The translations under genes and the position numbers were made by a program. 64,000 nt of DNA, from contig NC_007677.1 in NCBI RefSeq assembly GCF_000013045.1, forward strand, positions 682,001 to 746,000, in the 5' to 3' direction. The notes below the pieces were generated by a model, which worked only from the letters and a program-made list of their open reading frames with translations, ran no database searches and was not told the origin of the DNA. This document shows positions 1 to 64,000 of the stretch, piece by piece. Position 1 is the stretch's first letter; each line of letters begins with the position of its first letter. This DNA is from Salinibacter ruber DSM 13855 (GTDB lineage Bacteria; Bacteroidota; Rhodothermia; Rhodothermales; Salinibacteraceae).

Positions 1-804
1 ATCGTCGGGGGGGCGCCTCCGTTTGCGGGGGCGCCGGTCATGGCGGCAAAGGCGGCGGGGCGCAGCGGCGCCGGGTACGTGCGGTGTGCGGGGCCGGAGA
101 CCATCCACGCGACGCTCGCCGGGGCCCTCACGACGATTCCCACCCTTCCACTCCCGACCGGGGACGACGACGGCATTGCCCCAGACGCGGCCCTCGATGC
201 GCTGGCCGAGGCCGCAGACACTGCGGACGCTATTCTCGTGGGGCCGGGCCTCGGGCGCGCCCCGGGAACGGCACAGTTCGTGCGACGACTGGTGCGGACG
301 GTCGATACGCCCCTTGTGCTCGACGCCGACGGCCTCAACGCACTGGCCGGTCACATCGATGAGTTGGCCGACCAGCGACAGGCGCCGTGGGTCTTGACGC
401 CGCACGCCGGGGAGTTCCGGCGGCTTGCGGGGGAGGAGGGGGCCCTCACCGACCGGGTGCGCGCCGCACAAACCTACGCGGAGCGGTGGGACGCCGTGTG
501 TCTGCTGAAAGGCATGCCGAGCGTCGTTGCCGGGCCGACCGGTCGGACCGTCCTCGGAAGCATTGCCACGCCGGCCCTGGCGACGGCGGGCACGGGCGAC
601 GTGCTGGCCGGCCAGTGCGTGGGGCTCATGGCCCAGGGGCTGTCGCCGCTCAATGCTGCCGCGGCGGCCCTGCACGTGGGCGGGGCCGCGGCCGAGCGGT
701 ACGGCGCCACCCACGACCCCCGGTCGATGGTGGCGACCGACCTGCTCGACATGATACCCCGTGTGGCCGCCGAACGGTTCGGAGAGGGGCGTCGGCAGAG
801 GTAA
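1..804 (+). CDS. nnrD: ADP-dependent NAD(P)H-hydrate dehydratase, 5'-truncated by the window edge
   Basis: The reading frame is open from base 1, so the N-terminus lies outside the window; 267 residues are visible. The enzyme dehydrates damaged NAD(P)HX with ADP or ATP (YjeF C-terminal, ribokinase-like fold). Visible family motifs are the entry segment GGAPPFAGAP, VGPGLG near nt 240, DADGLNAL near nt 322, LTPHAGEF near nt 396, and the hallmark AGTGDVLAG at about nt 586-612 whose Asp is the expected catalytic base. In many bacteria this domain is fused to an N-terminal NAD(P)HX epimerase; whether that is so here cannot be seen. A short gap separates it from the VanZ-like gene. Confidence 0.93.
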   Translation: MVGGAPPFAGAPVMAAKAAGRSGAGYVRCAGPETIHATLAGALTTIPTLPLPTGDDDGIAPDAALDALAEAADTADAILVGPGLGRAPGTAQFVRRLVRTVDTPLVLDADGLNALAGHIDELADQRQAPWVLTPHAGEFRRLAGEEGALTDRVRAAQTYAERWDAVCLLKGMPSVVAGPTGRTVLGSIATPALATAGTGDVLAGQCVGLMAQGLSPLNAAAAALHVGGAAAERYGATHDPRSMVATDLLDMIPRVAAERFGEGRRQR

Positions 805-855
805 ATCTCGCGCCTTCCCTGAAATTTCTGTTTCTCCCTGATACGCCTCCGCCCG

Positions 856-1269
856 ATGCGCATTCTGTCGTCCCTCCGCACCGTTCACTACCGCCTTCTT
901 GCGACGCTCTGGACGGTCGGCATTCTCGTTGCGTTGACCCTCCCCACCGGAAGCATGCCGGACGCCCAGGCCACTGGTCTCGACAAGGTCGTGCACGCGG
1001 GGCTCTTCGCCGGATTCGGAATTCTCTGGCTGCGCGGCCTGTGCCCGCCGGACACCGAGAGGCTCTCGGCGTGCTTTCGTCGGCGCGGCGGAATGTTTTT
1101 CGTCGGGGGGCTGCTGTTTGCGGTGGGAACGGAGGTGTACCAGCACCTGCTGCCCGTCCAGCGGATGGCGGATCCCTACGACGTCACGGCGGACCTCCTC
1201 GGGTTCGGCGTTGCATTTGTAGGATACTACGTCTACCATGTGCGTCGGACGGATCGGGCATCGGCCTAG
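856..1269 (+). CDS. VanZ-family membrane protein
   Basis: This encodes a 137-residue protein with hydrophobic segments at about residues 11-29, 46-62, 76-92 and 110-130. The family pattern is present: a first helix with T-L-P, then DKVVHAGLFAGFG, then a GTEVYQ motif followed by DPYDVTADLLG. VanZ proteins are small inner-membrane proteins; the founding member lowers teicoplanin susceptibility, but most members have no known role. It starts 51 bases after nnrD and could be co-transcribed. No resistance genes lie nearby, so a glycopeptide role should not be assumed. Confidence 0.85.
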   Translation: MRILSSLRTVHYRLLATLWTVGILVALTLPTGSMPDAQATGLDKVVHAGLFAGFGILWLRGLCPPDTERLSACFRRRGGMFFVGGLLFAVGTEVYQHLLPVQRMADPYDVTADLLGFGVAFVGYYVYHVRRTDRASA

Positions 1270-1463
1270 GCCGTGGCGCTACACTGGAGGGCAGGCGGGC
1301 CGACGGGGCCCCTCGGCGAGCCCGATCCGCGTGACGGGGGCGCCCCAAAGATGAAACATCGAGAAAGGGCCGGTGTATTCATTTTCGTCTCGCGTATTGC
1401 TCAGCATCCGGCCGTGTGTCCGCGCGGCGGTACTCGCATCGTCTCACAACAAGGTGACCCACC

Positions 1464-2123
1464 ATGGCCTTGCGCAAGGAAGAAGGGGCGGATCTACGCA
1501 AACAGTACCCGCTGTACGTAGAGATCGGCCTGGTTCTCTCGCTTACGCTCCTCATCGTGGCCTTCCGGGCCGACTTCTCGAACGAAAGCTCGTTCCAGGT
1601 CCAGATGGAGGAGCAGGAGACCGTGGACATGAAGCAGATCCAGCAGACCCAGCAGGAGAAGGAGCCGCCGCCGCCCCCGAAGCCCCCGGTGCCCCAGGAG
1701 GTGCCGAACAACGAAGTTATCGAGAATGAGACCGACTTCGACGCCTCGCTCGACATGGACGAGCGGCTGGACACCAGTCAAGGGCCGCCCGACGACGGGG
1801 AAGAGGAGGAGGAAGAGGAGCAGGAAATCTTTATGGTCGTCGAGAACCAACCCGAGTTGGTCGGCGGCATGAGGGCGCTCCAGCAGTCGGTCGAGTACCC
1901 CGAATTTGCGAAGAAGGCCGGCATCGAGGGGCGCGTGATCGTTCAGTTCGTCGTGGACGAGCAGGGCAACGTGAAGAACCCAAAGGTGACACGGGGCGTC
2001 CACAAGCTTCTGAATGAGGAAGCCGTCAAGGCGGTGAAGGAGCAGAGCTTCAAGCCCGGGAAGCAGCGGGGACAGGCCGTAAAGGTCCAGATGTCCCTTC
2101 CCGTGACGTTCCGGCTTCAGTAA
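1464..2123 (+). CDS. tonB: TonB-family energy transducer
   Basis: This 219-residue protein has the full TonB layout: a short cytoplasmic N-terminus, one membrane helix (about residues 17-35), a periplasmic stretch with a PPPPPKPPVP run near 70-82, a very acidic segment (about 85-122, with six Glu in a row), and a TonB C-terminal domain (about 125-219). That domain keeps the usual pattern GRVIVQFVVDEQGNV, then SFKPGKQRGQAV, then PVTFRL. It would carry proton-motive-force energy from ExbBD to outer-membrane TonB-dependent receptors; exbBD are not in the window. AAGGTGA lies about 7 bases before the ATG, one of the few clear ribosome binding sites here. Confidence 0.92.
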   Translation: MALRKEEGADLRKQYPLYVEIGLVLSLTLLIVAFRADFSNESSFQVQMEEQETVDMKQIQQTQQEKEPPPPPKPPVPQEVPNNEVIENETDFDASLDMDERLDTSQGPPDDGEEEEEEEQEIFMVVENQPELVGGMRALQQSVEYPEFAKKAGIEGRVIVQFVVDEQGNVKNPKVTRGVHKLLNEEAVKAVKEQSFKPGKQRGQAVKVQMSLPVTFRLQ

Positions 2124-2156
2124 CGCGGCCTCCGATTCTCGTCTGGTCCGTTTCAG

Positions 2157-2193
2157 CGCGCACCGTGGGAGCACCCGCGGTGCGCGTTTTTTT
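2157..2193 (+). terminator. Rho-independent terminator of the tonB gene
   Basis: CGCGCACCG (2157-2165) pairs with CGGTGCGCG (2178-2186), and inside it GGG (2167-2169) can pair with CCC (2174-2176). Seven T follow at once (2187-2193). It lies 34 bases after the tonB stop and in front of the convergent rpiA end. Confidence 0.85.
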
Positions 2194-2233
2194 GTTTTTG
2201 TGCAGGGCGAGCAGTTGGCCCGGCCCCTCCGGG

Positions 2234-2929
2234 CTAGGACGCCGAACGGTGGTCTACGGACTCATCGGGACGGCCCACGAGGACATCGGTCGCCATGTCC
2301 AGGAACAGGCCGTGGTCGAGCACGCCGGGGCGGTCGCAAAGTCTTCGATTAAGGGCGTCGGGGTTCTCGATGCCGTCGGGGAACCGGGCGTCGATGATCC
2401 ACAGGCCCTGGTCGGTGACCACCGGGCCGTCCTTGGCGTCGGCCGTGCGGAGCGTCGGCGTCGCCCCCGCTGCGTCTAGGGCGTTCATTACCGGCGTCGC
2501 GGCCATGGGGAGCACCTCCACGGGCACCGGGAACTGGGTGCCGAGCCGGCTCACCTCTTTCGTCGGGTCGACCAGCACCACGAATCGGTCGGCCTGGTGG
2601 GCCACCACCTTCTCGCGGGCGTGCGCCCCGCCGGCGCCCTTGATGAGGCGAAAGGCGTCGTCGACCTCGTCGGCCCCATCGAGCGCAAGGTCGAGGCTGG
2701 GGGTGTCGTCGAGCGAGGTGAGCGGGATGCCGTGGGTGCGGGCGCGGCGCTCGGTGGCAAACGACGTGGGGACGCCCTGCACGTCGAGGTCCTCGGCCTG
2801 AATGCGGCGGCCGAGAAATTCGAGGGCGTAGGCGGTGGTGGAGCCGGAGCCAAGGCCTACGCACATGCCGTCGCGGACGAGTTGAGCGGCGGCCTCGGCG
2901 GCGGCCTGCTTGGCGGTGTCGCGATCCAT
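2234..2929 (-). CDS. rpiA: Ribose-5-phosphate isomerase A
   Basis: RpiA interconverts ribose-5-phosphate and ribulose-5-phosphate in the non-oxidative pentose phosphate pathway. From the chosen ATG the protein is 231 residues, the normal family size. Diagnostic segments are VGLGSGSTTAYAL near the N-terminus, LDLALDGADEVD, the substrate-binding LIKGAGGAHAREKVVA and a VLVDPTKEV-type strand. An upstream in-frame start would add 43 unconserved residues, so the MDRDTAKQ start was preferred. It converges on tonB and lies 103 bases downstream of the GNAT gene on the same strand. Confidence 0.95.
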   Translation of the reverse strand: MDRDTAKQAAAEAAAQLVRDGMCVGLGSGSTTAYALEFLGRRIQAEDLDVQGVPTSFATERRARTHGIPLTSLDDTPSLDLALDGADEVDDAFRLIKGAGGAHAREKVVAHQADRFVVLVDPTKEVSRLGTQFPVPVEVLPMAATPVMNALDAAGATPTLRTADAKDGPVVTDQGLWIIDARFPDGIENPDALNRRLCDRPGVLDHGLFLDMATDVLVGRPDESVDHRSAS

Positions 2930-3032
2930 AGAAGAGCGTGTGAGGGAAGGCAGAGTATCGGAGATGTGTTGTGGGGGGCACCCGTCGATTGCGTTCTGGC
3001 ACCGTCGGCGCGGTCCCTGATCCGCCCGAACG

Positions 3033-3524
3033 TCATGCCGCGTCGAAGGTCCACGCAAAGCGGAGCCGGTAGTCCTGGTACTTGGCGCTGTAGCCGGCCC
3101 GAATCACCTCGAATCCTTCGTCGAGGCCGAGGACCGTCATCCCGGGGTGCTTGTTTGGAAACGTATCGTACACGAATCGCTCGTAGCCGCGGCCGGCCAC
3201 GACGTCGAGCATGTCGTAGAGAAGGGCCCGGGCAATGCCGTTGCGACGATGGGCCGGGTGGACGCCGCCCTTGGCGCTGTAGAACGCGGCCTCGTTGAGC
3301 CGGTAGCCCAGCTTGAAGCCCACGTCGGTGCCGCCCGACCGGGCGAGCAGCATGAGCAGGTCGTCCCGCTCAAACGTCTCGATGATGTGGGCGTCGTCGA
3401 AGATGGCGACGTTGAGGCGCCGGATTGCATCGAGTTGCTCCATGCCCACCTCCAGGATCTCGAGGGGGACCTTGGCCGCCTCGTGCGCCTCGGGCGGCGT
3501 GGAATGCTCGTGTGGCGTCCTCAT
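3033..3524 (-). CDS. GNAT-family N-acetyltransferase
   Basis: This encodes a 163-residue single-domain GNAT protein. The acetyl-CoA-binding motif A is visible as GGVHPAHRRNGIARALL at about residues 86-102 (R-x-x-G-x-A), with a preceding strand FYSAKG and a typical C-terminal GFEVIRAGY. The substrate is not predictable. The N-terminal 25 residues are rich in His, Pro and Glu and look unconserved, so the true start could be the internal Met before EQLDAI. It sits between the UvrD-like helicase gene and rpiA on the same strand. Confidence 0.85.
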   Translation of the reverse strand: MRTPHEHSTPPEAHEAAKVPLEILEVGMEQLDAIRRLNVAIFDDAHIIETFERDDLLMLLARSGGTDVGFKLGYRLNEAAFYSAKGGVHPAHRRNGIARALLYDMLDVVAGRGYERFVYDTFPNKHPGMTVLGLDEGFEVIRAGYSAKYQDYRLRFAWTFDAA

Positions 3525-3563
3525 GATGAAGCAGTGGGGGAGAGCAGGTCGGAAGCGTGTCGT

Positions 3564-5702
3564 CTAAAACGGAAGGCCGTCGGCGTCGGCAGGGTCGTCG
3601 GGGGGCCCGTCGTCCCGCGTGGATTCGGGGGGCGCCGGGGCCTCCCCGTTCCGGGAAGAGGGCAGTGTGTCGCCCCCCTCAGGCGCATCCGGGGCGTTCT
3701 CGTCCACGGCGTCTTCTTCGACGAGCTGCACCGGTTCGAGGACGTCGTCGGGCAGGTCCTCGACGAAGCGGCTCGGGGTCGTCATGTACTCGCCCTGCCC
3801 CCGCCGGTACTGCGTCATCGGGTAGGAGATGAACAGGCCCTCCTCCGCCCGCGTCACGGCCACGTAGAAGAGGCGCAGCTCCTCGTCGACCCCGCCCGGC
3901 TCGCGGAGCGCGTGGCGCGAGGGAATGGTGCCGTCGAGCGCCCGGATCAGGAAGACGGTGTGGAATTCGAGGCCCTTCGCCGAGTGGATGGTCGACAGCA
4001 CGAGGGGGGGCTCGTCGTCCTCTCCGGTCTCCTGGTCCAGGGCGGTCAGCTCGATGGGATCGAGCGTGAGCGAGGAGAGGAAGCGCTGGCGCGACTCGTG
4101 GTTGGCGGCGAGGCCGGCCAGGTGCTCCAGGTCCGGGGCCCGCTTCGGGTGGTCGTCGGCGTACTTGTTTTCGAAGAGGGGCTGGTAGTAGTCGAGGATG
4201 GCCTCCACCTGCTCGGTGACGGACGTATCGTCGGAGCGGACGTGGCGGAGCGTCGAGAAGAGCTGCTTGAGCCGGGCCGCGTACCGGTCGGAGAACGGGG
4301 CGCCGTCCCCGAGCGTCAGGGGGTCCTCGGCCGCCTCCGTCGTCCACTCGATGAGGGACTGGGCCGTCTTGGGCCCGATGCCGTGGATGAGCTGGAGCGC
4401 CCGGTTCCAGGAGGCGGCGTCCTGCGGGTTCTCCACCACCTTCAGGTGGGCCAGCACGTCCTTGATGTGGGCCGCCTCGTTGAGCTTCATCCCGCCGTAC
4501 TTTACGAACGGAATGTTGCGCTGGTTGAGCTCCACCTCCAGGTCGTACGCGTTGTGGCTGCTGCGGAAGAGCACCGCCACATCGCTGAGCGGAACCCCGT
4601 CTTCGCGCAGGCGAAGCACCATCTCGGCCACGAACCGGGCCTCCATGTCGCCGTCGGCGGCCGGGACGAGGGCCGGGAGCTCTCCCTCTGTCTTCTCGGT
4701 AAAGAGCGTCTTGTCGTACGAGCGCTCGGCCTGCTCGATGACGCGGTTGGCCAGGTCCAGGATCGGCTGGGTCGAGCGGTAGTTGTGCTCCAGCTTCACG
4801 ACCTCGGTGTCGTCGAACTCGTCGGGGAAGCGGAAGATGTTGCGGAAGTCGGCGCCCCGAAATTTGTAGATGCTCTGCGCGTCGTCGCCCACCACGGTCA
4901 CGTTGCCGTGGACCGACGAAAACTTTTTGACCAGTTCGGCCTGGAGGGCGTTGGTGTCCTGGTACTCGTCAACCAGCACGTGCCGGCAGCGGCTGGCCAC
5001 CTGGTGCCGCACATCGTCGTCCGTCTCGAGGAGCTCCAGCGTGCGCTCCAGCAGGTCGTCGAAGTCCATGAGCCCGTGCTCCTTCTTGTACCGCCGGTAC
5101 GCGTCGCGGAGGGCCTTGAGCTCCGCGTGCAGGCTCGTGAACTGGGGGTAGCGCTTCGTAATCGTCTCGCCGAGCGTCTCGTCGCGGTTCGTGGCCGAGG
5201 AGAACATCGAGTAGAGCGTGTTCTTCTGGGGAAAGCGTTCCTCCCCGTCGCCGTACTCGCCGCGGGTGCGAATGACGCTGAGCACATCGGCGGCGTCCGC
5301 CGCGTCGAGGACCGTAAAGTTGCGCGGGAAGCCGAGGGCCTCGGCGTGCTGCCGCAGGACCTCCAGGCAGAAGGCGTGGAACGTGCCGCCGCGCACCTTC
5401 TCGCAACGCCCGTCGAGCAGATTGGACGCGCGGGCCGTCATGTCGTTGGCCGCCCGTCGCGTGAAGGTGAGCAGCACGATCTGCTGGGGGCGCGTGCCCG
5501 TCTCGACCAGATAGGCGAGGCGGTAGATGAGGGTGCGCGTCTTGCCGGTGCCCGCCCCGGCCACGATGAGGAGCGGCCCCTTCCCAGCCGTCGCCGCCGC
5601 ATACTGCTGCTCGTTGAGGGCCTCCGCGTACTCGATCGTAAGGTCTTCGGTCGACCCCGACGGCTCGTCCCGGTCCGACGACAGTACAATGCGGCGCGCC
5701 AT
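3564..5702 (-). CDS. UvrD/Rep-type ATP-dependent DNA helicase
   Basis: This 712-residue superfamily 1A helicase has all core motifs: Q-motif LNEQQYAAA, Walker A GAGTGKTR near residues 49-57, motif II VLVDEYQDT, motif III VVGDDAQSIYKFRGAD, motif IV HNYRSTQPIL, motif V STIHSAKGLEFHTVFL and motif VI FYVAVTRAEEGLF. The C-terminal about 70 residues are acidic and Pro-rich and probably disordered. It is shorter than the second paralogue at 31066-33426, which carries the classical PcrA C-terminal domain. This copy may therefore play a Rep-like accessory replication or repair role; that split is inference from length and tail. Confidence 0.9.
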   Translation of the reverse strand: MARRIVLSSDRDEPSGSTEDLTIEYAEALNEQQYAAATAGKGPLLIVAGAGTGKTRTLIYRLAYLVETGTRPQQIVLLTFTRRAANDMTARASNLLDGRCEKVRGGTFHAFCLEVLRQHAEALGFPRNFTVLDAADAADVLSVIRTRGEYGDGEERFPQKNTLYSMFSSATNRDETLGETITKRYPQFTSLHAELKALRDAYRRYKKEHGLMDFDDLLERTLELLETDDDVRHQVASRCRHVLVDEYQDTNALQAELVKKFSSVHGNVTVVGDDAQSIYKFRGADFRNIFRFPDEFDDTEVVKLEHNYRSTQPILDLANRVIEQAERSYDKTLFTEKTEGELPALVPAADGDMEARFVAEMVLRLREDGVPLSDVAVLFRSSHNAYDLEVELNQRNIPFVKYGGMKLNEAAHIKDVLAHLKVVENPQDAASWNRALQLIHGIGPKTAQSLIEWTTEAAEDPLTLGDGAPFSDRYAARLKQLFSTLRHVRSDDTSVTEQVEAILDYYQPLFENKYADDHPKRAPDLEHLAGLAANHESRQRFLSSLTLDPIELTALDQETGEDDEPPLVLSTIHSAKGLEFHTVFLIRALDGTIPSRHALREPGGVDEELRLFYVAVTRAEEGLFISYPMTQYRRGQGEYMTTPSRFVEDLPDDVLEPVQLVEEDAVDENAPDAPEGGDTLPSSRNGEAPAPPESTRDDGPPDDPADADGLPF

Positions 5703-6017
5703 GGTGGGGAGCGAGGACGTGGGCGAGACAGCGAGGTGAGACAGCGACGGGGCGGGGGGCAGGCCGGCGTGGCGCCCGCGGTGGGCAGAACACTGACCGG
5801 CAGCGGCCGGTTGGGAGACAGTCCCAGGATTAGGGGCCGGGCAAAAAGAACCACGTACTAAACCTCCGTGCCGGGACGAGTGATCCGGTCGCGGGGGGTA
5901 GACATTGGGGGGGCGTGGTTCGTAGGTTATAGTCCCCCGTCGTCATGTCCGGGCCCGTCGTCAAGCGTGGGGCCGGGTGAACCTCTTTGCGAGCGAGATT
6001 GTCTTCGGTAGTTTACT
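5703..6017. other. Divergent intergenic region between the helicase gene and parA
   Basis: This 315-base gap separates two divergent genes. It holds a short hairpin (TGGGA-GACAG-TCCCA near 5808-5822), G-rich runs and the promoter candidate listed separately. No small reading frame with credible features and no parS-like TGTTTCACGTGAAACA site was seen. Confidence 0.6.
5905..5933 (+). promoter_or_regulatory. Candidate sigma70-type promoter of parAB
   Basis: TTGGGG (5905-5910) and TATAGT (5928-5933) are separated by 17 bases, about 85 bases upstream of the parA ATG. The -10 matches the consensus in five of six positions; the -35 is weak. Confidence 0.35.
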
Positions 6018-6938
6018 ATGGGAAAAGTTATCGCGATCGCCAACCAGAAGGGCGGGGTGGGCAAAACGACCACCGCAATCAACCTGGCCGCCTCCCTGGC
6101 GGCGACGGAGCACCCCACCCTCCTGCTGGACATCGATCCGCAGGCCAACTGCACCTCCGGCATCGGCATCGAGTCCGACGAGGTGGACAACTCCATCTAC
6201 GAGGTGCTCATCGGGGAGGTGGATGCGTCCGACGCGGTGATGAGCACGGCGATGCCGTTCCTCGACATGATGCCGAGCCACATCAACCTCGTGGGCGCCG
6301 AGGTTGAAATCATCGACGAGACCCAGCGCGAGAAGCTGCTGAGCGCCGCCCTGCCCCGCATCCGGCGCAAGTACGACTTCATCGTCATCGACTGCCCGCC
6401 CTCGCTGGGGCTGCTCACCCTCAACTCGCTCACCGCCTCGGACTCGGTTCTCATCCCGGTGCAGGCCGAGTACTTCGCGCTGGAGGGGCTGGGGCAGCTG
6501 CTGAACACGATCAAGATTGTTCGCCAGCACCTGAACCCGGACCTGGACATCGAGGGCGTGCTCATGACCATGTTCGACACGCGCCTTCGCCTGTCCAACC
6601 AGGTGGCCGACGAGGTGCGCCGGTACTTCGGCGAGCGGGTGTTCGAGACCATCGTGAAGCGCAACGTGCGCCTCTCGGAGGCGCCCAGCTTCGGGAAGCC
6701 TGCCCTGTTGTACGAGGCGTCCAGCACCGGGGCCCAGAACTACATGGCCCTTGCCCGCGAGATTCTGGCCCACAACGAGGAGTACCTCGATTCTGCACCG
6801 GACAGCAACGGCCGGGGCGACGCGGAAAGCATCGAGACGCCGTCCGCCGGCGACCAGGAAACCCTGTCGGACGCGATCGGGGCGTCGTCCGAGGCCGACG
6901 AGGACGCCGCCACGCCGGCCGACGAGTTCTCCATGTAG
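6018..6938 (+). CDS. parA: ParA/Soj chromosome-partitioning ATPase
   Basis: This 306-residue ParA starts directly with the deviant Walker A motif [14 protein letters not shown] (about residues 10-23) and carries [11 protein letters not shown] (Walker A' region) and [14 protein letters not shown] (Walker B). It lacks an N-terminal helix-turn-helix, so it is the small chromosomal Soj type that binds DNA nonspecifically and drives ParB-parS movement. The last about 50 residues are an acidic Ser/Asp/Glu-rich tail not usual in Soj proteins, fitting a halophile-like acidic proteome. parB follows after 66 bases. Confidence 0.95.
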
Positions 6939-7004
6939 CCCTGGACGCTGCGATCGCCGTACCTGATTGCTTCGCTCTCCTTTTTCGTCGATCCCCGGTT
7001 TCGA

Positions 7005-7985
7005 ATGGGTAAGAAATCAGCACTAGGCAAAGGCCTCAACGCGCTCCTGCCCGAAGACCAGGACGAGCAGGCGTCGGGGGACGGCGAGGGTTCAACCGAC
7101 GAGGCGCCGGAGGAGCAGAGTCAGTTGTACCAGTTCGAAGACGGGACCCGCCTGCTGGGGCGCGTTGCGGAGGTGGCGGTGGAGCGCATCCGGCCCAACC
7201 CCTACCAGCCGCGCCAGGAGTTCGAGGAGGGGGCCCTCGACGAGCTGGCGGCCTCCATCGAGCAGATCGGCATCATCCAGCCCATTACGGTGCGGGCGCT
7301 GGGGGACGGCGAGTTCGAGATCATCTCGGGTGAGCGTCGCCTGCGGGCGGCCCGGCGGGCGGGCATGGAGCACCTGCCGGCATTTATCCGCGAGGCCGAC
7401 TCGGAGGAAATGCTCGAGATGGCCCTCGTCGAAAACGTCCAGCGCGAGGAGCTGAACCCCATCGAGATTGCCCTCGGCTACCAGCGCCTCGTCGAGGAGT
7501 GCGACCTGACGCAGGAAGAGGTGGCCGAGCGCGTGAGCAAGAGCCGGGCGACGGTGTCCAACTTCCTTCGTCTGCTCCGCCTGCCGCCCCGCATTCAGGC
7601 CGCACTCCGGGACAAGCAGGTGAGCATGGGCCACGCCCGGGCCCTCATTGCGATGGACGACGACGAGGCCCAGGTGGCGCTGCTCGAAGAAACCATCGCG
7701 GAGGACCTGTCGGTGCGTGAGGTGGAGCGACGGGCCCGCCAGTGGCACGAAGACGAGGGGGCGGCCGACTCCGAAGCAGCAGAGGGGGCCGACGACACCG
7801 CGGTTCCCGAGACGGCCCCCGACCGGGACGATCTTCAGTTCGAAGAGCTCCGAAACCGGCTTCGGTCCCGGTTTAGCACCCAGGTACAGATTCAGCACCG
7901 GAAGGACGGCGAGGGAACGATCGAAATTTCTTACTACTCGGAGGAGGACCTGAATCGTCTCGTGGAGCTTCTGGCGAGCGAGTAG
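7005..7985 (+). CDS. parB: ParB/Spo0J chromosome-partitioning protein
   Basis: This 326-residue ParB has the family N-terminal ALGKGLNALLPE (ParA-contact region), an acidic linker, then the ParB/Sulfiredoxin CTPase fold with RIRPNPYQPRQEF and the box GERRLRAARRAGM. The helix-turn-helix that reads parS is LTQEEVAERVSKSRATVSNFLRLL. The dimerisation domain is at the C-terminus after another acidic linker. It would load on parS as a CTP-dependent clamp. No parS palindrome was found in this window by eye. Confidence 0.95.
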   Translation: MGKKSALGKGLNALLPEDQDEQASGDGEGSTDEAPEEQSQLYQFEDGTRLLGRVAEVAVERIRPNPYQPRQEFEEGALDELAASIEQIGIIQPITVRALGDGEFEIISGERRLRAARRAGMEHLPAFIREADSEEMLEMALVENVQREELNPIEIALGYQRLVEECDLTQEEVAERVSKSRATVSNFLRLLRLPPRIQAALRDKQVSMGHARALIAMDDDEAQVALLEETIAEDLSVREVERRARQWHEDEGAADSEAAEGADDTAVPETAPDRDDLQFEELRNRLRSRFSTQVQIQHRKDGEGTIEISYYSEEDLNRLVELLASE

Positions 7986-8117
7986 GTGGGGCCACTGCTT
8001 TGAAGCGGGGTTGAGATCGGGGCCCCCGGCCAAGGACCGGGAGCGGCCGGGGAGGAGACGCCTCCCCTGGTGACACACCGTGTTGTTTCGTTCGTCGATC
8101 GGGTGCCTGTGATCCAG

Positions 8118-8813
8118 ATGCGCCGTGTCGGACTCGGCTTGGGACTGCTCGTTGTGCTCCTGGGAGCGAGCCTAAGCACCGGCACGGCCTCCGCGCAGCC
8201 GGACAGCGTGCGCGCCTCCATCCTGGAGGAGAAGGGATTTTCGCCGGATCACTCTCCCCGTGGGGCCCTCTGGCGGGCGGCCGCCGCGCCCGGATGGGGA
8301 CAATTCTACAACCGTCAGTACTACAAGATGCCGTTCGTCTACGCGGGCCTGGCGGGCGGCGGGTACGCCATCTACACCCTGACCCGGCGCTACCGCCTGT
8401 TCCGGAACGCCAACCTCTACGTGATTGGACGGAACCGGGCCGAGGAAAATGGCGGGGACAATCCGTACGGGCAGTTCGAAGGGGAGTACGACGAGGCCGT
8501 CGTGCGACTGGGCGGCGACCCGCAGGGTAGCACCGTCGGGGGGCGTCAACTCCGCGACCAGCGCGATCAGTATCGGCGCTGGCGCGACCTGTCGATTCTA
8601 GGCACGGGCCTGTTCTACGCCCTCACTGTGCTGGACGCGTACGTCAGTGCGCACCTGTTGAGCTTCAATGTGGGGGACGTCGCGCTCGACGTGCGTCCGA
8701 GCGGAGGCGAGCCCGTGGTCGCGGGACGGCAGAACGGGACCGACCGGACGCCCGAAGAAGTGTCTTTGCGAGATATTAATGGCATTGGGGTTCGCCTCCA
8801 CGTCCGGTTCTAG
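8118..8813 (+). CDS. DUF5683-family exported protein
   Basis: From the ATG at 8118 the protein is 231 residues and opens with MRRVGLGLGLLVVLLGASLS and an AxA-type cleavage site (SAQ-PD), a clean signal peptide. A GTG at 8070 would add 16 residues before it and is less likely. The DUF5683 core is recognisable: a P-x-H-S-P-R-G-A-L-W-R-A segment, PGWGQFYNRQYYKMP and a membrane-spanning YAGLAGGGYAIYTL. Function is unknown. Linkage to parAB is a recurrent Bacteroidota arrangement, but a role in segregation is not shown. Confidence 0.82.
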   Translation: MRRVGLGLGLLVVLLGASLSTGTASAQPDSVRASILEEKGFSPDHSPRGALWRAAAAPGWGQFYNRQYYKMPFVYAGLAGGGYAIYTLTRRYRLFRNANLYVIGRNRAEENGGDNPYGQFEGEYDEAVVRLGGDPQGSTVGGRQLRDQRDQYRRWRDLSILGTGLFYALTVLDAYVSAHLLSFNVGDVALDVRPSGGEPVVAGRQNGTDRTPEEVSLRDINGIGVRLHVRF

Positions 8814-9143
8814 CGGCGCGCCCGATCACGCCCGCGGCGAACAAGATGTAAAACTGCCCCAAAATTTTGGGCATGGGGGAGAATGGAAGCCCTTCGATGC
8901 GGGAAACTGGTGAAACCCCTGCGCCGCGAGACGTACTGATCAATCACGTTTTGTTATTCCCCGGGCCCGAGAACTGTAGCACCCCACGCAGCGGGAAGCC
9001 CCGGGCGTCGCGTGTTACTTTCGTTCGGAGCGGTGCGGCGATACCTAGATGCAGAAAGACTGTGCTTCGTCGCGGGCACCCACGAACGCGCGGCATACCT
9101 TACGTCCTTCGCGTCCTGAACTACGCACTGCGTTCCCGCTTTT
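8814..9143. other. Intergenic region upstream of the spt-like gene
   Basis: This 330-base gap holds the AT-core palindrome at 8858-8871 and a G+C stem between CCCCGGGC near 8958 and GCCCCGGG near 8998. The 3' end (9090-9140) has loosely repeated ACG/GCG words. No reading frame or tRNA was seen. Confidence 0.5.
8858..8871. repeat. 14-bp perfect palindrome CCCAAAATTTTGGG
   Basis: The perfect dyad is at 8858-8871; TGC before it and GCA after it add further near-symmetry (8855-8874). It lies about 45 bases after the DUF5683 stop and about 270 before the spt-like start. It could be an operator or an RNA hairpin; no T-run follows, so it is not a typical terminator. Confidence 0.45.
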
Positions 9144-10457
9144 ATGACGACACCCGATCGCCCCCCCCGCCAGTCCACCCGGCCCGAGGAGCCCGAGCAG
9201 GCGTCTCCCGCCCAGGAAGAGCCGTCTCTGTTTGAGAAGTGCCACCGCTTCTTCGATCCGTCGGGCGACTACGCCAAACTGAAGCAAGCAGACTTGTATC
9301 CCTACTTCCGGCCCATCGAGGAGAGTGAAGGGTCCCGGGCCGTCATGAACGGCGACGAGCTCGTGATGGCAGGATCGAACAACTACCTTGGGCTTACCGC
9401 GGACCCCCGGGTGAAGGAGGCGGCCCAGGAGGCAACGGCCACGTACGGCACCGGCTGTACCGGCAGTCGCTTCCTCAACGGAACGCTCGACCTGCACCTG
9501 GAGCTGGAGGAGAAGCTCGCCGACTTCATGGGGAAGGAGGAGGCCGTGTTGTTCTCCACCGGCTACATGACGAACGAAGGCGTGCTCGAAGCCGTGGCGG
9601 GCCGTGGCGACATCATTTTTTCGGACAAAGACAACCATGCCTGCATCAATGCAGGGGCGCAGAAAAGCCTCGCGGAGACCAAGCGGTACCGTCACAACGA
9701 CTTTGACCACCTCCGCAAAATGCTCAAGCGGGCCCACGAGGAGCGCCCGGACGCAGGCAAGCTCATCGCCACGGACGGCGTCTTCTCCATGAGCGGCAAA
9801 ATTGCGCGGGTGCCCGACCTGCTCGACCTCGCGGACGAGTTCGACGCGGCCCTCATGCTCGACGACGCCCACGCAATTGGGGTCATCGGCGACGGCGGGC
9901 GCGGATCGGCCTCCACGTTCGGCCGCAAGGATGACGTCCACCTCATCACGGGCACCTTTTCCAAGAGCTTTGCCTCCATCGGGGGCTTCTGCGTGGGAGA
10001 CCACGACGTGGTTGAGTACATCCGGCACGAAGCGTCGACCCACGTCTTCAGCGCGTCGATGCCGCCGTCGACCGTGGCCACCGTCCTGAAGTCTCTCGAG
10101 ATTCTTCAGGACGAGCCGGAGCGGCTCGACCGACTGCACGAGATCTCCGACTACATGCGCGACGGGTTCCGCAACCTCGGCTTCGACGTCTGGGAGAGCG
10201 AAACGCCCATCATCCCCGTCGTCATCGGCGACATGGAGCTGTGCTTCCGCTTCTGGCGGGAGCTGATCGACGAGGGGGTCTTCGTCAACGCCGTCGTGCC
10301 GCCCGCCGTGCCGAAGGGGCAGGCCCTCATGCGCACCTCCTACATGGCCACGCACACCGACGAAGAACTCGACCAGATTCTCGACGCCTTTCACAAGGTG
10401 GGCAAGAAGTTGGGCGTGATCGGAACGAACGGCCACGAGGTGCCCGCGGGCGCGTAG
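9144..10457 (+). CDS. spt: Serine palmitoyltransferase-type alpha-oxoamine synthase
   Basis: This is a 437-residue PLP enzyme of the alpha-oxoamine synthase family, which condenses an amino acid with an acyl thioester. Visible motifs are SNNYLGLTADPRV, GTGCTGSRFLNGTLDLHLELE, the PLP-facing DDAHAIGVIG, and the Schiff-base lysine in TGTFSKSFASIGGF. The YPYFRPIE opening and the IIPVVIGD plus ATHTDEELDQ ending fit the Bacteroidota serine palmitoyltransferases better than BioF or KBL. Salinibacter makes capnine-like sulfonolipids, whose synthesis needs the same reaction with cysteate, so the amino acid substrate is open. The first about 30 residues are a polar Pro/Glu-rich extension. A GNAT-like gene follows on the same strand. 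Confidence 0.85.
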   Translation: MTTPDRPPRQSTRPEEPEQASPAQEEPSLFEKCHRFFDPSGDYAKLKQADLYPYFRPIEESEGSRAVMNGDELVMAGSNNYLGLTADPRVKEAAQEATATYGTGCTGSRFLNGTLDLHLELEEKLADFMGKEEAVLFSTGYMTNEGVLEAVAGRGDIIFSDKDNHACINAGAQKSLAETKRYRHNDFDHLRKMLKRAHEERPDAGKLIATDGVFSMSGKIARVPDLLDLADEFDAALMLDDAHAIGVIGDGGRGSASTFGRKDDVHLITGTFSKSFASIGGFCVGDHDVVEYIRHEASTHVFSASMPPSTVATVLKSLEILQDEPERLDRLHEISDYMRDGFRNLGFDVWESETPIIPVVIGDMELCFRFWRELIDEGVFVNAVVPPAVPKGQALMRTSYMATHTDEELDQILDAFHKVGKKLGVIGTNGHEVPAGA

Positions 10458-10571
10458 CCGGTCCCGAACAGCGGCCCCATTCGGCCCGTAATGACGCCGT
10501 CGTTTTCCGATCTGTCGTCGGGAAGCGGCGGCGTTTTCGCATGGCCCTCCCACAGCTCCCGTTCGTCCCGC

Positions 10572-11741
10572 ATGCCGGCCTCGACCTCCGCCGTGACTGT
10601 CCGCCCCGTCGATGGGGGGCGCGACCGGACACGGTTCATCGACGTCCCCTACGATTTCTATCCGGGGCGCTACCCGGAGTGGGTGCCGCCGCTGCGCCGC
10701 GACGTGAAGGACACGCTCGACCCGTCCTCGAACGCGTTCTTCGAACATGGCGACATGCAGCTCTTCCTGGCGGAGGATGCCTCCGGCGCGGTCGTCGGGC
10801 GCATCGCGGGCATCGTCAACGGCATGCACCTGGAGAAGCACGAGGACGGGACCGGGTTCTTTGGCTTCTTCGAGTGCGTGGAGGAGTACGCCGTTGCCGA
10901 GGCGCTCCTCGACGCCGCCGCCGACTGGCTCCGCGAGCAGGGCCTCCGCCGCATGCGCGGCCCGGCCAACCCGTCGCTCAACGACACCGCCGGCCTGCTG
11001 GTGGACGGGTTCGACCGGGCGCCGTCCCTGCTCATGCCCTACAACCCGCCGTACCACGAGGGCTTTCTGGAGCGCTACGGACTGGAGCGGGCGATGACGA
11101 TGTGGGCGTATTACCTCCACAAGAAGTACGCGAAGTACGAGCGGCTGCAGCGCGGCGTGGATCTGGTCAAACGACGCACGCCGGGCCTGTCGCTGCGTAC
11201 GCTCGACATGGACCGCCTCGAAGAGGAGGTGCGCACCGTCCGCGACATCTACAACGACGCGTGGTCCGACAACTGGGGGTTCGTGCCCATGACGGAGGGG
11301 GAGCTCCAGCAGCTCGCCGACGAGCTGAAGCAGATTGTCGACCCGGAGATCGTCTTCTTCGTCGAGCACGAGGGCACGCCGGTCGGCTTCTCCGTCGCGC
11401 TCCCGGACGTGAACCAGGCGCTGCGGCACGTCCCCGATGGGCGCCTCTTCCCGTACGGCGTGCCGTCCGGCCTCACAACGCTGTTCCTCCACATGCAGTA
11501 CGGGGTTCACGAGTGCCGCATGCCGCTCATGGGCATTCGGAAGGACTATCAGGGAAAGGGACTGGATAGCATGCTCGTCCTCGCCACCATCGAGAATGGG
11601 CCGGCGAACGGCTACGCGGCCTGCGAGATGAGCTGGGTCCTCGATACGAACGACCGACTCAAAAACCACGTCGAGTCCCTGGGGGCCGTCGTCGACAAGG
11701 AATACGCGATGTTCGAGACGCCCCTTTCCCAGAACGACTAA
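10572..11741 (+). CDS. Long GNAT-like acyltransferase, possible lipid N-acyltransferase
   Basis: This encodes a 389-residue protein from the Met at 10572 (a start at 10491 would add a Ser-rich, unconserved leader). The C-terminal half carries GNAT features: a strand FFVEHEGTPVGFSVALPDV, then MGIRKDYQGKGLDSMLV (R-x-x-x-x-G-x-G) and EMSWVLDTNDRL. The N-terminal half also has a GNAT-like strand pair (LFLAEDASGAVVGRIAG) and a conserved RGPANPSLND. This long double-GNAT form occurs beside sphingolipid genes; a GNAT-type bacterial ceramide synthase is known in Caulobacter. Position right after the spt-like gene suggests acylation of its product; this is inference. Confidence 0.7.
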   Translation: MPASTSAVTVRPVDGGRDRTRFIDVPYDFYPGRYPEWVPPLRRDVKDTLDPSSNAFFEHGDMQLFLAEDASGAVVGRIAGIVNGMHLEKHEDGTGFFGFFECVEEYAVAEALLDAAADWLREQGLRRMRGPANPSLNDTAGLLVDGFDRAPSLLMPYNPPYHEGFLERYGLERAMTMWAYYLHKKYAKYERLQRGVDLVKRRTPGLSLRTLDMDRLEEEVRTVRDIYNDAWSDNWGFVPMTEGELQQLADELKQIVDPEIVFFVEHEGTPVGFSVALPDVNQALRHVPDGRLFPYGVPSGLTTLFLHMQYGVHECRMPLMGIRKDYQGKGLDSMLVLATIENGPANGYAACEMSWVLDTNDRLKNHVESLGAVVDKEYAMFETPLSQND

Positions 11742-11805
11742 AGACGCGAACGGCCGACTGCACACCGACGCCCGCCCCTCGACCCCGAACGTTGCCCCTC
11801 CGACG

Positions 11806-12504
11806 ATGGACCCCGAATTCGTGTACTTCGACCTCGACGACACACTGCTCGACCACCAGACCGCCGAGCGGAAGGCCTTGGCCGACGTGCGGACCCGCTA
11901 TCTGACTGTCTTCGGCGCCCTCTCGGTCGACGAGCTGCAGGAGACCTACCACACCATCAACGCCCCGCTCTGGCGCCGGTACGCCGACGGGGAGATCGAC
12001 AAGCGGACCGTGCAGCAGCGGCGCTTCGAGGGGCTGCTGGAGGCGGTGGATGCCCCCCACGCCGACGCGACCCTTATCGCCCGGCACTACATGCAGCGCT
12101 ACGCCGAGCATTGGGCCTTTATTCCAGGGGCACGAGAGACGTTTGAGGCCATCGCCGATCGGCACCCGGTGGGCGTCATCACGAACGGCTTCGCCGAGGT
12201 GCAAGAGAAGAAGTTCGATCAGTTTCCCCTGCTTCGCGAGCGGTCCGACGCCCTCGTGATTTGTGAGGACGTCGGCGTCCTCAAGCCCGATCCGGAGGTG
12301 TTCGACCACGCCACGGAGACGGCAGGGGTCGCCTACGAAGACGTGCTCTACGTGGGGGACTCGTACCGGTCCGACGTGGAGGGTGCGGAGCCGGTGGGGT
12401 GGCGGGTGGCGTGGTACGCCCGGAATGGCACCAACGGCCACTCGACGAACGAGCGGGGCTTCACCTTCTCGGACTGGGGCGACCTGCGCGCCCGGGTGCT
12501 CTAG
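11806..12504 (+). CDS. HAD-family hydrolase, YjjG/haloacid dehalogenase type
   Basis: This is a 232-residue HAD subfamily IA phosphatase. Motif I is FDLDDTLLDH (nucleophile Asp), motif II is VITNGF, motif III the Lys in CEDVGVLKPDPEVF, and motif IV VLYVGDSYRSDVEGA. The helical cap domain lies between motifs I and II. YjjG-type proteins are nucleotidases of broad specificity; the real substrate cannot be read from sequence. The stop is one base away from the stop of the convergent rhomboid gene, so the two transcripts must overlap at their 3' ends. Confidence 0.88.
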   Translation: MDPEFVYFDLDDTLLDHQTAERKALADVRTRYLTVFGALSVDELQETYHTINAPLWRRYADGEIDKRTVQQRRFEGLLEAVDAPHADATLIARHYMQRYAEHWAFIPGARETFEAIADRHPVGVITNGFAEVQEKKFDQFPLLRERSDALVICEDVGVLKPDPEVFDHATETAGVAYEDVLYVGDSYRSDVEGAEPVGWRVAWYARNGTNGHSTNERGFTFSDWGDLRARVL

Positions 12505-12505
12505 G

Positions 12506-13147
12506 CTACCCGAGAAGCTGCCGGAACGACTCCAGAAAGACCTGTACGGAGCGCGGCTCCAGGAGGATCGTGAGCGCGACGCCCGCGAGTGCGCCCCCCA
12601 CGTGGGCCTCGTGCGCAATCCAGTCGCCCACGCTGCCGCGCGCACCGCCGCGGCTGTCACCTCCCATGGCGTAGATCGACCCGAACACGTACCCGAACGC
12701 GAACAGGACGGCCGGAATGGGCAGTGCGAAGAACAGGTAGAGGTTGCGAAGCGGAAAGAACACGCAGAACGCGAACACGACCCCGCTGATGGCGCCCGAC
12801 GCCCCGACCGCCGAGTAGTTCGGATCGTCGCGGTGCGCGGCGAACGTAAGGGCGTGGGCCGCGAGCTCGGAGCCGAAGTAGAGCAGCAAGAACGCCCCGA
12901 TCCCCAAGATCCCTTCCAGCAAGGGCCCGAAGAAGTAGAACGTGATCATGTTGAAGGCCAGGTGCGTGCCGCTGGCGTGCACGAAGCCGGCCGTGAGGAA
13001 CCGGTAGCCCTCCCGGTGGGTCCGGATGCGGTGGGGCCGGAACGACAGCTCCCGGAGGAGGGACGGGTCGGTGAAGGCGTACAGACTCACGCCCAGGTTG
13101 GAGAGCAGCAGCGCGAGCGTGATGGGGGCCTGAAGCAGACGCTCCAT
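12506..13147 (-). CDS. Rhomboid-family intramembrane serine protease
   Basis: From the Met at 13147 the protein is 213 residues with about six membrane helices. The catalytic serine lies in GASGAISG and the catalytic histidine in HEAHVGGALAG; the oxyanion-side HxxxN is AGFVHASGTHLAFNM. Rhomboids cut transmembrane substrates in the membrane plane. An upstream ATG (13198) would add 17 residues that are not hydrophobic; the later start gives a normal rhomboid N-terminus. No substrate is suggested by the neighbours. Confidence 0.9.
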   Translation of the reverse strand: MERLLQAPITLALLLSNLGVSLYAFTDPSLLRELSFRPHRIRTHREGYRFLTAGFVHASGTHLAFNMITFYFFGPLLEGILGIGAFLLLYFGSELAAHALTFAAHRDDPNYSAVGASGAISGVVFAFCVFFPLRNLYLFFALPIPAVLFAFGYVFGSIYAMGGDSRGGARGSVGDWIAHEAHVGGALAGVALTILLEPRSVQVFLESFRQLLG

Positions 13148-13286
13148 TCGGGGGACGAGCGGGACGTGGGAGACGAGAAAAGCGGGGGAACTGGACAACG
13201 AAGGGGGAGGGCGGGGGCGGAAATGCGTGCCGACACACCGCAGGGCGTGTGGAGGGCGCTGGAGAAGACGCCCCTCCCGTCACGCC

Positions 13287-13994
13287 TTACGCCGCGACGA
13301 TAGAGACGTGGTTCAGGAGCGACTCGAAGATGAGCCGGCCGTCGTCTCCCCCGAGCAGCGACTCTACGCACCGCTCCGGATGGGGCATGAGGCCGCACAC
13401 GTTGCCCGCCTCGTTGACGAGGCCGGCGATGCCGTGGACCGAGCCGTTCGGGTTGGCCTCGTCGGTGACCGCGCCGTCCGCCGTGGAGTAGCGGAGGAGC
13501 ACCTGGTCGTTGGCCTCGATGCGGGCGAGCACATCCTCGTCGGCGTAGTAGCGGCCCTCGCCGTGGGAGACCGGAATCGTGATGACCTGGCCCTCCGTCA
13601 GGGCGTTCGTGAAGGGCGTGCCGGCGTTTTCGACGCGGAGCGGCGTGTCCTTGCAGACGAAGCGGAGCGACTCGTTGCGCATGAGGGTGCCGGGGAGGAG
13701 CCCCGCTTCGCAGAGGACCTGAAAGCCGTTGCAGATGCCGAATACGAGCCCGCCGTCCTCGGCGAACCGCACCACGTCCTGCATGATGGGCGAGAAGCGC
13801 GCAACCGCGCCGGACCGCAGATAGTCACCGTACGAGAACCCGCCCGGCACGATCACCACGTCCACGTCCCCGAGCGACGCCTCCTCGTGCCAGATGAAGC
13901 GCGCCTCCTGGTCGAAGACGTCGTGGGCGGCATGGTAGGCGTCGTGGTCACAGTTCGACCCCGGAAAGACGACGACACCGAAGCGGGCAGACAT
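13287..13994 (-). CDS. purQ: Phosphoribosylformylglycinamidine synthase, glutaminase subunit
   Basis: This is a 235-residue class I glutamine amidotransferase. PurQ releases ammonia from glutamine for PurL in step four of purine synthesis. The opening [28 protein letters not shown], the nucleophile Cys in [10 protein letters not shown], a HGEGRYY motif and the C-terminal catalytic His in MPHPER are all present. purL and purS are not nearby, so the purine genes are scattered. A 96-base gap separates it from the acyl-CoA dehydrogenase gene on the same strand. Confidence 0.96.
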
Positions 13995-14090
13995 GAGGAA
14001 GCAGGGCGGTGGGCAAACAAGAGGATGAACAGGGGCCGCAGAGGGGGCCGCGTCCGGCTTTCAAAATCCGCAGCGGCACGCGGGTTGGGG

Positions 14091-15626
14091 CTACGCCTTC
14101 ACGAAGTCGAGCCACGCGCTTCCCTCCACGTAGTCGTCGATCACAGACGGCGTTTGTGAGCGTCCGTACGAGGCGAGCAGGCGTTCGACCTTCTCCTGGA
14201 ACGACTGCAGGCAGTTGGAGATCAGGTCGCTCCGGAAGCCCCGATCGCCGAGCTCGATGACCATCTCCATCGTGACGACGCGCCCCAGGACGCGCCCCAG
14301 GTCCACGAGCTTGCGCTGCGGAAGCGACTGGTCGACCTCAAAGTCGAGCGCCCCGGAGAAGTAATCGGTTGCACGGGCCGTCAGGTCGTGGTCCTCCAGG
14401 AACGAGCGGAGGTTGCGCTCCTTCGCCTGGCGCATGGACTTGAGAATCGACTCCGTAATTTGCTGGTAGAGGACGTCGTTCGAGCCCTCGAAGATCTGGA
14501 ACGGGCGGCTGTCGACCACCGAGCGGCCGGCCACGTGGTCGAGCCGGTAGCCCTTGCCCCCGGTCAGCTGCAGGAGCGACTGGGCGGCGTTCTGCATGAG
14601 GTCCGTCACCACCGTCTTGGTGGCGTTGGCCGAGAGGGCCTTTCCGGCAAGGTTGTTGTCGGTATGGGCGTGTTCACTGGTGTGGAGGCACATGGCCGAG
14701 CACGCCGTGTAGGCGGCCTGGATGTCCGCCACGCGGCGCTGCACCTGGTCGTACTCGAGGAGCGACTTGCCGCCCACGAAGCGTTCCTTGCAGTGCGCCA
14801 GCGCCTCGTCGAGAATGCGCTGGAGGAAGCCCATGCCCATCCCCGGAAACTCGATCCGGCTCCGGTGCAGGGTGTCGAGCATCATCTTGATGCCCGTACT
14901 CTTGGGCTGGAGACGATGCTTTGCGGGCACCTGAATGTCGACGTGGTTGCGCCCGTACGGAATCATGTAGAGGCCGAGGTTCTCGTAGAACTCCTCGACC
15001 TCGATCATCTGCTCGGGCTGGTTCATGTCGGCGACGAAGAAGTCGATGTCGCGCCCCAGGTCGCCGTCGGCGCCCTGGCGCCGGGCCGTGACGAGCCAGA
15101 AGTCGGCCCAGCCCGTGAGGCCGGCCCAGTGCTTCGTGCCCGTGAGGTGGTAGTCGCCGTCCCCTGTCTCCGTGTAGGACGTCTCCATGCTGAGGGCGTC
15201 GGTCCCGTAGTCCGGCTCCGTAATCATGAGCCCCCCCAGGTTCTTTTCCTCAATGAAGCGCTCAAAAACCGGGGGCTTGATGGACTCGGCGCCGTACTTC
15301 GTAAGGGGCTGAAGGAACAGGGCGCCGTTGATGCCCAGGGTGAGGGAGAGGGCGAGCGACTCGTAGGAGGCCGTGGCGAGGATGGACTGGCACTCGTGCA
15401 CGTGGCCGCCCCGTCCCCCGTACTCCTCGGGGATAAAGACCGAGAGCGGAGTCATCGACTGAATTTCCCGCATCATGAACGGCGGGAGGCCGCGTTGGGT
15501 GCTGACCGCATCGAAGTCGCCGCGCATGCGGAAGACCTTGTGGAGCTTCTTCTGGAAGGCGTCCCGGAACGTCTCGAATTCGACGGAGGTCCCGAGGTCC
15601 TCGGACAGGTAGGAGGCGATGCTCAT
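14091..15626 (-). CDS. Acyl-CoA dehydrogenase family protein
   Basis: This is a 511-residue flavoprotein of the acyl-CoA dehydrogenase fold, longer than the usual 380-400 residues because of an extra C-terminal helical part. Visible features are IPEEYGGRGG, a GGLMITEPDYGTDA segment (the FAD-binding E-x-x-x-G-T/S region), LTGTKHWAGLTGWADFWLV, and the C-terminal GGKGYRLDHVAGRS plus QIFEGSNDVLYQQ, where the Glu matches the usual catalytic-base region. It would oxidise an acyl-CoA and pass electrons to ETF; chain length is not predictable. No other beta-oxidation gene is adjacent. Confidence 0.87.
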   Translation of the reverse strand: MSIASYLSEDLGTSVEFETFRDAFQKKLHKVFRMRGDFDAVSTQRGLPPFMMREIQSMTPLSVFIPEEYGGRGGHVHECQSILATASYESLALSLTLGINGALFLQPLTKYGAESIKPPVFERFIEEKNLGGLMITEPDYGTDALSMETSYTETGDGDYHLTGTKHWAGLTGWADFWLVTARRQGADGDLGRDIDFFVADMNQPEQMIEVEEFYENLGLYMIPYGRNHVDIQVPAKHRLQPKSTGIKMMLDTLHRSRIEFPGMGMGFLQRILDEALAHCKERFVGGKSLLEYDQVQRRVADIQAAYTACSAMCLHTSEHAHTDNNLAGKALSANATKTVVTDLMQNAAQSLLQLTGGKGYRLDHVAGRSVVDSRPFQIFEGSNDVLYQQITESILKSMRQAKERNLRSFLEDHDLTARATDYFSGALDFEVDQSLPQRKLVDLGRVLGRVVTMEMVIELGDRGFRSDLISNCLQSFQEKVERLLASYGRSQTPSVIDDYVEGSAWLDFVKA

Positions 15627-15954
15627 TGTACTGGGGTCTCAAGGAGACAGTGGGCCCGAATTGAGGGCCGTGACAGAGTGTGGTTGTTGCGTTGTCGCCC
15701 TACCGCAACGAGCATACAATGCAAAAGATCGACCGCAGAGGAGCAATCTGCAAACGAAGCTGCAACAAATCGCCGGGGGAGGCCGAGGAAAAAGGCAAGT
15801 TCCGGGTTTGCGTCCCCGATGCCACGAGGCACGACACCGAAAGGTCAAGACGGAGGATGGACAAAAACACGAAGAGGAGGAAGGCCGAGGCAATCTCGAC
15901 CTCCCTCCTCTCAAGACGCACGATGGCGGGGAGCTGTGCCGGAACGATCCCCGA
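15627..15954. other. Intergenic region between ssb and the acyl-CoA dehydrogenase gene
   Basis: This 328-base stretch is richer in A than its surroundings. It holds the ssb terminator (15862-15910). The rest probably carries the leftward promoter for the acyl-CoA dehydrogenase gene, but no convincing -35/-10 pair stands out. No reading frame is supported. Confidence 0.5.
15862..15910 (-). terminator. Rho-independent terminator of ssb
   Basis: On the minus strand, a 16-bp stem (15910-15895 with 15889-15874, two G-U pairs) closes a five-base loop. It is followed by TTCGTGTTTTTG, with the five-T run at 15867-15863. It lies 45 bases after the ssb stop. Confidence 0.8.
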
Positions 15955-16461
15955 CTAGAACGGAAGATCATCGTCCGGCTCGAATGTGTCCTCGTCCTCG
16001 CCCCCGGAGGACGCCTGCTGCCCAGGCTGCGGACCGGAAGAGCCGGCGGGCTGCTCCTGGCGGGTTTGGTCCAGGGATTCGTCCCCACGGGTCTGGTCGA
16101 AGCCGTCCATGTCCGCCCCGCCCTGGCGATTGCTGTCGAGGAACATCATCTCTTGGGCCTTCACCTCCGTCGAGTAGCGCGTGTTGTTGTCGCGGTCCTC
16201 CCAAGAGCGGGTTTGGAGCTTGCCCTCGAAGTAGACCTGGGAGCCCTTGTCAAGGTACTCGTTGCAGATCTCTCCGAGCCGCCCCCACGCCACGACGTCG
16301 TGCCACTCGGTGTTTTGCACCTCATTGCCGTCGCTATCGGTGTAGGTTTCGTTGGTCGCGAGCGACATGTTGCAGACAGCCGTCCCGCTGCCGGTGTACC
16401 GCAGTTCGGGATCGTCGCCGAGGTTGCCGATGAGAATGACCTTGTTGACTCCGCGTGCCAT
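15955..16461 (-). CDS. ssb: Single-stranded DNA-binding protein
   Basis: From the ATG at 16461 the protein is 168 residues. AGGTGG lies about 5 bases before this ATG; an upstream GTG would overlap it. The OB fold spans about residues 1-110 ([22 protein letters not shown], then [18 protein letters not shown], then [16 protein letters not shown]). A Gly/Gln-rich flexible linker leads to the acidic tip DDDLPF, the docking peptide for repair and replication partners. It is flanked by a strong terminator and by a likely promoter at 16534-16562. Confidence 0.97.
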
Positions 16462-16533
16462 GATGACCACCTAGCCGTATTGTTCGAAGATCGATGAGTG
16501 CCCGCGCCCCCGTACGGTCCCGTGTCGGGATTC

Positions 16534-16562
16534 TCTATACGACGAGCCGCGAAAAGTGTCCC
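16534..16562 (-). promoter_or_regulatory. Candidate ssb promoter
   Basis: On the minus strand GGGACA (16562-16557) and TATAGA (16539-16534) are 17 bases apart, about 73 bases before the ssb start. The -10 matches the sigma70 consensus well and the -35 in four of six positions. Confidence 0.35.
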
Positions 16563-16649
16563 GGGACGGTGCTGCGGTACGGGCGAACGCCAAAAGAAGA
16601 GCACGAACCCTTGTTCGTTCCACAGACACACGGACGGCCTGTACCATAA

Positions 16650-16668
16650 CTTTTGTGCCAAACAAAAG
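16650..16668. repeat. Perfect 7-bp inverted repeat CTTTTGT-5-ACAAAAG
   Basis: CTTTTGT (16650-16656) and ACAAAAG (16662-16668) flank GCCAA. It is an AT-rich island in G+C-rich sequence about 190 bases upstream of ssb. It looks like a protein-binding dyad rather than a terminator. Confidence 0.4.
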
Positions 16669-16732
16669 AAATGCCTGGGGCCGTCCCGGCGCTTGCAGGC
16701 GCTTCGGTGCCGCCCGCGGCCCCCCTCACAAC

Positions 16733-16779
16733 AAAAAAAGCCGGGCAGATGCGCTCACCCAAAGACGCACCTGCCCGGC
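16733..16779 (-). terminator. Strong rho-independent terminator
   Basis: On the minus strand a 14-position stem (16779-16766 with 16753-16740, one A-C mismatch) with a 12-base loop is followed by seven T (16739-16733). The nearest upstream gene on this strand, the alpha/beta hydrolase gene, stops at 16978. The transcript would therefore carry about 200 untranslated bases, or a separate small RNA ends here. Confidence 0.85.
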
Positions 16780-16977
16780 AAGGATGGAGGCCTCCTAGGG
16801 ACTGTAACGTCCCGCACAACGTGACCGCGCACGCGACCGACGCTGTGTCGTAGAGAGCCTGCAATGTGTGTGCCAGGCAGGAATCGGTCGGCGCTTCTGC
16901 GGATGAGCGCCGCCTACAGGGGGGACGGCGTGCGCTTCGCCACACAGCTGTCCGGCCGATTGGACAGCGCGGGCCCC
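16780..16977 (-). other. Hairpin-rich untranslated region, possible small RNA
   Basis: Between the hydrolase stop and the terminator at 16733-16779 there is no credible reading frame, but several compact stems occur. Examples are GCTGTCC/GGACAGC (16947-16953 with 16962-16968), GGCGC/GCGCC near 16890-16915 and GGGAC/GTCCC near 16798-16813. No match to tmRNA, RNase P, SRP RNA or 6S RNA was recognised. It may be a structured 3' UTR or a separate RNA. Confidence 0.35.
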
Positions 16978-17793
16978 CTAGCGGCCAGACGGGGGCGTGA
17001 GGGGGGCCTCCTCGGCGAGCTCCTCCAGGAACTCGAGCGTCAGTGCGTTAAACGTATCCGGGTGTTCAATCATCGGGGCGTGCCCGCACTTGTCGATGAA
17101 CTCGAGGCGAGCGTCCGGCATCCGATCCCGAAACTCCTCCCCCACCTCGGGCGGCGTGACGATGTCGTCGCGGCCCCACACCAGGAGCGACGGCATGTCA
17201 AGCTGCGAAAGCTGCTCCGTCACGGTCTCCTCGTCGGCCGAGCGGGCAATTTTGAGCAGCCGAAAGGCCCGCGGCCGATCGTTCACGATCTCGAGCATCT
17301 CGTCGACCAGCTCCTCGGTGGCGTGAGCCGGGTCGTAAAAGGTCATCTCGGTGCGTTCCCGGATGAACTCGCGGTCCTGGCGCCGAAAGAACGACGAGCC
17401 CATTGTGGTCTCGTAAATGCCGGAGGACCCGGAGAGGACCATGGCGTGGACCTTCTCCACCTGGTCTAGGGCGTACAGGAGGGCGACGTGCCCCCCAAGG
17501 GAGTTGCCCACGAGGACGACGCGATCCAGGTCGAGCGTGTCCACGAAGTCCCGGACGTGCGTCGTGAGGCGCGGCACCCCCGTTTCCGACAGCGGGAAGT
17601 CGTAGACCGGAAGGATAGGGGCGAGCACCCGGTAGCCGTTGTCCGAGAGGGCCTCCACGGTGTCGACCCAGTTGCTTAGGTCGCCCAGCATGCCGTGCAG
17701 GAGGACGACCGGGGGAAGGGGGGAGTCGGTGGGGCCCTCCGCGTTGTAGCGGAAGGAGCCCGTTTCGTGGATGGGGAAGGGGGTTTCGTGCAT
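16978..17793 (-). CDS. Alpha/beta hydrolase
   Basis: From the Met at 17793 the protein is 271 residues. It has the oxyanion HG motif VVLLHGMLGDLSNW, the nucleophile elbow GNSLGG, the acid in VWGRDDIVTPP and the catalytic His in CGHAPMIEHP. A cap region lies at about residues 130-195. The fold covers esterases, lipases and C-C hydrolases, and the substrate cannot be set. An upstream start (17814) would add seven residues. Confidence 0.88.
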   Translation of the reverse strand: MHETPFPIHETGSFRYNAEGPTDSPLPPVVLLHGMLGDLSNWVDTVEALSDNGYRVLAPILPVYDFPLSETGVPRLTTHVRDFVDTLDLDRVVLVGNSLGGHVALLYALDQVEKVHAMVLSGSSGIYETTMGSSFFRRQDREFIRERTEMTFYDPAHATEELVDEMLEIVNDRPRAFRLLKIARSADEETVTEQLSQLDMPSLLVWGRDDIVTPPEVGEEFRDRMPDARLEFIDKCGHAPMIEHPDTFNALTLEFLEELAEEAPLTPPSGR

Positions 17794-18021
17794 ACGTCGT
17801 AGGCTCGTCGTCAATGAGGGCGGGGCAGTTCGAGGCCGCGCCGAGCATCGCTCCCGGCGGAACGCCCGGAACGACCCTCAGGCCCCAACGAAGGGCGACG
17901 CGTACGACCTGCGGGGTACCGTCACAGAGACGGGCGGGGAGGCCCCGGCCCGGTCGGTGGGGAACAGCAAGATCGGCCGACGCGCGTAGGCAAAGGCCGT
18001 GTAGATTCCCAATTACGTGTT

Positions 18022-18050
18022 GCAAGAAACGCACGAGGTCGATAATATTC
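18022..18050 (+). promoter_or_regulatory. Candidate promoter of the ytxH-yaaA-udk group
   Basis: TTGCAA (18022-18027) and TAATAT (18045-18050) are 17 bases apart in a locally AT-rich patch. Each hexamer matches the consensus in four of six positions. Transcription would start just before the hairpin at 18061. Confidence 0.3.
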
Positions 18051-18060
18051 AAAGCCCTGA

Positions 18061-18082
18061 GCCCAAAAGGGTTCGTTTTTCG
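18061..18082 (+). terminator. Small hairpin with T-run, possible attenuator
   Basis: GAGCCC (18061-18066) pairs with GGGTTC (18071-18076, one G-U pair) around AAAA, followed by GTTTTT (18077-18082). No plus-strand gene ends upstream, so it could only act on transcripts starting just ahead of it. Confidence 0.3.
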
Positions 18083-18270
18083 TCCTGCCCCCCGCCCGGG
18101 CACCACGAGGAACGCAACGAAGATTTGCGGAAGAGGCTCGTTCCGGCCGGGGGACGCGGCCGCCGTGCACCCGCGCCGGGTCCCTCGCTGAGAGAAACTG
18201 GACCGTTGTTGTGCGGTAGAACACCATTCAGCTCCCCCACACGTTTTCTCGCCTAGCACGCCGATTGTTC

Positions 18271-18600
18271 ATGAAGGAGACGTCACGGAAACGCATGACT
18301 CGAATTGGGGTGTGCAGTGCATTGGCGGGCGGGGCCGTCGGGTTTGCCCTGGGCATGCTGTTTGCCCCACAGCGGGGCCCCGACGCGCGCCGCCGCATCG
18401 CGTATCAGCTCGAACAACTGTCGGCCCAGACGGGGGTGCTGTTCCGTCGGCTCCTTCAATCCGGGGGGGAGAGCGAAGGGCGCCGCAACAGCGCCGCCGT
18501 CGTCGAGGACGCAGAAACCCGGGCCGACCACATCCGCGACGACATTGACGCGTTGATGGAAGAGCTCCGCCAGGCGTCGCAGGCCGACGACGCAGACTGA
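18271..18600 (+). CDS. YtxH-domain small membrane protein
   Basis: This is a 109-residue protein with one membrane segment near residues 13-33 (an Ala/Gly-rich stretch ending GMLFAPQRG), the signature of YtxH/gas-vesicle-like stress proteins. The Arg-rich stretch after it (PDARRRIAYQLEQL) and the charged helical tail would lie in the cytoplasm. Function of the family is unclear. An internal ATG at 18295 sits 14 bases after AAGGAGA and is an alternative start. yaaA follows after 80 bases. Confidence 0.75.
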   Translation: MKETSRKRMTRIGVCSALAGGAVGFALGMLFAPQRGPDARRRIAYQLEQLSAQTGVLFRRLLQSGGESEGRRNSAAVVEDAETRADHIRDDIDALMEELRQASQADDAD

Positions 18601-18680
18601 CTCCCGTCTCGTGCCGGGGCCCCCTTCTCTTCGGCCCCGCTCTCCATTCTGTCGCCATCGATTGACCCACCCACCCCTAC

Positions 18681-19505
18681 ATGCCAGACCTGACCGTCCT
18701 GCTCTCCCCCGCCGACCAGAAGCAGCCCGGCGGAAATCCGTTCGCCCCGGACATGTTTGACTACCGCACATCGGGGACGTTCAACTATTTCGACGACCTG
18801 AACCCCGACCGGCGCGAACTCATCGACACCCTGCAGGCGGTGGTCGACGAGGAAGACGAAGAGGCGCTCGGCGAGGTGTTTGGGGTGGAGGGCTACGAGC
18901 TGGAGGAGGCCATCCGCGTCAACGACGAAATCTACGATGCCCCGCTCATGTCGGCCCTCGACCGGTTCAGCCCGGGCGTGATGTACGCCGCCATGGACTT
19001 CGCAAACCTCCCCACGGGGGCGCAGCGTCGCCTCCTCGAAAACGGAGTGATCCTGTCGGGGCTGTTCGGGCTTCTGCGCCCCGACGACCTGATCCCGAAC
19101 TACCAGCTCGGCATGGAGGCGTCCCTGCCGGACGTGGGGCCGGTGGCCGACTACTGGCGGCCCATCATCAGCCCCATGCTCAACGAAAGCCTCGAGGACC
19201 GGTGGGTGTGGGACCTGCTGCCTGAGGTGCACCGGAACGCCTGGACCGACGAGCACACGTACACGGCCCGCGTTGAGGTGCAGTTCGAGCGCGTCGAGGA
19301 CGGGGAGCGCGTGCCCATCACCGGAGAAGACCTGGAGGTGCAGCGCGGCCAGTTCGTGAACTTCATCGTGCAGGAGACGGCCGAGGAGATGGAGGACCTT
19401 CGGGAGTGGTCGGAAGAGGAGTCCGACGAACTTACGTTCGACGAAGACGCCTCCACCTACGACGAGGACACGAAAACGTGGGAAATCGTCATGGTACAAG
19501 ACTAG
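18681..19505 (+). CDS. yaaA: YaaA-family peroxide stress protein
   Basis: This 274-residue protein matches the YaaA (UPF0246/DUF328) family. It opens LTVLLSPADQKQPGG, contains MYAAMDFANLPTGAQRRLLENG and ILSGLFGLLRPDDLIPNYQLGME, and ends in an acidic tail. In E. coli YaaA limits damage from hydrogen peroxide by lowering free iron and binds DNA. Here the tail (about residues 225-274) is much more acidic than in E. coli, as seen across this genome. It lies between the ytxH-like gene and udk on the same strand. Confidence 0.88.
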   Translation: MPDLTVLLSPADQKQPGGNPFAPDMFDYRTSGTFNYFDDLNPDRRELIDTLQAVVDEEDEEALGEVFGVEGYELEEAIRVNDEIYDAPLMSALDRFSPGVMYAAMDFANLPTGAQRRLLENGVILSGLFGLLRPDDLIPNYQLGMEASLPDVGPVADYWRPIISPMLNESLEDRWVWDLLPEVHRNAWTDEHTYTARVEVQFERVEDGERVPITGEDLEVQRGQFVNFIVQETAEEMEDLREWSEEESDELTFDEDASTYDEDTKTWEIVMVQD

Positions 19506-19564
19506 TCCCCAATTGCTCGGTGGGGCCGTCCCGGCCCCCGTTCTGACTCGCCCATTGCCTGCGC

Positions 19565-20236
19565 ATGCCTGCCCCTCGCGCCCCGATGCCCATGAACCCC
19601 CCGGTCGTTATCGGTATTGCCGGTGGGTCCGGGTCGGGCAAGACGACGGTCCTGAACCACATCCTCGAGGAGTTTGGGTCCGACCCGATTGCGATCCTCG
19701 ACCACGACGCGTACTACCACGACCTCTCGCACCTTTCCCGAGAGAAGCGGGCGCAGTTTAATTTCGACCACCCCGACGCGCTGGAGACGTCGCTCATGCG
19801 CGAGCACCTCGACCGCCTCATTGAGGGGGAGGCGATCGAGAAGCCGGTGTACGACTTCACCACGCACACCCGCCGCGAGGAGACCGAGACGGTAGAGCCC
19901 CGCCCCGTCATCATCATCGAGGGCATCCTCGTGCTGGCCGAGTCGGCCCTTGAGGAGCGGATGGACATCAAGATCTACGTCGACGCGGCCGACGACATCC
20001 GGCTCATGCGCCGCATCCGGCGGGACATGCAGGAGCGGGATCGGTCCATCGAGGGCATTCTGCGCCAGTACGAGCGAACCGTCCGCCCGATGCACCTCGA
20101 GTTCGTCGAGCCCTCGAAGCGGGAGGCCGACATCATTATTCCCCGGGGCGGGCACAACGAGGTGGCCATCCAGATGGTGATGTCGCGGATTCAAGAGCTG
20201 CTCCGCCTGGTGGAACAGGGAACGCTGCAGGCATAG
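19565..20236 (+). CDS. udk: Uridine/cytidine kinase
   Basis: This is a 223-residue pyrimidine salvage kinase that phosphorylates uridine and cytidine with ATP or GTP. Visible are the P-loop GGSGSGKTTV near residues 20-29, ILDHDAYYHDLS, FDHPDALET, PVYDFTTHTR and the lid-region RRIRRDMQERDRS. PRPVIIIEGILVL is the conserved core strand. A nearer Met (MNPPVVIGIAGG) would shorten the N-terminus by ten residues and is equally possible. It ends 29 bases before the convergent coaX stop. Confidence 0.95.
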   Translation: MPAPRAPMPMNPPVVIGIAGGSGSGKTTVLNHILEEFGSDPIAILDHDAYYHDLSHLSREKRAQFNFDHPDALETSLMREHLDRLIEGEAIEKPVYDFTTHTRREETETVEPRPVIIIEGILVLAESALEERMDIKIYVDAADDIRLMRRIRRDMQERDRSIEGILRQYERTVRPMHLEFVEPSKREADIIIPRGGHNEVAIQMVMSRIQELLRLVEQGTLQA

Positions 20237-20265
20237 CACCGGCACGCCGCCCCAGCGGGCGGGGG

Positions 20266-21036
20266 CTACGCGCGGTTTTTCTCCGCAAGCAGCCGCACGC
20301 CGCGCAGCACGAGGTGGGGAGCGTGCGCGGCCTCGATCGTGAGGTGGTCGATGAGTGGATTGCTCCAGCCGCCCGTGAGGACGAGCCGGGGCGCATCGGG
20401 GAGTTGGGCGGCGAGACGGGCAGCCATCCCCTGAACGCTGTCGATGAGGCCCCACAGGATCCCGCTCTGCAGGGCCGTCCGGGTGGAGGAGCCGACCGGC
20501 GTCTCCGGAAGGTGCAGGGGGACGTCGGGCAACTGGGCGGTGCCGGCCTGAAGGGCGTTCCGCATGAGGACGGCCCCCGGCCCGATCGCCCCGCCCCGGT
20601 AGGTGCCGGTCCGGTGCACCACCTCGTAGTTGACGGCTGTTCCGGCATCCACCACGATGACGCTCCGGGACGCGTCGCGCCCGTATCGGGTCCACCCGGC
20701 GGCCGCCGCGGCCAGCCGGTCGGTGCCCAGCGTGTCGGGGGTGTCGTAGTCGAGCGTGAAGGGGAGGGCCATTTCGGGGGCAACGATCGTCAAGGGGGCG
20801 TCCACGACGCCCCGAAGCCCGCGGGCCACGGCGTCGGTGCGGGCGGGGACGACGGACACGAGCCCCGCGTGCTCGACCGTCGCGTCGGCAAGGGCCGAGT
20901 CGAGCTCCGCTCGCCAGTAGGAGGCGTCCGTCGCGTCGGCGTCCGGAGGGTCGACGGAGAAGACGCGGACGAGCTCGTCGCCCGAGAAAAGGCCCGCCTT
21001 CACGGCACTGTTTCCGACGTCGAGGGCGAGAAGCAT
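20266..21036 (-). CDS. coaX: Type III pantothenate kinase
   Basis: This is a 256-residue CoaX of the acetate/sugar kinase/Hsp70 fold, which makes 4'-phosphopantothenate, the first step to coenzyme A, and is not inhibited by CoA. Motifs are [17 protein letters not shown] at the N-terminus (phosphate 1), [13 protein letters not shown] (phosphate 2) and [15 protein letters not shown]. The start ATG lies 27 bases after the birA stop, so the two are likely co-transcribed, a pairing seen in many bacteria. Confidence 0.95.
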
Positions 21037-21063
21037 GTGTGGAAAGGAGGGGGAATGAAAGAC

Positions 21064-21861
21064 TTAGCGCCGGGTCGTGACCTCACCCGCGTGCACCGTT
21101 TTCTCCACCCCGTCTGCCGTGCGCAGCCGCAGGGCCCCGGTCTCCGTGATGCCCTGCACGGTGCCCGAGAGGGTCTCGTCGGTGCCGGGGAGGCGCAGGG
21201 ACAAGGAGGACCCGAGGGCGGCAAGGCGCTCCCGGAACGCGCCGCGGACTGAGCCGGCCCCGTTGTGCTGTACGGCGTCGTACCGACGTTCGAGGGCCCG
21301 GAGCAGCCGGGCCAGGAGGGGAGGGCGCGGCACGGGGCGGCCGCTGGCGAGGCGGAGCGACGTGGCCGTGTCGGCGAGGGCGTCGGGAAAGTCGGTTTGG
21401 TTGACGTTGAGGCCGACCCCCAGCACGACGACGGCGTCGGTGTTGGGCGGGGCCAGAGACGACTCCAGCAGGATGCCACAGGCCTTGCGGCCCTCTAGAA
21501 GAACGTCGTTGGGCCACTTGAGGGCGGCCGAGTGGGGCGAGACGAAGTCCTCAATCGCCTCGGCAACGGCCACGCCCGCGGCCACGGTGAGAAGCCCAAA
21601 CCGGTCCGGCGGCAGCGTGGGACGGAGCACCACGGAGAAGAGAAGATTGCGGCCCTTGTCGGCGGTCCAGTCGCGCCCGTGGCGCCCCCGTCCGGTGGTC
21701 TGGTATTCGGTAAGCACCGTGGCGCCCTCCGGCGCGCCCGCTGCGGCCCACTGCGCCGCCCGTTCGTTCGTCGAGCCGACCGTCTCGAATCCGCGCATCG
21801 ACCGGCCGAAGCGGTCGGTAGAGAGCCGATCCCGCGTGTCCGCGGCGAGGGGAAGGGGCAT
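21064..21861 (-). CDS. birA: Biotin--[acetyl-CoA-carboxylase] ligase, catalytic-only form
   Basis: This is a 265-residue biotin protein ligase. The biotinyl-AMP loop is TGRGRHGRDW (GRGRxGR), followed by LLFSVVLRP, LKWPNDVLLEGRKACGILLES with the catalytic Lys, and GVGLNVNQTDFP. The SH3-like C-terminal domain follows. There is no N-terminal winged helix: only about 25 residues precede the GSTNERA motif. It can therefore biotinylate carboxylase but should not repress biotin genes as E. coli BirA does. Confidence 0.94.
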   Translation of the reverse strand: MPLPLAADTRDRLSTDRFGRSMRGFETVGSTNERAAQWAAAGAPEGATVLTEYQTTGRGRHGRDWTADKGRNLLFSVVLRPTLPPDRFGLLTVAAGVAVAEAIEDFVSPHSAALKWPNDVLLEGRKACGILLESSLAPPNTDAVVVLGVGLNVNQTDFPDALADTATSLRLASGRPVPRPPLLARLLRALERRYDAVQHNGAGSVRGAFRERLAALGSSLSLRLPGTDETLSGTVQGITETGALRLRTADGVEKTVHAGEVTTRR

Positions 21862-21924
21862 GAGACGAAAGCGTCGGTGCGGGGAAATCGAGACGGGGCG
21901 TGAACACTGCCCTGCGGCCCTCTG

Positions 21925-22764
21925 CTAACGGGCGGCGTACCCGCGGTACGCCGACACCGTCCGGAACTGGCGCGGGGCGCGAAGGGGCACGTCCACGACG
22001 GCCCGGACGCGGGTCAGGTGGGGCACCCAGGTCTCGTCGGGGGCGCGGCGGAGACGGAGCGTGATCTGGCTCCGCTCGCGGAACAGCAGAATCCGGCTGG
22101 CCCGGGTCGTGGTGAGGCCCACCAGTTCGTGCGACGCACGATCGACCGTGAGGCGGGCGTACCGGATGCTCCGGTCGGCGCCCCGTTCGCCCGAGCGCAC
22201 TTTCGCCTCCACCACGTGGGTCGGCGTGCCGTCCAGAAGCGAGTCGCGGCGCAGGGCGTACCGGTAGGCCTCCTGCGTGCGGGGGGCGAGGTATGCCGGC
22301 TGGTCGGCGAGGGCCTGCCCCGCCAGGTTGCCGGGACGGGCGCGAGGGGACTGCGAAGGGGTGAGGCGTGCCAAAAATCCGCCGGCCTGGAAGCGGCCGG
22401 CCGAGTCGGCCCGTTGAATCGTGCCGGGGCCGGTGCCGGGCGGGTACCGGAGCGTGCGCGTCCGGTAGGCGGTGGTGGCCCCGGTCGTGTCCAGCTGCTC
22501 GGTCCGCACGTCCCGGGTGACGGCGTACGCATCGAGACGGGCAAAGGCCGAGTCGAACGCCGTCCGGTCCAGTCGCGCAAGAACGGCGAGGGCCGAGTCC
22601 CGAGGCGTGTCTGTGGCCTCAATCGTGTCGAGGGCGCCGAACGCGGCGTACGTCCCGCCGTGCTCGGGGGGGGACGTACAGCCCAGGCCCCCGAGTGCCA
22701 GGAGCCACCCGCCCACAATGATATGTAAAAAACGGGCGCGTTTGGAGGGGGCGGGCTGCATCAC
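21925..22764 (-). CDS. Predicted lipoprotein of unknown function
   Basis: This 279-residue protein starts with a basic N-terminus, a hydrophobic stretch and a lipobox LGGLGC (Cys near residue 29), so it should be lipid-anchored. The mature part has beta-strand-rich segments such as THVVEAKVRSGE, IRYARLTVDRASHELVGL and SQITLRLRR, resembling in layout the LolA-like or outer-membrane lipoprotein-sorting folds. No family motif was firmly recognised. It is first in a leftward group with birA (63-base gap) and coaX. Confidence 0.6.
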   Translation of the reverse strand: MMQPAPSKRARFLHIIVGGWLLALGGLGCTSPPEHGGTYAAFGALDTIEATDTPRDSALAVLARLDRTAFDSAFARLDAYAVTRDVRTEQLDTTGATTAYRTRTLRYPPGTGPGTIQRADSAGRFQAGGFLARLTPSQSPRARPGNLAGQALADQPAYLAPRTQEAYRYALRRDSLLDGTPTHVVEAKVRSGERGADRSIRYARLTVDRASHELVGLTTTRASRILLFRERSQITLRLRRAPDETWVPHLTRVRAVVDVPLRAPRQFRTVSAYRGYAAR

Positions 22765-22900
22765 TCATCGTCGGTTTATATGTTGGGGCGCATTCCGGTA
22801 CCGCTAGCCTAGAACCGGACAAAAGTTTCGGCCCGTGCAATGGGCTTCGTAAAGTCTTCGGGGCGTTCGGCCTCCGGCGCCCGCAATCAACCGTGCACAG

Positions 22901-23734
22901 ATGGACGCCCCCATGCACGACTCGCCGTACGACCTGCTCCTCGACACGGCCGTGCAGGCGGCCCGCCGGGCCGCCGCCGTCATTCGGGAGCAGGCCGGCA
23001 GGCCCGGCGGCGTGCGCGACAAAAGCCGCAACGACTTCGTGACCGATGCCGACGAGCGGGCCCAGGCGGTCATCGTCGAGTCTCTCCGGGAGACCTTTCC
23101 CCGAGACGCCATCCTCGCCGAGGAAGGGGCGGCGGGCGACGGGGAGGCGCCGGTCGTGTCGGGGCGGCGCTGGATCGTGGACCCGATCGACGGCACGACA
23201 AACTTCATGCATCAGGTGCCGCCCTACGCCGTCAGCATCGCGCTGCAGGAGGAGGACGAGATTGTGGTCGGCGTGGTGCTCGACGTGCCGCGCGACGAAC
23301 TCTTCACGGCGGTGGCAGGGCACGGGCTTCAGGTGAACGGGGAGGAAGAAGGGGTGAGCGCGACGGACGCGTTTGGGGAGGCGTTCCTGGCGACGGGGTT
23401 TCCCTACCGCCGGTTCGAGCACACGGACCGGTACCTGGACGTGCTGGCCGACATCCTCCGCGACGCTCAAGGGGTGCGCCGGCACGGGTCCGCGGCGGTT
23501 GACCTGGCCTGGACGGCCTGCGGCCGGTTCGATGGCTTCTTTGAGACCGGGCTCAATCCCTGGGACATCGCGGCGGGCGTCCTGCTCGTGCGTGAGGGCG
23601 GCGGACGGGTCACAAACTATCACGACGACGCCGGGCTCACGCCCGTATTCGACCAACAGATGTGCGCCACCAACGGGCCGGTGCACGCCGCCCTGCTGGG
23701 CCACCTGGCCCCGATGGACGACGTGCGACTGTAG
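22901..23734 (+). CDS. Inositol monophosphatase family protein
   Basis: This 277-residue protein of the IMPase/FBPase superfamily has all metal-binding motifs: NDFVTDADERAQ, LAEEG, WIVDPIDGTTNFMHQVPPYAVSIAL and NPWDIAAGVLLVREGGG. The reaction would be Mg-dependent hydrolysis of a sugar or inositol phosphate; SuhB-type proteins can also act in rRNA transcription, which cannot be decided here. The true start may be the second Met (residue 5). fabI follows after 56 bases. Confidence 0.9.
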   Translation: MDAPMHDSPYDLLLDTAVQAARRAAAVIREQAGRPGGVRDKSRNDFVTDADERAQAVIVESLRETFPRDAILAEEGAAGDGEAPVVSGRRWIVDPIDGTTNFMHQVPPYAVSIALQEEDEIVVGVVLDVPRDELFTAVAGHGLQVNGEEEGVSATDAFGEAFLATGFPYRRFEHTDRYLDVLADILRDAQGVRRHGSAAVDLAWTACGRFDGFFETGLNPWDIAAGVLLVREGGGRVTNYHDDAGLTPVFDQQMCATNGPVHAALLGHLAPMDDVRL

Positions 23735-23790
23735 CCGGCCGTGCGGGGCCTCTCCTTGCTCATTTTCTTCCAACTACGACTTCGACTGTC

Positions 23791-24627
23791 ATGGACGGTT
23801 ACGACCTGCTCGACGGAAAGACGGGCGTCATCTTTGGGGCCCTCAATGAGGACAGCATCGCCTGGTCGGTTGCTCAGGCCTGTCACCGCGAGGGGGCGGA
23901 CTTTGTCCTCTCCAACGCCCCGGTGGCCCGCCGCCTCGGCTCCCTCGACGCGCTGGCGGAGGAGACGGACAGCCCCATCATCTGGGCCGACGCCACCGAC
24001 GACGAGGAGCTCGCCGCGCTCTTCGAAGAGGTCAAGGACGAGTACGGCTCGATCGACTTCATCGTCCACTCCATCGGGATGGGCGTTAACGTGCGCAAGG
24101 ACGTGCCCTACGAGGACCTCAACTACAACTGGTACGAGCAGACGCTCGACGTGTCGGCCGTGAGCCTGCACCGCATCGTGAACCACGCCCTCGACACCGA
24201 GGCGATCGACGACGGCGGGTCGATCCTGGCGATGAGCTACATCGGCGCCGAGCGCATCTTCTCGAAGTACTCGGAGATGGGCGACGCCAAGGCGCTGCTG
24301 GAAAGCATCGTGCGCTCCTTCGGCTACCGACTGGGCGAGCGCAACATCCGGATCAACGCCATCTCCCAGAGCCCCACGAAGACGACCGCCGGCTCCGGGA
24401 TCGACGGCTTCGACGCGATGTACGAGTTTGCCGAGCGCGTCGCCCCCCTCGGCAACGCCGACGCCGACAGCTGCGCCGACTACGCCGTGACGCTCCTCAG
24501 CGACCTCACGCGCATGGTGACCATGCAGACGCTCTACCACGACGGCGGCTTCTCCACCATGGGCATCTCCGACGAAATCGTGGAGGCGATGGAGGATGCC
24601 TTTGCGGAGGACGAGGAGGACGAGTAG
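23791..24627 (+). CDS. fabI: Enoyl-[acyl-carrier-protein] reductase (NADH)
   Basis: This is a 278-residue FabI, the last step of each fatty acid elongation cycle and the target of triclosan-type inhibitors. It has the short-chain-reductase fold with GVIFGALNEDSIAWSVAQA for NADH binding, DFIVHSIGM, MSYIGAERIF, and the FabI catalytic pattern Y-x6-K in KYSEMGDAKA. RNIRINAISQSPTKTTAGSGI is the substrate loop region. The MDGYDLLDG start gives a normal N-terminus. A heptad inverted repeat fills the gap to the next gene. Confidence 0.95.
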   Translation: MDGYDLLDGKTGVIFGALNEDSIAWSVAQACHREGADFVLSNAPVARRLGSLDALAEETDSPIIWADATDDEELAALFEEVKDEYGSIDFIVHSIGMGVNVRKDVPYEDLNYNWYEQTLDVSAVSLHRIVNHALDTEAIDDGGSILAMSYIGAERIFSKYSEMGDAKALLESIVRSFGYRLGERNIRINAISQSPTKTTAGSGIDGFDAMYEFAERVAPLGNADADSCADYAVTLLSDLTRMVTMQTLYHDGGFSTMGISDEIVEAMEDAFAEDEEDE

Positions 24628-24634
24628 TGTTTCA

Positions 24635-24690
24635 GGTTGGCACGTTGCACGTCGAACGTCCCATCGTCCAACGCACACCGCACCAACGCT
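24635..24690. repeat. Degenerate heptad repeat with inverted arms, GTTG type
   Basis: Eight consecutive 7-base units fill the 63-base gap between fabI and the HAD gene. Left units contain GTTG or ACGTC, right units its complement AACG or CAAC. GTTGG (24636-24640) can pair with CCAAC (24683-24687), and CGTTG (24643-24647) with CAACG (24669-24673). It belongs to the same class as the clearer arrays at 57965 and 53989. Confidence 0.5.
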
Positions 24691-25425
24691 GTGATTGAGC
24701 TGTTCATCGCCGACATCGACGGGTGCCTGGCGTCGCCCTACGAGGCGTACGACCTAACGGGGCTCGACACGCTCCGGCGGCTCCCGCATGAGGCGGACAC
24801 GGCCCCGGCCCTCACCCTCTGTTCGGGCCGCTCCTACCCGTACGTGGAGGCCATGACGCAGGCGCTCGCCCTCACCACCCCGGTGCTGTTCGAGGCCGGC
24901 GGGGGGCAGTTCGACCCGGTGGCAGCCCAAACCGCCTGGAGCCCGCACCTGACCGACGAGGTGGAGGCGAAGCTCCGCACCGTGGAACGCTGGTTCGCGA
25001 CGGAGTGCGTGCCGGGCACTCAGATCTCGATCGACCACGCCAAGCGCACGCAGACCGGGGTCGTCTCGCCGAAGGGGGACGAAATTCGGGCCCTGCGGCC
25101 CCGCACCGAGCAGTTCGTGGCCGAGGAGACGCCCGGCCTCCACGTCTTTGCGACCGACATTTCGGTGGACGTCGTGCCGCCCGGCATCACGAAGCGGGAC
25201 GGGGTCGAGTGGCTGGCCGACCGCCTCGGGCTGGCGCTCGACGAGACGGCGTACATCGGCGACGCCGAGACCGACCTGGAGGCCCTCAACGCCGTCGGAA
25301 CGTCGTTCGCCCCGGCCAACGCCGACGCGACGGTGCGGGCCCAGGTGGACCATGTGACGGAGGGGACGGTTCTTGACGGCGTCTTGGAGGCCTTCCGATA
25401 TTGTCGGGCCCAGAACGACTCCTAA
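24691..25425 (+). CDS. HAD-IIB-type sugar-phosphatase-like hydrolase
   Basis: From the GTG at 24691 the protein is 244 residues and opens directly with motif I IELFIADIDGCL. Motif II is LTLCSGRSYPYVEAM, motif III the Lys of GITKRDGVEWLADRLG, and motif IV AYIGDAETDLEALNAVG. The type IIB cap sits between motifs II and III. Relatives include sucrose-, trehalose- and mannosylglycerate-phosphate phosphatases, so a compatible-solute role is possible, but no synthase gene is adjacent. An in-frame ATG at 24637 lies inside the repeat and would add an unconserved leader. Confidence 0.75.
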   Translation: MIELFIADIDGCLASPYEAYDLTGLDTLRRLPHEADTAPALTLCSGRSYPYVEAMTQALALTTPVLFEAGGGQFDPVAAQTAWSPHLTDEVEAKLRTVERWFATECVPGTQISIDHAKRTQTGVVSPKGDEIRALRPRTEQFVAEETPGLHVFATDISVDVVPPGITKRDGVEWLADRLGLALDETAYIGDAETDLEALNAVGTSFAPANADATVRAQVDHVTEGTVLDGVLEAFRYCRAQNDS

Positions 25426-25484
25426 CTCGAGCCCCTACGCACCGCCCCGAGCGTCCGCGTCTCACCCTCGTCAGCCGACGTGTC

Positions 25485-26315
25485 ATGCGCACGATAGGAT
25501 GGTTGCTTCTTCTCATCGGGGGACTGGCAGGCGGCCTGTCGTCGGCCGCCGGCCAGCCGAGCGCCCCGCCCGACACCATCCGAGGGGACGCCGTGGCCCC
25601 ATCGCCGGCCCCCGCTTCGGGCGACCTCGCAGGGCAGGGCGGCGCCCTGGAAGCGACGCCGCTGTTTTACGTGGCCGAAGACGCGGCGACCCTGCACAAC
25701 CGCTCCGGCCTGAACGCCCCGGTGACCCGGCTGGCGATGCGCACGCCCGTCCGGCGCCTGTCGTGCGAGGCAGACTGGTGCCGGGTGCGGACCGACGGGG
25801 GCACGACCGGGTACGTCGCCGCCGACGCCCTGTCCAACGTGTGGATCCGCGTCTCGAAGCGGAAGCGGCGCGTCTACGTGTACCGCGGGGCGGAGCTCGC
25901 CCACGCCTTTGAGGCGGACATGGCCTACAATGCCTTCGCCGACAAGAAGCGAAACGGCGGCAAAACCCGCCCCGACCACTGGCGCACGCCCGAGGGGACG
26001 TTCTACGTGGTCCACAAGAACCCGCAGAGCGAGTTCTACAAGGCGCTCGTGCTCAACTACCCGAAGGTGGAGGACGCACGCCGGGGGCTGGACGCAGGGC
26101 TGATCTCCCGCGCCCAGTACGAGGCCATCCGGCAGGCCCAGCAGGAACACCGGATGCCGCCCATGGGCACGGACCTGGGCGGGTGGATTGAGATTCACGG
26201 CGACGGCACGGGGGACGCGACCGCCTGGACGCAGGGCTGCGTGGCCATTCGAAACGGAGCCATGGACGTGATCTGGGAGCAGGTGCGCGTCGGGACGCCG
26301 GTGCTTATCGAATGA
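25485..26315 (+). CDS. L,D-transpeptidase with an SH3-like domain
   Basis: From the ATG at 25485 the protein is 276 residues with a signal peptide (MRTIGWLLLLIGGLAGGLSSAAG). A bacterial SH3-like domain follows (about residues 60-120: LHNRSGLNAPV, then WCRVRTDGGTTGYVAADAL). The YkuD catalytic domain (about 122-276) has the signature HGDGTG and WTQGCVAIRNGAMD, with the catalytic Cys. Such enzymes form 3-3 cross-links in peptidoglycan or attach proteins to it. meso-DAP peptidoglycan, implied by murE in this window, is the expected substrate. Confidence 0.9.
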   Translation: MRTIGWLLLLIGGLAGGLSSAAGQPSAPPDTIRGDAVAPSPAPASGDLAGQGGALEATPLFYVAEDAATLHNRSGLNAPVTRLAMRTPVRRLSCEADWCRVRTDGGTTGYVAADALSNVWIRVSKRKRRVYVYRGAELAHAFEADMAYNAFADKKRNGGKTRPDHWRTPEGTFYVVHKNPQSEFYKALVLNYPKVEDARRGLDAGLISRAQYEAIRQAQQEHRMPPMGTDLGGWIEIHGDGTGDATAWTQGCVAIRNGAMDVIWEQVRVGTPVLIE

Positions 26316-26427
26316 CCGGACCCGGCCGACGCCGCCCCGAGCCGGCCCCACGCCGGGAACGCCTCCGGACCGGGCTCCTAACATCGTAGCACAATTTCAC
26401 CCATCTCACTGATTACAGGATTGTATC

Positions 26428-27174
26428 ATGTTTTCGACCCGCAACATTGCCACAGCGCTCGTCGGCGTTCTCTTCTTCTTTGTCGTCGGGTGCGGCGGCG
26501 GCAACAGCCCCACGGCGCCGCCGGACGGCTGGCAGACGTCGGACATGCACTGGTGGGCGGAGGGGGTAGACACCTCGGCGGTGTTCATCACGCTCGACAG
26601 CCTCTCCAGCATGGGCGTTGAGAACGCAGAGGTGCAGCTGTCGGCGAGTGGCGACGTCAACCAGGAGCAGTTCCAGGCGGCGATCAAGCGCAGCCTCCTG
26701 CCGCTCTACCGCAACAATCCGATGGTCGTCGACTCGCTCTTTGAGGAGTACGCCGCCCCGCAACTGGAGGAGGTGGACCTGGGCGGAAACGTTCTGCAGA
26801 GCAACGGGGAGCTGAAGTCGGACCTGCTGAACAAGAACCAGAAGGTGGCCTACGAAGCGATCACCGAGTACTTCCGCGAGCCCCAGCGCGATCAGTCGCC
26901 CGACAACATCACTTGGCCCGACAGCCTGCGGTCGGAGGAGTACTCCGGCGTCGTGCAGCTGCAGGTGCACCTTGACGTGGAGGGCGAGGGGGAGAACGCG
27001 ACCTCTCGGGCCGACGCCGTGGAGGTGCTCTCGGGGCCGCACCCGACGCTGAATCGCATTGCCCTGAAGGCCGCGACCCAGGCCACGTGGAAGCCCGCCT
27101 ACGTTCTGGAAGACGGCAGCTGGACCCCAACTGAGAGCTGGGTCCAGTTCAACATTCCGTTCCAGATGCGGTAG
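26428..27174 (+). CDS. Lipoprotein with a TonB-C-like domain
   Basis: This 248-residue protein has a lipoprotein signal (FFFVVGCGGG, Cys near residue 22). The C-terminal part (about 170-248) follows the TonB C-terminal pattern: GVVQLQVHLDVEG, then ADAVEVLSGPHPTLNRIALKAA, TWKPAYV and a final VQFNIPFQMR. It lacks the Pro-rich spacer and inner-membrane helix of a real TonB. It would therefore be a lipid-anchored periplasmic protein. The middle (50-160) is helical and acidic without known motifs. Confidence 0.65.
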   Translation: MFSTRNIATALVGVLFFFVVGCGGGNSPTAPPDGWQTSDMHWWAEGVDTSAVFITLDSLSSMGVENAEVQLSASGDVNQEQFQAAIKRSLLPLYRNNPMVVDSLFEEYAAPQLEEVDLGGNVLQSNGELKSDLLNKNQKVAYEAITEYFREPQRDQSPDNITWPDSLRSEEYSGVVQLQVHLDVEGEGENATSRADAVEVLSGPHPTLNRIALKAATQATWKPAYVLEDGSWTPTESWVQFNIPFQMR

Positions 27175-27232
27175 GATCGCCTTCCAAGCCGTAGCCGGTC
27201 CGTCCAGGCCGGCCCGCCCAGCGCGCCCTGCA

Positions 27233-27265
27233 CTCGGCCCCTCTGCCCCGCGCGGAGGGGCCGAG
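27233..27265. terminator. Long G+C hairpin between convergent genes
   Basis: CTCGGCCCCTC (27233-27243) pairs perfectly with GAGGGGCCGAG (27255-27265) around an 11-base loop. There is no T-run on either side. It lies between the ends of the convergent lipoprotein and NupC genes and may stop transcription both ways. Confidence 0.5.
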
Positions 27266-27317
27266 CGTATGTGGGGGCGATCGATGCGAAGAAAGCCCCC
27301 CGTCCGCTAGGTCACGG

Positions 27318-28628
27318 TTAGGCCACGAGGACGCCGGCGACCGTGGCGGTGAGCCACGAGGCGAGCGCGCCCCCGAGCACGGCCCGCAGGCCGAGCGCTG
27401 CGATCTCGCTCTTGCGCGACGGCGCGATGCCCCCGAGGCCCCCAATCTGGATCGCGATGGACGAGAAGTTGGCGAACCCGCACAGGGCGTACGTGCCGAT
27501 AATCATGGACCGCTCGCTGAGGGCCCCCTGGAGGTCGCGCAGCGAGGCGTAGGCCACGAACTCGTTCACGGCCACCTTCTCGCCGAGCAGCGTGCCGAAC
27601 TGCAGGATGTCGGCCGCCCCCACGCCCATCGCCCACGCCAGCGGGGCGAAGAGGAACCCGAACACCGCCTCCAGCGAGAGGGCGTCGAAGCGGCCGCCGG
27701 ACGCCTGCGCCACGAGCTCGTTCACGTTGTAGAGCTCGACGCCGTAGACGACCGGCGCGCCCACCCACTCGAACCCGGCGTTGATGGTGCCGATGAGGGC
27801 CAGAAAGGCGAGCAGCATGGCGCCCACGTTGAGGGCGAGGCGCAGGCCGTCGGAGGCGCCGTTGGCGGCGGCCTCGATGACGTTGTCGGCCTCCTCCGTG
27901 TCCTGAATTTCGGCCCCGCCCTGGGTCTTGGGGGTCTCGGTCTCCGGCACCAGAATCTTCGCCATCACGATCGCCGCGGGCGCGCTCATCACCGACGCCG
28001 ACAGGAGGTGCTTCGCGAACAGCTGCCGCGACTCGGGGGAGTCCCCGCCCAGAAACCCGATGTAGGCGGCCAGCACCCCGCCCGCGATGGTCGCCATCCC
28101 GCCCGTCATGAGCGTCATGATCTCGCTGCGCGTCATGTCCTCCACGTAGGGCTTCACGGCCAGGGGTGCCTCCGTCTGCCCAATGAACACGTTCGCCGCG
28201 GCGGCCAGCGACTCCGCCCCGGAGATGCGCAGGGTCTTCTGCATGACCCACCCCATGCCGTTCACGAGCGGCTGGACGATCCGCAGGTGATAGAGCACGC
28301 CCATCAGGGAGGCAAAAAAGATGATCGTCGGCAGCACCTGAAAGGCAAAGTTGTTGCCCTCGTCCGGGTTGCCCAGGTCGCCGAAGATGAACTCCGACCC
28401 CTCGTACGTGAACGACAGCAGCGTGTCGAAGAAGGTCGCGAGGGTGTCGAACAGCATCTCCCCCGGGCCGGTCTTCAGCACCAGGAACGCGAAAACGAGC
28501 TGCAGCCCAATCCCCGCGCCCACGAGCCGCCAGTTGATGGCCTTGCGGTTGGTGGAGAACAGCACGGCGATGCCGACGAAGACGACAAGGCCGATGAGGC
28601 CACGAAGCAGGGCGACGGGAAACGACAT
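27318..28628 (-). CDS. NupC/CNT-family nucleoside transporter
   Basis: From the Met at 28628 the protein is 436 residues with about ten hydrophobic segments. Concentrative nucleoside transporter motifs are ANVFIGQTEAPLAVKPYV (nucleoside and Na binding, GQTEAP in place of GQSEAP), MTGGMATIAGGVLAAY and GFANFSSIAIQIGGLGG. It would import nucleosides with Na+ or H+. A cytoplasmic insertion with an acidic stretch lies near residues 215-240. It may feed the salvage kinase Udk also encoded here. Confidence 0.92.
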   Translation of the reverse strand: MSFPVALLRGLIGLVVFVGIAVLFSTNRKAINWRLVGAGIGLQLVFAFLVLKTGPGEMLFDTLATFFDTLLSFTYEGSEFIFGDLGNPDEGNNFAFQVLPTIIFFASLMGVLYHLRIVQPLVNGMGWVMQKTLRISGAESLAAAANVFIGQTEAPLAVKPYVEDMTRSEIMTLMTGGMATIAGGVLAAYIGFLGGDSPESRQLFAKHLLSASVMSAPAAIVMAKILVPETETPKTQGGAEIQDTEEADNVIEAAANGASDGLRLALNVGAMLLAFLALIGTINAGFEWVGAPVVYGVELYNVNELVAQASGGRFDALSLEAVFGFLFAPLAWAMGVGAADILQFGTLLGEKVAVNEFVAYASLRDLQGALSERSMIIGTYALCGFANFSSIAIQIGGLGGIAPSRKSEIAALGLRAVLGGALASWLTATVAGVLVA

Positions 28629-28821
28629 GAAGGCGCGTATGGATGTAAGACGAGGGGAGTACGGCGGAGCCCTCCCTCCGAGCCGAGCGTAAGATAACCA
28701 CCATGGACGCGAACACAAGTCGCCCCGGCCCGAGCGTTCGTCGCCCCCGCAAAACAGCAAGGGCACCCGGCGGACGGCCGAGTGCCCCTGTGGATGCGTC
28801 CCGGAATGGAACGTCGTTCGT

Positions 28822-30852
28822 TTAGCGACCCGAGTCCGAAGTGGACTCCGTGGACGACCCCGTGGACGACGATTCCGTGGCGTCCGACGGCGTCCAAATG
28901 TTGTTGCCCCGGTTCATGTCCGGCAGGATCTGGTTCGGGTCGAGGGCGATGCGCTGCAGAGGCCCGTCCGTCACGCGCAGGGTGTTGGTGTCTCGCGTGT
29001 AGAAGGCCTCGGCGGGGATGCGGCGCTGCTCCGTGGAGCCGTCCTCGTAGGTGAGCTGCACCGTTACCGGCAGCATCAGCTGCTCATTCTGCGAGACCGT
29101 CACCATCGTCGTGTCGCCGCGGGCCACCGAGTCGACGGCCTGGTCCAGCGCGTCGGTCTCGTAGAACCAGCTCCGCCAGAACCAGTCCAGGTCCTCGCCG
29201 CTCACGTCCTCCATGGTGCGGAAGAAGTCGGCGGGCTTCGGGTGCTTGTAGGCCCAGCGGTCGAAGTACTCCTTAAAGGCGGAGTCGAAGCGCTCGGGCC
29301 CCAGCACGTGTTCGCGCAGCACCATGAGGCCGTAGCCCGGCTTCAGGTAGGCAAGAAACCCCAGGGCGTCGTCCCGAATGCGGTCGGCGTACGTCATGAT
29401 CGGCTGGTCCCCGAAGGGGGAGCCCATCTGCTTCGTCACGTACTTCGAGAGGCCGCCCATTACCTTCGCCGGCGGCACCCGGCCCTGGCCGTAGAAGTCG
29501 AGCGCCGAGTACTGGTTCATGAAGGTATTGAGGCCCTCGTCCATCCAGACCCAGCGGCGCTCGTCGGACCCGACGACCATCGGAAACCAGGTGTGCCCGA
29601 ACTCGTGGTCGGTGACCTGGAAGAGGGAGCGCCCGCGCGAGTTGACGTCGCAGAACACGATCTGGGGGTACTCCATGCCCTGCACCCGCCCGGCCACGTT
29701 GATCGCGTTGGGATAGGGGTAAGGCGCCACGAAGTCGGAGTAGAACTCGACGGAGTGCTGGGTGTACGCGGTCGACCGCTCCCAGCCGGGGTTCTGGTCG
29801 GTGCCGAGCCCCTCTCTCGGGTACAGCGACTGGGCAAGCACCGTGCGGTCCCCGGCGTTGGCCCGGGCCGCGTCCCAGATAAAGGCACTGGAGGCCGCCC
29901 ACGCAAAGTCGCGCACCCGGTCGGCCTCGTACCGCCAGGTCAGGCGGCCCGTCCCGTCGGGGCGGGTGTCGGGGGCGCCCACCTCCGTGCTGTCGATGAT
30001 CATGACCGGCTCGCGGCTCTGGCGCGCCTCGGCCAGCCGCTCGCGCTGCGTCTCCGTGAGCACGTCGTCGGGGTTCTGGAGGCGCCCGGTGCCGCCCACG
30101 ATCATGTTGCGCGGCACGGTGATGTTGACGTTAAAGGTGCCGTACTCCAGGTAGTACTCGCCCTGGCCCAGGTAGGGGAGCGGGTTCCAGCCGTGGACGT
30201 CGTCGTAGACGTACATCCGCGGGTACCACTGGGCGAACTGGTAGACGGTGCCGTCCTCCATCTCCATCCAGCCGTGGCGGTCGGCGCCGTCCTTCGGGAG
30301 CGTGTACGCGAAGTCGAACGAGAGCTGAAGGCTGTCGCCGGACGCGAGCGGCTCATCGAGCGACACGCGCATCCGGGTGCCGTCGACGAGCGTGTCCGGC
30401 GTCGTGGTCTCGCCCCCGCGCCGGAGCCGGAGGTTCGAAAGGTCGTACCCGGCCTCCTCGAAGAAGCCCCCGAAACGGGCATCGGCGGGCACGGCGGCGT
30501 TGCCGCGGCTGCCCGTCTTGAAGTAGTTCTGCTCCAGCTGCACCCAGAGCCGCTCCAGGGCCTCCGGGGCGTTGTTGGTGTAGGTGATGGTCTCGGTGCC
30601 GGTGACGCGCTTGCGCGCCGTGTCGAGCGCCACGTCGATCTGGTAGTCGGCGGCGTTCTGCCAGTACGCGCGGCCGGGACTGCCGTCGGCGTCGCGGTAG
30701 CGGTTCGGGTCGGGGAGGTCGACCGGCTCGAACGCCTCGAGGTTGTGCTCAGGCACCTGGTCGGGGGACTGCTGGGCGAAGGCCCCGCCCCACAGCATGG
30801 GGACGAGCGCCGCGACCAGGACGCTGGTAAGCAGGCGAGGACGGAGACGCAT
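28822..30852 (-). CDS. M1-family metallopeptidase, secreted
   Basis: This 676-residue protein starts with a signal peptide (cleavage near AFA-QQ, residue 26). The zinc site is complete: H416-E417-x-x-H420 within DHEFGHTWFP and E439 eighteen residues on, in MDEGLNTF. The exopeptidase-type motif is altered to GMEYP near residue 392. The order is an N-terminal beta domain, catalytic domain, and helical part to about 600; the last about 25 residues are Ser/Thr-rich. It would trim peptides outside the inner membrane. It lies upstream of the NupC gene on the same strand, with 193 bases between. Confidence 0.9.
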   Translation of the reverse strand: MRLRPRLLTSVLVAALVPMLWGGAFAQQSPDQVPEHNLEAFEPVDLPDPNRYRDADGSPGRAYWQNAADYQIDVALDTARKRVTGTETITYTNNAPEALERLWVQLEQNYFKTGSRGNAAVPADARFGGFFEEAGYDLSNLRLRRGGETTTPDTLVDGTRMRVSLDEPLASGDSLQLSFDFAYTLPKDGADRHGWMEMEDGTVYQFAQWYPRMYVYDDVHGWNPLPYLGQGEYYLEYGTFNVNITVPRNMIVGGTGRLQNPDDVLTETQRERLAEARQSREPVMIIDSTEVGAPDTRPDGTGRLTWRYEADRVRDFAWAASSAFIWDAARANAGDRTVLAQSLYPREGLGTDQNPGWERSTAYTQHSVEFYSDFVAPYPYPNAINVAGRVQGMEYPQIVFCDVNSRGRSLFQVTDHEFGHTWFPMVVGSDERRWVWMDEGLNTFMNQYSALDFYGQGRVPPAKVMGGLSKYVTKQMGSPFGDQPIMTYADRIRDDALGFLAYLKPGYGLMVLREHVLGPERFDSAFKEYFDRWAYKHPKPADFFRTMEDVSGEDLDWFWRSWFYETDALDQAVDSVARGDTTMVTVSQNEQLMLPVTVQLTYEDGSTEQRRIPAEAFYTRDTNTLRVTDGPLQRIALDPNQILPDMNRGNNIWTPSDATESSSTGSSTESTSDSGR

Positions 30853-31065
30853 GGCGGGAGGGAGGGGGATTGATGAGAAAAAGCGCCGACACCCTGTAAC
30901 GTAATCCTTCTGTGGGCGAATTAGAAGGACGAAAACGTTAAAGCATGGTTAGGGCCGGGCGCACCGTCCGGCCTGAGCCCGGGGCCGGCGCCCGAACGCC
31001 ACCGTGCCCCGGGCGTACAGAAGCATGTCGATAGGCCTGCCTTACACTGATTCCTGCCCTGCCGC

Positions 31066-33426
31066 ATGCGCCGCATCCCGATCCGCCGTTCCACCACCCA
31101 CACCCAGGTTGACCCCGACCCGGAGGCCGAGCAGCGCATTCTCGACGGCCTCAACGACAAGCAGCGCGAGGCCGTGACGACCACCGAGGGGCCGGTCATG
31201 ATTATCGCCGGGCCGGGGTCCGGCAAGACGCGCGCGCTGACCCACCGCATCGCCTATCTGCTGGCCGCCGGCAAAGCCCAGCCGCGCGACATCCTGGCCC
31301 TCACCTTTACCAACAAGGCGGCCAACGAGATGCAGGAGCGTGTGGAGGCCCTCGTGGGCGACGACGCCCGGGGGATGTGGGTGGGCACCTTCCACTCCTC
31401 GTTCGCCCGGCTGCTGCGGATGGAGGGGGACAAGATCGGCTACTCGGAGGACTTTTCGATCTACGACACCGCCGACTCGAAGCGCCTCATCCGACAGCAG
31501 ATGAAGGGGCGCAACCTCGACACCGACGTGGTGAAGCCGCGGTCGGTGCAGCGCATGATCTCCAGCGCCAAGAACGAAATGATCGACCCGCAGGAGTACG
31601 CGGAGCTGGCGCGTGGGGACCAGCAGGAGATCGTCGCGGAGGTCTATCCCGCCTACGAGCGCGCCCTCAAGCAGGCCAACGCGCTCGACTTCGACGACCT
31701 GCTCCTCAAGCCGATCGAGCTGTTTGAGCAGCACGAGGACGTCCTGGAGAAGTACCAGACCCGCTGGCAGTACGTCCACATCGACGAGTACCAGGACACG
31801 AACCAGGCGCAGTACGTTCTGGCCCGCAAGCTGTCCGCCCGCCACAAAAACCTCTGCGTGGTGGGCGACGACGCGCAGAGCATCTACGCCTTCCGCGGGG
31901 CCGATATCACCAACATCCTCAACTTCGACAACGACTACCCGGACGCCACCACGATCCGGCTGGAGCGCAACTACCGCTCCACCGAGAACATCATCCGCCT
32001 GGCCGACTCGATCATCGAGGAGAACGACGACCAGATCGAGAAGAGCCTCTGGACGGACAACGCGGAGGGGGAGTACGTGGCGCTCATGGAGGCGCTCAGC
32101 GAGAAGGACGAGGCGCAAAAGATCGAGCGCCGCGTCCGCGACCTGCACCTGCGCGACGGGATGGAGTACGGCGACTTTGCGGTCCTCTACCGCACCAACG
32201 CCCAGAGCCGGGCCATCGAGGAGGCGCTGCGCAAGGAGAACGTGCCGTACCGCGTGATCGGGGGCACGTCCTTCTACGAGCGGAAGGAGATCAAGGACGT
32301 GCTGGCGTACCTGAAGCTGCTGGTGAACCCGAACGACACGGCCAGCCTGCAGCGCGTCATCAACTACCCCACCCGTGGCATCGGCGACAAGACGCAGGCG
32401 CGCCTCCAGCGCTACGCCCAGCAGCACAGCCTCTCGCTGTGGCAGGCCGTCGAGCGGGTGGAGGAGATCGAGACGCTGGGCACGCGCGCCGAGCGGGCCG
32501 TCGGCAAATTTCGGCGCCTCATTGCCCGCTACGCCTCGAAGGCGGGCACCGGCAGCGTGCCGGCCGACGAGCTGGCGCGCGACCTGATCCAGGACGCCGG
32601 CCTGCTCAGCGAGCTGCGCAAGGAGCACACCCGCGAAAACCTGCAGCGCTGGGAGAACGTGCAGGAGCTGATCAGCGCGCTGGCCGAGTACGTCGAGTCC
32701 ACCGAGGACGCCACCATCAGCACGTTCCTGCAGGAGGTGGCCCTCATGACCGACCAGGACGAGGCCGAAGAGGGGGACGACAAGGTGACGCTCATGACGC
32801 TCCACGCCGCGAAGGGGACCGAATTTCCGGTCGTCTTCGTCGCGGGCCTGGAGGAGGGGCTCTTTCCGCTGGAGCAGGCGACCCAGGAGAAGGCGGAGCT
32901 GGAGGAGGAGCGGCGCCTCTTCTACGTCGGCGTCACGCGGGCGGAGGAGCGCCTCTACCTCAGCTGGGCGCGCAGCCGCTACCGCTACGGCGAACAGACC
33001 TCCAACACGCGCAGCCGCTTCCTGGAGGAGGTCGACTCCGACGTGGTGCGCACCGAGGCGGGCGGCGAGCTGGAGCAGCAGACGGACCGCTTCTCGGCGG
33101 AGGAGGGCCCCTCGGCCGACTACGACGAGATGGACCCGCACTACTACCGGCAGGACCTGAGCGGGGACGGCGGGGCGACCGGCTCGTCGGACGGCCTTCG
33201 GCGCATCGAGTCGACCGACGGGGGCGGCGGGCGGCGCGTGGTCTACGACGAGGGGCACGGCGAGATCGTGCCGGGCGCCCAGGTGGAGCACCAGAAGTTT
33301 GGGCGGGGCAAGGTGCAGTCCCTAGAGGGGGAGGGGGACAAGGCCACCGCGGTCGTGTTCTTCGGCTCGGACGTGGGCAACAAGAAGCTGAAGCTCAAAT
33401 ACGCCAACCTGCGCGTGATCGGGTGA
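31066..33426 (+). CDS. pcrA: ATP-dependent DNA helicase PcrA/UvrD
   Basis: This is a 786-residue SF1A 3'-5' helicase for repair, replication restart and recombination control. Motifs are LNDKQREAV, Walker A GPGSGKTR (residues 49-56), YVHIDEYQDTNQAQ, VVGDDAQSIYAFRGAD, ERNYRSTENI, LMTLHAAKGTEFPVVFV and YVGVTRAEERLYLSW. The C-terminal end has the PcrA-type Tudor-like domain (about 725-786: VEHQKFGRGKV, then KKLKLKYANLRVI), used for RNA polymerase contact. A shorter paralogue lies at 3564-5702. Confidence 0.95.
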   Translation: MRRIPIRRSTTHTQVDPDPEAEQRILDGLNDKQREAVTTTEGPVMIIAGPGSGKTRALTHRIAYLLAAGKAQPRDILALTFTNKAANEMQERVEALVGDDARGMWVGTFHSSFARLLRMEGDKIGYSEDFSIYDTADSKRLIRQQMKGRNLDTDVVKPRSVQRMISSAKNEMIDPQEYAELARGDQQEIVAEVYPAYERALKQANALDFDDLLLKPIELFEQHEDVLEKYQTRWQYVHIDEYQDTNQAQYVLARKLSARHKNLCVVGDDAQSIYAFRGADITNILNFDNDYPDATTIRLERNYRSTENIIRLADSIIEENDDQIEKSLWTDNAEGEYVALMEALSEKDEAQKIERRVRDLHLRDGMEYGDFAVLYRTNAQSRAIEEALRKENVPYRVIGGTSFYERKEIKDVLAYLKLLVNPNDTASLQRVINYPTRGIGDKTQARLQRYAQQHSLSLWQAVERVEEIETLGTRAERAVGKFRRLIARYASKAGTGSVPADELARDLIQDAGLLSELRKEHTRENLQRWENVQELISALAEYVESTEDATISTFLQEVALMTDQDEAEEGDDKVTLMTLHAAKGTEFPVVFVAGLEEGLFPLEQATQEKAELEEERRLFYVGVTRAEERLYLSWARSRYRYGEQTSNTRSRFLEEVDSDVVRTEAGGELEQQTDRFSAEEGPSADYDEMDPHYYRQDLSGDGGATGSSDGLRRIESTDGGGGRRVVYDEGHGEIVPGAQVEHQKFGRGKVQSLEGEGDKATAVVFFGSDVGNKKLKLKYANLRVIG

Positions 33427-33460
33427 GGAGGAAGAAGGGCGCGTGGGCGGCTGAAGACGT

Positions 33461-33973
33461 TCAGTTCCAATCGGGCGGATCGCCCGACCGGTAGCTGACG
33501 GAGCGCATCCGCCCCTGATCGTCGATCACGTTGGTTTCCGCACCCGGCACCACGTCGGTATTCTGAGCCGACGCGCAGCGCCAGCCCTCCTCCGTCCGGC
33601 GCACCACGAACGTGAAGATGGTGCGGCGGGGGCGGGGATCGTCGACGTCGGCGACGGCGGTTTGGCCCTCCAGCTCCATTTTGGCGTGGACGGTCGCCAC
33701 GGCCGGGTCCCCGTCCGGGCCGCCCACGAGCCACCGGACGCGCCGGTCCACGAGCGCGATTGTCGACTGGTCGAAGATGGTGCGGAGGCCGTAGTCGTGG
33801 GCCCGTCGGATCGCTGCGCGATCGTGCCACCACAGCCCCGTCACGTTCACGAACTCGGCGTCCGCTTCGAATAGGGCGGCCAGCCGGTCCGCGTCGCGCC
33901 GGTTCCAGGCCTGCACCCAGATATCGGCGATGCGCCTGGGGTGGTCGAGCGGAGGGTATGAGTTGTCGGCCAT
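33461..33973 (-). CDS. SnoaL-like/DUF4440 (SgcJ/EcaC-type) protein
   Basis: From the Met at 33973 the protein is 170 residues. It has the NTF2-like cone fold pattern of the SgcJ/EcaC group: IADIWVQAWNRRDADRLAALFEADAEFVNVTGLWW near the N-terminus, then IRRAHDYGL and a beta sheet with VATVHAKMEL and TIFTFVVRRTEEGWRC. No catalytic role is certain; members bind small hydrophobic ligands. It converges on pcrA and lies 59 bases after the HNH gene on the same strand. Its base composition is that of the core genome, not of the island. Confidence 0.75.
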   Translation of the reverse strand: MADNSYPPLDHPRRIADIWVQAWNRRDADRLAALFEADAEFVNVTGLWWHDRAAIRRAHDYGLRTIFDQSTIALVDRRVRWLVGGPDGDPAVATVHAKMELEGQTAVADVDDPRPRRTIFTFVVRRTEEGWRCASAQNTDVVPGAETNVIDDQGRMRSVSYRSGDPPDWN

Positions 33974-34032
33974 GAGGGAAACGATACGCTGTTCGAGAAT
34001 TCCTTTTCGGACAAGGGGCTCGGGGTGAGAAA

Positions 34033-35022
34033 TTAGCCCCGAAATCGCTTCCTCCGGTGCCACGACAAGTATTCCTGATCGGGCCAGAGAGCCTCTTCGT
34101 CCGGAAGATGGAGCAAGCGGCCGTCGAGTGTGTCCAGGTGACCCGTCGTGTTGTAGGGGGCCGTCAGTTCGGGGGAGAGAAGAATCGTGTAGTCAGCCGA
34201 GACAGTGAGGAGTCCTTCCTCGAAGGCCCAGTGGCAGAGCTTACTCAGCGCGAGGCCGTTTCGCGGATCGTCGTTGTGACTCACACTCCATGGTTTGATG
34301 TGTGCTGCGTCGACGGCTGTGTGGTGGTCCACCGTGAGGATGCGAACGCCACTGAGGGCACATCGATAGTCGTAGGCCTCCACGACGGCTTGTCGAAATC
34401 CCTGGTCCCGGGCCGGTTCGGTGATTTCAGAAGACGTGTCTTCTGCAGTTTCGTCTTCCTCGCGGGCCTGCCGCAGTAGCTTTCGCCTATATTCGAAGGC
34501 TTCGACATGGATTGAGCTCTGGTCGGCTAGGGTCTCGTGAACCGACTCGTCGAAATGGGCCTCGATCAGGGTGGTCCGGAGAATGTCTCGGGGTTCCTCG
34601 TGGGACAGGAGGGTATGGAGGGCGTCGTCGAGTCGGGCCCCGCGGGTGTGCTCCTTGAGCTGTCGAATGGTGCGGAGGCGCCGTCCGGCGTCGAGCACAT
34701 CTTCGCTGCCGTCCTGTGGAATGAGATGCCAGAAGTCCTCGCTGGACAGGTGGTAGAAGGGAAGTGCAATATTGCCGCGTCGCTGCTCGGGCATAATCAG
34801 ATCCCAGTACCCATTGAAGAGATCGAGGAGCTGGGGATCCAACGCGATCACGTTCTTGCTGAGCGTCCCCTCCGCAAAGAGGTCAAGGACAGAGAGTAGA
34901 AGAAATGGCTTGTGGGGGGCGGTGTGCTCTGTAGACGCCGGGTACCGATTTTGATTTTTGTCCTTCCGCAGTCGTTCGAACTGCTTTGCGTGCTGCCCTA
35001 ATCTCGCGTCTTGTTGCGACAT
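34033..35022 (-). CDS. HNH endonuclease with divergent SBD-like N-terminal domain
   Basis: This 329-residue protein has an HNH domain at about 205-290 with H241 (in DAAHIKPW), N255 (DPRNGLAL) and H264, and no CxxC zinc pairs. The N-terminal half starts with an APHKPFLLLSVLDLF segment and LPFYHLSSEDFWHL, collinear with the sulfur-binding-type domain of its neighbour (APHKPLLILYAL, YPFWHLRSDGVW). The Tyr of the YP pair is replaced by Leu. This suggests a type IV-like restriction nuclease reading some DNA mark, perhaps not phosphorothioate. It lies 60 bases downstream of the second HNH gene on the same strand. Base composition is clearly more A+T-rich than the flanks, a sign of transfer. Confidence 0.75.
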   Translation of the reverse strand: MSQQDARLGQHAKQFERLRKDKNQNRYPASTEHTAPHKPFLLLSVLDLFAEGTLSKNVIALDPQLLDLFNGYWDLIMPEQRRGNIALPFYHLSSEDFWHLIPQDGSEDVLDAGRRLRTIRQLKEHTRGARLDDALHTLLSHEEPRDILRTTLIEAHFDESVHETLADQSSIHVEAFEYRRKLLRQAREEDETAEDTSSEITEPARDQGFRQAVVEAYDYRCALSGVRILTVDHHTAVDAAHIKPWSVSHNDDPRNGLALSKLCHWAFEEGLLTVSADYTILLSPELTAPYNTTGHLDTLDGRLLHLPDEEALWPDQEYLSWHRRKRFRG

Positions 35023-35082
35023 AGCAACATCGATTGTGGGTAGTAGCTGTGTTCATTACTGCGTTCTTATTCACTATGCCCT

Positions 35083-35982
35083 TTACACCCGCGGCGGGCC
35101 CCGGAAGACCTCGTTCACATGCCAGGTCACGACCTCTCCGTTCGGATAATATGTCTCGCGCTGAGGAGTGTGGATGCGATTGCCGTGTCGGTCTTGCAAG
35201 CGAGAAAGATGGGGCTGAGAGCCGTGGACGGCCTCGGAAACGAAGAGACGCAGATCTTCGGTGACGTGCAGCGCTCCTTTGTCGAGCATTTTGTGATGGA
35301 GTGCGCAGAGAGCAATGCCGTTGGAAATCTCGTCTGGGCCCCGCGCCTGCTTCCACTTGATGTGCGCCGCTTCAACACCGATTGGTGTTCCGCTCATACC
35401 AAGCTGCAAATTAAAGCCGCAGATCGCACACCGGTACTGGTACGCTTGGAGTACCTGCGTGCGAAACTCAGGGTCTCGACGTTCTGAAGCTGCTCCCTCA
35501 AGGTCGAGGGACACTGCAGTGGCGATGTCTTCGTGGAGAGAGGTCGGGAAATGGGAGGACAGGAGCAACCGGGCAATCCCTCGCCGAAGTTCAGAATCGT
35601 TGCGAAAGGCCTGATGAATGTCGTCGGAAAACCCACCCCGTGCCTCCTTCTCGCGGAGTTCAGTCTTGGGCGGGTTCGACGCACTTTGTCGCATCTCCAG
35701 GACGTCGGCCTCTGGCACCACCCATACGCCGTCGGACCGTAGGTGCCAGAAGGGATACTCCGGGTGATGGCTCTGCCGGGGCGGGCCGAACTCGATCAAG
35801 AGGTCCGTGAGATCCTCTTCGATGTCAGAAAACCGGAGCCATCGGTCTCCCTGCGCGAGTCGTCCCAGCGCGTAGAGGATGAGGAGTGGCTTGTGTGGGG
35901 CCCGCTGGTCACCGCGCTTCCAGACGGTAAGATCGCCGAAACGGTCCCAAAGAGGCTCGTGCTGGGACGATGAGTCTTGCAT
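35083..35982 (-). CDS. Phosphorothioate-DNA-binding type HNH restriction endonuclease
   Basis: This 299-residue protein combines an N-terminal sulfur-binding-domain-like region (about 10-95: RAPHKPLLILYALGRL, IEFGPPRQSHHPEYPFWHL) with a C-terminal HNH nuclease (about 175-245). The HNH part has C185-x-x-C188, H207 (EAAHIKW), N221, C226 and H229/H230 (NGIALCALHHKMLDKG). In ScoMcrA-type enzymes a Tyr-Pro pair helps form the hydrophobic pocket for the sulfur atom; the HPEYPF here fits. Such enzymes cut phosphorothioated foreign DNA. No dnd or ssp modification genes are in view. The ATG lies only 11 bases after a perfect TATAAT. Confidence 0.82.
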   Translation of the reverse strand: MQDSSSQHEPLWDRFGDLTVWKRGDQRAPHKPLLILYALGRLAQGDRWLRFSDIEEDLTDLLIEFGPPRQSHHPEYPFWHLRSDGVWVVPEADVLEMRQSASNPPKTELREKEARGGFSDDIHQAFRNDSELRRGIARLLLSSHFPTSLHEDIATAVSLDLEGAASERRDPEFRTQVLQAYQYRCAICGFNLQLGMSGTPIGVEAAHIKWKQARGPDEISNGIALCALHHKMLDKGALHVTEDLRLFVSEAVHGSQPHLSRLQDRHGNRIHTPQRETYYPNGEVVTWHVNEVFRGPPRV

Positions 35983-35993
35983 CGGACGAAAGG

Positions 35994-35999
35994 ATTATA
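35994..35999 (-). promoter_or_regulatory. Candidate -10 element of the HNH operon
   Basis: TATAAT reads on the minus strand from 35999 to 35994, ending 11 bases before the ATG at 35982. Transcription from it would give an almost leaderless mRNA. No good -35 hexamer lies 16-18 bases upstream. Confidence 0.35.
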
Positions 36000-36119
36000 C
36001 ACGGCCCACGAAAGAGAAAATCACCATCTCTGTTCAAAGCATAGCAGAGGTGGGAGGGGACGTGCAAGACTTCGGCAGCTGGAGAACAGAATTCCCATTG
36101 ATGCGCACCGATTTCGCCG

Positions 36120-36176
36120 CGTCCCGCTCCACGGCGGGACGAGAGGGTTTCCTGTTGGGGGCCGCGCCCCCGACAG
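36120..36176. repeat. Two adjacent G+C hairpins at the island edge
   Basis: The first is CGTCCCGC/GCGGGACG (36120-36127 with 36134-36141). The second is an 11-bp stem (36152-36162 with 36166-36176) around a three-base loop. They lie between the D-amino-acid-transaminase-like stop and the HNH operon promoter. No T-run follows, so any terminator function would not be the classical type. The rest of 35983-36211 holds nothing else recognised. Confidence 0.55.
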
Positions 36177-36211
36177 CTCATTGAGGAGGCGCCGTCCAGG
36201 CGGCCCGGGCG

Positions 36212-37051
36212 TCACGCCGGCTCCAGCGCCCGAAACGCCGCCAGCAGCTCCTGCGCCACCGGCCCGGGCGTGCCGTCCCCCACCGTCCAGTCGTCCACCT
36301 GCACGATGGGCATGACGCCCGTCGTGGTGCCCATCAGAAAGAGCTCGTCGGCGTCGGGCAGGGCGTCGACGGCCACCGGAAAGGTCTCGACGGGACGGCC
36401 CAGGTCCTCGCAGAGCTCCAACACGACCTCCCGCGTGATCCCGGGCAGGGTGCGGTTGGTGAACGGGTGGACCGTGACCGTGCCGTCGAAGACGGCCGCC
36501 ACGCTGGAGTGGGAGCCCTCCGTCACAAACCCGTCGCGGACCAGGAGCGCCTCGTAGGCGCCGGCCTCCTGGGCGGCCTGGTTGGCGAGCACGTTGGGCA
36601 AGTAGTTGAGCGACTTGATGTCGCAGCGGTCCCAGCGCTGGTCGGGCCGTAGGATCACCTTGACGCCGTTGCGCCACTTCGCCAACGGGGGCTCGTGGGC
36701 GGAGGCGCGGGCGTAAACGGTCGGTTCGGTCGACGCATCGGGAAACGCGTGCTGGCGCGGCGCGGCCCCCCGCGTGACCTGCAGGTACACCTTTGCGGGG
36801 CCCGCGTCGAGGCCGTTGCGGGGCAGCAGCCCGCGGACGCGCTCCCAGAGGGCGTCGGGGTCGACGTCGTGGATTCGGATCGCCTCCAGGCTGCGGGCGA
36901 GGCGCCGCCGGTGGGCATCCAGCTGAAAGAGGGCGCCGTCCTCGGCCCGGGCCACCTCGTAGACCCCGTCCCCGAACATGAAGCCCCGGTCGTCGGGAGA
37001 GATGGACACGTCCGCCTTGTCCATGTAGCTGCCGTTGAAGTAGACCGTCAT
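36212..37051 (-). CDS. dat: D-amino-acid transaminase-like class IV aminotransferase
   Basis: This is a 279-residue PLP enzyme of fold type IV. Features are YFNGSYMDKADVSISPDDRGFMFGDGVYE at the start (described by parts: DRGFMFGDGVYE), YLQVTRGAAPRQHAF, the PLP lysine in DIKSLNYLPNVLA, EGSHSSVAAVFDG and GITREVVLELC with MGTTTGVMPI. The RxxxxHxFP segment is more typical of D-alanine aminotransferase than of IlvE or PabC. It would supply D-glutamate or D-alanine for peptidoglycan; substrate is inferred. Its downstream side borders the AT-rich HNH island. Confidence 0.82.
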   Translation of the reverse strand: MTVYFNGSYMDKADVSISPDDRGFMFGDGVYEVARAEDGALFQLDAHRRRLARSLEAIRIHDVDPDALWERVRGLLPRNGLDAGPAKVYLQVTRGAAPRQHAFPDASTEPTVYARASAHEPPLAKWRNGVKVILRPDQRWDRCDIKSLNYLPNVLANQAAQEAGAYEALLVRDGFVTEGSHSSVAAVFDGTVTVHPFTNRTLPGITREVVLELCEDLGRPVETFPVAVDALPDADELFLMGTTTGVMPIVQVDDWTVGDGTPGPVAQELLAAFRALEPA

Positions 37052-37195
37052 CGGAATGGGTGCGTCTAGCCAAAATCGAGCGCGCGCTGCCCTGCGGGGG
37101 ACGACTCAACGTAAGGGGTTCAGGGGAGAAACGCAGTGGGGGACGGAGCCCATCCCCCCAGGGAGAGCAGGCGATCGGGATTTTCGCCGCTGGAG

Positions 37196-37224
37196 TTGAC
37201 GTTTTGCAAAGAAATAGTTAACCA
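37196..37224 (+). promoter_or_regulatory. Candidate promoter of the DUF2007 gene
   Basis: TTGACG (37196-37201) and TAACCA (37219-37224) are 17 bases apart within an unusually AT-rich patch (37202-37228) about 100 bases upstream of the gene. The -35 fits well; the -10 is weak. It implies a leader of roughly 90 bases. Confidence 0.35.
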
Positions 37225-37321
37225 TAACACAGGGCTCAAGCCGGTCCGATGCCGCAGTGGTCCTCGTTCATCCGCCCCTTCAGGTGCCGTGTCCCGCGAT
37301 CGATCCACCGAAGAGACAACC

Positions 37322-37660
37322 GTGTTCGCCATCTACTCGACGCGCCGCGACGCGGAGGTGGCGAAAGAGTACCTGCAGGAGGCGGACATCGAAGCGTTCG
37401 TGCAGGCCGACGACGCCGGCGGCATGCACCCGCAAATGCAGCGCCCGCACGGGGTCAAGCTGGTGGGCATGAGCGGGGCGGCCCAGGACGCCTACGAGGC
37501 CCTCGACGCCGCCGACCTGTTGCCGCAGCCGGTGGAGCGGCCGGAGGAGCCCGACGGGACGGGGGAGCCGGCAGCCCTCACGATGTCGACGGGCGGCGTG
37601 GCGGGCGTGCTCGGGGCCGCCGCGGTCGTGCTCCTCGTCCTTTACCTCCTGCTGGGATAG
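37322..37660 (+). CDS. DUF2007-type small protein with C-terminal membrane helix
   Basis: From the GTG at 37322 the protein is 112 residues. The first about 60 residues follow the DUF2007 'putative signal transducing' pattern: FAIYSTRRDAEVAKEYLQEADIEAFV, then VKLVGMSGAAQDAYEAL. A membrane helix ends the protein (about 92-111, GVLGAAAVVLLVLYLLLG). The family resembles the GlnB-like ferredoxin fold, but no partner is known. Longer in-frame starts read through the AT-rich promoter region and lack conservation signs. Confidence 0.7.
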   Translation: MFAIYSTRRDAEVAKEYLQEADIEAFVQADDAGGMHPQMQRPHGVKLVGMSGAAQDAYEALDAADLLPQPVERPEEPDGTGEPAALTMSTGGVAGVLGAAAVVLLVLYLLLG

Positions 37661-37797
37661 CCCGCACCACTTCGGGCGGTACGGGGCGACGTTCGGTGAA
37701 AAGCGTGGGCTGGTTGTAACCGTCGCTCAGGGGGCACTCCGGGGAGTACTTGTTCACTTTGTTCACGGCGCACTCTGAAAGCACTTCCTCGCTTTGC

Positions 37798-38445
37798 TCA
37801 GGGCGCAAGGCGTTCGAGGGTCCAGTCGCCTGCCGGGTCGGACCGGCGGTAGCGGAGGCGGTCGTGGAGGCGATTGGGGCGGCCCTGCCAGAACTCGACC
37901 TCCGTGGGGCGCACCACGTAGCCGCCCCAGTGGGAGGGCCGGGGAATCTCGTCCTCGTCTCCATATTCGGCCTTCACGGTATCCAGGTTCTCCTCCAGGT
38001 CGGCCCGGCTGTCCACCACGCGGCTCTGGGGGGAGGCCCAGGCCCCCATCTGCGCCCCGCGGGGGCGGCGGTGAAAGTACTCGGTCGACTCCTCGGCGGG
38101 CAGGCGCTCGACCGTACCCTCAATGCGCACCTGCCGTTCGAGCGGCTTCCACAGGAAGACGAGTGCCGCGTGCGGGTTTTGGCTCAGGTCGGTGCCCTTG
38201 CGGCTTTCGTAGTTCGTGTAGAAGTGGAAGCCGCGGTCGTCGAGGCCCTTCAGCAACACGATGCGGGCGGAGGGCGTGCCGTCCGTGGCGGCGGTGGCGA
38301 GCGTCATGGCATTCGGCTCCTCCAGCTCCGCGTCTTCGGCCTCGTCGAACCAGGCCCGGAACTGCTCGATCGGGTCGTCGGTCACGTGGTCGCGCGAGAG
38401 CTCGGCCCGGGCGTACTCCTGGCGTAGGTCAGCGAGCTTGGACAT
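37798..38445 (-). CDS. pdxH: Pyridoxamine 5'-phosphate oxidase
   Basis: This is a 215-residue FMN enzyme that makes pyridoxal 5'-phosphate from PNP or PMP. Family segments are LRQEYARAELSRDHVTDDPIEQF, AMTLATAATDGTPSARIVLLKG, FHFYTNYESRKG, FLWKPLERQVRIEG, SPQSRVVDSR and the C-terminal signature EFWQGRPNRLHDRLRY. The end RLAP is the conserved terminus. The 137 bases between it and the upstream DUF2007 gene hold loosely repeated TTGTTCAC and CTTTGCTCAGGGCGC words. Confidence 0.97.
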   Translation of the reverse strand: MSKLADLRQEYARAELSRDHVTDDPIEQFRAWFDEAEDAELEEPNAMTLATAATDGTPSARIVLLKGLDDRGFHFYTNYESRKGTDLSQNPHAALVFLWKPLERQVRIEGTVERLPAEESTEYFHRRPRGAQMGAWASPQSRVVDSRADLEENLDTVKAEYGDEDEIPRPSHWGGYVVRPTEVEFWQGRPNRLHDRLRYRRSDPAGDWTLERLAP

Positions 38446-38571
38446 GGGCGGAATGAGTTGTGGTCGAAAACAGCAAGTTCGAAACGCCCCGGTACAGCCC
38501 CTCGTTTCGGGCGGGCCGCATCTTTTGCGGGGGTGTAATACGGCCGTGCCCCCGCCCGGCTCGAAGCGCGG

Positions 38572-39315
38572 CTACCGCCAGATCTCCATCCGCAGGCCGC
38601 GGTCGTTGCGCGGCGCGGCGGCGTCTTTGGACGGACACCGCTCGGCCGTGCCCGCGTGGATGCGGCGGGCCGTCCAGCACGCCGCGTGGGCGTCGAGCAC
38701 GTCGTCGGCGCCGACCGGGCCGCCCGACAGTCCGTCGGTGACCGTCTCAATCTCTGAAAACCCGCGGGCGGCGAGGAGCGCCGACCGGGCCGCCCGGCCC
38801 GCGTCGGTGTGCTTGCTGTCCGCGACGGGGGCGTCGCCGTTCATCGCGTAAAAGGCGAGCTCCGGGTGCACCTCGCGGACACGATCCTGCCGGGCGGGCG
38901 TCATGCGCTCGGCCAGGGCCCGCATCTTGGGAAGCAGGTGGAAGGCCTGCTTCGTGAGGCCCGGGGCGTCGGGGCTGCTGGCGCGATTGCGGCGCTGGGC
39001 CTCGTCGTAGGTCTCGGCCCCGAGCACGGCATGGGCGGGCGGCGAGAAGACGCTGGCGCCCCGCGGGTGGCCCAGCAATTGGCGGGCGGCCTGGTCGCAC
39101 GTGCGCCCGCCGGGGACGGCCCGGTCGGGCAGGCCAATCACCATGTCGACGCCGAGCACGGACGGATCTTCGGGCAGGTCGAACAGGGCGTCGACGCCGT
39201 CGACGGTGCGGCACCGCGTCGTGCCGGTGCGGGGACGGTGCAGGACGACGACCCAGCCGTCGCGAAAGCCGTCCGTCCCGGCCACCCAGGCACTGGGTTC
39301 CGTAGAAGAAGGCAT
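38572..39315 (-). CDS. DUF429 family protein (predicted nuclease fold)
   Basis: From the Met at 39315 the protein is 247 residues. DUF429 hallmarks are GTDGFRDGWVVVLH (first acidic residue), VLGVDMVIGLPD, CDQAARQLLG, GASVFSPPAHAVL and EVHPELAFYAMNG, ending with DDVLDAHAACWTARRI. The family has an RNase-H-like fold and is sometimes called a predicted nuclease, but no activity is proven. A longer start (39423) adds 36 unconserved residues and would overlap the divergent proline dehydrogenase leader. Confidence 0.83.
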   Translation of the reverse strand: MPSSTEPSAWVAGTDGFRDGWVVVLHRPRTGTTRCRTVDGVDALFDLPEDPSVLGVDMVIGLPDRAVPGGRTCDQAARQLLGHPRGASVFSPPAHAVLGAETYDEAQRRNRASSPDAPGLTKQAFHLLPKMRALAERMTPARQDRVREVHPELAFYAMNGDAPVADSKHTDAGRAARSALLAARGFSEIETVTDGLSGGPVGADDVLDAHAACWTARRIHAGTAERCPSKDAAAPRNDRGLRMEIWR

Positions 39316-39428
39316 TGCGGGAAACGGTTGAGAAATTGCGGACCACTTTACGTCGTCCTTCCAACTTCTTTGATTCCGGGGTGTTGGGAATGATAGCGCT
39401 TTCACCCTAGATCCGTGCCTCACGCTGT

Positions 39429-40289
39429 ATGAAACTGCCCTTCTTCCTCGCGAGCCGCTTCGTGGCGGGCGAGACGCTCGAGACCTCCCTTCCGGTCGTG
39501 GACGACCTCAATCAGGACGGGCTCCACGTGGCCCTCGACAAGCTCGGCGAGCACGTCCAGAACCGAAGCGAGGCGATCGCGGCCCGGGACGCCTACATCG
39601 ACCTCGTCCGCACGATGGCCGAGCGGGACGACCACGGGCAGCGGAACCGCATCTCGATCAAGCTCTCGATGATGGGGCAACTCATCGACGAGGACTTCTG
39701 CGAGGAGAACCTGCGGCGGCTCCTGGAGGTGGCCGCCGAGCACGACCTGTTCGTGCGGCTGGACATGGAGGGCAGCGACCTCACCCAGTCGACGCTCGAC
39801 CTTTTTGAGGCCGTCTACCCCGACTTTCCCAACCACGTGGGGCCGGTCCTGCAGGCCATGCTGAAGCGAACGGACCGCGACGTCGACCGCATGTGCGAGC
39901 TTGGCGTGAGCGTGCGCCTGTGCAAGGGCGCCTACGCCGAGCCGACCTCGCTCGCGTACCAGGACATGAGTCAGATCCGGGAGCGGTACCTCGACTACAC
40001 GGAGCGGCTCCTGCAGCACACCGACGACTCCGGCATCGCCACGCATGACGACGAGCTTATTGAGGCGACCAAGTCATTCGTCGACCGTCGCGGCATCGAC
40101 CGGGACGACTTTGAGTTTCAGATGCTCTACGGCCTGCGCCGTACCACGCAGCGGGAGATGGCGGCGGACGGCTACAACATGCTCGTGTACGTGCCCTACG
40201 GCACGGAGTGGTTTCCGTACTTTTCCCGCCGCCTGCGCGAGAAGAAGGAAAACGTCTGGTTCGTCCTGCGCAGCCTGTTTCAGGGGTAG
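39429..40289 (+). CDS. Proline dehydrogenase (monofunctional)
   Basis: This is a 286-residue FAD-dependent PRODH barrel that oxidises proline to pyrroline-5-carboxylate. Motifs are ISIKLSMMGQLIDEDFC, FVRLDMEGSD, VRLCKGAYAEP, GIATHDDELI, FEFQMLYGLRR, MLVYVPYGTEWFPYFSRRLRE, the last including the substrate-binding R-R-x-R. It lacks the P5C dehydrogenase and DNA-binding parts of PutA, matching the short bacterial PutB class. Proline is an osmolyte in salt-adapted bacteria, so this gene fits osmolyte turnover. Confidence 0.93.
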   Translation: MKLPFFLASRFVAGETLETSLPVVDDLNQDGLHVALDKLGEHVQNRSEAIAARDAYIDLVRTMAERDDHGQRNRISIKLSMMGQLIDEDFCEENLRRLLEVAAEHDLFVRLDMEGSDLTQSTLDLFEAVYPDFPNHVGPVLQAMLKRTDRDVDRMCELGVSVRLCKGAYAEPTSLAYQDMSQIRERYLDYTERLLQHTDDSGIATHDDELIEATKSFVDRRGIDRDDFEFQMLYGLRRTTQREMAADGYNMLVYVPYGTEWFPYFSRRLREKKENVWFVLRSLFQG

Positions 40290-40408
40290 CGCGGCGCGTC
40301 GGGAGCGGCGCGCCCACGTGGCGCGAACGGGCAGGCTGGAAGTCGCCCCGATCCGGCTGGGCCCGGGGATGGGGAACGACACGGGCGACGGGGCGAATGC
40401 ACCCTGCG

Positions 40409-40954
40409 CTACGGATCAGTCTCGTCCCGGACGGCCGACAGGGCCTTCTCGTGGACCGAACGGGCGGCTTCGTCGAAGAGCACGAACCGGACGTGGGTGA
40501 CCGAGTCGAGGTTGGGGGCCGCGTCGAGGATTGTCTCTAAGGCGATGCGGGCGGCCGGCCTCATCGGAAACCCGAAGGCGCCCGTCGAGAGGGCCGGAAA
40601 GGCGACGGACGAGATGCCGTTCTCCTCGGCCTGCCGGAGGGCGTTCTCGTAGCCGGTCCGCAGCAACTCGTCGGACGGTTCGTCGCGCCCGTAGACGGGC
40701 CCGAGGACGTGAATGACGTGGTCGTTCGGAAGGTCGTGAGCCCCGCTAATGACGGCCTCGCCGGGTTCGATCGGGGCCATGGGGCGCGTCTCCGTTGCGA
40801 GCCCGGGCCCGGCGGCCGAATGGAGGGCGCCGGCCACGCCGCCGCCCGACCGCAGCTGTGCGTTGGCCGCGTTGACGACGGCCTCCACGTCGGACTGCTT
40901 CGCAATGTCGCCCGTCGTCAGTTCGATCGTGACCCCGGCGTCCACGTGCGTCAT
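40409..40954 (-). CDS. Macro-domain protein, O-acetyl-ADP-ribose deacetylase type
   Basis: This is a 181-residue single macro domain. The ADP-ribose site is visible as TTGDIAKQSDVEAVVNAANAQL, GGGVAGALHSAAGPGL, VIHVLGPVYGRD and the loop FPALSTGAFGFP. Macro domains of this group hydrolyse O-acetyl-ADP-ribose or remove ADP-ribose from proteins. No sirtuin or toxin gene is adjacent. It is convergent with the proline dehydrogenase gene. Confidence 0.92.
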   Translation of the reverse strand: MTHVDAGVTIELTTGDIAKQSDVEAVVNAANAQLRSGGGVAGALHSAAGPGLATETRPMAPIEPGEAVISGAHDLPNDHVIHVLGPVYGRDEPSDELLRTGYENALRQAEENGISSVAFPALSTGAFGFPMRPAARIALETILDAAPNLDSVTHVRFVLFDEAARSVHEKALSAVRDETDP

Positions 40955-41095
40955 GAGAGCTGTGGGGGCGTCGAAGAAAGCAGGGACGAACAGAGTTGAT
41001 GCTTCAGGGTACAGACTGTAGTCTCACATCCCTGTTGTGTTCATTCTCTCGTGACCGTTCGCGTCCCTCTCCGTTCGGGCGCGCCTCACCGTCCC

Positions 41096-41953
41096 ATGAA
41101 GTACGATCCCATCAAGGACCGGCTCGGCGACCTTGCGAGCCGCCACCCCCTGCTGCAGCGACTGCTCTTCGGGCTCCTCAACCTGCTCTTCCTCCGGGCG
41201 TGGTACGTGCGGCGGGCGGTGCGACGGCTCCTCGGTGCCCGCCCGGTCGACCGCCCGGCACGGGTGCTCGACGCCGGCACGGGGTTCGGGCAGTACGCCT
41301 ATTTCGTGGCCCGCACGTTCCCGGACGCGCAGGTGCGGGCCGTCGACGTGAAGCGCGAGTACCTGGAGCGGGCCCGCACATTCGTCGATCAGACCCCGCA
41401 GGCCGATCGGGTGGACTGGGCGATTGACGACCTGACGGCCCTGCAGTCGGAGGGGCCGTTCGACCTGATCCTGGCGGTCGACGTGATGGAGCACATTCCC
41501 GACGACGAGGCCGTGTTCGAGCACTTCGAGCGCGTGCTGCGGCCGGGGGGGCACGTCATCATCAATACGCCCTCGGACCAGGGCGGCTCGGACGTGCAGG
41601 ACGAGGGCGACGAGAGCTTTATCGGGGAGCACGTGCGGGAGGGCTACGGGCGGGCCGAGCTTGCCGACAAACTCCGGGCCGCGGGGCTGGAGCCGGTGCG
41701 GGGGCTCTACACCTACGGGCCGTACGGCGCCGCGGCGTGGCGGGGGCTCATCAAGTGGCCCATGCAGATGCTGGGGGCCACCTGGGCGTCGCTCCTCGCG
41801 CTCCCGTTCTACTACGCCGCGGCACTGCCCCTGGGCCTGCTCCTCAACGCAACCGACGTGAAACGCGACAACGCCCGCGGCACGGGGCTCTTCATGGTCG
41901 CCCGTCGCCCGCCGACGCCCGAGTCGCGGAACGGGGGATCGGGCGGGCCGTAG
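41096..41953 (+). CDS. Class I SAM-dependent methyltransferase with membrane-associated C-terminus
   Basis: From the ATG at 41096 the protein is 285 residues. The SAM-binding motif is RVLDAGTGFGQYAYFVA; post-I is VRAVDVKREYLERA, and LILAVDVMEHIPDDEAVFEHFERVLRPGGHVIINTP follows (motif II by VDVMEHIP, motif III by PGGHVII). A hydrophobic stretch near residues 224-252 (ATWASLLALPFYYAAALPLG) could sit in the membrane. The substrate is unknown; lipid or quinone methylation would fit the membrane segment. The longer start at 41051 lacks support. Confidence 0.8.
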   Translation: MKYDPIKDRLGDLASRHPLLQRLLFGLLNLLFLRAWYVRRAVRRLLGARPVDRPARVLDAGTGFGQYAYFVARTFPDAQVRAVDVKREYLERARTFVDQTPQADRVDWAIDDLTALQSEGPFDLILAVDVMEHIPDDEAVFEHFERVLRPGGHVIINTPSDQGGSDVQDEGDESFIGEHVREGYGRAELADKLRAAGLEPVRGLYTYGPYGAAAWRGLIKWPMQMLGATWASLLALPFYYAAALPLGLLLNATDVKRDNARGTGLFMVARRPPTPESRNGGSGGP

Positions 41954-42195
41954 CCTCACAGAGTGTTCATATCTCCTTTGTGGAGACTGAATTTGCACGC
42001 CCTGTGTCCACCGAACACCGGCACGATTTGCCGGTTGCGGACGGCGGCACACGAAGTGCCACGGAGCCCCCGGCGTCGTCTTGCCTCGCCCATCTCTTCG
42101 TTGCGTTTCTGTCACGAGACGGGCGGCTCCCCGGCCCGCACGCCGACCCTACGGTCGTCCGATCACGTTCTCCTGACCCCGACCCCCGCTTCACC

Positions 42196-42603
42196 ATGAC
42201 CATCGACCGCATCATGAGCCGCGACGTCGTCACGGTCGCTCCGGACGCGGCCCTCATCGACATCCGCAAGCGCCTTCAAGAAGGCGGGTTCAACCACATG
42301 CTCGTCGTTGAGGACGGCGCACTGTGCGGCGTGATCTCGGACCGGGACGTCCTGAAGGCGATCAGTCCCTTCCTCGACACCTACAGTGAGAAGCATCGCG
42401 ACGTAAAGACGCTCAGCCGGCCGGCATCGGAGATCATGCAGGGGGACCCCATCACGGTCGCGCCCGGCACGCCGGTCGAGGAGGCCTCCCAGACGCTGCT
42501 TGACAACCGCGTGTCGTCGCTGCCGGTGGTGGAGGGGGGCGACCTCATCGGCATCGTGACCGGAAAGGACATGCTGGAGTATTACGTGTCGGAGGGGGCG
42601 TGA
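42196..42603 (+). CDS. CBS-domain pair protein
   Basis: This is a 135-residue protein made of two CBS motifs: MSRDVVTVAPDAALIDIRKRLQEGG with LVVEDGALCGVISDRDVLKAI, and IMQGDPITVAPGTPVEEASQTLL with LPVVEGGDLIGIVTGKDML. Such stand-alone pairs sense adenine nucleotides or act as regulatory subunits. No enzyme partner is fused or adjacent. The gap 41954-42195 before it and 42604-42838 after it hold no other gene; the latter carries the pyrG promoter. Confidence 0.9.
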   Translation: MTIDRIMSRDVVTVAPDAALIDIRKRLQEGGFNHMLVVEDGALCGVISDRDVLKAISPFLDTYSEKHRDVKTLSRPASEIMQGDPITVAPGTPVEEASQTLLDNRVSSLPVVEGGDLIGIVTGKDMLEYYVSEGA

Positions 42604-42745
42604 GCGCCCCGACCGCGGGGTCTCGGGTCGAGCCAACCGGCACGCCGCCGCGTGTGGTTTCGGGCGTCGACGGCCGGGCCCCCGGGCTGGCCGAAGAAAA
42701 CTGAGTCATGATTGTGCGGTGCGGGGCCGACGCCGACGGGTCGAA

Positions 42746-42775
42746 TTGATAAAGCCCCACGGGGCCCCCTATCTT
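42746..42775 (+). promoter_or_regulatory. Candidate pyrG promoter
   Basis: TTGATA (42746-42751) and TATCTT (42770-42775) are 18 bases apart. A GGGGCCCC palindrome (42761-42768) fills the end of the spacer. The start codon follows about 63 bases after the -10. Confidence 0.4.
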
Positions 42776-42838
42776 GAGGACAGACCTCACGGATCGGGGG
42801 TCCCGTCGTCTTTCCTCCCTCCAATCTCCTTTCGTGCC

Positions 42839-44536
42839 GTGCAGACCAAGTACATCTTCGTCACCGGTGGCGTCACGTCCTCTCTCGGCAAGGGCATCTT
42901 CAGTGCCTCCCTGGGGCGGCTGCTCTCCGACCGCGGGCTCGACGTGACGATTCAAAAGTTCGACCCGTACATCAACGTCGACCCGGGGACGATGAACCCG
43001 TACGAGCACGGGGAGGTGTACGTAACCAACGACGGGGCCGAGACGGACCTCGACCTCGGGCACTACGAGCGGTTCCTCGACCAGCCCACCAGCCAGGCCA
43101 ACAACGTCACCACCGGGCGGGTCTACATGGAGGTGATCAGCAAGGAGCGGGAGGGGGCGTACCTGGGCAAGACCGTGCAGGTGGTGCCCCACATCATCGA
43201 TGAGATCAAGCACTGGATGCTGAAGCTTGGGGAGACGGGCGACTACGACGTCGTCATCACCGAGATCGGAGGGACGGTGGGCGACATCGAGGGCCAGCCC
43301 TACCTGGAGGCCATCCGCCAGCTGCGCAACGAGCTGGGCCCGCGCAACACGATGATCGCCCACCTTACGCTCATCCCTCACCTGCGCGCCGCGGGCGAGC
43401 TGAAGACGAAGCCGACGCAGCACTCCGTGAAGGAGCTCCTCGCCCACGGCCTTCAGCCGGACACCATCGTCTGCCGGTCGGAGCGGTCCATCACCGCGGA
43501 AGTGCGGCGCAAGATTTCCCTCTTCTGCAACGTCGAGGAGGAGGCCGTCATCCAGATGCTCGACGCGGAGTCGATCTACGAGGTGCCGCTCCTGCTCCGC
43601 GACGAAGGCACGGGCGAGCTCGTCGTCGACCGCTTCTACCCCAAGAGGGGCGACGAAAACGAGAAATGCAGCGACACGCCCGACCTCAGCGACTGGATTG
43701 GGTTTTTGAAGCGCCTGAAGAACCCGGAAGAAACGATTCCCATCGCCCTCGTGGGAAAGTACGTAGAGCACCAGGACGCCTACAAGTCCATCACCGAGAG
43801 CTTCATCCTCGCCGGGGTGCCCGACGAGGTCCAGGTGGAGGTGAAGTACGTGCCCTCGGAGGACCTGTCGCCGGACACCGTAGAATCCCAGCTCGGAGAC
43901 GTGGCGGGTGTTCTCGTGGCGCCCGGCTTTGGGGACCGGGGCGTGGAGGGCAAGATTTTGGCGGCCCAGTACGCCCGGGAGCACGACGTGCCCTTCTTCG
44001 GCATCTGCCTGGGGCTGCAGTGCGCCATCGTCGAGTTTGCGCGGCACGTGTGCGGGTGGGACGGGGCCCACTCCACCGAGTTCGACGAGGACACCGCCTA
44101 CCCCGTCATCGACCTCATGGAGGAGCAGAAGGAGATTTCCGACAAGGGGGGGACGATGCGCCTCGGGCAGTACGATTGCCGCATTCAGGACGGCTCGCGC
44201 GCCCACGAGATCTACGAGGCCGACATGGTCCAGGAGCGGCACCGGCACCGGTACGAGGTGAACAACGTCCTCCGCTACAAGCTGCTGGAGGAGGGCATGC
44301 GCTTCAGCGGCGTGAACCCCGATACGGACCTGGTCGAGATCATGGAGCTGCCCGACAAGCGCTGGTTCCTGGGCGTGCAGTTCCACCCGGAATACCGGAC
44401 CACGGTGGGGGATCCGCACCCGCTGTTTCGGTCGTTTGTGCGGGCCTGTACGGCCTACGCCCACGAGGAGGACCTCGTCACCTCGCCCCAGCCGCCCGAG
44501 CGAAAGGCGGTCCCCCTCGCGTCGGTCGACATGTAG
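42839..44536 (+). CDS. pyrG: CTP synthase
   Basis: This 565-residue enzyme converts UTP to CTP with ATP and glutamine. The start is a GTG giving MQTKYIFVTGGV. The synthetase domain (1-270) shows GGVTSSLGKGIFSASLGRLL, KFDPYINVDPGTMNPYEHGEV and EIGGTVGDIEGQPYLEA. The glutaminase domain (about 300-540) has the nucleophile Cys in FFGICLGLQCA and the C-terminal His-Glu in QFHPEYRT. An insertion near residues 435-465 is typical for the family. It is transcribed toward the convergent lexA-like gene. Confidence 0.97.
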   Translation: MQTKYIFVTGGVTSSLGKGIFSASLGRLLSDRGLDVTIQKFDPYINVDPGTMNPYEHGEVYVTNDGAETDLDLGHYERFLDQPTSQANNVTTGRVYMEVISKEREGAYLGKTVQVVPHIIDEIKHWMLKLGETGDYDVVITEIGGTVGDIEGQPYLEAIRQLRNELGPRNTMIAHLTLIPHLRAAGELKTKPTQHSVKELLAHGLQPDTIVCRSERSITAEVRRKISLFCNVEEEAVIQMLDAESIYEVPLLLRDEGTGELVVDRFYPKRGDENEKCSDTPDLSDWIGFLKRLKNPEETIPIALVGKYVEHQDAYKSITESFILAGVPDEVQVEVKYVPSEDLSPDTVESQLGDVAGVLVAPGFGDRGVEGKILAAQYAREHDVPFFGICLGLQCAIVEFARHVCGWDGAHSTEFDEDTAYPVIDLMEEQKEISDKGGTMRLGQYDCRIQDGSRAHEIYEADMVQERHRHRYEVNNVLRYKLLEEGMRFSGVNPDTDLVEIMELPDKRWFLGVQFHPEYRTTVGDPHPLFRSFVRACTAYAHEEDLVTSPQPPERKAVPLASVDM

Positions 44537-44676
44537 ATCGCGTCGGGACGCCGGCGTGTTGTAGGTCGGACCGTTGTGTGGGTCCGTTCTGGCGAGGGCG
44601 GGGGAACGTGGCCCTTCACCTCGTGTGTGCCCGGCCCCGTTCTTCACGGGCCTCCCCGCAGGCGCCTGCTAGTGCC

Positions 44677-44713
44677 TGAACGTTCAACGTTCTGACGCAC
44701 CAACCGTCCAACG
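44677..44713. repeat. Degenerate heptad repeat downstream of the lexA-like gene
   Basis: TGAACGT (44677-44683) and TCAACGT (44684-44690) are perfect 7-base neighbours. CCAACCG (44700-44706) and TCCAACG (44707-44713) follow in the same register after a broken unit. It abuts the stop of the leftward lexA-like gene. It resembles the GTTG/CAAC type repeat after fabI. Confidence 0.4.
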
Positions 44714-44716
44714 CAG

Positions 44717-45367
44717 TCAGAGCGTGCGGATGAGGCCCAACACGCGACCGACGACGTAGTAGTCGGATTCCGTCGGGGAGAACGTCTCCTCGGCGTAATG
44801 GGGGGCGGTGGGGCGGAGGTGAATCTTTCGGTTGGCGAACTCGAATTCGCGCGCCAGCAACTGGTCTTGAAGGAGAACGGCCACGAGCGTCCTGTTGTCC
44901 AGGTCGTCCCATTCCCGCTCTTCGATCAACAGGAGGTCCCCCTTCTGAATGCCCGTCTCGATCATTCCATCGTCGCCGGCCCGTCCGAGCAGACAATCGT
45001 CGGGCGTTCGAGCGTTGCGCAGAAGCTGGTGGTCGACGGACAGGGTGCCGGCGGGCCGCTCCCGGAGCCGCTCCGGGTGGTCGCTGGGCGTGCGGCTCAC
45101 GATGGGAAGGTTCGGGGGACCCCCGCCCTGCCCAAGCGGGTCCTGCTCCCGCCCTGCAAGCTGGATGCTCCGGGCCTTGTGCTTCTCGCGCTCGATCCAG
45201 CCCTTCTCTTCGAGCTTCTGGAGAAGCTTGTAGACGCCGTTCGTGGACGCGATGTCCAGGGCGTCCCCAATCTCTTGCAGGGTGGGGGGCTTCCGGTGGC
45301 GGTCGAGGTACTGCTCGATGAAGTCGTACACCTGATTCTGGCGCTGGGTGAGGGGCTCCTTGCTCAT
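44717..45367 (-). CDS. LexA-like repressor lacking cleavage site and catalytic residues
   Basis: This is a 216-residue protein with a clear LexA winged helix-turn-helix (about 1-70: LTQRQNQVYDFIEQYL, PPTLQEIGDALDIAS, GVYKLLQKLEEKGWIER) and a LexA C-terminal fold (NLPIVS, GIQKGDLLLIEE, YYVVGRVLGLIR). Key residues are lost: the Ala-Gly cleavage site aligns with S95-D96, the nucleophile Ser of G-D-S-M is replaced in G131-D-D-G-M135, and the general-base Lys aligns with A172. It should therefore bind DNA but not self-cleave on RecA filaments. It is divergent from mraZ and may regulate the dcw operon or itself; this is inference. A Bacteroidota-type promoter precedes it. Confidence 0.85.
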   Translation of the reverse strand: MSKEPLTQRQNQVYDFIEQYLDRHRKPPTLQEIGDALDIASTNGVYKLLQKLEEKGWIEREKHKARSIQLAGREQDPLGQGGGPPNLPIVSRTPSDHPERLRERPAGTLSVDHQLLRNARTPDDCLLGRAGDDGMIETGIQKGDLLLIEEREWDDLDNRTLVAVLLQDQLLAREFEFANRKIHLRPTAPHYAEETFSPTESDYYVVGRVLGLIRTL

Positions 45368-45431
45368 GGAGAACGAGGCGGGCTGAGGCGGAGGGCGAGG
45401 GGGCGTACGGGAACGTTGTCGTGAGGGACTA

Positions 45432-45463
45432 CAAACATATGTGCGCCCGCCCCAGCCGGGCAA
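45432..45463 (-). promoter_or_regulatory. Candidate Bacteroidota-type promoter of the lexA-like gene
   Basis: On the minus strand TATGTTTG (45439-45432) matches the Bacteroidota -7 consensus TAnnTTTG exactly. A TTG (45463-45461) lies 21 bases before it, near the expected -33 position. The start codon at 45367 is about 60 bases further. Confidence 0.4.
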
Positions 45464-45472
45464 GAGCAAAGA

Positions 45473-45509
45473 GGTGAAAATATTTTCTTCAAGGGGTGAA
45501 AAAATTTTT
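45473..45509. promoter_or_regulatory. Direct pair of AT-rich operator-like elements, 22-bp spacing
   Basis: GGTGAAAATATTTTC (45473-45487) and GGTGAAAAAATTTTT (45495-45509) share 13 of 15 bases and start 22 bases apart, two helical turns. The first contains the perfect 12-base dyad GAAAATATTTTC. They sit just upstream of the lexA-like gene's promoter and about 105 bases before the mraZ -35. Confidence 0.5.
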
Positions 45510-45612
45510 ATTTTGCCGCCGACAGGACGGAGCCGGCCTGTATTTCGATATGTGCGGGCGGCCCGGCCCGGGGGAAATGGGGGCGATAATCGGCTTTTGG
45601 CGCCGCTGAACC

Positions 45613-45640
45613 TTGACATTGGCCCGGAACCGCGTACATT
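45613..45640 (+). promoter_or_regulatory. mraZ (dcw operon) promoter
   Basis: A perfect TTGACA (45613-45618) and TACATT (45635-45640) are separated by 16 bases. Transcription would begin in the GTGGGG boxes and leave a leader of roughly 95 bases before the mraZ ATG. Confidence 0.6.
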
Positions 45641-45665
45641 GTGGGGCGCGTGGGGAAATGTGGGG
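45641..45665 (+). promoter_or_regulatory. MraZ-binding boxes (three GTGGGG repeats)
   Basis: GTGGGG occurs at 45641, 45650 and 45660, so at 9- and 10-base steps, directly after the -10. MraZ in E. coli and Mycoplasma binds TGGG-type direct repeats with about 10-base spacing upstream of mraZ. This is the expected autoregulation site. Confidence 0.65.
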
Positions 45666-45741
45666 AATCGTCCCAGGATGGTTTTCGCTTCTCCGTTCTC
45701 GTTTGCCGTTCCGCCGCGCCACTCGTGGGGCATGTACAGTC

Positions 45742-46179
45742 ATGGCGTTCAAAGGACAGGCCGAATATTCCGTCGACAGCAAGGGCCGGGTCGCCATTCC
45801 GGCCAAGATGCGGAAGTCCCTGTCGCCCGCTGCGAACGAGACGTTTACGATCACGCGGGGGTTCGAGGATTGCATCTTCCTCTACCCGATGGACGAGTGG
45901 GCCGACATTGAAGAGGAGATCGACGAGCTGAGCATGTACGATCGAGAGGTTCGAAATTTCGTGCGCCTCATCATGCGATGGGCCAGTGAAGTTTCCCTGG
46001 ACGGGCAGGGGCGCATCAGCATTCCGAATCCGCTAATCGACTTTGCCGGGCTCGACGACTCGGCCCTTATCTTGGGGGCGTTCGACCACATTGAGATTTG
46101 GGACCCGGCGCAGTTCGACGGGTACCTCAACGAGCAGCCCGACGACTACGAAACGCTCGCCGAGAGCGTCATGAGGTAG
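45742..46179 (+). CDS. mraZ: Transcriptional regulator MraZ
   Basis: This 145-residue protein contains the double SpoVT-AbrB-like fold of Mra[26 protein letters not shown] at the N-terminus (split as [13 protein letters not shown]) and [18 protein letters not shown] in the second half. MraZ forms a ring that binds the repeats at its own promoter and represses the division/cell-wall cluster. The chosen ATG gives the canonical start MAFKGQ; no Shine-Dalgarno is visible. rsmH follows after 32 bases. Confidence 0.96.
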
Positions 46180-46211
46180 ACGACTTCCCGCAGGGACGTG
46201 GACCCGAACCG

Positions 46212-47222
46212 ATGTCAGACGACGATTCTCAAGACGATTCCGTTCCGGAGGGCGATCCTCGCCGGTACGCGACCGACTTTCACGCACCTGTTCTTTCACA
46301 CGACGTACAGGCCCGGCTCGTCACCGACGCATCGGGGCGCTACGTCGATGCGACCCTCGGGGGGGGCGGGCACGCCCGAGCCCTGCTCGATGTGCTCGAC
46401 CCCGACGGGGTTGTCCTCGGCATCGACCGGGACCCGGAGGCCCTGGAGACGGCCCGCGACCGCCTGGCCGACGAGCGCGAGGCGGGGCGCTTCTGGGCGG
46501 TGCACGGGACCTTCGGAAACCTACGAGACGTGCTGGCGGCCGAGGACCTGATCCCCATCGACGGGCTGTTGCTCGACCTCGGTGTCTCGTCCCATCAGAT
46601 CGACGTGCCCGAGCGGGGCTTTAGCTTCCGGGACGAGGGCCCGCTCGACATGCGGATGGACCCGCAGCGCGGCCTCACTGCACAGCAGGTCGTCAACGGC
46701 TGGGGCGAGCGTGACCTGCGCGATGTGCTTCGCGAGTACGGGGAGGAGTCGCGGGCGGGACAGATCGCCCGGGCCCTTTGCGACGCCCGCCCGCTCGACA
46801 CAACGCGGGCCCTGGCGGAAGTCGTAGAAGACTGCGCGCCGCCCCCCGACACGGTCAAGACCCTGACCCGCGTCTTCCAGGCGCTCCGCATCGTGGTGAA
46901 CGCCGAGCTCGACGAGTTGGAGCAGGTGCTGGAGCAGGCCACGGAGGTGGTCCGCACGGGGGGACGCATCGCGGCCATCAGCTACCACTCGCTGGAGGAC
47001 CGGCGGGTGAAGCGGTACCTCCGCTACGGCAACTTCGAGGGCGAGCCGCGCCGCGACCTGTACGGCACCCTCGTGGCGCCCTGGGCCGAGACGCCCCGCG
47101 GCCCCATCGAGGCCGGCGAGTCGGAAGTGGAGGCCAATCCCCGGGCGCGAAGCGCGCACCTCCGGGTGGCCGAACGACGAGACGACGACGAGGCGGGGGC
47201 TCCGCTCCCGCCGCTCTCTTGA
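46212..47222 (+). CDS. rsmH: 16S rRNA m4C1402 methyltransferase
   Basis: This is a 336-residue RsmH (MraW). It methylates N4 of C1402 in 16S rRNA using SAM. Features are [29 protein letters not shown] (SAM-binding), [52 protein letters not shown] and the C-terminal [14 protein letters not shown]. The first 15 residues are an acidic extension. It keeps the usual second position in the dcw cluster; ftsL follows after 40 bases. Confidence 0.97.
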
Positions 47223-47262
47223 GGCGGACCCGCACCCGCACCATTCGATCCGACACAGCATC

Positions 47263-47760
47263 ATGAGCAGACGAACCGGCTCCTCACATGCAGAACGATC
47301 GTCTACGGGCGCCCCCCTGCGGCCCGGCCGCGGCGATGGGGCCCCGAACGACTCCGCCGCGTCGAGTGCGGTCTCCAGGGCCGCGTCCGACGGGTGGGTG
47401 CGGCACGGCACGGCGCTTCCGAGCTGGACCGACCTCGAGCCGTCGCAGAACCGGCGCCGCCGAACGTCCGAGGGCGCGTTCCTGGAAAACGTGTCGACCC
47501 TTCGCTTTTCGCTCCTCATCCTCGCGGTGGGGGCGGTGTTCACCCTGTACGTGGGGCACGTGCACGCCACGACCGATCTGTACAATCAGCTTCAGCAGGC
47601 CCGGACGGAGAACCAGCGCCTGCACCTCAAGCACAACCGCCTCCAGGGCGAGTTCGGTCGCCAGGTGGGCCCGTCGGTCATCTACGAGCGTGCCCGCGAA
47701 CTCGGATTGCGGGGGAGCGTCACGTACGGGCCGCCCATCACCGTCGACCCCGCTGAATGA
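47263..47760 (+). CDS. ftsL: FtsL-like cell-division protein
   Basis: This 165-residue bitopic membrane protein has a long Ser/Arg-rich cytoplasmic N-terminus (1-78), one helix near 81-99 (TLRFSLLILAVGAVFTLYV), then a periplasmic heptad region (QLQQARTENQRLHLKHNRL) and a conserved tail (IYERARELGLRG). That layout and the place between rsmH and ftsI identify FtsL, which forms a complex with FtsB and FtsQ in the divisome. Sequence identity is low in this family, so the call leans on context. The cytoplasmic part is longer than in E. coli FtsL. Confidence 0.85.
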   Translation: MSRRTGSSHAERSSTGAPLRPGRGDGAPNDSAASSAVSRAASDGWVRHGTALPSWTDLEPSQNRRRRTSEGAFLENVSTLRFSLLILAVGAVFTLYVGHVHATTDLYNQLQQARTENQRLHLKHNRLQGEFGRQVGPSVIYERARELGLRGSVTYGPPITVDPAE

Positions 47761-47820
47761 TACCGAACAGCGCGCCGGGGCGTCCCGACGTGCCGGCGCC
47801 CACTCCCACTCGAACCACAC

Positions 47821-49773
47821 GTGCCCATGAAGCCCAAAGACCAGATTCTGGCCCGGATGTACGTGGCGCTGACGCTGGTGGGCCTCGCCCCGCTGGCCGT
47901 CGCGGCACAGATGGGCCGGATTGTAGTGACCGAGACCGACGCGCTCCGCGATAAGGTGCGGGCGCAGGCTCGCTCGTCGGTGACGATTCCGGCCATGCGC
48001 GGCGCCATCCGGGACCGGGACGGCCGGGGCCTCGCAACGAACACGGCCCGGTACGACCTGGCCGTGGACCCGACGGTGGAGGGGTTTCGGGGACAGGCGG
48101 GGACGTTCTTTGACAAGCTGGCCGACCTAACCGACGCGCCGGCGTCGCGGTACCGGCGGCGGGTGCGCGACCGGCACAGCCCGCAGTACGTGAAGCTGCG
48201 GGAGGAGCTCACGCCCCGCCAGTACGAAGCCATTCGGGGGTGGGACGTGCCGGGCGTGATCCTCACGCCGGAGTTTGGGCGGCGCTACAACTACGGGTCG
48301 ACGACGGCCCACGTGATCGGACACGTCGGGAGCAACGGGACCGGCCTTGCCGGGCTGGAGCTGGCGTACGACGACACGCTGACCGGCACGCCCGGACGGC
48401 GCATCGTGCGGCGGGACCGGAGCGGGCGCATCGAGGCGTACGTGGGCGGAACGGTGGTGCAGCCGGAGCGGGGCGACGACCTCGTGCTCACGATCGACCT
48501 GACGCGGCAGGCGGCGCTCGAAAACGAGCTTCGCCGCGGCGTGCGGGAAAGCGGGGCCGAATGGGGGACGGCCGTGGCGATGGACCCGAGCACCGGTGCC
48601 ATCCTCGGCATGGCCAACGTGCCGACCTACAATCCCAACCGTCCGGGCCGGGCCCCCAGTGGGGCGCGGCGCAACCGGGCCCTCACCGATCGCTTCGAGC
48701 CGGGGTCCACCTTCAAGCTCGTCGGGGCCGTTGCGGCCATCGAGCAGGGCCTCGTGTCGCTCGACGACTCGGTGGAGACCGGCGACGGGTGGGCCGTCTT
48801 CCACGGCTACACGATGAAGGACGTGCAGGCGCACGGGACGATCTCGTTCGCCGACGTCATTGCGAAATCGAGCAACGTGGGCATGGCCAAGACGGTGGAC
48901 GAACTCGACCGAGGCACCTACTACCAGTACGCCCGCAACATGGGCTTTAGTCAGCCCACGTGGATCGACCTGCCGGGGGAGGTGGGGGGCGTACTGAAGC
49001 GCCCGCCCCAGTGGAGCGCCACGACCCAGACCTCGATGGCCATCGGCTACGAGGTGTCGATCACGCCGCTGCAGCTGATCACGGCCTACAGCGCGCTGGC
49101 GAACGGCGGCCTCCTCAAGCGCCCCTACGTCGTCGCCGAGCGGCGGGACGTGACGGGGAAGACCCTCTGGGAGAACGAGCCGGAGACCATCCGGCGGGCC
49201 TTTCGGGAAGAGACGGCCGATACGCTCCGGTCTGCCTTTAAGCGCGCCGTCGAGACCGGAACGGGCACCAACGCCCAGATTGACGGCCTCCGTGTGGCCG
49301 GCAAGACGGGCACGGCGCTTCAACTCGCGGACGGGGAGTATTCTGCGGACGAGACCCGCGCCTCCTTTGTGGGGTTCTTTCCCGCCGACGCGCCGGAGGT
49401 GGCGCTGCTGGTGGTCCTGGGGGCGCCCGACGGAGGCCCCCACGGTGGGGAGGTGGCCGCGCCGGTGTTTCGGCGGGTGGCGCGCCGGTGGGCCGGCACG
49501 TTCCCCGCGGTGGTGGACCGGATGACGCCGGACCCGTCGCCCGCACCGACCGCGGCGCCGATGGAGGTCCGTCCGTCGGTGGACACGCTTCCGTCGGGCC
49601 GGCCGGACGCGATGCCCGACCTGACGGGACTCAGCACGCGCCGGGCGGTGGCGTGGTTGCGGGGGCGAGACATTGAGCCACAGCTTCGCGGGGCGGGCAA
49701 AGTGGTGCGCCAGCGGCCTCGTCCCGGGGCCCCGCTTCCAGAAACTCGTGCCCTTCTCACGGCGGCCCAGTGA
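47821..49773 (+). CDS. ftsI: Division-specific penicillin-binding protein 3 with PASTA domain
   Basis: This is a 650-residue class B PBP, the septal transpeptidase. It has a membrane helix near residues 13-31, a pedestal domain and a transpeptidase domain with S296-T-F-K299, S350-S-N352 and K495-T-G. A single PASTA domain closes the protein (about 598-650: MPDLTGLSTRRAVAWL), after a Pro/Ala linker; PASTA tails are common in Bacteroidota and Gram-positives but absent in E. coli FtsI. The start is a GTG at 47821 or the ATG two codons later. murE begins 5 bases after the stop. Confidence 0.95.
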   Translation: MPMKPKDQILARMYVALTLVGLAPLAVAAQMGRIVVTETDALRDKVRAQARSSVTIPAMRGAIRDRDGRGLATNTARYDLAVDPTVEGFRGQAGTFFDKLADLTDAPASRYRRRVRDRHSPQYVKLREELTPRQYEAIRGWDVPGVILTPEFGRRYNYGSTTAHVIGHVGSNGTGLAGLELAYDDTLTGTPGRRIVRRDRSGRIEAYVGGTVVQPERGDDLVLTIDLTRQAALENELRRGVRESGAEWGTAVAMDPSTGAILGMANVPTYNPNRPGRAPSGARRNRALTDRFEPGSTFKLVGAVAAIEQGLVSLDDSVETGDGWAVFHGYTMKDVQAHGTISFADVIAKSSNVGMAKTVDELDRGTYYQYARNMGFSQPTWIDLPGEVGGVLKRPPQWSATTQTSMAIGYEVSITPLQLITAYSALANGGLLKRPYVVAERRDVTGKTLWENEPETIRRAFREETADTLRSAFKRAVETGTGTNAQIDGLRVAGKTGTALQLADGEYSADETRASFVGFFPADAPEVALLVVLGAPDGGPHGGEVAAPVFRRVARRWAGTFPAVVDRMTPDPSPAPTAAPMEVRPSVDTLPSGRPDAMPDLTGLSTRRAVAWLRGRDIEPQLRGAGKVVRQRPRPGAPLPETRALLTAAQ

Positions 49774-49777
49774 GCCG

Positions 49778-51316
49778 ATGCCAGGCCCTACGTCTGCACA
49801 CACCGAGCGGATTTCGGAGTGGGAGCCCGATCCCCTCCCCTGGTCGGCGCTCCGGCGTCGGCTGCGGAAGGCGGATTTGCTGGACGAAACGATAGCGGGG
49901 GCGGAAGCCCCCGATCCCGACACCCTCGCGATCGGCGGCCTGACGGACGACAGTCGGGCGGTCACGCCGGGCGGTGGCTTCGTCGCGATTCGCGGCGTGG
50001 ACGCCGACGGCCACTCGTTCATTGACATGGCGGTAGACAACGGAGCGCGCCTCGTCGTGTGCGAGGCGCTGCCGACCCGAGCGCGCGAGCGCTTCCCCGG
50101 AGTCGTGTTTGCGCGCGTGACGGACACGCGGACGGCCCTGGCCGAGGGCGCCGCGGCCCTGCACGGGGACCCGGCCGACGAGCTGCGTCTCGTGGGCGTG
50201 ACGGGCACCAACGGAAAGACCACCGTCGCCTACCTCGTCCACCACCTGTTGGAGGCGCTGGGCGAGACCGCCGGGCTGCTCAGCACGATCAAGGTCCAGG
50301 CGGGCGGCGAGACGACGGCCCTCGCCCTCACGACGCCGGGACCGCTGGTCCTGCACCGCACGCTGCGGCGCATGGTGGACCGGGGCTGTACGGCCTGTGC
50401 GATGGAGGTGTCGTCCCACGCGCTCGATCAGGACCGTGTGCACGGGCTCGACTACGAGGTGGCCATCTTCACCACCCTTTCGGTCGATCATCTCGACTAC
50501 CACGACACGCTGGACGACTACCGGGCGGCAAAGAAAACCCTGTTCGACGCACTCGGGCCCGACGCGACGGCCCTCTACAACGCCGACGACGAGGCCGGCC
50601 CCACGATGGTGGCCGATACGGAGGCGCGGGTCGTGTCCTTTGGGCTCGACCGAGACGCGGACATCGAGGCGACTGTGCTGGAGGCGCGGCTCGACGGTCA
50701 ACGGGTGCGGCTCGACGGCCACGAGCGGGACACCCAACTGGCGGGGCGCTTCAACGCCTCCAACATGGCGGCCGCCTACGGGACCGGCACGGCCCTCGGC
50801 CACGCGCCGGAGGCCGTGGCCGACGCCCTCGCCGATGCGCCGCCGGTGCCGGGCCGGGTCGAGCCGCTGCGCTTCGGGGACGGCACCACGGTCATTGTCG
50901 ACTACGCCCACACGCCCGACGCGCTGGAGAACGTGCTCCGCACGGTGCGCGACACGACCCCGGCGAAGGCCGCGCTCTGGTGCGTGTTTGGGTGCGGGGG
51001 CGACCGCGACGCGGGCAAGCGGCCCACGATGGGCCGCATCGCCGAGCGGCTCGCGGACCGCGTGATCGTGACGAGCGACAACCCCCGCACGGAAGCCCCG
51101 GTGGCCATTCTGCGGGACATCTGCGACGGGGTGGAGCGGCCGGAATCGATGCGCTGGATTGTAGACAGGGAGGAGGCCATCCAGGCCGCGGCCGACGAGA
51201 CGATGCCGGGCGACGTGGTCGTGATCGCGGGCAAGGGCCACGAGACGACACAGACCATCGGCACCGACACCCGCCCCTTCGACGACCGCGAGGTGGCACG
51301 ACGATACTTTGGCTGA
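49778..51316 (+). CDS. murE: UDP-MurNAc-tripeptide ligase, meso-DAP type
   Basis: This 512-residue Mur ligase adds the third amino acid to UDP-MurNAc-L-Ala-D-Glu. The ATP loop is TGTNGKTT (about 142-149), with MEVSSHALDQDRV, the carbamylated-lysine region and the C-terminal CVFGCGGDRDAGKRPTMG. The substrate motif is D-N-P-R (434-437), the signature for meso-diaminopimelate rather than lysine. The first about 30 residues are an acidic extension. It follows ftsI so closely that translation is probably coupled. Confidence 0.96.
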   Translation: MPGPTSAHTERISEWEPDPLPWSALRRRLRKADLLDETIAGAEAPDPDTLAIGGLTDDSRAVTPGGGFVAIRGVDADGHSFIDMAVDNGARLVVCEALPTRARERFPGVVFARVTDTRTALAEGAAALHGDPADELRLVGVTGTNGKTTVAYLVHHLLEALGETAGLLSTIKVQAGGETTALALTTPGPLVLHRTLRRMVDRGCTACAMEVSSHALDQDRVHGLDYEVAIFTTLSVDHLDYHDTLDDYRAAKKTLFDALGPDATALYNADDEAGPTMVADTEARVVSFGLDRDADIEATVLEARLDGQRVRLDGHERDTQLAGRFNASNMAAAYGTGTALGHAPEAVADALADAPPVPGRVEPLRFGDGTTVIVDYAHTPDALENVLRTVRDTTPAKAALWCVFGCGGDRDAGKRPTMGRIAERLADRVIVTSDNPRTEAPVAILRDICDGVERPESMRWIVDREEAIQAAADETMPGDVVVIAGKGHETTQTIGTDTRPFDDREVARRYFG

Positions 51317-51373
51317 CGACGCGTCCGGGCGGGTGTGATCGAAGTCCGATGCCCGCCCCGGCGCCTACCCACA

Positions 51374-52531
51374 ATGCTCTACTACCTCATCGACTACATT
51401 GAGCGGCTGTACCACCCGCCGGGGTTTCAGGTGATTCGGTTCATCACCGTGCGGGCGGCGCTGGCCTCCATCACGGCGCTCGGCATCGCGCTGGGGGCGG
51501 GCCGGGGCATCATCCGCTGGCTGCGGCAGCAGCAGTTGGGGGAACAGGTGCGAGAGGGCGAGGCGGCCGGGGCCATCAGCCACGCCCACAAGGCGGGCAC
51601 GCCCACGATGGGCGGCATCATCATCCTGCTGTCCGTGGGCGGGGCGACGCTGCTCTGGGGGGCCGTCGCCAATACGTACGTGTGGCTCTCCCTCGTGGCG
51701 ATGGGCGGGCTCGGCGTGGTGGGCTTCGCCGACGACTACGTAAAGACGGTACGGAAGCAAAAGGACGGCCTCAATGCCTGGTACAAGGTGGCGGGGCAGG
51801 TCGCCGTCGGGCTTTTCGTGGGGAGCGTGCTGTACTTCCATCCCGACTTTGCGGCCTACAATACGTTCACGTTCATTCCCTTTTTGAAAGATCAGGTGCT
51901 CGATTATGACCTCTTTCGGTTTCTAGAGCTGGGGGTCGACCTCGGATGGCTCGTTTACCTTCCGGTGGTCGTCTTCATTGTGACGGCGGTCTCCAACGCC
52001 GTGAACCTGACCGACGGCCTCGACGGCCTGACGACCGGCGTCACGGCGTTCGTGTCGCTGGGGCTCGTCGCGCTGGTGTATGTGTCCGGCAACGCGGAGT
52101 TTGCGACGTTCCTGAACGTCATGCACCTGCCGGGCACCGGGGAGCTGACGGTGTTCGTGGCGGCCGTCACGGCGGCCTGCTTCGGGTTTCTGTGGTACAA
52201 CGGATACCCGGCGACCGTCTTTATGGGCGACACCGGCGCCCTCGCCCTCGGCGGGGCCGTGGGGAGCACGATCCTCATGGTGCGCAAGGAGCTGCTGCTG
52301 CCGCTGCTCGGCATCGTGTACTTTGCCGAGGCGCTCTCGGTCATCGTGCAGACGAGCTACTTCAAATACACCCGACGCCGCACCGGCACCGGAAAGCGCG
52401 TCTTCCGGATGGCGCCCCTGCATCACCACTATGAGGCCCGCGGGCTCCACGAGGCAAAAATCGTGACGCGCTTCTGGATTGTGACCGCCATCACCGTGAT
52501 TGCCGCCCTGCTCATCCTCCGCATTCGATAG
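51374..52531 (+). CDS. mraY: Phospho-N-acetylmuramoyl-pentapeptide transferase
   Basis: This 385-residue polytopic protein has about ten helices and makes lipid I from UDP-MurNAc-pentapeptide and undecaprenyl phosphate. MraY motifs are KAGTPTMGGI, the Asp pair in GFADDYVK, NAVNLTDGLDGLTTG, FMGDTGALALGG and APLHHHYE (HHH). The chosen ATG gives the MLYYLIDY start that is usual in Bacteroidota. The gene order murE-mraY without murF between is the Bacteroidota arrangement. Confidence 0.97.
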   Translation: MLYYLIDYIERLYHPPGFQVIRFITVRAALASITALGIALGAGRGIIRWLRQQQLGEQVREGEAAGAISHAHKAGTPTMGGIIILLSVGGATLLWGAVANTYVWLSLVAMGGLGVVGFADDYVKTVRKQKDGLNAWYKVAGQVAVGLFVGSVLYFHPDFAAYNTFTFIPFLKDQVLDYDLFRFLELGVDLGWLVYLPVVVFIVTAVSNAVNLTDGLDGLTTGVTAFVSLGLVALVYVSGNAEFATFLNVMHLPGTGELTVFVAAVTAACFGFLWYNGYPATVFMGDTGALALGGAVGSTILMVRKELLLPLLGIVYFAEALSVIVQTSYFKYTRRRTGTGKRVFRMAPLHHHYEARGLHEAKIVTRFWIVTAITVIAALLILRIR

Positions 52532-52602
52532 CGACTCCGATGACGAACCCCGCGCTGCGGCGTGGGGCCGAACCGATCCTCCAATCCCCCTCATCCTCTG
52601 CA

Positions 52603-53985
52603 ATGACACCGGACGAAGTCCGCAGGACACGAGCCACCGTGGTGGGCGGCGCCCGCAGTGGGCGCGCCGCGGCCCGGCTGCTGGCGAAGGTGGGGGGCGA
52701 GGTGTTTCTCACCGAGCAGGACGCCCCGTCGGACGGGGCCGCGGCGGCCCTCGACGAGGCCGGCGTCGAGTACGAGTTTGGGGGGCACACGGCCGAGGCC
52801 CTCGACGCCGACGTTCTTGTGCTCAGTCCCGGGGTGCCCACGCAGTCGAACATCGTGCAGCAGGCGCTGCGGGCGGGACTCGACGTGTACTCCGAAATTG
52901 AGGCGGCGTCCTGGTTCTGCGACGCGCCCATCGTGGCCATCACCGGTACCAACGGCAAGACGACCACGACGAGCCTCACCGGGCACGTTTTCCGAACGGC
53001 ATTCGCGGACACCCTGGGCCGGGAGGCCATCGTGGCCGGCAACATCGGGTACCCGTTTTCCGACTACGTGCTCGAGACGGAGCCGACAGACGTGGTGGTA
53101 CTGGAGGTGTCCAGCTTCCAGCTCGACCACGTGGAGACGTTCCGCCCGCGCGTGAGCGTGCTGCTGAACATCACGCCCGATCACCTGGGGCGCTACGACC
53201 ACGACTTCGAGGCCTACGCGCAGGCCAAGCACAACATTTTCCGCAATCAGGGCGAGGGCGACGTGGTGGTCTACAATCGGGACGATGACGACGTACGGAA
53301 CGCCGCGGAGGAGGCGGCCGCGGAGCAGGGCGTCCGCCCGATGGCCATCACCAGAGAGGGGGTGCCGGCGGCCGGGGCCGGATTCCGGGACGGCCGCATC
53401 GTGCTTCGAACCGACGACGAAGACGATTCGCTTATGCCTCAGGACGAGCTCGCCCTTCGAGGGCGTCACAACATGTACAACTCGCTTGCGGCCGCCGTCT
53501 CGGCTCGTGTGATGGAGGTCGAGAACGACGTCATTCGCGAGAGCCTGTCCGGCTTCGAGGGCGTGCCGCACCGGCTGGAGGAGGTGCACACGGTGGACGA
53601 CGTGCTGTACGTCAACGACTCGAAGGCCACCAACGTGAACGCGGTCTGGTACGCCCTGGAGAGCTTCGACCGGCCCATCGTCCTGATTGCCGGGGGCCGA
53701 GACAAGGGAAACGACTACACGGACCTCAAGCCGCTCGTTCGCGACCAGGTGCGGGCGGTGGTGGCCCTCGGGGAGAGTGCCGAGAAAGTGGAGCGGGAGC
53801 TTGGCGGAGAAGCCCCCGACCACAGCCGAGCGGAGACGATGGAGGACGCCCTGACCCAGGCCCAGCGCGCGGCCCAGCCGGGCGACGTGGTGCTGCTGAG
53901 CCCGGCGTGCTCCTCCTTCGACATGTACGAGAACTACGAGGAGCGGGGCGACACCTTCCGCCGCCTCGTGGAGACGCTGCTATAG
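52603..53985 (+). CDS. murD: UDP-MurNAc-L-alanine--D-glutamate ligase
   Basis: This is a 460-residue ligase that adds D-glutamate. The N-terminal Rossmann part starts TVVGGARSGRAAARLL (the usual G-x-G-x-S-G), the ATP loop is ITGTNGKTTTTSL, with LEVSSFQLDHVETF, NITPDHLGRYDH and YVNDSKATNVNA plus LIAGGRDKGNDYTDL in the C-terminal domain. An ATG at 52540 would add 21 residues; the later start matches family length better. The 114 bases after it hold a heptad inverted repeat. Confidence 0.95.
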   Translation: MTPDEVRRTRATVVGGARSGRAAARLLAKVGGEVFLTEQDAPSDGAAAALDEAGVEYEFGGHTAEALDADVLVLSPGVPTQSNIVQQALRAGLDVYSEIEAASWFCDAPIVAITGTNGKTTTTSLTGHVFRTAFADTLGREAIVAGNIGYPFSDYVLETEPTDVVVLEVSSFQLDHVETFRPRVSVLLNITPDHLGRYDHDFEAYAQAKHNIFRNQGEGDVVVYNRDDDDVRNAAEEAAAEQGVRPMAITREGVPAAGAGFRDGRIVLRTDDEDDSLMPQDELALRGRHNMYNSLAAAVSARVMEVENDVIRESLSGFEGVPHRLEEVHTVDDVLYVNDSKATNVNAVWYALESFDRPIVLIAGGRDKGNDYTDLKPLVRDQVRAVVALGESAEKVERELGGEAPDHSRAETMEDALTQAQRAAQPGDVVLLSPACSSFDMYENYEERGDTFRRLVETLL

Positions 53986-53988
53986 GAA

Positions 53989-54052
53989 TTACGTGTTGCG
54001 TATTGCGTATCCGATCGTCTCTCCGACCACGTACGCAATACGAAATACGCAC
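53989..54052. repeat. Heptad inverted repeat between murD and ftsW (TTGCGTA type)
   Basis: Left arm: TTGCGTA at 53996-54002 and again at 54003-54009, preceded by TTACGTG. Right arm: TACGCAA (54032-54038), TACGAAA and TACGCAC (to 54052), the reverse complement type. GTATTGCGTA (54000-54009) pairs perfectly with TACGCAATAC (54032-54041) across a 22-base loop. Confidence 0.75.
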
Positions 54053-54099
54053 GACATTCAACCCGACGACTCAATTTTCCGACTTCACACTGACGCTCG

Positions 54100-55269
54100 A
54101 TGAGCATCGTCCAGTCCCTCACACAGAAAGTGACCGACCGCGCCCCGGCGGACAAGTACGTGGTGTGGGTCGTGTTGGCGCTGTCGTCCGTGGGCGTGGT
54201 GGCGGTGTATAGCGCCGTCACGTACCTGGCGGAGGTGCGGGCCGGGACCGAGCCGGTGCACTTCCTGCTTCGCCACCTGGCCCGTGTGGGGATTGCCCTC
54301 GGGGCGATGGGGGTGGTGAGCCTCATCGACTACCGCACGCTGGCCCGGTACAGCCGGCTGGCGCTCGTGGGCACCCTGCTCCTGCTGGTCGCCGTCAAGG
54401 TCGTCGGTCTGTTCTCGGGCGGGGCCGACCGCTGGCTGCAGATTGGCGGGGTCGGGTTTCAGCCGTCGGAGTTCGCGCGGGTGGCGCTCGTCTTGTACGT
54501 GGCGGTGTTGTTGGTGCAGAAGCAGGACTACGTGAAGAGCTTCAGCCGCACGTTCCTGCCAGTGCTGTTTTGGGTGGGGGTGACGGTGGGACTCATCGCC
54601 CTTGACGACCTGTCGACGGCCCTCGTGTTGCTGCTCGGGGTGCTGCTGATGAGCTTCGTGGGGCGCGTGAGCGTTCTGCAGATCGGTGGGCTCGCCGTGC
54701 TGGGGGGCGTGATGGCGTTCGGCGTGCTGTCGACATCGCCCGACCGGGCCGCCCGCCTGGAGGCGTACCTCGGGATGGACTTGTTTCCGAACACCGATAC
54801 GGAGCAGGTCATGGACGCGCGGGGGGAGCAGTATCAGTCCCGGCAGGCCCGGATGGCCTTCGCGGCGGGCGGGTTCACTGGGGTGGGGCCGGGGAAGAGT
54901 GTCCAGCGCGACTTCCTTCCCGAACCCTATAACGACTTTATTTTCGCCATCATCGCGGAGGAGTACGGCATCTTCGGGGCCCTGGCCCTGTTGACCGGGT
55001 TCTTCGTGCTGCTCTTTCGCGGGTACCTCCGCATTGCGCGGGACGCCCCGGACCCGCTCGGGCTCATTCTGGCGGTGGGGATGACCACACTGGTCGTGAC
55101 GTACGGGTTTGTGCACGCCGGGGTGGCCAGTGGGCTGTTACCGGTGACGGGCCTGCCCATGCCGTTTGTCTCGTACGGAGGGACGTCTCTGCTGGCCAAC
55201 GGCATCATGATTGGAGTCCTGTTGAATATCTCCCGTCACGCGGGACAGCGTTCCGCCGAGCGGGTTTGA
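54100..55269 (+). CDS. ftsW: Septal peptidoglycan glycosyltransferase FtsW
   Basis: This is a 389-residue SEDS protein with about ten membrane helices, the polymerase partner of FtsI. SEDS signatures are VYSAVTYLA, the strand RWLQIGGVGFQPSEFARVAL, a long periplasmic loop near residues 215-275 with TGVGPGKSVQRDFLPEPYNDFIFAIIAEEYG, and the C-terminal TGLPMPFVSYGGTSLLANG. The catalytic Asp expected in the large loop region falls in the PEPYNDFIFA part. murG follows after 61 bases. Confidence 0.95.
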   Translation: MSIVQSLTQKVTDRAPADKYVVWVVLALSSVGVVAVYSAVTYLAEVRAGTEPVHFLLRHLARVGIALGAMGVVSLIDYRTLARYSRLALVGTLLLLVAVKVVGLFSGGADRWLQIGGVGFQPSEFARVALVLYVAVLLVQKQDYVKSFSRTFLPVLFWVGVTVGLIALDDLSTALVLLLGVLLMSFVGRVSVLQIGGLAVLGGVMAFGVLSTSPDRAARLEAYLGMDLFPNTDTEQVMDARGEQYQSRQARMAFAAGGFTGVGPGKSVQRDFLPEPYNDFIFAIIAEEYGIFGALALLTGFFVLLFRGYLRIARDAPDPLGLILAVGMTTLVVTYGFVHAGVASGLLPVTGLPMPFVSYGGTSLLANGIMIGVLLNISRHAGQRSAERV

Positions 55270-55330
55270 CTCGTTCATCTTTCTCTCTCCTCTGGGCCCT
55301 TGGGCCCGTCGATGATTTCGTTTGTGACCA

Positions 55331-56443
55331 ATGAGCACGCGCGCTCCGCACATACTGATGGTGGGTGGTGGCACTGGGGGACACGTGTACCCGGCCATCG
55401 CCATTGCCGACGCGGTGCGGGCCCTCCGTCCGGACGCTCAGATCGTGTTTGCGGGCACGCAGGACCGGCTCGAAGCGCGGGCCGTGCCGGAGGCGGGATA
55501 TGCCCTCCACCCGATTACGGCGCAGGGCCTTCAGCGACGGGCCGTGGCGTCCAACCTGCTGCTGCCGTTCCGTGTGGCGCAGGGCCTGGTGCAGAGCTGG
55601 CGCCTCGTGGGGGCCATCGAGCCGGACGTGGCGGTGGGCACGGGCGGGTACGTGGCCGCCCCGGTGCTGATGGCGGCGTGGCTGCGTGGACGGCCCCTCC
55701 TGATACAGGAGCAGAACGCCTACGCGGGCCTCACGAACCGGGTGCTCGCGCGGCTTGCGCTGCGCATCCACCTCGCCTTTCCTGAGGCGAAGGACTGGGT
55801 GCCCGCCGAGCACGCGGTGGTGAGCGGAAACCCCACGCGCCAGTCGTTGCGGGACGCAGATCCCGACGCGGCCCGGGCGGCCTTCAACGTTCCGGAGGAC
55901 GGGCGTGTGCTGTTGGTCATGGGGGGGTCGCTGGGCAGTGCCGCGATCAACGGGGCGATCCAGCGGATCCTGGATCCCCTGCTGGCCGAGGGCGACGTGC
56001 ATGTGGTCTGGCAGACGGGAACCCGGTACTACGACGACCTGACGGAGGACCTCGACGAGCACCCGCGACTTCGCGTCGTCGAGTACATCGACCAGATGGG
56101 ACACGCCTACGCCGCGGCCGACCTCGCGGTGTGCCGGGCGGGGGCGCTCACCTGCAGCGAGCTGACGGTCACGGGCACGCCCGCGGTGCTCGTGCCCTCG
56201 CCCAACGTGACGGCCGACCATCAGACCAAGAACGCACGGAGCCTGGAACGGGCCGGCGCCGCCGTCTGGCTGGACGAGGCGGACCTCGACGCGCACCTGG
56301 AGACGGTGCTGCTCGACCTGCTCGGCAATTCCGACCGGCGCGCCCGGATGGCCGAGGCCGCCCGCGACCGGGCCCGCCCCGACGCCGCGGAGACGATTGC
56401 CCGCGACGTGCTCGCCCTTGCCGACCGCTACCGCACGAATTAA
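55331..56443 (+). CDS. murG: UDP-GlcNAc:lipid I N-acetylglucosaminyltransferase
   Basis: This is a 370-residue GT-B fold peripheral enzyme that makes lipid II. Motifs are MVGGGTGGHVYPAIAIADA (donor-side G loop), VGTGGYVAAPVLMAAWL, LIQEQNAYAGLTNRVLA, VVSGNPTRQSLRD, MGGSLGSAAINGAI and CRAGALTCSELTVTGTPAVLVPSP in the C-terminal half. The gene keeps the standard order between ftsW and murC. Confidence 0.97.
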   Translation: MSTRAPHILMVGGGTGGHVYPAIAIADAVRALRPDAQIVFAGTQDRLEARAVPEAGYALHPITAQGLQRRAVASNLLLPFRVAQGLVQSWRLVGAIEPDVAVGTGGYVAAPVLMAAWLRGRPLLIQEQNAYAGLTNRVLARLALRIHLAFPEAKDWVPAEHAVVSGNPTRQSLRDADPDAARAAFNVPEDGRVLLVMGGSLGSAAINGAIQRILDPLLAEGDVHVVWQTGTRYYDDLTEDLDEHPRLRVVEYIDQMGHAYAAADLAVCRAGALTCSELTVTGTPAVLVPSPNVTADHQTKNARSLERAGAAVWLDEADLDAHLETVLLDLLGNSDRRARMAEAARDRARPDAAETIARDVLALADRYRTN

Positions 56444-56523
56444 TTCCGATTCGCTCCCGCCGGCCCGTGGGCATCTGCCCGGGCCCCGCGGAGCCACCAA
56501 CCCGACCGACCCGAACGGACGCG

Positions 56524-57951
56524 ATGGCTGAACTTCGAACACAACCGGCTTTGGGCCGCATCCGCCAGGTCCACATGGTGGGCATTGGCGGCATCGGCAT
56601 GAGCTCCATCGCCGAGGTGCTCCTGAACCGCGGCTACGACGTGACGGGCTCGGACCTGGAGCGCAGCGACGTCACCGAGCGCCTGGAGGCGGAGGGGGCG
56701 ACCATTCACGAGGGGCACGCCGCCGAGCAGGTGGGCACGGCCGACGTGGTGGTCTATTCCAGTGCCGTCGACCCCGACGAGAACCCGGAGACCCGCGAGG
56801 CCGAACGCCGCCGCATCTCGCTCATCCCGCGCGCCGAGATGCTGGGTGAGCTGATCCGGATGAAGTTTGGCGTCGGCGTGGCCGGCACCCACGGCAAGAC
56901 GACCACGACCTCGATGGCGGGGCTCGTGGTGGCCGAGGGGGGCTTCGATCCGACCGTGATCGTGGGGGGGAAGGTGACGGCCTTCGGCTCCAACGCCATC
57001 ACGGGGGAGGGCGACGTCCTCGTGATTGAGGCCGACGAGTACGACCGCACGTTCCTGCGCCTTACGCCGTCGCTGGCGGTCATCACGAGCATCGAGGAGG
57101 ATCACCTCGACGTGTACGAGGACCTGGCGGCCATCCAGGCGTCCTTCACGCAGTACGCCAACAGCGTGCCGTTCTTCGGGGCGGCCATCCTGTGCCTCGA
57201 CGACCCAAACGTGCAGGCCATCGTCGGCGACGTGGAGCGCCGCGTCGTGACCTACGGCACGACACGCCAGGCGGAGGTGCGGGGCGAGAACGTCCGGCGG
57301 GAGGGCATGACGACCCGGTTCGACGTGGTGGTGCGCGGAGAGCGCCTCGGCACCATCGAGCTGCACGTGCCGGGCATGCACAACGTGCGCAACGCGCTTG
57401 CCGCCGTGGCGGTGGGCCAGGAGCTCGAGATTTCGTTCGAGCGGGTGCGCGACGGGCTCGGCACCTTCACCGGCGTCCGCCGCCGGTTCGAGAAGAAGGG
57501 AGAGGTGGGCGGCATCACGGTGCTCGACGACTACGCCCATCACCCAACCGAAATTGAGGCGACCCTGGACGCGGCCCACCAGGGCTTTCCCGACCGCCGT
57601 GTCGTCGCGGTCTTTCAGCCGCACATGTACTCCCGCACTCAAAACTTCATGGACGAGTTCGCCTGCTCCTTCTTCAACGCCGACATGCTCGTCCTGACCG
57701 ACGTGTACGGGGCGCGCGAGGCGCCGATCGAAGGGGTGACCGGGGGGCGCCTGGCCGAGCGGGCCGAGCAGTTCGGGCACCGGGCCGTGCACTACGTGCC
57801 GGAGAAGACCGACCTCCCGGGCCGCCTGCAGGAGCTCGTGGGGCCGGGCGACGTCGTCCTGATGCTGGGTGCGGGCGACATCTGGCGCGCGAGTGAGGCC
57901 TTCGTGGAGCTACTTGAAAACGACGGTGGGACAGCAATTGAACGCGACTGA
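56524..57951 (+). CDS. murC: UDP-N-acetylmuramate--L-alanine ligase
   Basis: This is a 475-residue ligase, first of the Mur peptide ligases. It has HMVGIGGIGMSSIAEVLLNRG at the N-terminus, the ATP loop GTHGKTTTTSM, EADEYDRTFLRLTP, ITSIEEDHLDVYED and HHPTEIEATLDAA in the C-terminal domain. ddl and murB are not adjacent, unlike in proteobacteria. A large heptad inverted repeat fills the 147-base gap to ftsQ. Confidence 0.97.
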   Translation: MAELRTQPALGRIRQVHMVGIGGIGMSSIAEVLLNRGYDVTGSDLERSDVTERLEAEGATIHEGHAAEQVGTADVVVYSSAVDPDENPETREAERRRISLIPRAEMLGELIRMKFGVGVAGTHGKTTTTSMAGLVVAEGGFDPTVIVGGKVTAFGSNAITGEGDVLVIEADEYDRTFLRLTPSLAVITSIEEDHLDVYEDLAAIQASFTQYANSVPFFGAAILCLDDPNVQAIVGDVERRVVTYGTTRQAEVRGENVRREGMTTRFDVVVRGERLGTIELHVPGMHNVRNALAAVAVGQELEISFERVRDGLGTFTGVRRRFEKKGEVGGITVLDDYAHHPTEIEATLDAAHQGFPDRRVVAVFQPHMYSRTQNFMDEFACSFFNADMLVLTDVYGAREAPIEGVTGGRLAERAEQFGHRAVHYVPEKTDLPGRLQELVGPGDVVLMLGAGDIWRASEAFVELLENDGGTAIERD

Positions 57952-57964
57952 ATTTTGATCGACG

Positions 57965-58052
57965 GTGTGATGCGTGAGGCGTGACGAGTGAACCGTGACG
58001 TGTGAGAACAGGGCGTTCGCTCTCTTCACGCTTCACGTTCCACGAATCACGA
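57965..58052. repeat. Heptad inverted repeat between murC and ftsQ (nnGTGAn type)
   Basis: The left arm is six perfect 7-base units (57965-58006), each of the form nnGTGAn. The right arm is four 7-base units (58025-58052) of the opposite-strand type nnCACGn. An 18-base spacer (58007-58024) lies between. Period is kept without any insertion in either arm. Confidence 0.85.
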
Positions 58053-58098
58053 ATTCTCCGGCCGTTTCAACAAACACGACGATCATTTTTCGACACTC

Positions 58099-58878
58099 AT
58101 GACACGGGACCAAACTGCGACATTCGGACGCCATGCCCTCCGCGTCGCGGGGAGCGGGCTCCTCGTGGCGGGCGTCGTGGCGCTGGGCCTCCTGGGTTGG
58201 CAGTGGCGGGCGAACGTGACGGTGGACCGGGTGGCCGTGACCGGGGCGCAGCACGCCCCGCCCGACACGCTGCGCCGCCTGGCCCGTGTGGGCCGCGGCA
58301 CGGCGATGCGGGCCGTGGCGCCGATGCTCGTGGCCGATCGGGTGGCCCGCCACCCGTGGGTGAAAGAGGCGACCGCCGAGACGCAGTGGATGCAGGGCGC
58401 CCTAACGATTTCGGTCACCGAGCGCACCCCCGCGGCCCTCGCGGTGGACGCGCAGGGCCGTCCGGCCTACTACCTCGACCGGAGCGGCCACGCGATGCCC
58501 CTGCCCGACAGTGCCGGGTACGACGTGCCGCTCGTGCGGGGCCTCGAGGCGGAGGCCCCCTGGACGCAGCCCGACACCGCACAGACCCCGTCGTCGCTGC
58601 GTCGGGTGCTTCGGGCCCTCCCCGAGGCGGGGGTGGCCGACCTCGTGGCCGAGATTGAGATGCAGCCCGACGATGCGATCCAACTTACGACGACCCCGAT
58701 CGGCCCGCACGACGCCCTGCCGGTGCACCTCGGGAGCGGCAACGTGTCCCGAAAACTGCGCACGCTCCGCGCCTTTGCGCGCCAGGTGCTCGCATCGTCG
58801 CCGGACGAGCCGATCGAACGCATCGACCTCCGCTTCGATGGACAAGTGGTCACCCGAACGCGCCCGCTCGACGGATAA
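58099..58878 (+). CDS. ftsQ: FtsQ-like cell-division protein
   Basis: This 259-residue bitopic protein has a short cytoplasmic N-terminus, a membrane helix near residues 16-34 (GSGLLVAGVVALGLLGW) and a POTRA domain (about 40-110: VDRVAVTGAQHAPPDTLRRL, HPWVKEATAETQWM, ALTISVTERTPAALAV). The beta domain follows (about 115-259) with YYLDRSGHAM. FtsQ links FtsL and FtsB to early divisome proteins. Family identity is low; helix plus POTRA plus context gives the call. Confidence 0.9.
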   Translation: MTRDQTATFGRHALRVAGSGLLVAGVVALGLLGWQWRANVTVDRVAVTGAQHAPPDTLRRLARVGRGTAMRAVAPMLVADRVARHPWVKEATAETQWMQGALTISVTERTPAALAVDAQGRPAYYLDRSGHAMPLPDSAGYDVPLVRGLEAEAPWTQPDTAQTPSSLRRVLRALPEAGVADLVAEIEMQPDDAIQLTTTPIGPHDALPVHLGSGNVSRKLRTLRAFARQVLASSPDEPIERIDLRFDGQVVTRTRPLDG

Positions 58879-58917
58879 TGCATGCGATCCGGTCTTCATA
58901 GTGCGCTGTGCTCTGCT

Positions 58918-58985
58918 CAGTGATGAGTGACGTGTGAGCCGCGGGACGGCACGCGCCATCGCGCATCACGAATCACGACTCAGCC
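58918..58985. repeat. Heptad inverted repeat between ftsQ and ftsA (nnGTGAn type)
   Basis: Left arm of three perfect units (58918-58938): CAGTGAT, GAGTGAC, GTGTGAG. Right arm with two exact copies of ATCACGA (58965-58971, 58972-58978) and one broken unit to 58985. The unit type is the same as in the array before ftsQ. Confidence 0.75.
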
Positions 58986-59008
58986 TGACATTGATCCCCC
59001 AAACTGCC

Positions 59009-60268
59009 ATGAATGAAAACATCGTCGTAGGAGTCGACATCGGCACGACCAAGGTCTGTGCCGTCGTCGCCGGCAAGGATGACCTCGACCGCGTGAACAT
59101 TCTTGGGGTGGGCATGGCCCCCTCCGACGGCCTCAACCGCGGGGTGGTGGTCAACATCGACCGCACCGTGGCGGCCGTTCGGGAGGCGGTGGAGGAGGCC
59201 GAGCGGGCCGCCGGCGTGGAGGTGCAGAACGTGGTCGTGGGCATCGCGGGCGATCATGTGCAAAGCTTCCAGACGCGCGGGGTGGTGACGATCAACGCCA
59301 ACGAGATTACGCAGAACGACGTGCAGCGCCTCCTCGAGGACACGACGCACGTGGCCCTGCCCGCCGACCGCGAGATCCTGCACGTCATCCCGCAGGAGTT
59401 CATCGTGGATGGGCAGGACGGCGTGGCCGACCCCGTGGGCATGAGTGGGGTGCGCCTGGAGGCGGACGTGCACATCATCACCGGGCTCGTCTCCGCCGCC
59501 AAGAACATCTACCGGTGCATCGAGAAGGCCGGCTTTCGGGTGTCCGACCTGGTGCTGGAGCCGCTCGCCTCCTCGTTCAGCGTGCTGCACGAGGACGAGA
59601 AGGAGGTGGGGGTGGCCCTCATCGACATCGGCGGCGGCACGACCGACATTGCCGTCTTCGAGGACCACACGATCCGCCATACGGCCGTCATCGCGGTGGC
59701 CGGCGACAAGGTGACCGACGACATCCGGAAGGGCCTCGGCGTGATGCGGGACCAGGCCGAGCAGCTGAAGCGCCAGTTCGGCGTGGCCCTCGCCGGGGAG
59801 GCGGACTCGGACGAGAAAATCGAGATTCCGGGCATCGGCGGGCGGGACGAGAAGACGATTGGGCGCGACGCCCTCGCCCAGATCATTCAGCCGCGCCTGG
59901 AAGAGATTCTGGAGATCGCGGCGATGGAAATCAAGCGCAGCGGCTACGGCCGGCACCTGGGCGTCGGCGCCGTGCTGACCGGGGGCGGGTCGCTCGTCCC
60001 CTACACCGATGAACTGGCCGCCGAGGTGCTCGGCATGGAGGCCCGCGTGGGGCGCCCCATGGGCCTGAGCGGCGGGCTCGTGGAGGAGGTGAGCGACCCC
60101 AAGTTCTCGACCGGGGTGGGCCTCGTCCTCTACGGCATGCGCCCCGACATCATCGGCGGCACCACGCTCTCCGAAGAGGTGCGGGCCCACCAGAATGGGC
60201 AGGCCGGCGGAGAAACGCTCATGGCCCGCATCGCCAACCGCATGAAGGCCTGGTTCGACGAATTGTAA
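59009..60268 (+). CDS. ftsA: Cell-division protein FtsA
   Basis: This is a 419-residue actin-like protein that ties FtsZ filaments to the membrane. ATPase motifs are VVGVDIGTTKVCAVVAG (phosphate 1), ALIDIGGGTTDIAVFED (phosphate 2) and GAVLTGGGSLVPY (adenosine). The SHS2 subdomain 1C lies at about 85-165. The C-terminus ends in an amphipathic helix MARIANRMKAWFDEL, the membrane-targeting sequence. The chosen ATG gives the MNENIVVGVDIG start. Confidence 0.97.
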   Translation: MNENIVVGVDIGTTKVCAVVAGKDDLDRVNILGVGMAPSDGLNRGVVVNIDRTVAAVREAVEEAERAAGVEVQNVVVGIAGDHVQSFQTRGVVTINANEITQNDVQRLLEDTTHVALPADREILHVIPQEFIVDGQDGVADPVGMSGVRLEADVHIITGLVSAAKNIYRCIEKAGFRVSDLVLEPLASSFSVLHEDEKEVGVALIDIGGGTTDIAVFEDHTIRHTAVIAVAGDKVTDDIRKGLGVMRDQAEQLKRQFGVALAGEADSDEKIEIPGIGGRDEKTIGRDALAQIIQPRLEEILEIAAMEIKRSGYGRHLGVGAVLTGGGSLVPYTDELAAEVLGMEARVGRPMGLSGGLVEEVSDPKFSTGVGLVLYGMRPDIIGGTTLSEEVRAHQNGQAGGETLMARIANRMKAWFDEL

Positions 60269-60475
60269 ATCGGCGGTGACGGGCAGGAGGACCGCCCAAT
60301 CGTTCCGCCAACCCGTCCCCATGCCGCCCGCCGTCTACGTTCAGACCTACACGCCACAATCAGCTAGTACAACGCCACTTCGACAGGCCGGCACGCACGC
60401 GCTTGGAGCCGCTCACTTCAGGCCCGCCGGGCTGTACTCTCATACTCTCAACACCACAGACCCACTGGAGGGACC

Positions 60476-61795
60476 ATGGACCAAGACTTTAGCTCAAAAT
60501 TTTCGTTCGACGATGCCGCAAACGAGGAGGCCAAGATCTGCGTCGTCGGGGTCGGCGGCGGGGGCGGCAACGCCATCAACAACATGGTGCAGAAAGGCAT
60601 CCACGGCAGCGTGGAGTTTATTGCCGTCAACACCGACTCGCAGGCGCTTAGCGAGAACCGCGCGCCCCAGAAAATTCAGGCGGGCCAGGACCTGACCAGC
60701 GGCCTGGGGGCCGGGGCGCGGCCCAGCGTCGGCGCCGAGGCCATCGAGGAGAGCAGCGAAGAAATCCGGCAGGCCCTCGACGGCTACGACATGGCCTTCA
60801 TCACGGCCGGCATGGGCGGTGGCACCGGCACCGGCGGCGCGCCCGTGGTGGCGGCCATCGCCCGCAGCCTCGACATCCTGACCGTCGCCATTGTCACCAA
60901 GCCCTTCGACTGCGAAGGGTCGCGGCGCATGAACACGGCGCAGGAAGGCATCGAGCTGCTGCGCGAAAACGTCGACACGCTCATCGTCATTCCCAACGAG
61001 CGGCTGCTCGACATTGCCGACCCGGACACGAGCCTCATCGAGGCGTTCGAAAAGGCCGACGAGGTGCTCTACAACGCCACCCGGGGGATCAGCGACCTGA
61101 TCACGGTCCACGGCCTGATCAACCTCGACTTCGCCGACGTGCAGACGACGATGAAGGACGGCGGCACGGCCCTGATGGGCTCGGCCACGGCCACCGGCGA
61201 GAACCGCTCGGAGAAGGCCGCCGTGCAGGCCATCAGCAGCCCGCTGCTGGACGGCCTCTCCATCGCCGGCGCCACCAACGTGCTCGTCAACATCACCAGC
61301 GGCCCGTCCCTCGGCATCCGCGAGGCCACCCAGGCCACGAGCGTCATTCAAAAGGAGGCCGGCGAGGACGTGGAGGTCATCTTCGGGACCGTCATCGAGG
61401 AGGACATCGAGGACAAGCTCCGCGTGACCGTGATCGCCACCGGCTTCGACCGCGACGAGGAGCCGGAGGACGAGGGCGACGACGGGCGGCGCACGGTGCC
61501 GCTGGAGGACCAAAACGAGGACGACGACCCGGCGGACTACAAGGGCGAAACCAACCTCCGGCAGCTCGACACGCCGGCCTACGAGCGCCGCAATGCGCCC
61601 CTTCGTTCCGAACCGTCGGAGGACGAGCCGACCGACGAGACGGACGGGGAGAGCGAGGACGACACTCCCAACATCCGTCGCCTGGAGGCCGACGACCTGA
61701 ACGAACGGACGGACCGCGACGAGCGCTCCCGCTCCGAGGAGGAGACCGACGACGACACCGACACCCCTGCGTTCCTCCGCAAGATGATGGACTGA
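60476..61795 (+). CDS. ftsZ: Cell-division GTPase FtsZ
   Basis: This is a 439-residue tubulin homologue. It has VGVGGGGGNAINNM, the tubulin signature GGGTGTGGAPVVAAIAR, the T7-loop region NLDFADVQTTM and a C-terminal domain to about residue 320. A roughly 100-residue very acidic linker follows, then the conserved C-terminal peptide DTPAFLRKMMD that binds FtsA. GGAGG sits four bases before the ATG, the strongest Shine-Dalgarno seen in the cluster, in line with high FtsZ demand. A 207-base leader separates it from ftsA. Confidence 0.98.
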   Translation: MDQDFSSKFSFDDAANEEAKICVVGVGGGGGNAINNMVQKGIHGSVEFIAVNTDSQALSENRAPQKIQAGQDLTSGLGAGARPSVGAEAIEESSEEIRQALDGYDMAFITAGMGGGTGTGGAPVVAAIARSLDILTVAIVTKPFDCEGSRRMNTAQEGIELLRENVDTLIVIPNERLLDIADPDTSLIEAFEKADEVLYNATRGISDLITVHGLINLDFADVQTTMKDGGTALMGSATATGENRSEKAAVQAISSPLLDGLSIAGATNVLVNITSGPSLGIREATQATSVIQKEAGEDVEVIFGTVIEEDIEDKLRVTVIATGFDRDEEPEDEGDDGRRTVPLEDQNEDDDPADYKGETNLRQLDTPAYERRNAPLRSEPSEDEPTDETDGESEDDTPNIRRLEADDLNERTDRDERSRSEEETDDDTDTPAFLRKMMD

Positions 61796-61828
61796 GTAGC
61801 GCCGGGGCGCATGCCTCGAGCAGAAGTG

Positions 61829-61854
61829 GACCGCCGTGTGAGACCGCCGTGTGA
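61829..61854. repeat. Perfect 13-base tandem repeat GACCGCCGTGTGA x2
   Basis: Two identical copies adjoin at 61829-61841 and 61842-61854, 33 bases after the ftsZ stop. The GTGTGA ending is like the GTGA units of the heptad arrays further upstream. Confidence 0.7.
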
Positions 61855-62111
61855 ACCCTGACTCGATCCGTTATGTCTTCGTCGAAAACCGACCCCCGAC
61901 CGCATCAAAAAGTGGGCCCTCCAGCCCCACCACAGGCCGTCCGGCGCCGCGGCGGGACACTGCCCTCGTTTGGGGCAGACCAGGTCCTGTCGGGTCTCGT
62001 CCCGTCGGCCGCCCGGATGCCTGACCGCAGCGTTTGAGCAGCGTTGCGGTGCTGTGGTTGTGCACGAGGGGCCCCGGGAGTGTCCCGGCGGCTTCCGTGC
62101 CATGCGCGAGA

Positions 62112-62151
62112 GCCACGCCCGGCCCTGCGCCGGCGCGTGGCTTTTCGTGTT
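62112..62151 (+). terminator. Rho-independent terminator, probable end of the dcw transcript
   Basis: GCCACGC (62112-62118) pairs with GCGTGGC (62135-62141), and inside it CCGGC with GCCGG (62119-62123 with 62129-62133, one bulge). TTTTCGTGTTT follows. If it ends the ftsZ transcript, the 3' UTR is about 320 bases. Confidence 0.7.
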
Positions 62152-62290
62152 TGGGAGGACGGGGAGGGGGCCGGCCGAGCGGAATCCCGGGCTCGTCCCG
62201 CGGAACGCCCTTTCGCGGAACGTCCTTTCGCAGGAGGGCTCTCGCGGAGGGCTCTCGCCAGGGGGCCCCGCCCCGGACGGCCGCCGCAAT

Positions 62291-63985
62291 CTACTGCGCG
62301 GCGACCCGGTCGGCGGCCCGCCGGAGGGCCGCGTGGGCGTTCACGACCGCACCGGTGTCGGAGAGCGTGCCGAACGGAACGGTCTCGCCGTCACCGGGAC
62401 GAGCGACCGTCCGGTTTCTGTAGGGCGTCGCCGTCTCGAGGATGATGGTGCGGACGTCCGTGGCGGTCAGGGACGGGTAGTAGGCCATGATCAGGGCGGC
62501 GAGGCCGCTCACCATGGGGGCCGCCATGCTCGTCCCATCGTTGCGCTCGTACGCGTCGTCGGGGACGGTCGAGTAGATGGAGTGTCCCGGCGCAAAGACA
62601 TCCACGCGCTCCGCGCCGTAGTTGCTAAACGAGGCGGCCAGCTTTTCGCCCCCTTTCCAGGAGGAGGCCCCGACTTCGATCCACCGCTGCGCCCGGCCGC
62701 CGTCTGCGTAGTAGGGCGACGGGAAGTTGTCGGTCGAGTCGACGCTCGCCCCGTCGTTGCCAGCGGCGTGGACCATGAGGACGCCCATCGAGTCGGCGTA
62801 CTGCACGGCGGCGTCGACCACGCCTTTGTGCGGGGAGTACGACTTGCCGAAGCTCATGTTGATCACGTCGGCCCCGTTGTCGACCGCGTAGCGGATCGCG
62901 TTGGCGACGTCCTTGTCGCGCTCGTCCCCGTTCGGCACCGCACGGACGGACATGAGGCGCACGCCCCGGGCGACGCCGTCGATGCCGATTGAATTGTCGC
63001 GGGTGGCGCCGATGATGCCCGCCACGTGCGTACCGTGTCCGGGGTCGGGGCCCTCCGCGTCGTTGTTTCCGTACCGCCGTTCGGTCTTGTCCGCGTAGTC
63101 GTCGCCCACGATGGGGCGCGGATTGAAGTCGGGATTGTAGTTGTATTCGACCTGGCGCTCCAGCTGGTTTTTGTAGTCCTTGAGGTCGGAGGGGGAGAGG
63201 TCCTGATCGTAGAAGTATTGCAGGGTCTGCTGCGCCCGACGCACATCGCGGCGGGAGCTCGTTACCGATCGGACGGCCGACTGGGTAAGGCTGTCCGTGC
63301 CGAGGTGGGACTTGAGCACGTCCACGGACGCCTGCACGGCCTTCTGGGCCTTTCCGACCTTTGCAAGCCGCTTGCGGGCCTCGCGTCGTTTCTTCTGAAA
63401 CGTGCGCTTGATGTCCTGATACCGCTGGTACCGGTCCCGAGCGTCGGGGCCAACGCGTGCCGAGTCGACCCCGGCGAAGCGCTCCTGAAGGTCCACGTAG
63501 ATCCGGGTGAGCTCGTACGTGTCCTGATCTACGTTCTTGCCGCCGGGGCCCCCGATGAAGTTCCACCCGTGCACGTCGTCGACGTAGCCGTTGCCGTCGT
63601 CGTCGACGTCGTTGCCGGGGATTTCGTCGGCGTTGGTCCACAGCTTGGCCGCGAGGTCCTCGTGGTCGATGTCAAGGCCAGAGTCGATAACGGCGACCTG
63701 GACCGTGTCTTGGGGCGGCCGGCCCTGAAGCACGTCCCGGTAGGCCGCCCGCGTGTCGAGGCCGGGCCCGCTTCGTGGAACGCGGTCGAGGTGGTACCAA
63801 TCCTGCGGGGCCCGAGAGGGGGCCGGCGGCGGGACGTCGGCCGCTTGGGTGGTCGTGTCCGGGGCCGCTGAGTTGGATGGCGCAGGGGAATCGGAGGTCG
63901 TCGGCGTGGTGGGAGGGCGGCTCCCGGCGCAGCCAATCAGCAAGAACGCGAGAACGAGCGTCGAGAGGAGCGTGGTGGGCTTCAT
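62291..63985 (-). CDS. S8-family (subtilisin-like) lipoprotein peptidase with large insertion
   Basis: This 564-residue protein has a lipoprotein signal (LLIGC, Cys19), then a Pro/Thr/Ser-rich linker to about 60. The catalytic triad is D101 (VIDSGLDIDH), H317 (GHGTHVAG) and S486 (NDGTSMAAP); N410 in AAGND is the oxyanion Asn. Between D101 and H317 lie over 200 residues, including an acidic, probably calcium-binding loop (residues 125-137, five Asp) and a helical, Lys/Arg/Gln-rich insertion at about 155-290. Similar inserted subtilases occur in Bacteroidota. It would act at the cell surface or in the periplasm. Confidence 0.93.
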   Translation of the reverse strand: MKPTTLLSTLVLAFLLIGCAGSRPPTTPTTSDSPAPSNSAAPDTTTQAADVPPPAPSRAPQDWYHLDRVPRSGPGLDTRAAYRDVLQGRPPQDTVQVAVIDSGLDIDHEDLAAKLWTNADEIPGNDVDDDGNGYVDDVHGWNFIGGPGGKNVDQDTYELTRIYVDLQERFAGVDSARVGPDARDRYQRYQDIKRTFQKKRREARKRLAKVGKAQKAVQASVDVLKSHLGTDSLTQSAVRSVTSSRRDVRRAQQTLQYFYDQDLSPSDLKDYKNQLERQVEYNYNPDFNPRPIVGDDYADKTERRYGNNDAEGPDPGHGTHVAGIIGATRDNSIGIDGVARGVRLMSVRAVPNGDERDKDVANAIRYAVDNGADVINMSFGKSYSPHKGVVDAAVQYADSMGVLMVHAAGNDGASVDSTDNFPSPYYADGGRAQRWIEVGASSWKGGEKLAASFSNYGAERVDVFAPGHSIYSTVPDDAYERNDGTSMAAPMVSGLAALIMAYYPSLTATDVRTIILETATPYRNRTVARPGDGETVPFGTLSDTGAVVNAHAALRRAADRVAAQ

Positions 63986-64000
63986 GGAGCGGAGGGTCCT

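Follow-up and report, generated by a model that had tools for sequence, protein, structure and literature searches.

The array under study lies between murC and ftsQ, in a gene order (murG, murC, ftsQ, ftsA, ftsZ) that is backed by Pfam domains, within a window, that is, the whole 64,000-nt stretch of DNA analysed here, from a genome of 3,587,328 bases (Table 1). The sequence-only reading had described six GTGA units facing four units of the complementary type in an exact 7-bp period, and the core positions confirm it: GTGA starts at 57967, 57974, 57981, 57988, 57995 and 58002 in the left arm and CAC at 58027, 58034, 58041 and 58048 in the right arm, where the full motif is TCAC at 58026, 58033 and 58047 and CCAC at 58040. 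The arms do face each other across a spacer, although this measures 20 bp and not the 18 bp claimed. As that reading had also noted, there is no T-run 3′ of 58050; an intrinsic terminator was rejected for this reason and because it would stand inside the dcw (cell-division / cell-wall) gene cluster. The window has three heptamer hairpins in this cluster, the other two being a second one of the GTGA type and one of a different, CGTATT type, which sits directly 3′ of the murD stop codon (53983-53985). The names murD and ftsW are presumed from recognition of the translations.

Table 1. Positions of the heptamer hairpins and neighbouring features in the window.
Feature	Position	Strand	Units, domains or basis
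Left arm, six GTGA cores, exact 7-bp period	57967..58005	+	
Left-arm units		+	GTGATGC GTGAGGC GTGACGA GTGAACC GTGACGT GTGA
Inter-arm spacer, 20 bp	58006..58025		
Right arm, four complementary-type units	58026..58050	-	TCAC, TCAC, CCAC, TCAC
murC stop codon TGA, 15 bp ahead of array	57949..57951	+	
ftsQ, gene downstream of array	58099..58878	+	POTRA_1, FtsQ_DivIB_C
Second GTGA heptamer hairpin, ftsQ-ftsA gap	58913..58983		
CGTATT-type heptamer hairpin, murD-ftsW gap	53988..54052		(NCGTATT)n - spacer - (AATACGN)m

The 7-bp period had been held to exceed chance, and neither the window nor the gap reproduced the array when shuffled. In the window, runs of at least four in-phase copies are formed only by GTGA and by CACG of the opposite arm. 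When the 64 kb were dinucleotide-shuffled 30 times, the longest run to arise was one of four, seen once; there were no more than three in-phase copies in any of 5000 shuffles of the murC-ftsQ gap (146 bp), and the expectation for six in-phase GTGA is about 1e-8 per genome from base composition. When compared with dinucleotide shuffles, the RNA of positions 57961-58060 folds with z = -2.5 (-42.0 kcal/mol).

Is the array a peculiarity of this gap? Pattern searches of the same genome for other 7-bp arrays matched four in-phase GTGA (at most 2 mismatches) 89 times, where the reversed control scored 14, and the 89 matches group into about 37 clusters between genes. The exact hairpin GTGANNNGTGA-(3-33)-TCACNNNTCAC was matched 22 times, overlapping matches in one element being counted separately, against 0 for the control. 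The murC-ftsQ array is a member of a dispersed family of non-coding heptamer hairpins. Their general architecture comprises tandem degenerate GTGANNC units, a spacer of about 10-35 bp and the same units on the opposite strand.

The clusters tend to follow genes and avoid divergent gaps. Co-directional gaps hold 30-31 of the 37, convergent gaps 4 and divergent gaps 2; the last are under-represented (p = 0.009; divergent gaps hold 23% of the gap bases in the window). Most begin no more than 50 bp from the stop codon of the upstream gene, which more than a dozen of them overlap, as judged from gene calls by a simple codon-usage script in which starts are rough and stops more reliable. This location, together with the membership of the window copies in the dcw cluster, is what might be expected of a functional intercistronic or 3′-end RNA stem-loop, REP-like in action, that would be transcribed behind the stop codon and slow 3′-5′ exonucleases or attenuate read-through, tuning upstream versus downstream expression. 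Nevertheless, neutral tolerance predicts an identical location. Folding gives a divided answer, since 14 of the 37 clusters have z < -2 but the median is -1.5 and the majority fold not significantly better than shuffles. The variable bases of the two arms do not covary: their match in register is 0.54 versus 0.52 shuffled in G302, a genome of the same phylum, and 0.48 versus 0.54 in the own genome, so that the complementarity between arms that marks a structured RNA is found in neither. The pooled contigs described below show a small nominal excess (0.63 in register versus 0.60 out). The arms show no more pairing of their variable bases than composition alone would give, and there is thus no sign of selection for a well-paired stem. 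The hairpin proposed by the sequence-only reading therefore stands as regards facing arms and the better-folding copies, and falls as regards pairing of the variable bases. The lack of a T-run, of an Rfam match and, as shown below, of significant core conservation between sister species also speaks against a stem-loop function, which we regard as rather unlikely. A known RNA family was rejected, since no Rfam family matched the elements up to E = 1; a fold-back origin, in which one arm is copied onto its partner, was rejected too, the complementary N positions it predicts being absent in G302 and in the own genome.

Homologous gaps were compared between related species. Related arrays occupy the murC-ftsQ gap in four genomes (G000, which is the own genome, and G005, G011 and G001), arrays of differing sequence are found there in G008 and G006, and none was seen in this gap in G002, G003 and G004; arrays thus recur both in relatives and at other loci. 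In 27 orthologous gaps compared with the sister species G005, unit-sized gain and loss and whole-element replacement were observed. G005 differs by 14 bp at 2752466 and by 7 bp at 1265238, and shows a long 14-bp-period expansion at 461817; the gap at 1429288 carries a GTGA hairpin in G000 and a CGTATT hairpin in G005. Some G000/G005 indels are not multiples of 7. The locus pair L059 (G000:C1:2752466-2752526) and L263 (G005) consists of a GTGATGC/GTGAATT alternation with a difference of exactly 14 bp, and a long 14-bp-period array lies near C1:2350138 of G005. With six gaps of poor or non-homologous alignment left out, cores have diverged by 9.9% between G000 and G005, spacers by 11.8%, N positions by 12.9% and the C preceding the core by 14.0%; the mostly coding flanks differ by 7.3%. 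The core value does not differ significantly from that of N plus C (Fisher p = 0.15), and choosing units by an intact core in one or the other species has biased it downwards. These values suggest that little purifying selection acts on the core between sister species. Against G011, whose murC-ftsQ element is 82% identical, a hand count on the alignment gave about 1/40 core changes and 6/24 N changes, which hints that the core may be maintained over longer times.

Dispersed copies, and differing elements in one gap between sister species, could also be left by a non-autonomous mobile element of MITE or REP type that uses a transposase in trans, and the own genome carries two Y1_Tnp genes. However, no Y1_Tnp was found in the array-bearing G001, G004, G005 and G006, by eye the aligned gaps reveal neither constant ends beyond the heptamers nor a target duplication, and the sequence is free to vary among copies. 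We consider mobility of this kind highly unlikely. The two Y1_Tnp genes (IS200/IS605-like, 133 aa, G000:C1:266515 and 836475) are not found in several sister species. REP elements are likewise dispersed extragenic palindromes, but they are single palindromes of 20-40 bp, most of them tagged at one end by GTAG or CGTC (PMC3733652), whereas the elements described here are heptamer arrays in which inspection found no constant tag beside a short palindrome. They also have no link to Y1_Tnp, which does not accompany them in every element-bearing genome, and RAYT/REP mobilisation was rejected on the four genomes named above. Of the three options that the sequence-only reading had offered, namely a hairpin, a protein platform and a small self-copying repeat, the last comes closest to the evidence in its dispersal, unit gain and loss and replacement, although no enzyme could be linked to it.

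The repeat extends well beyond the genus. Among 394 genomes of the phylum, 14 from 7 genera carry a stricter 3+3 GTGA hairpin, and one matches its reversed control; hairpin matches numbered 18 in G310, 9 in G391 and 91 in G302, a genome very rich in these hairpins. Two elements of the latter (G302:C1:1271612 and G302:C1:1283263) have a common central spacer in opposite orientation, whereas their outer units differ, which hints that element centres may be copied or inverted. GTGA hairpins also occur in at least 118 GTDB contigs (stretches) from many phyla, where about 0.03 would be expected by chance under uniform composition. Titles among the matches listed include Chloroflexi, Acidobacteria, Verrucomicrobia, Bacteroidetes, Cyanobacteria, Gemmatimonadetes, Planctomycetes, Armatimonadetes, Nitrospirae, Geobacter, several proteobacterial groups and Bacillota, many of them being metagenome bins for which a single phylum label is unreliable.

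Two features of these elements are strikingly regular, their polarity and their period. GTGA-first hairpins number 22 in the own genome and TCAC-first ones 0; TCAC-first matches are also 0 in G005, G302 and G310, and 1 in G391. The CGTATT type gave 11 inward matches and 0 outward in the genus, where a strict pattern finds its inward pairs in 6 of the 13 genomes. In 777 kb of GTDB contigs from other phyla, with the GTGA arrays masked, exact tandem runs of period 7 number 38 and those of period 14 number 25, whereas the control periods gave 1 (period 5), 4 (6), 9 (8), 4 (9), 3 (10), 1 (11), 5 (12) and 1 (13); these contigs were picked for carrying a GTGA hairpin and the counts describe such genomes, not all bacteria. 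The same contigs contain 17 inverted 7-periodic pairs with other cores, versus 0-5 at other periods. CGTATTN, GATTGGA and GTAGGGT are cores of like architecture, and the G/T-rich arm is the left one in 15 of 19 other-core pairs (p = 0.02). Seven is the special period, and the GTGA core is not special. Since CGTATTN and other stop-less cores share the architecture, a six-frame stop cassette, in which GTGA at 7-bp steps places TGA in all frames, was rejected as a general explanation. Within arrays, cores are 92-98% intact, a figure raised by the selection of arrays with intact cores, and N positions are highly variable.

The strict 7-bp phase, the intact GTGA cores beside free N and the inward arrangement recall a row of DNA heptads occupied by adjacent dimers of a small ribbon-helix-helix protein, such as omega2 of pSM19035, in a nucleoid or regulatory complex. 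Indeed, contact by a protein every 7 bases had been one of the initial suggestions, and a precedent exists for it: the sites of omega on pSM19035 are WATCACW heptads in tandem, direct or inverted, and binding is best to at least 4 contiguous ones (PMC9499535), and GTGAT, the complement of ATCAC, is a frequent unit in the arrays. Both systems have contiguous 7-bp units with an ATCAC/GTGAT core in direct or inverted order. Nevertheless, the omega heptads occupy six plasmid promoter sites, contiguous and without a spacer, and have a known cognate protein, whereas the copies described here are located after genes and not at promoters, share with WATCACW the TCAC core and not the W positions, and have no cognate family found, the omega family having no member above the Pfam cut-off in 11 array-bearing genomes; omega itself was rejected as reader on this basis. 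Core conservation is weak, and because CGTATTN, GATTGGA and GTAGGGT arrays share the architecture, one reader protein cannot explain the class. A protein platform thus appears distinctly unlikely.

How do these elements relate to known heptamer repeats? A text search of titles and abstracts for heptamer strings returned no paper on elements like these. Heptanucleotide repeats have been described as the commonest class of long simple sequences in most genomes, with polymerase slippage as the proposed cause (Mrazek 2007, as cited in PMC4679880 and PMC4692102). The Xanthomonas and Nostoc heptamers (GGGNATC and GGGGA(T/C)T; PMC4692102) and the cyanobacterial STRRs are, like the elements reported here, dispersed intergenic tandem heptamers with degenerate positions, lying between genes of one direction, where they overlap a stop codon or come within 50 bp of one, and rarely in divergent gaps; some of the Xanthomonas and Nostoc heptamers even form convergent inverted pairs (PMC4692102). 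Unlike them, our elements have a GTGA core and not a G-tract, so that a quadruplex is not expected, and their pairing is commonly inverted, strictly inward and found in many phyla. Xanthomonas units are degenerate too, as in (GGGANTN)n (PMC4692102), and therefore the variable N marks a variant and does not exclude the elements from the STRR/LSSR class, with which they share tandem 7-bp units beyond chance, dispersal over many intergenic loci of one genome and whole-unit length variation between close relatives (2752466, 1265238 and 461817). The TAACTGA repeats of Beggiatoaceae, Cyanobacteria and Bacteroidetes are also intergenic heptamer arrays common to distant lineages, and forward TAACTGA repeats, like GTGA arrays, put stop codons in all three frames; they differ in having an invariant heptamer, in lying mostly upstream of start codons and in being almost never inverted, with one indirect repeat in the genome studied there (PMC4679880). 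Geobacter metallireducens carries multicopy heptanucleotide/octanucleotide elements of tandem short units, mostly paired and some on opposite strands, with other cores and partly 8-bp units; they have been called putative global regulator sites, a proposed function (PMC2700814). We place the present elements in the heptameric simple-sequence class, as a variant with degenerate units and strict inward pairs.

We tentatively favour, with confidence a little short of even, the interpretation that the array is an STRR/LSSR-like simple-sequence repeat produced by replication slippage plus template switching, and tolerated after genes without an important function. According to this model, the elements would owe both their origin and their turnover to errors of DNA replication, which would proceed in 7- or 14-bp steps. 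While the hairpin is being copied, the nascent strand might stall and re-align on another unit through the shared core, so that units that lose the core would drop from copying while N positions drift. If stalled nascent ends always carried the G/T-rich arm, the polarity could follow. The space just past stop codons is permissive and would let the elements survive; their transcription there probably yields an imperfect stem-loop that affects the mRNA mildly at most. Such an origin would account for the period, the unit indels, the dispersal into permissive sites and the near-neutral decay. However, plain slippage predicts neither the strict inward polarity (22:0 for GTGA, 11:0 for CGTATT in the genus) nor intact cores beside highly variable N, and random birth does not predict one GTGA core in many phyla. 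A more radical proposal, which we judge distinctly improbable, is that inward heptamer hairpins with interchangeable cores are built behind the genes of many phyla by a widespread bacterial process that writes or reads DNA 7 bp at a time, through an enzyme or a repeat-binding factor that acts on G/T-rich strands; it would fit because polarity is strict in two core types, the period is common across cores and cores stay intact beside free N.

Why heptamers dominate among bacterial simple repeats has been a question since at least 2007. The inward polarity, the 7-bp step, the interchangeable cores and the phylum spread are constraints on any mechanism, be it slippage, template switching, a binding protein or an enzyme. 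In this respect, a probably cultivable halophile with three such hairpins in its cell-division / cell-wall cluster provides a compact test bed.
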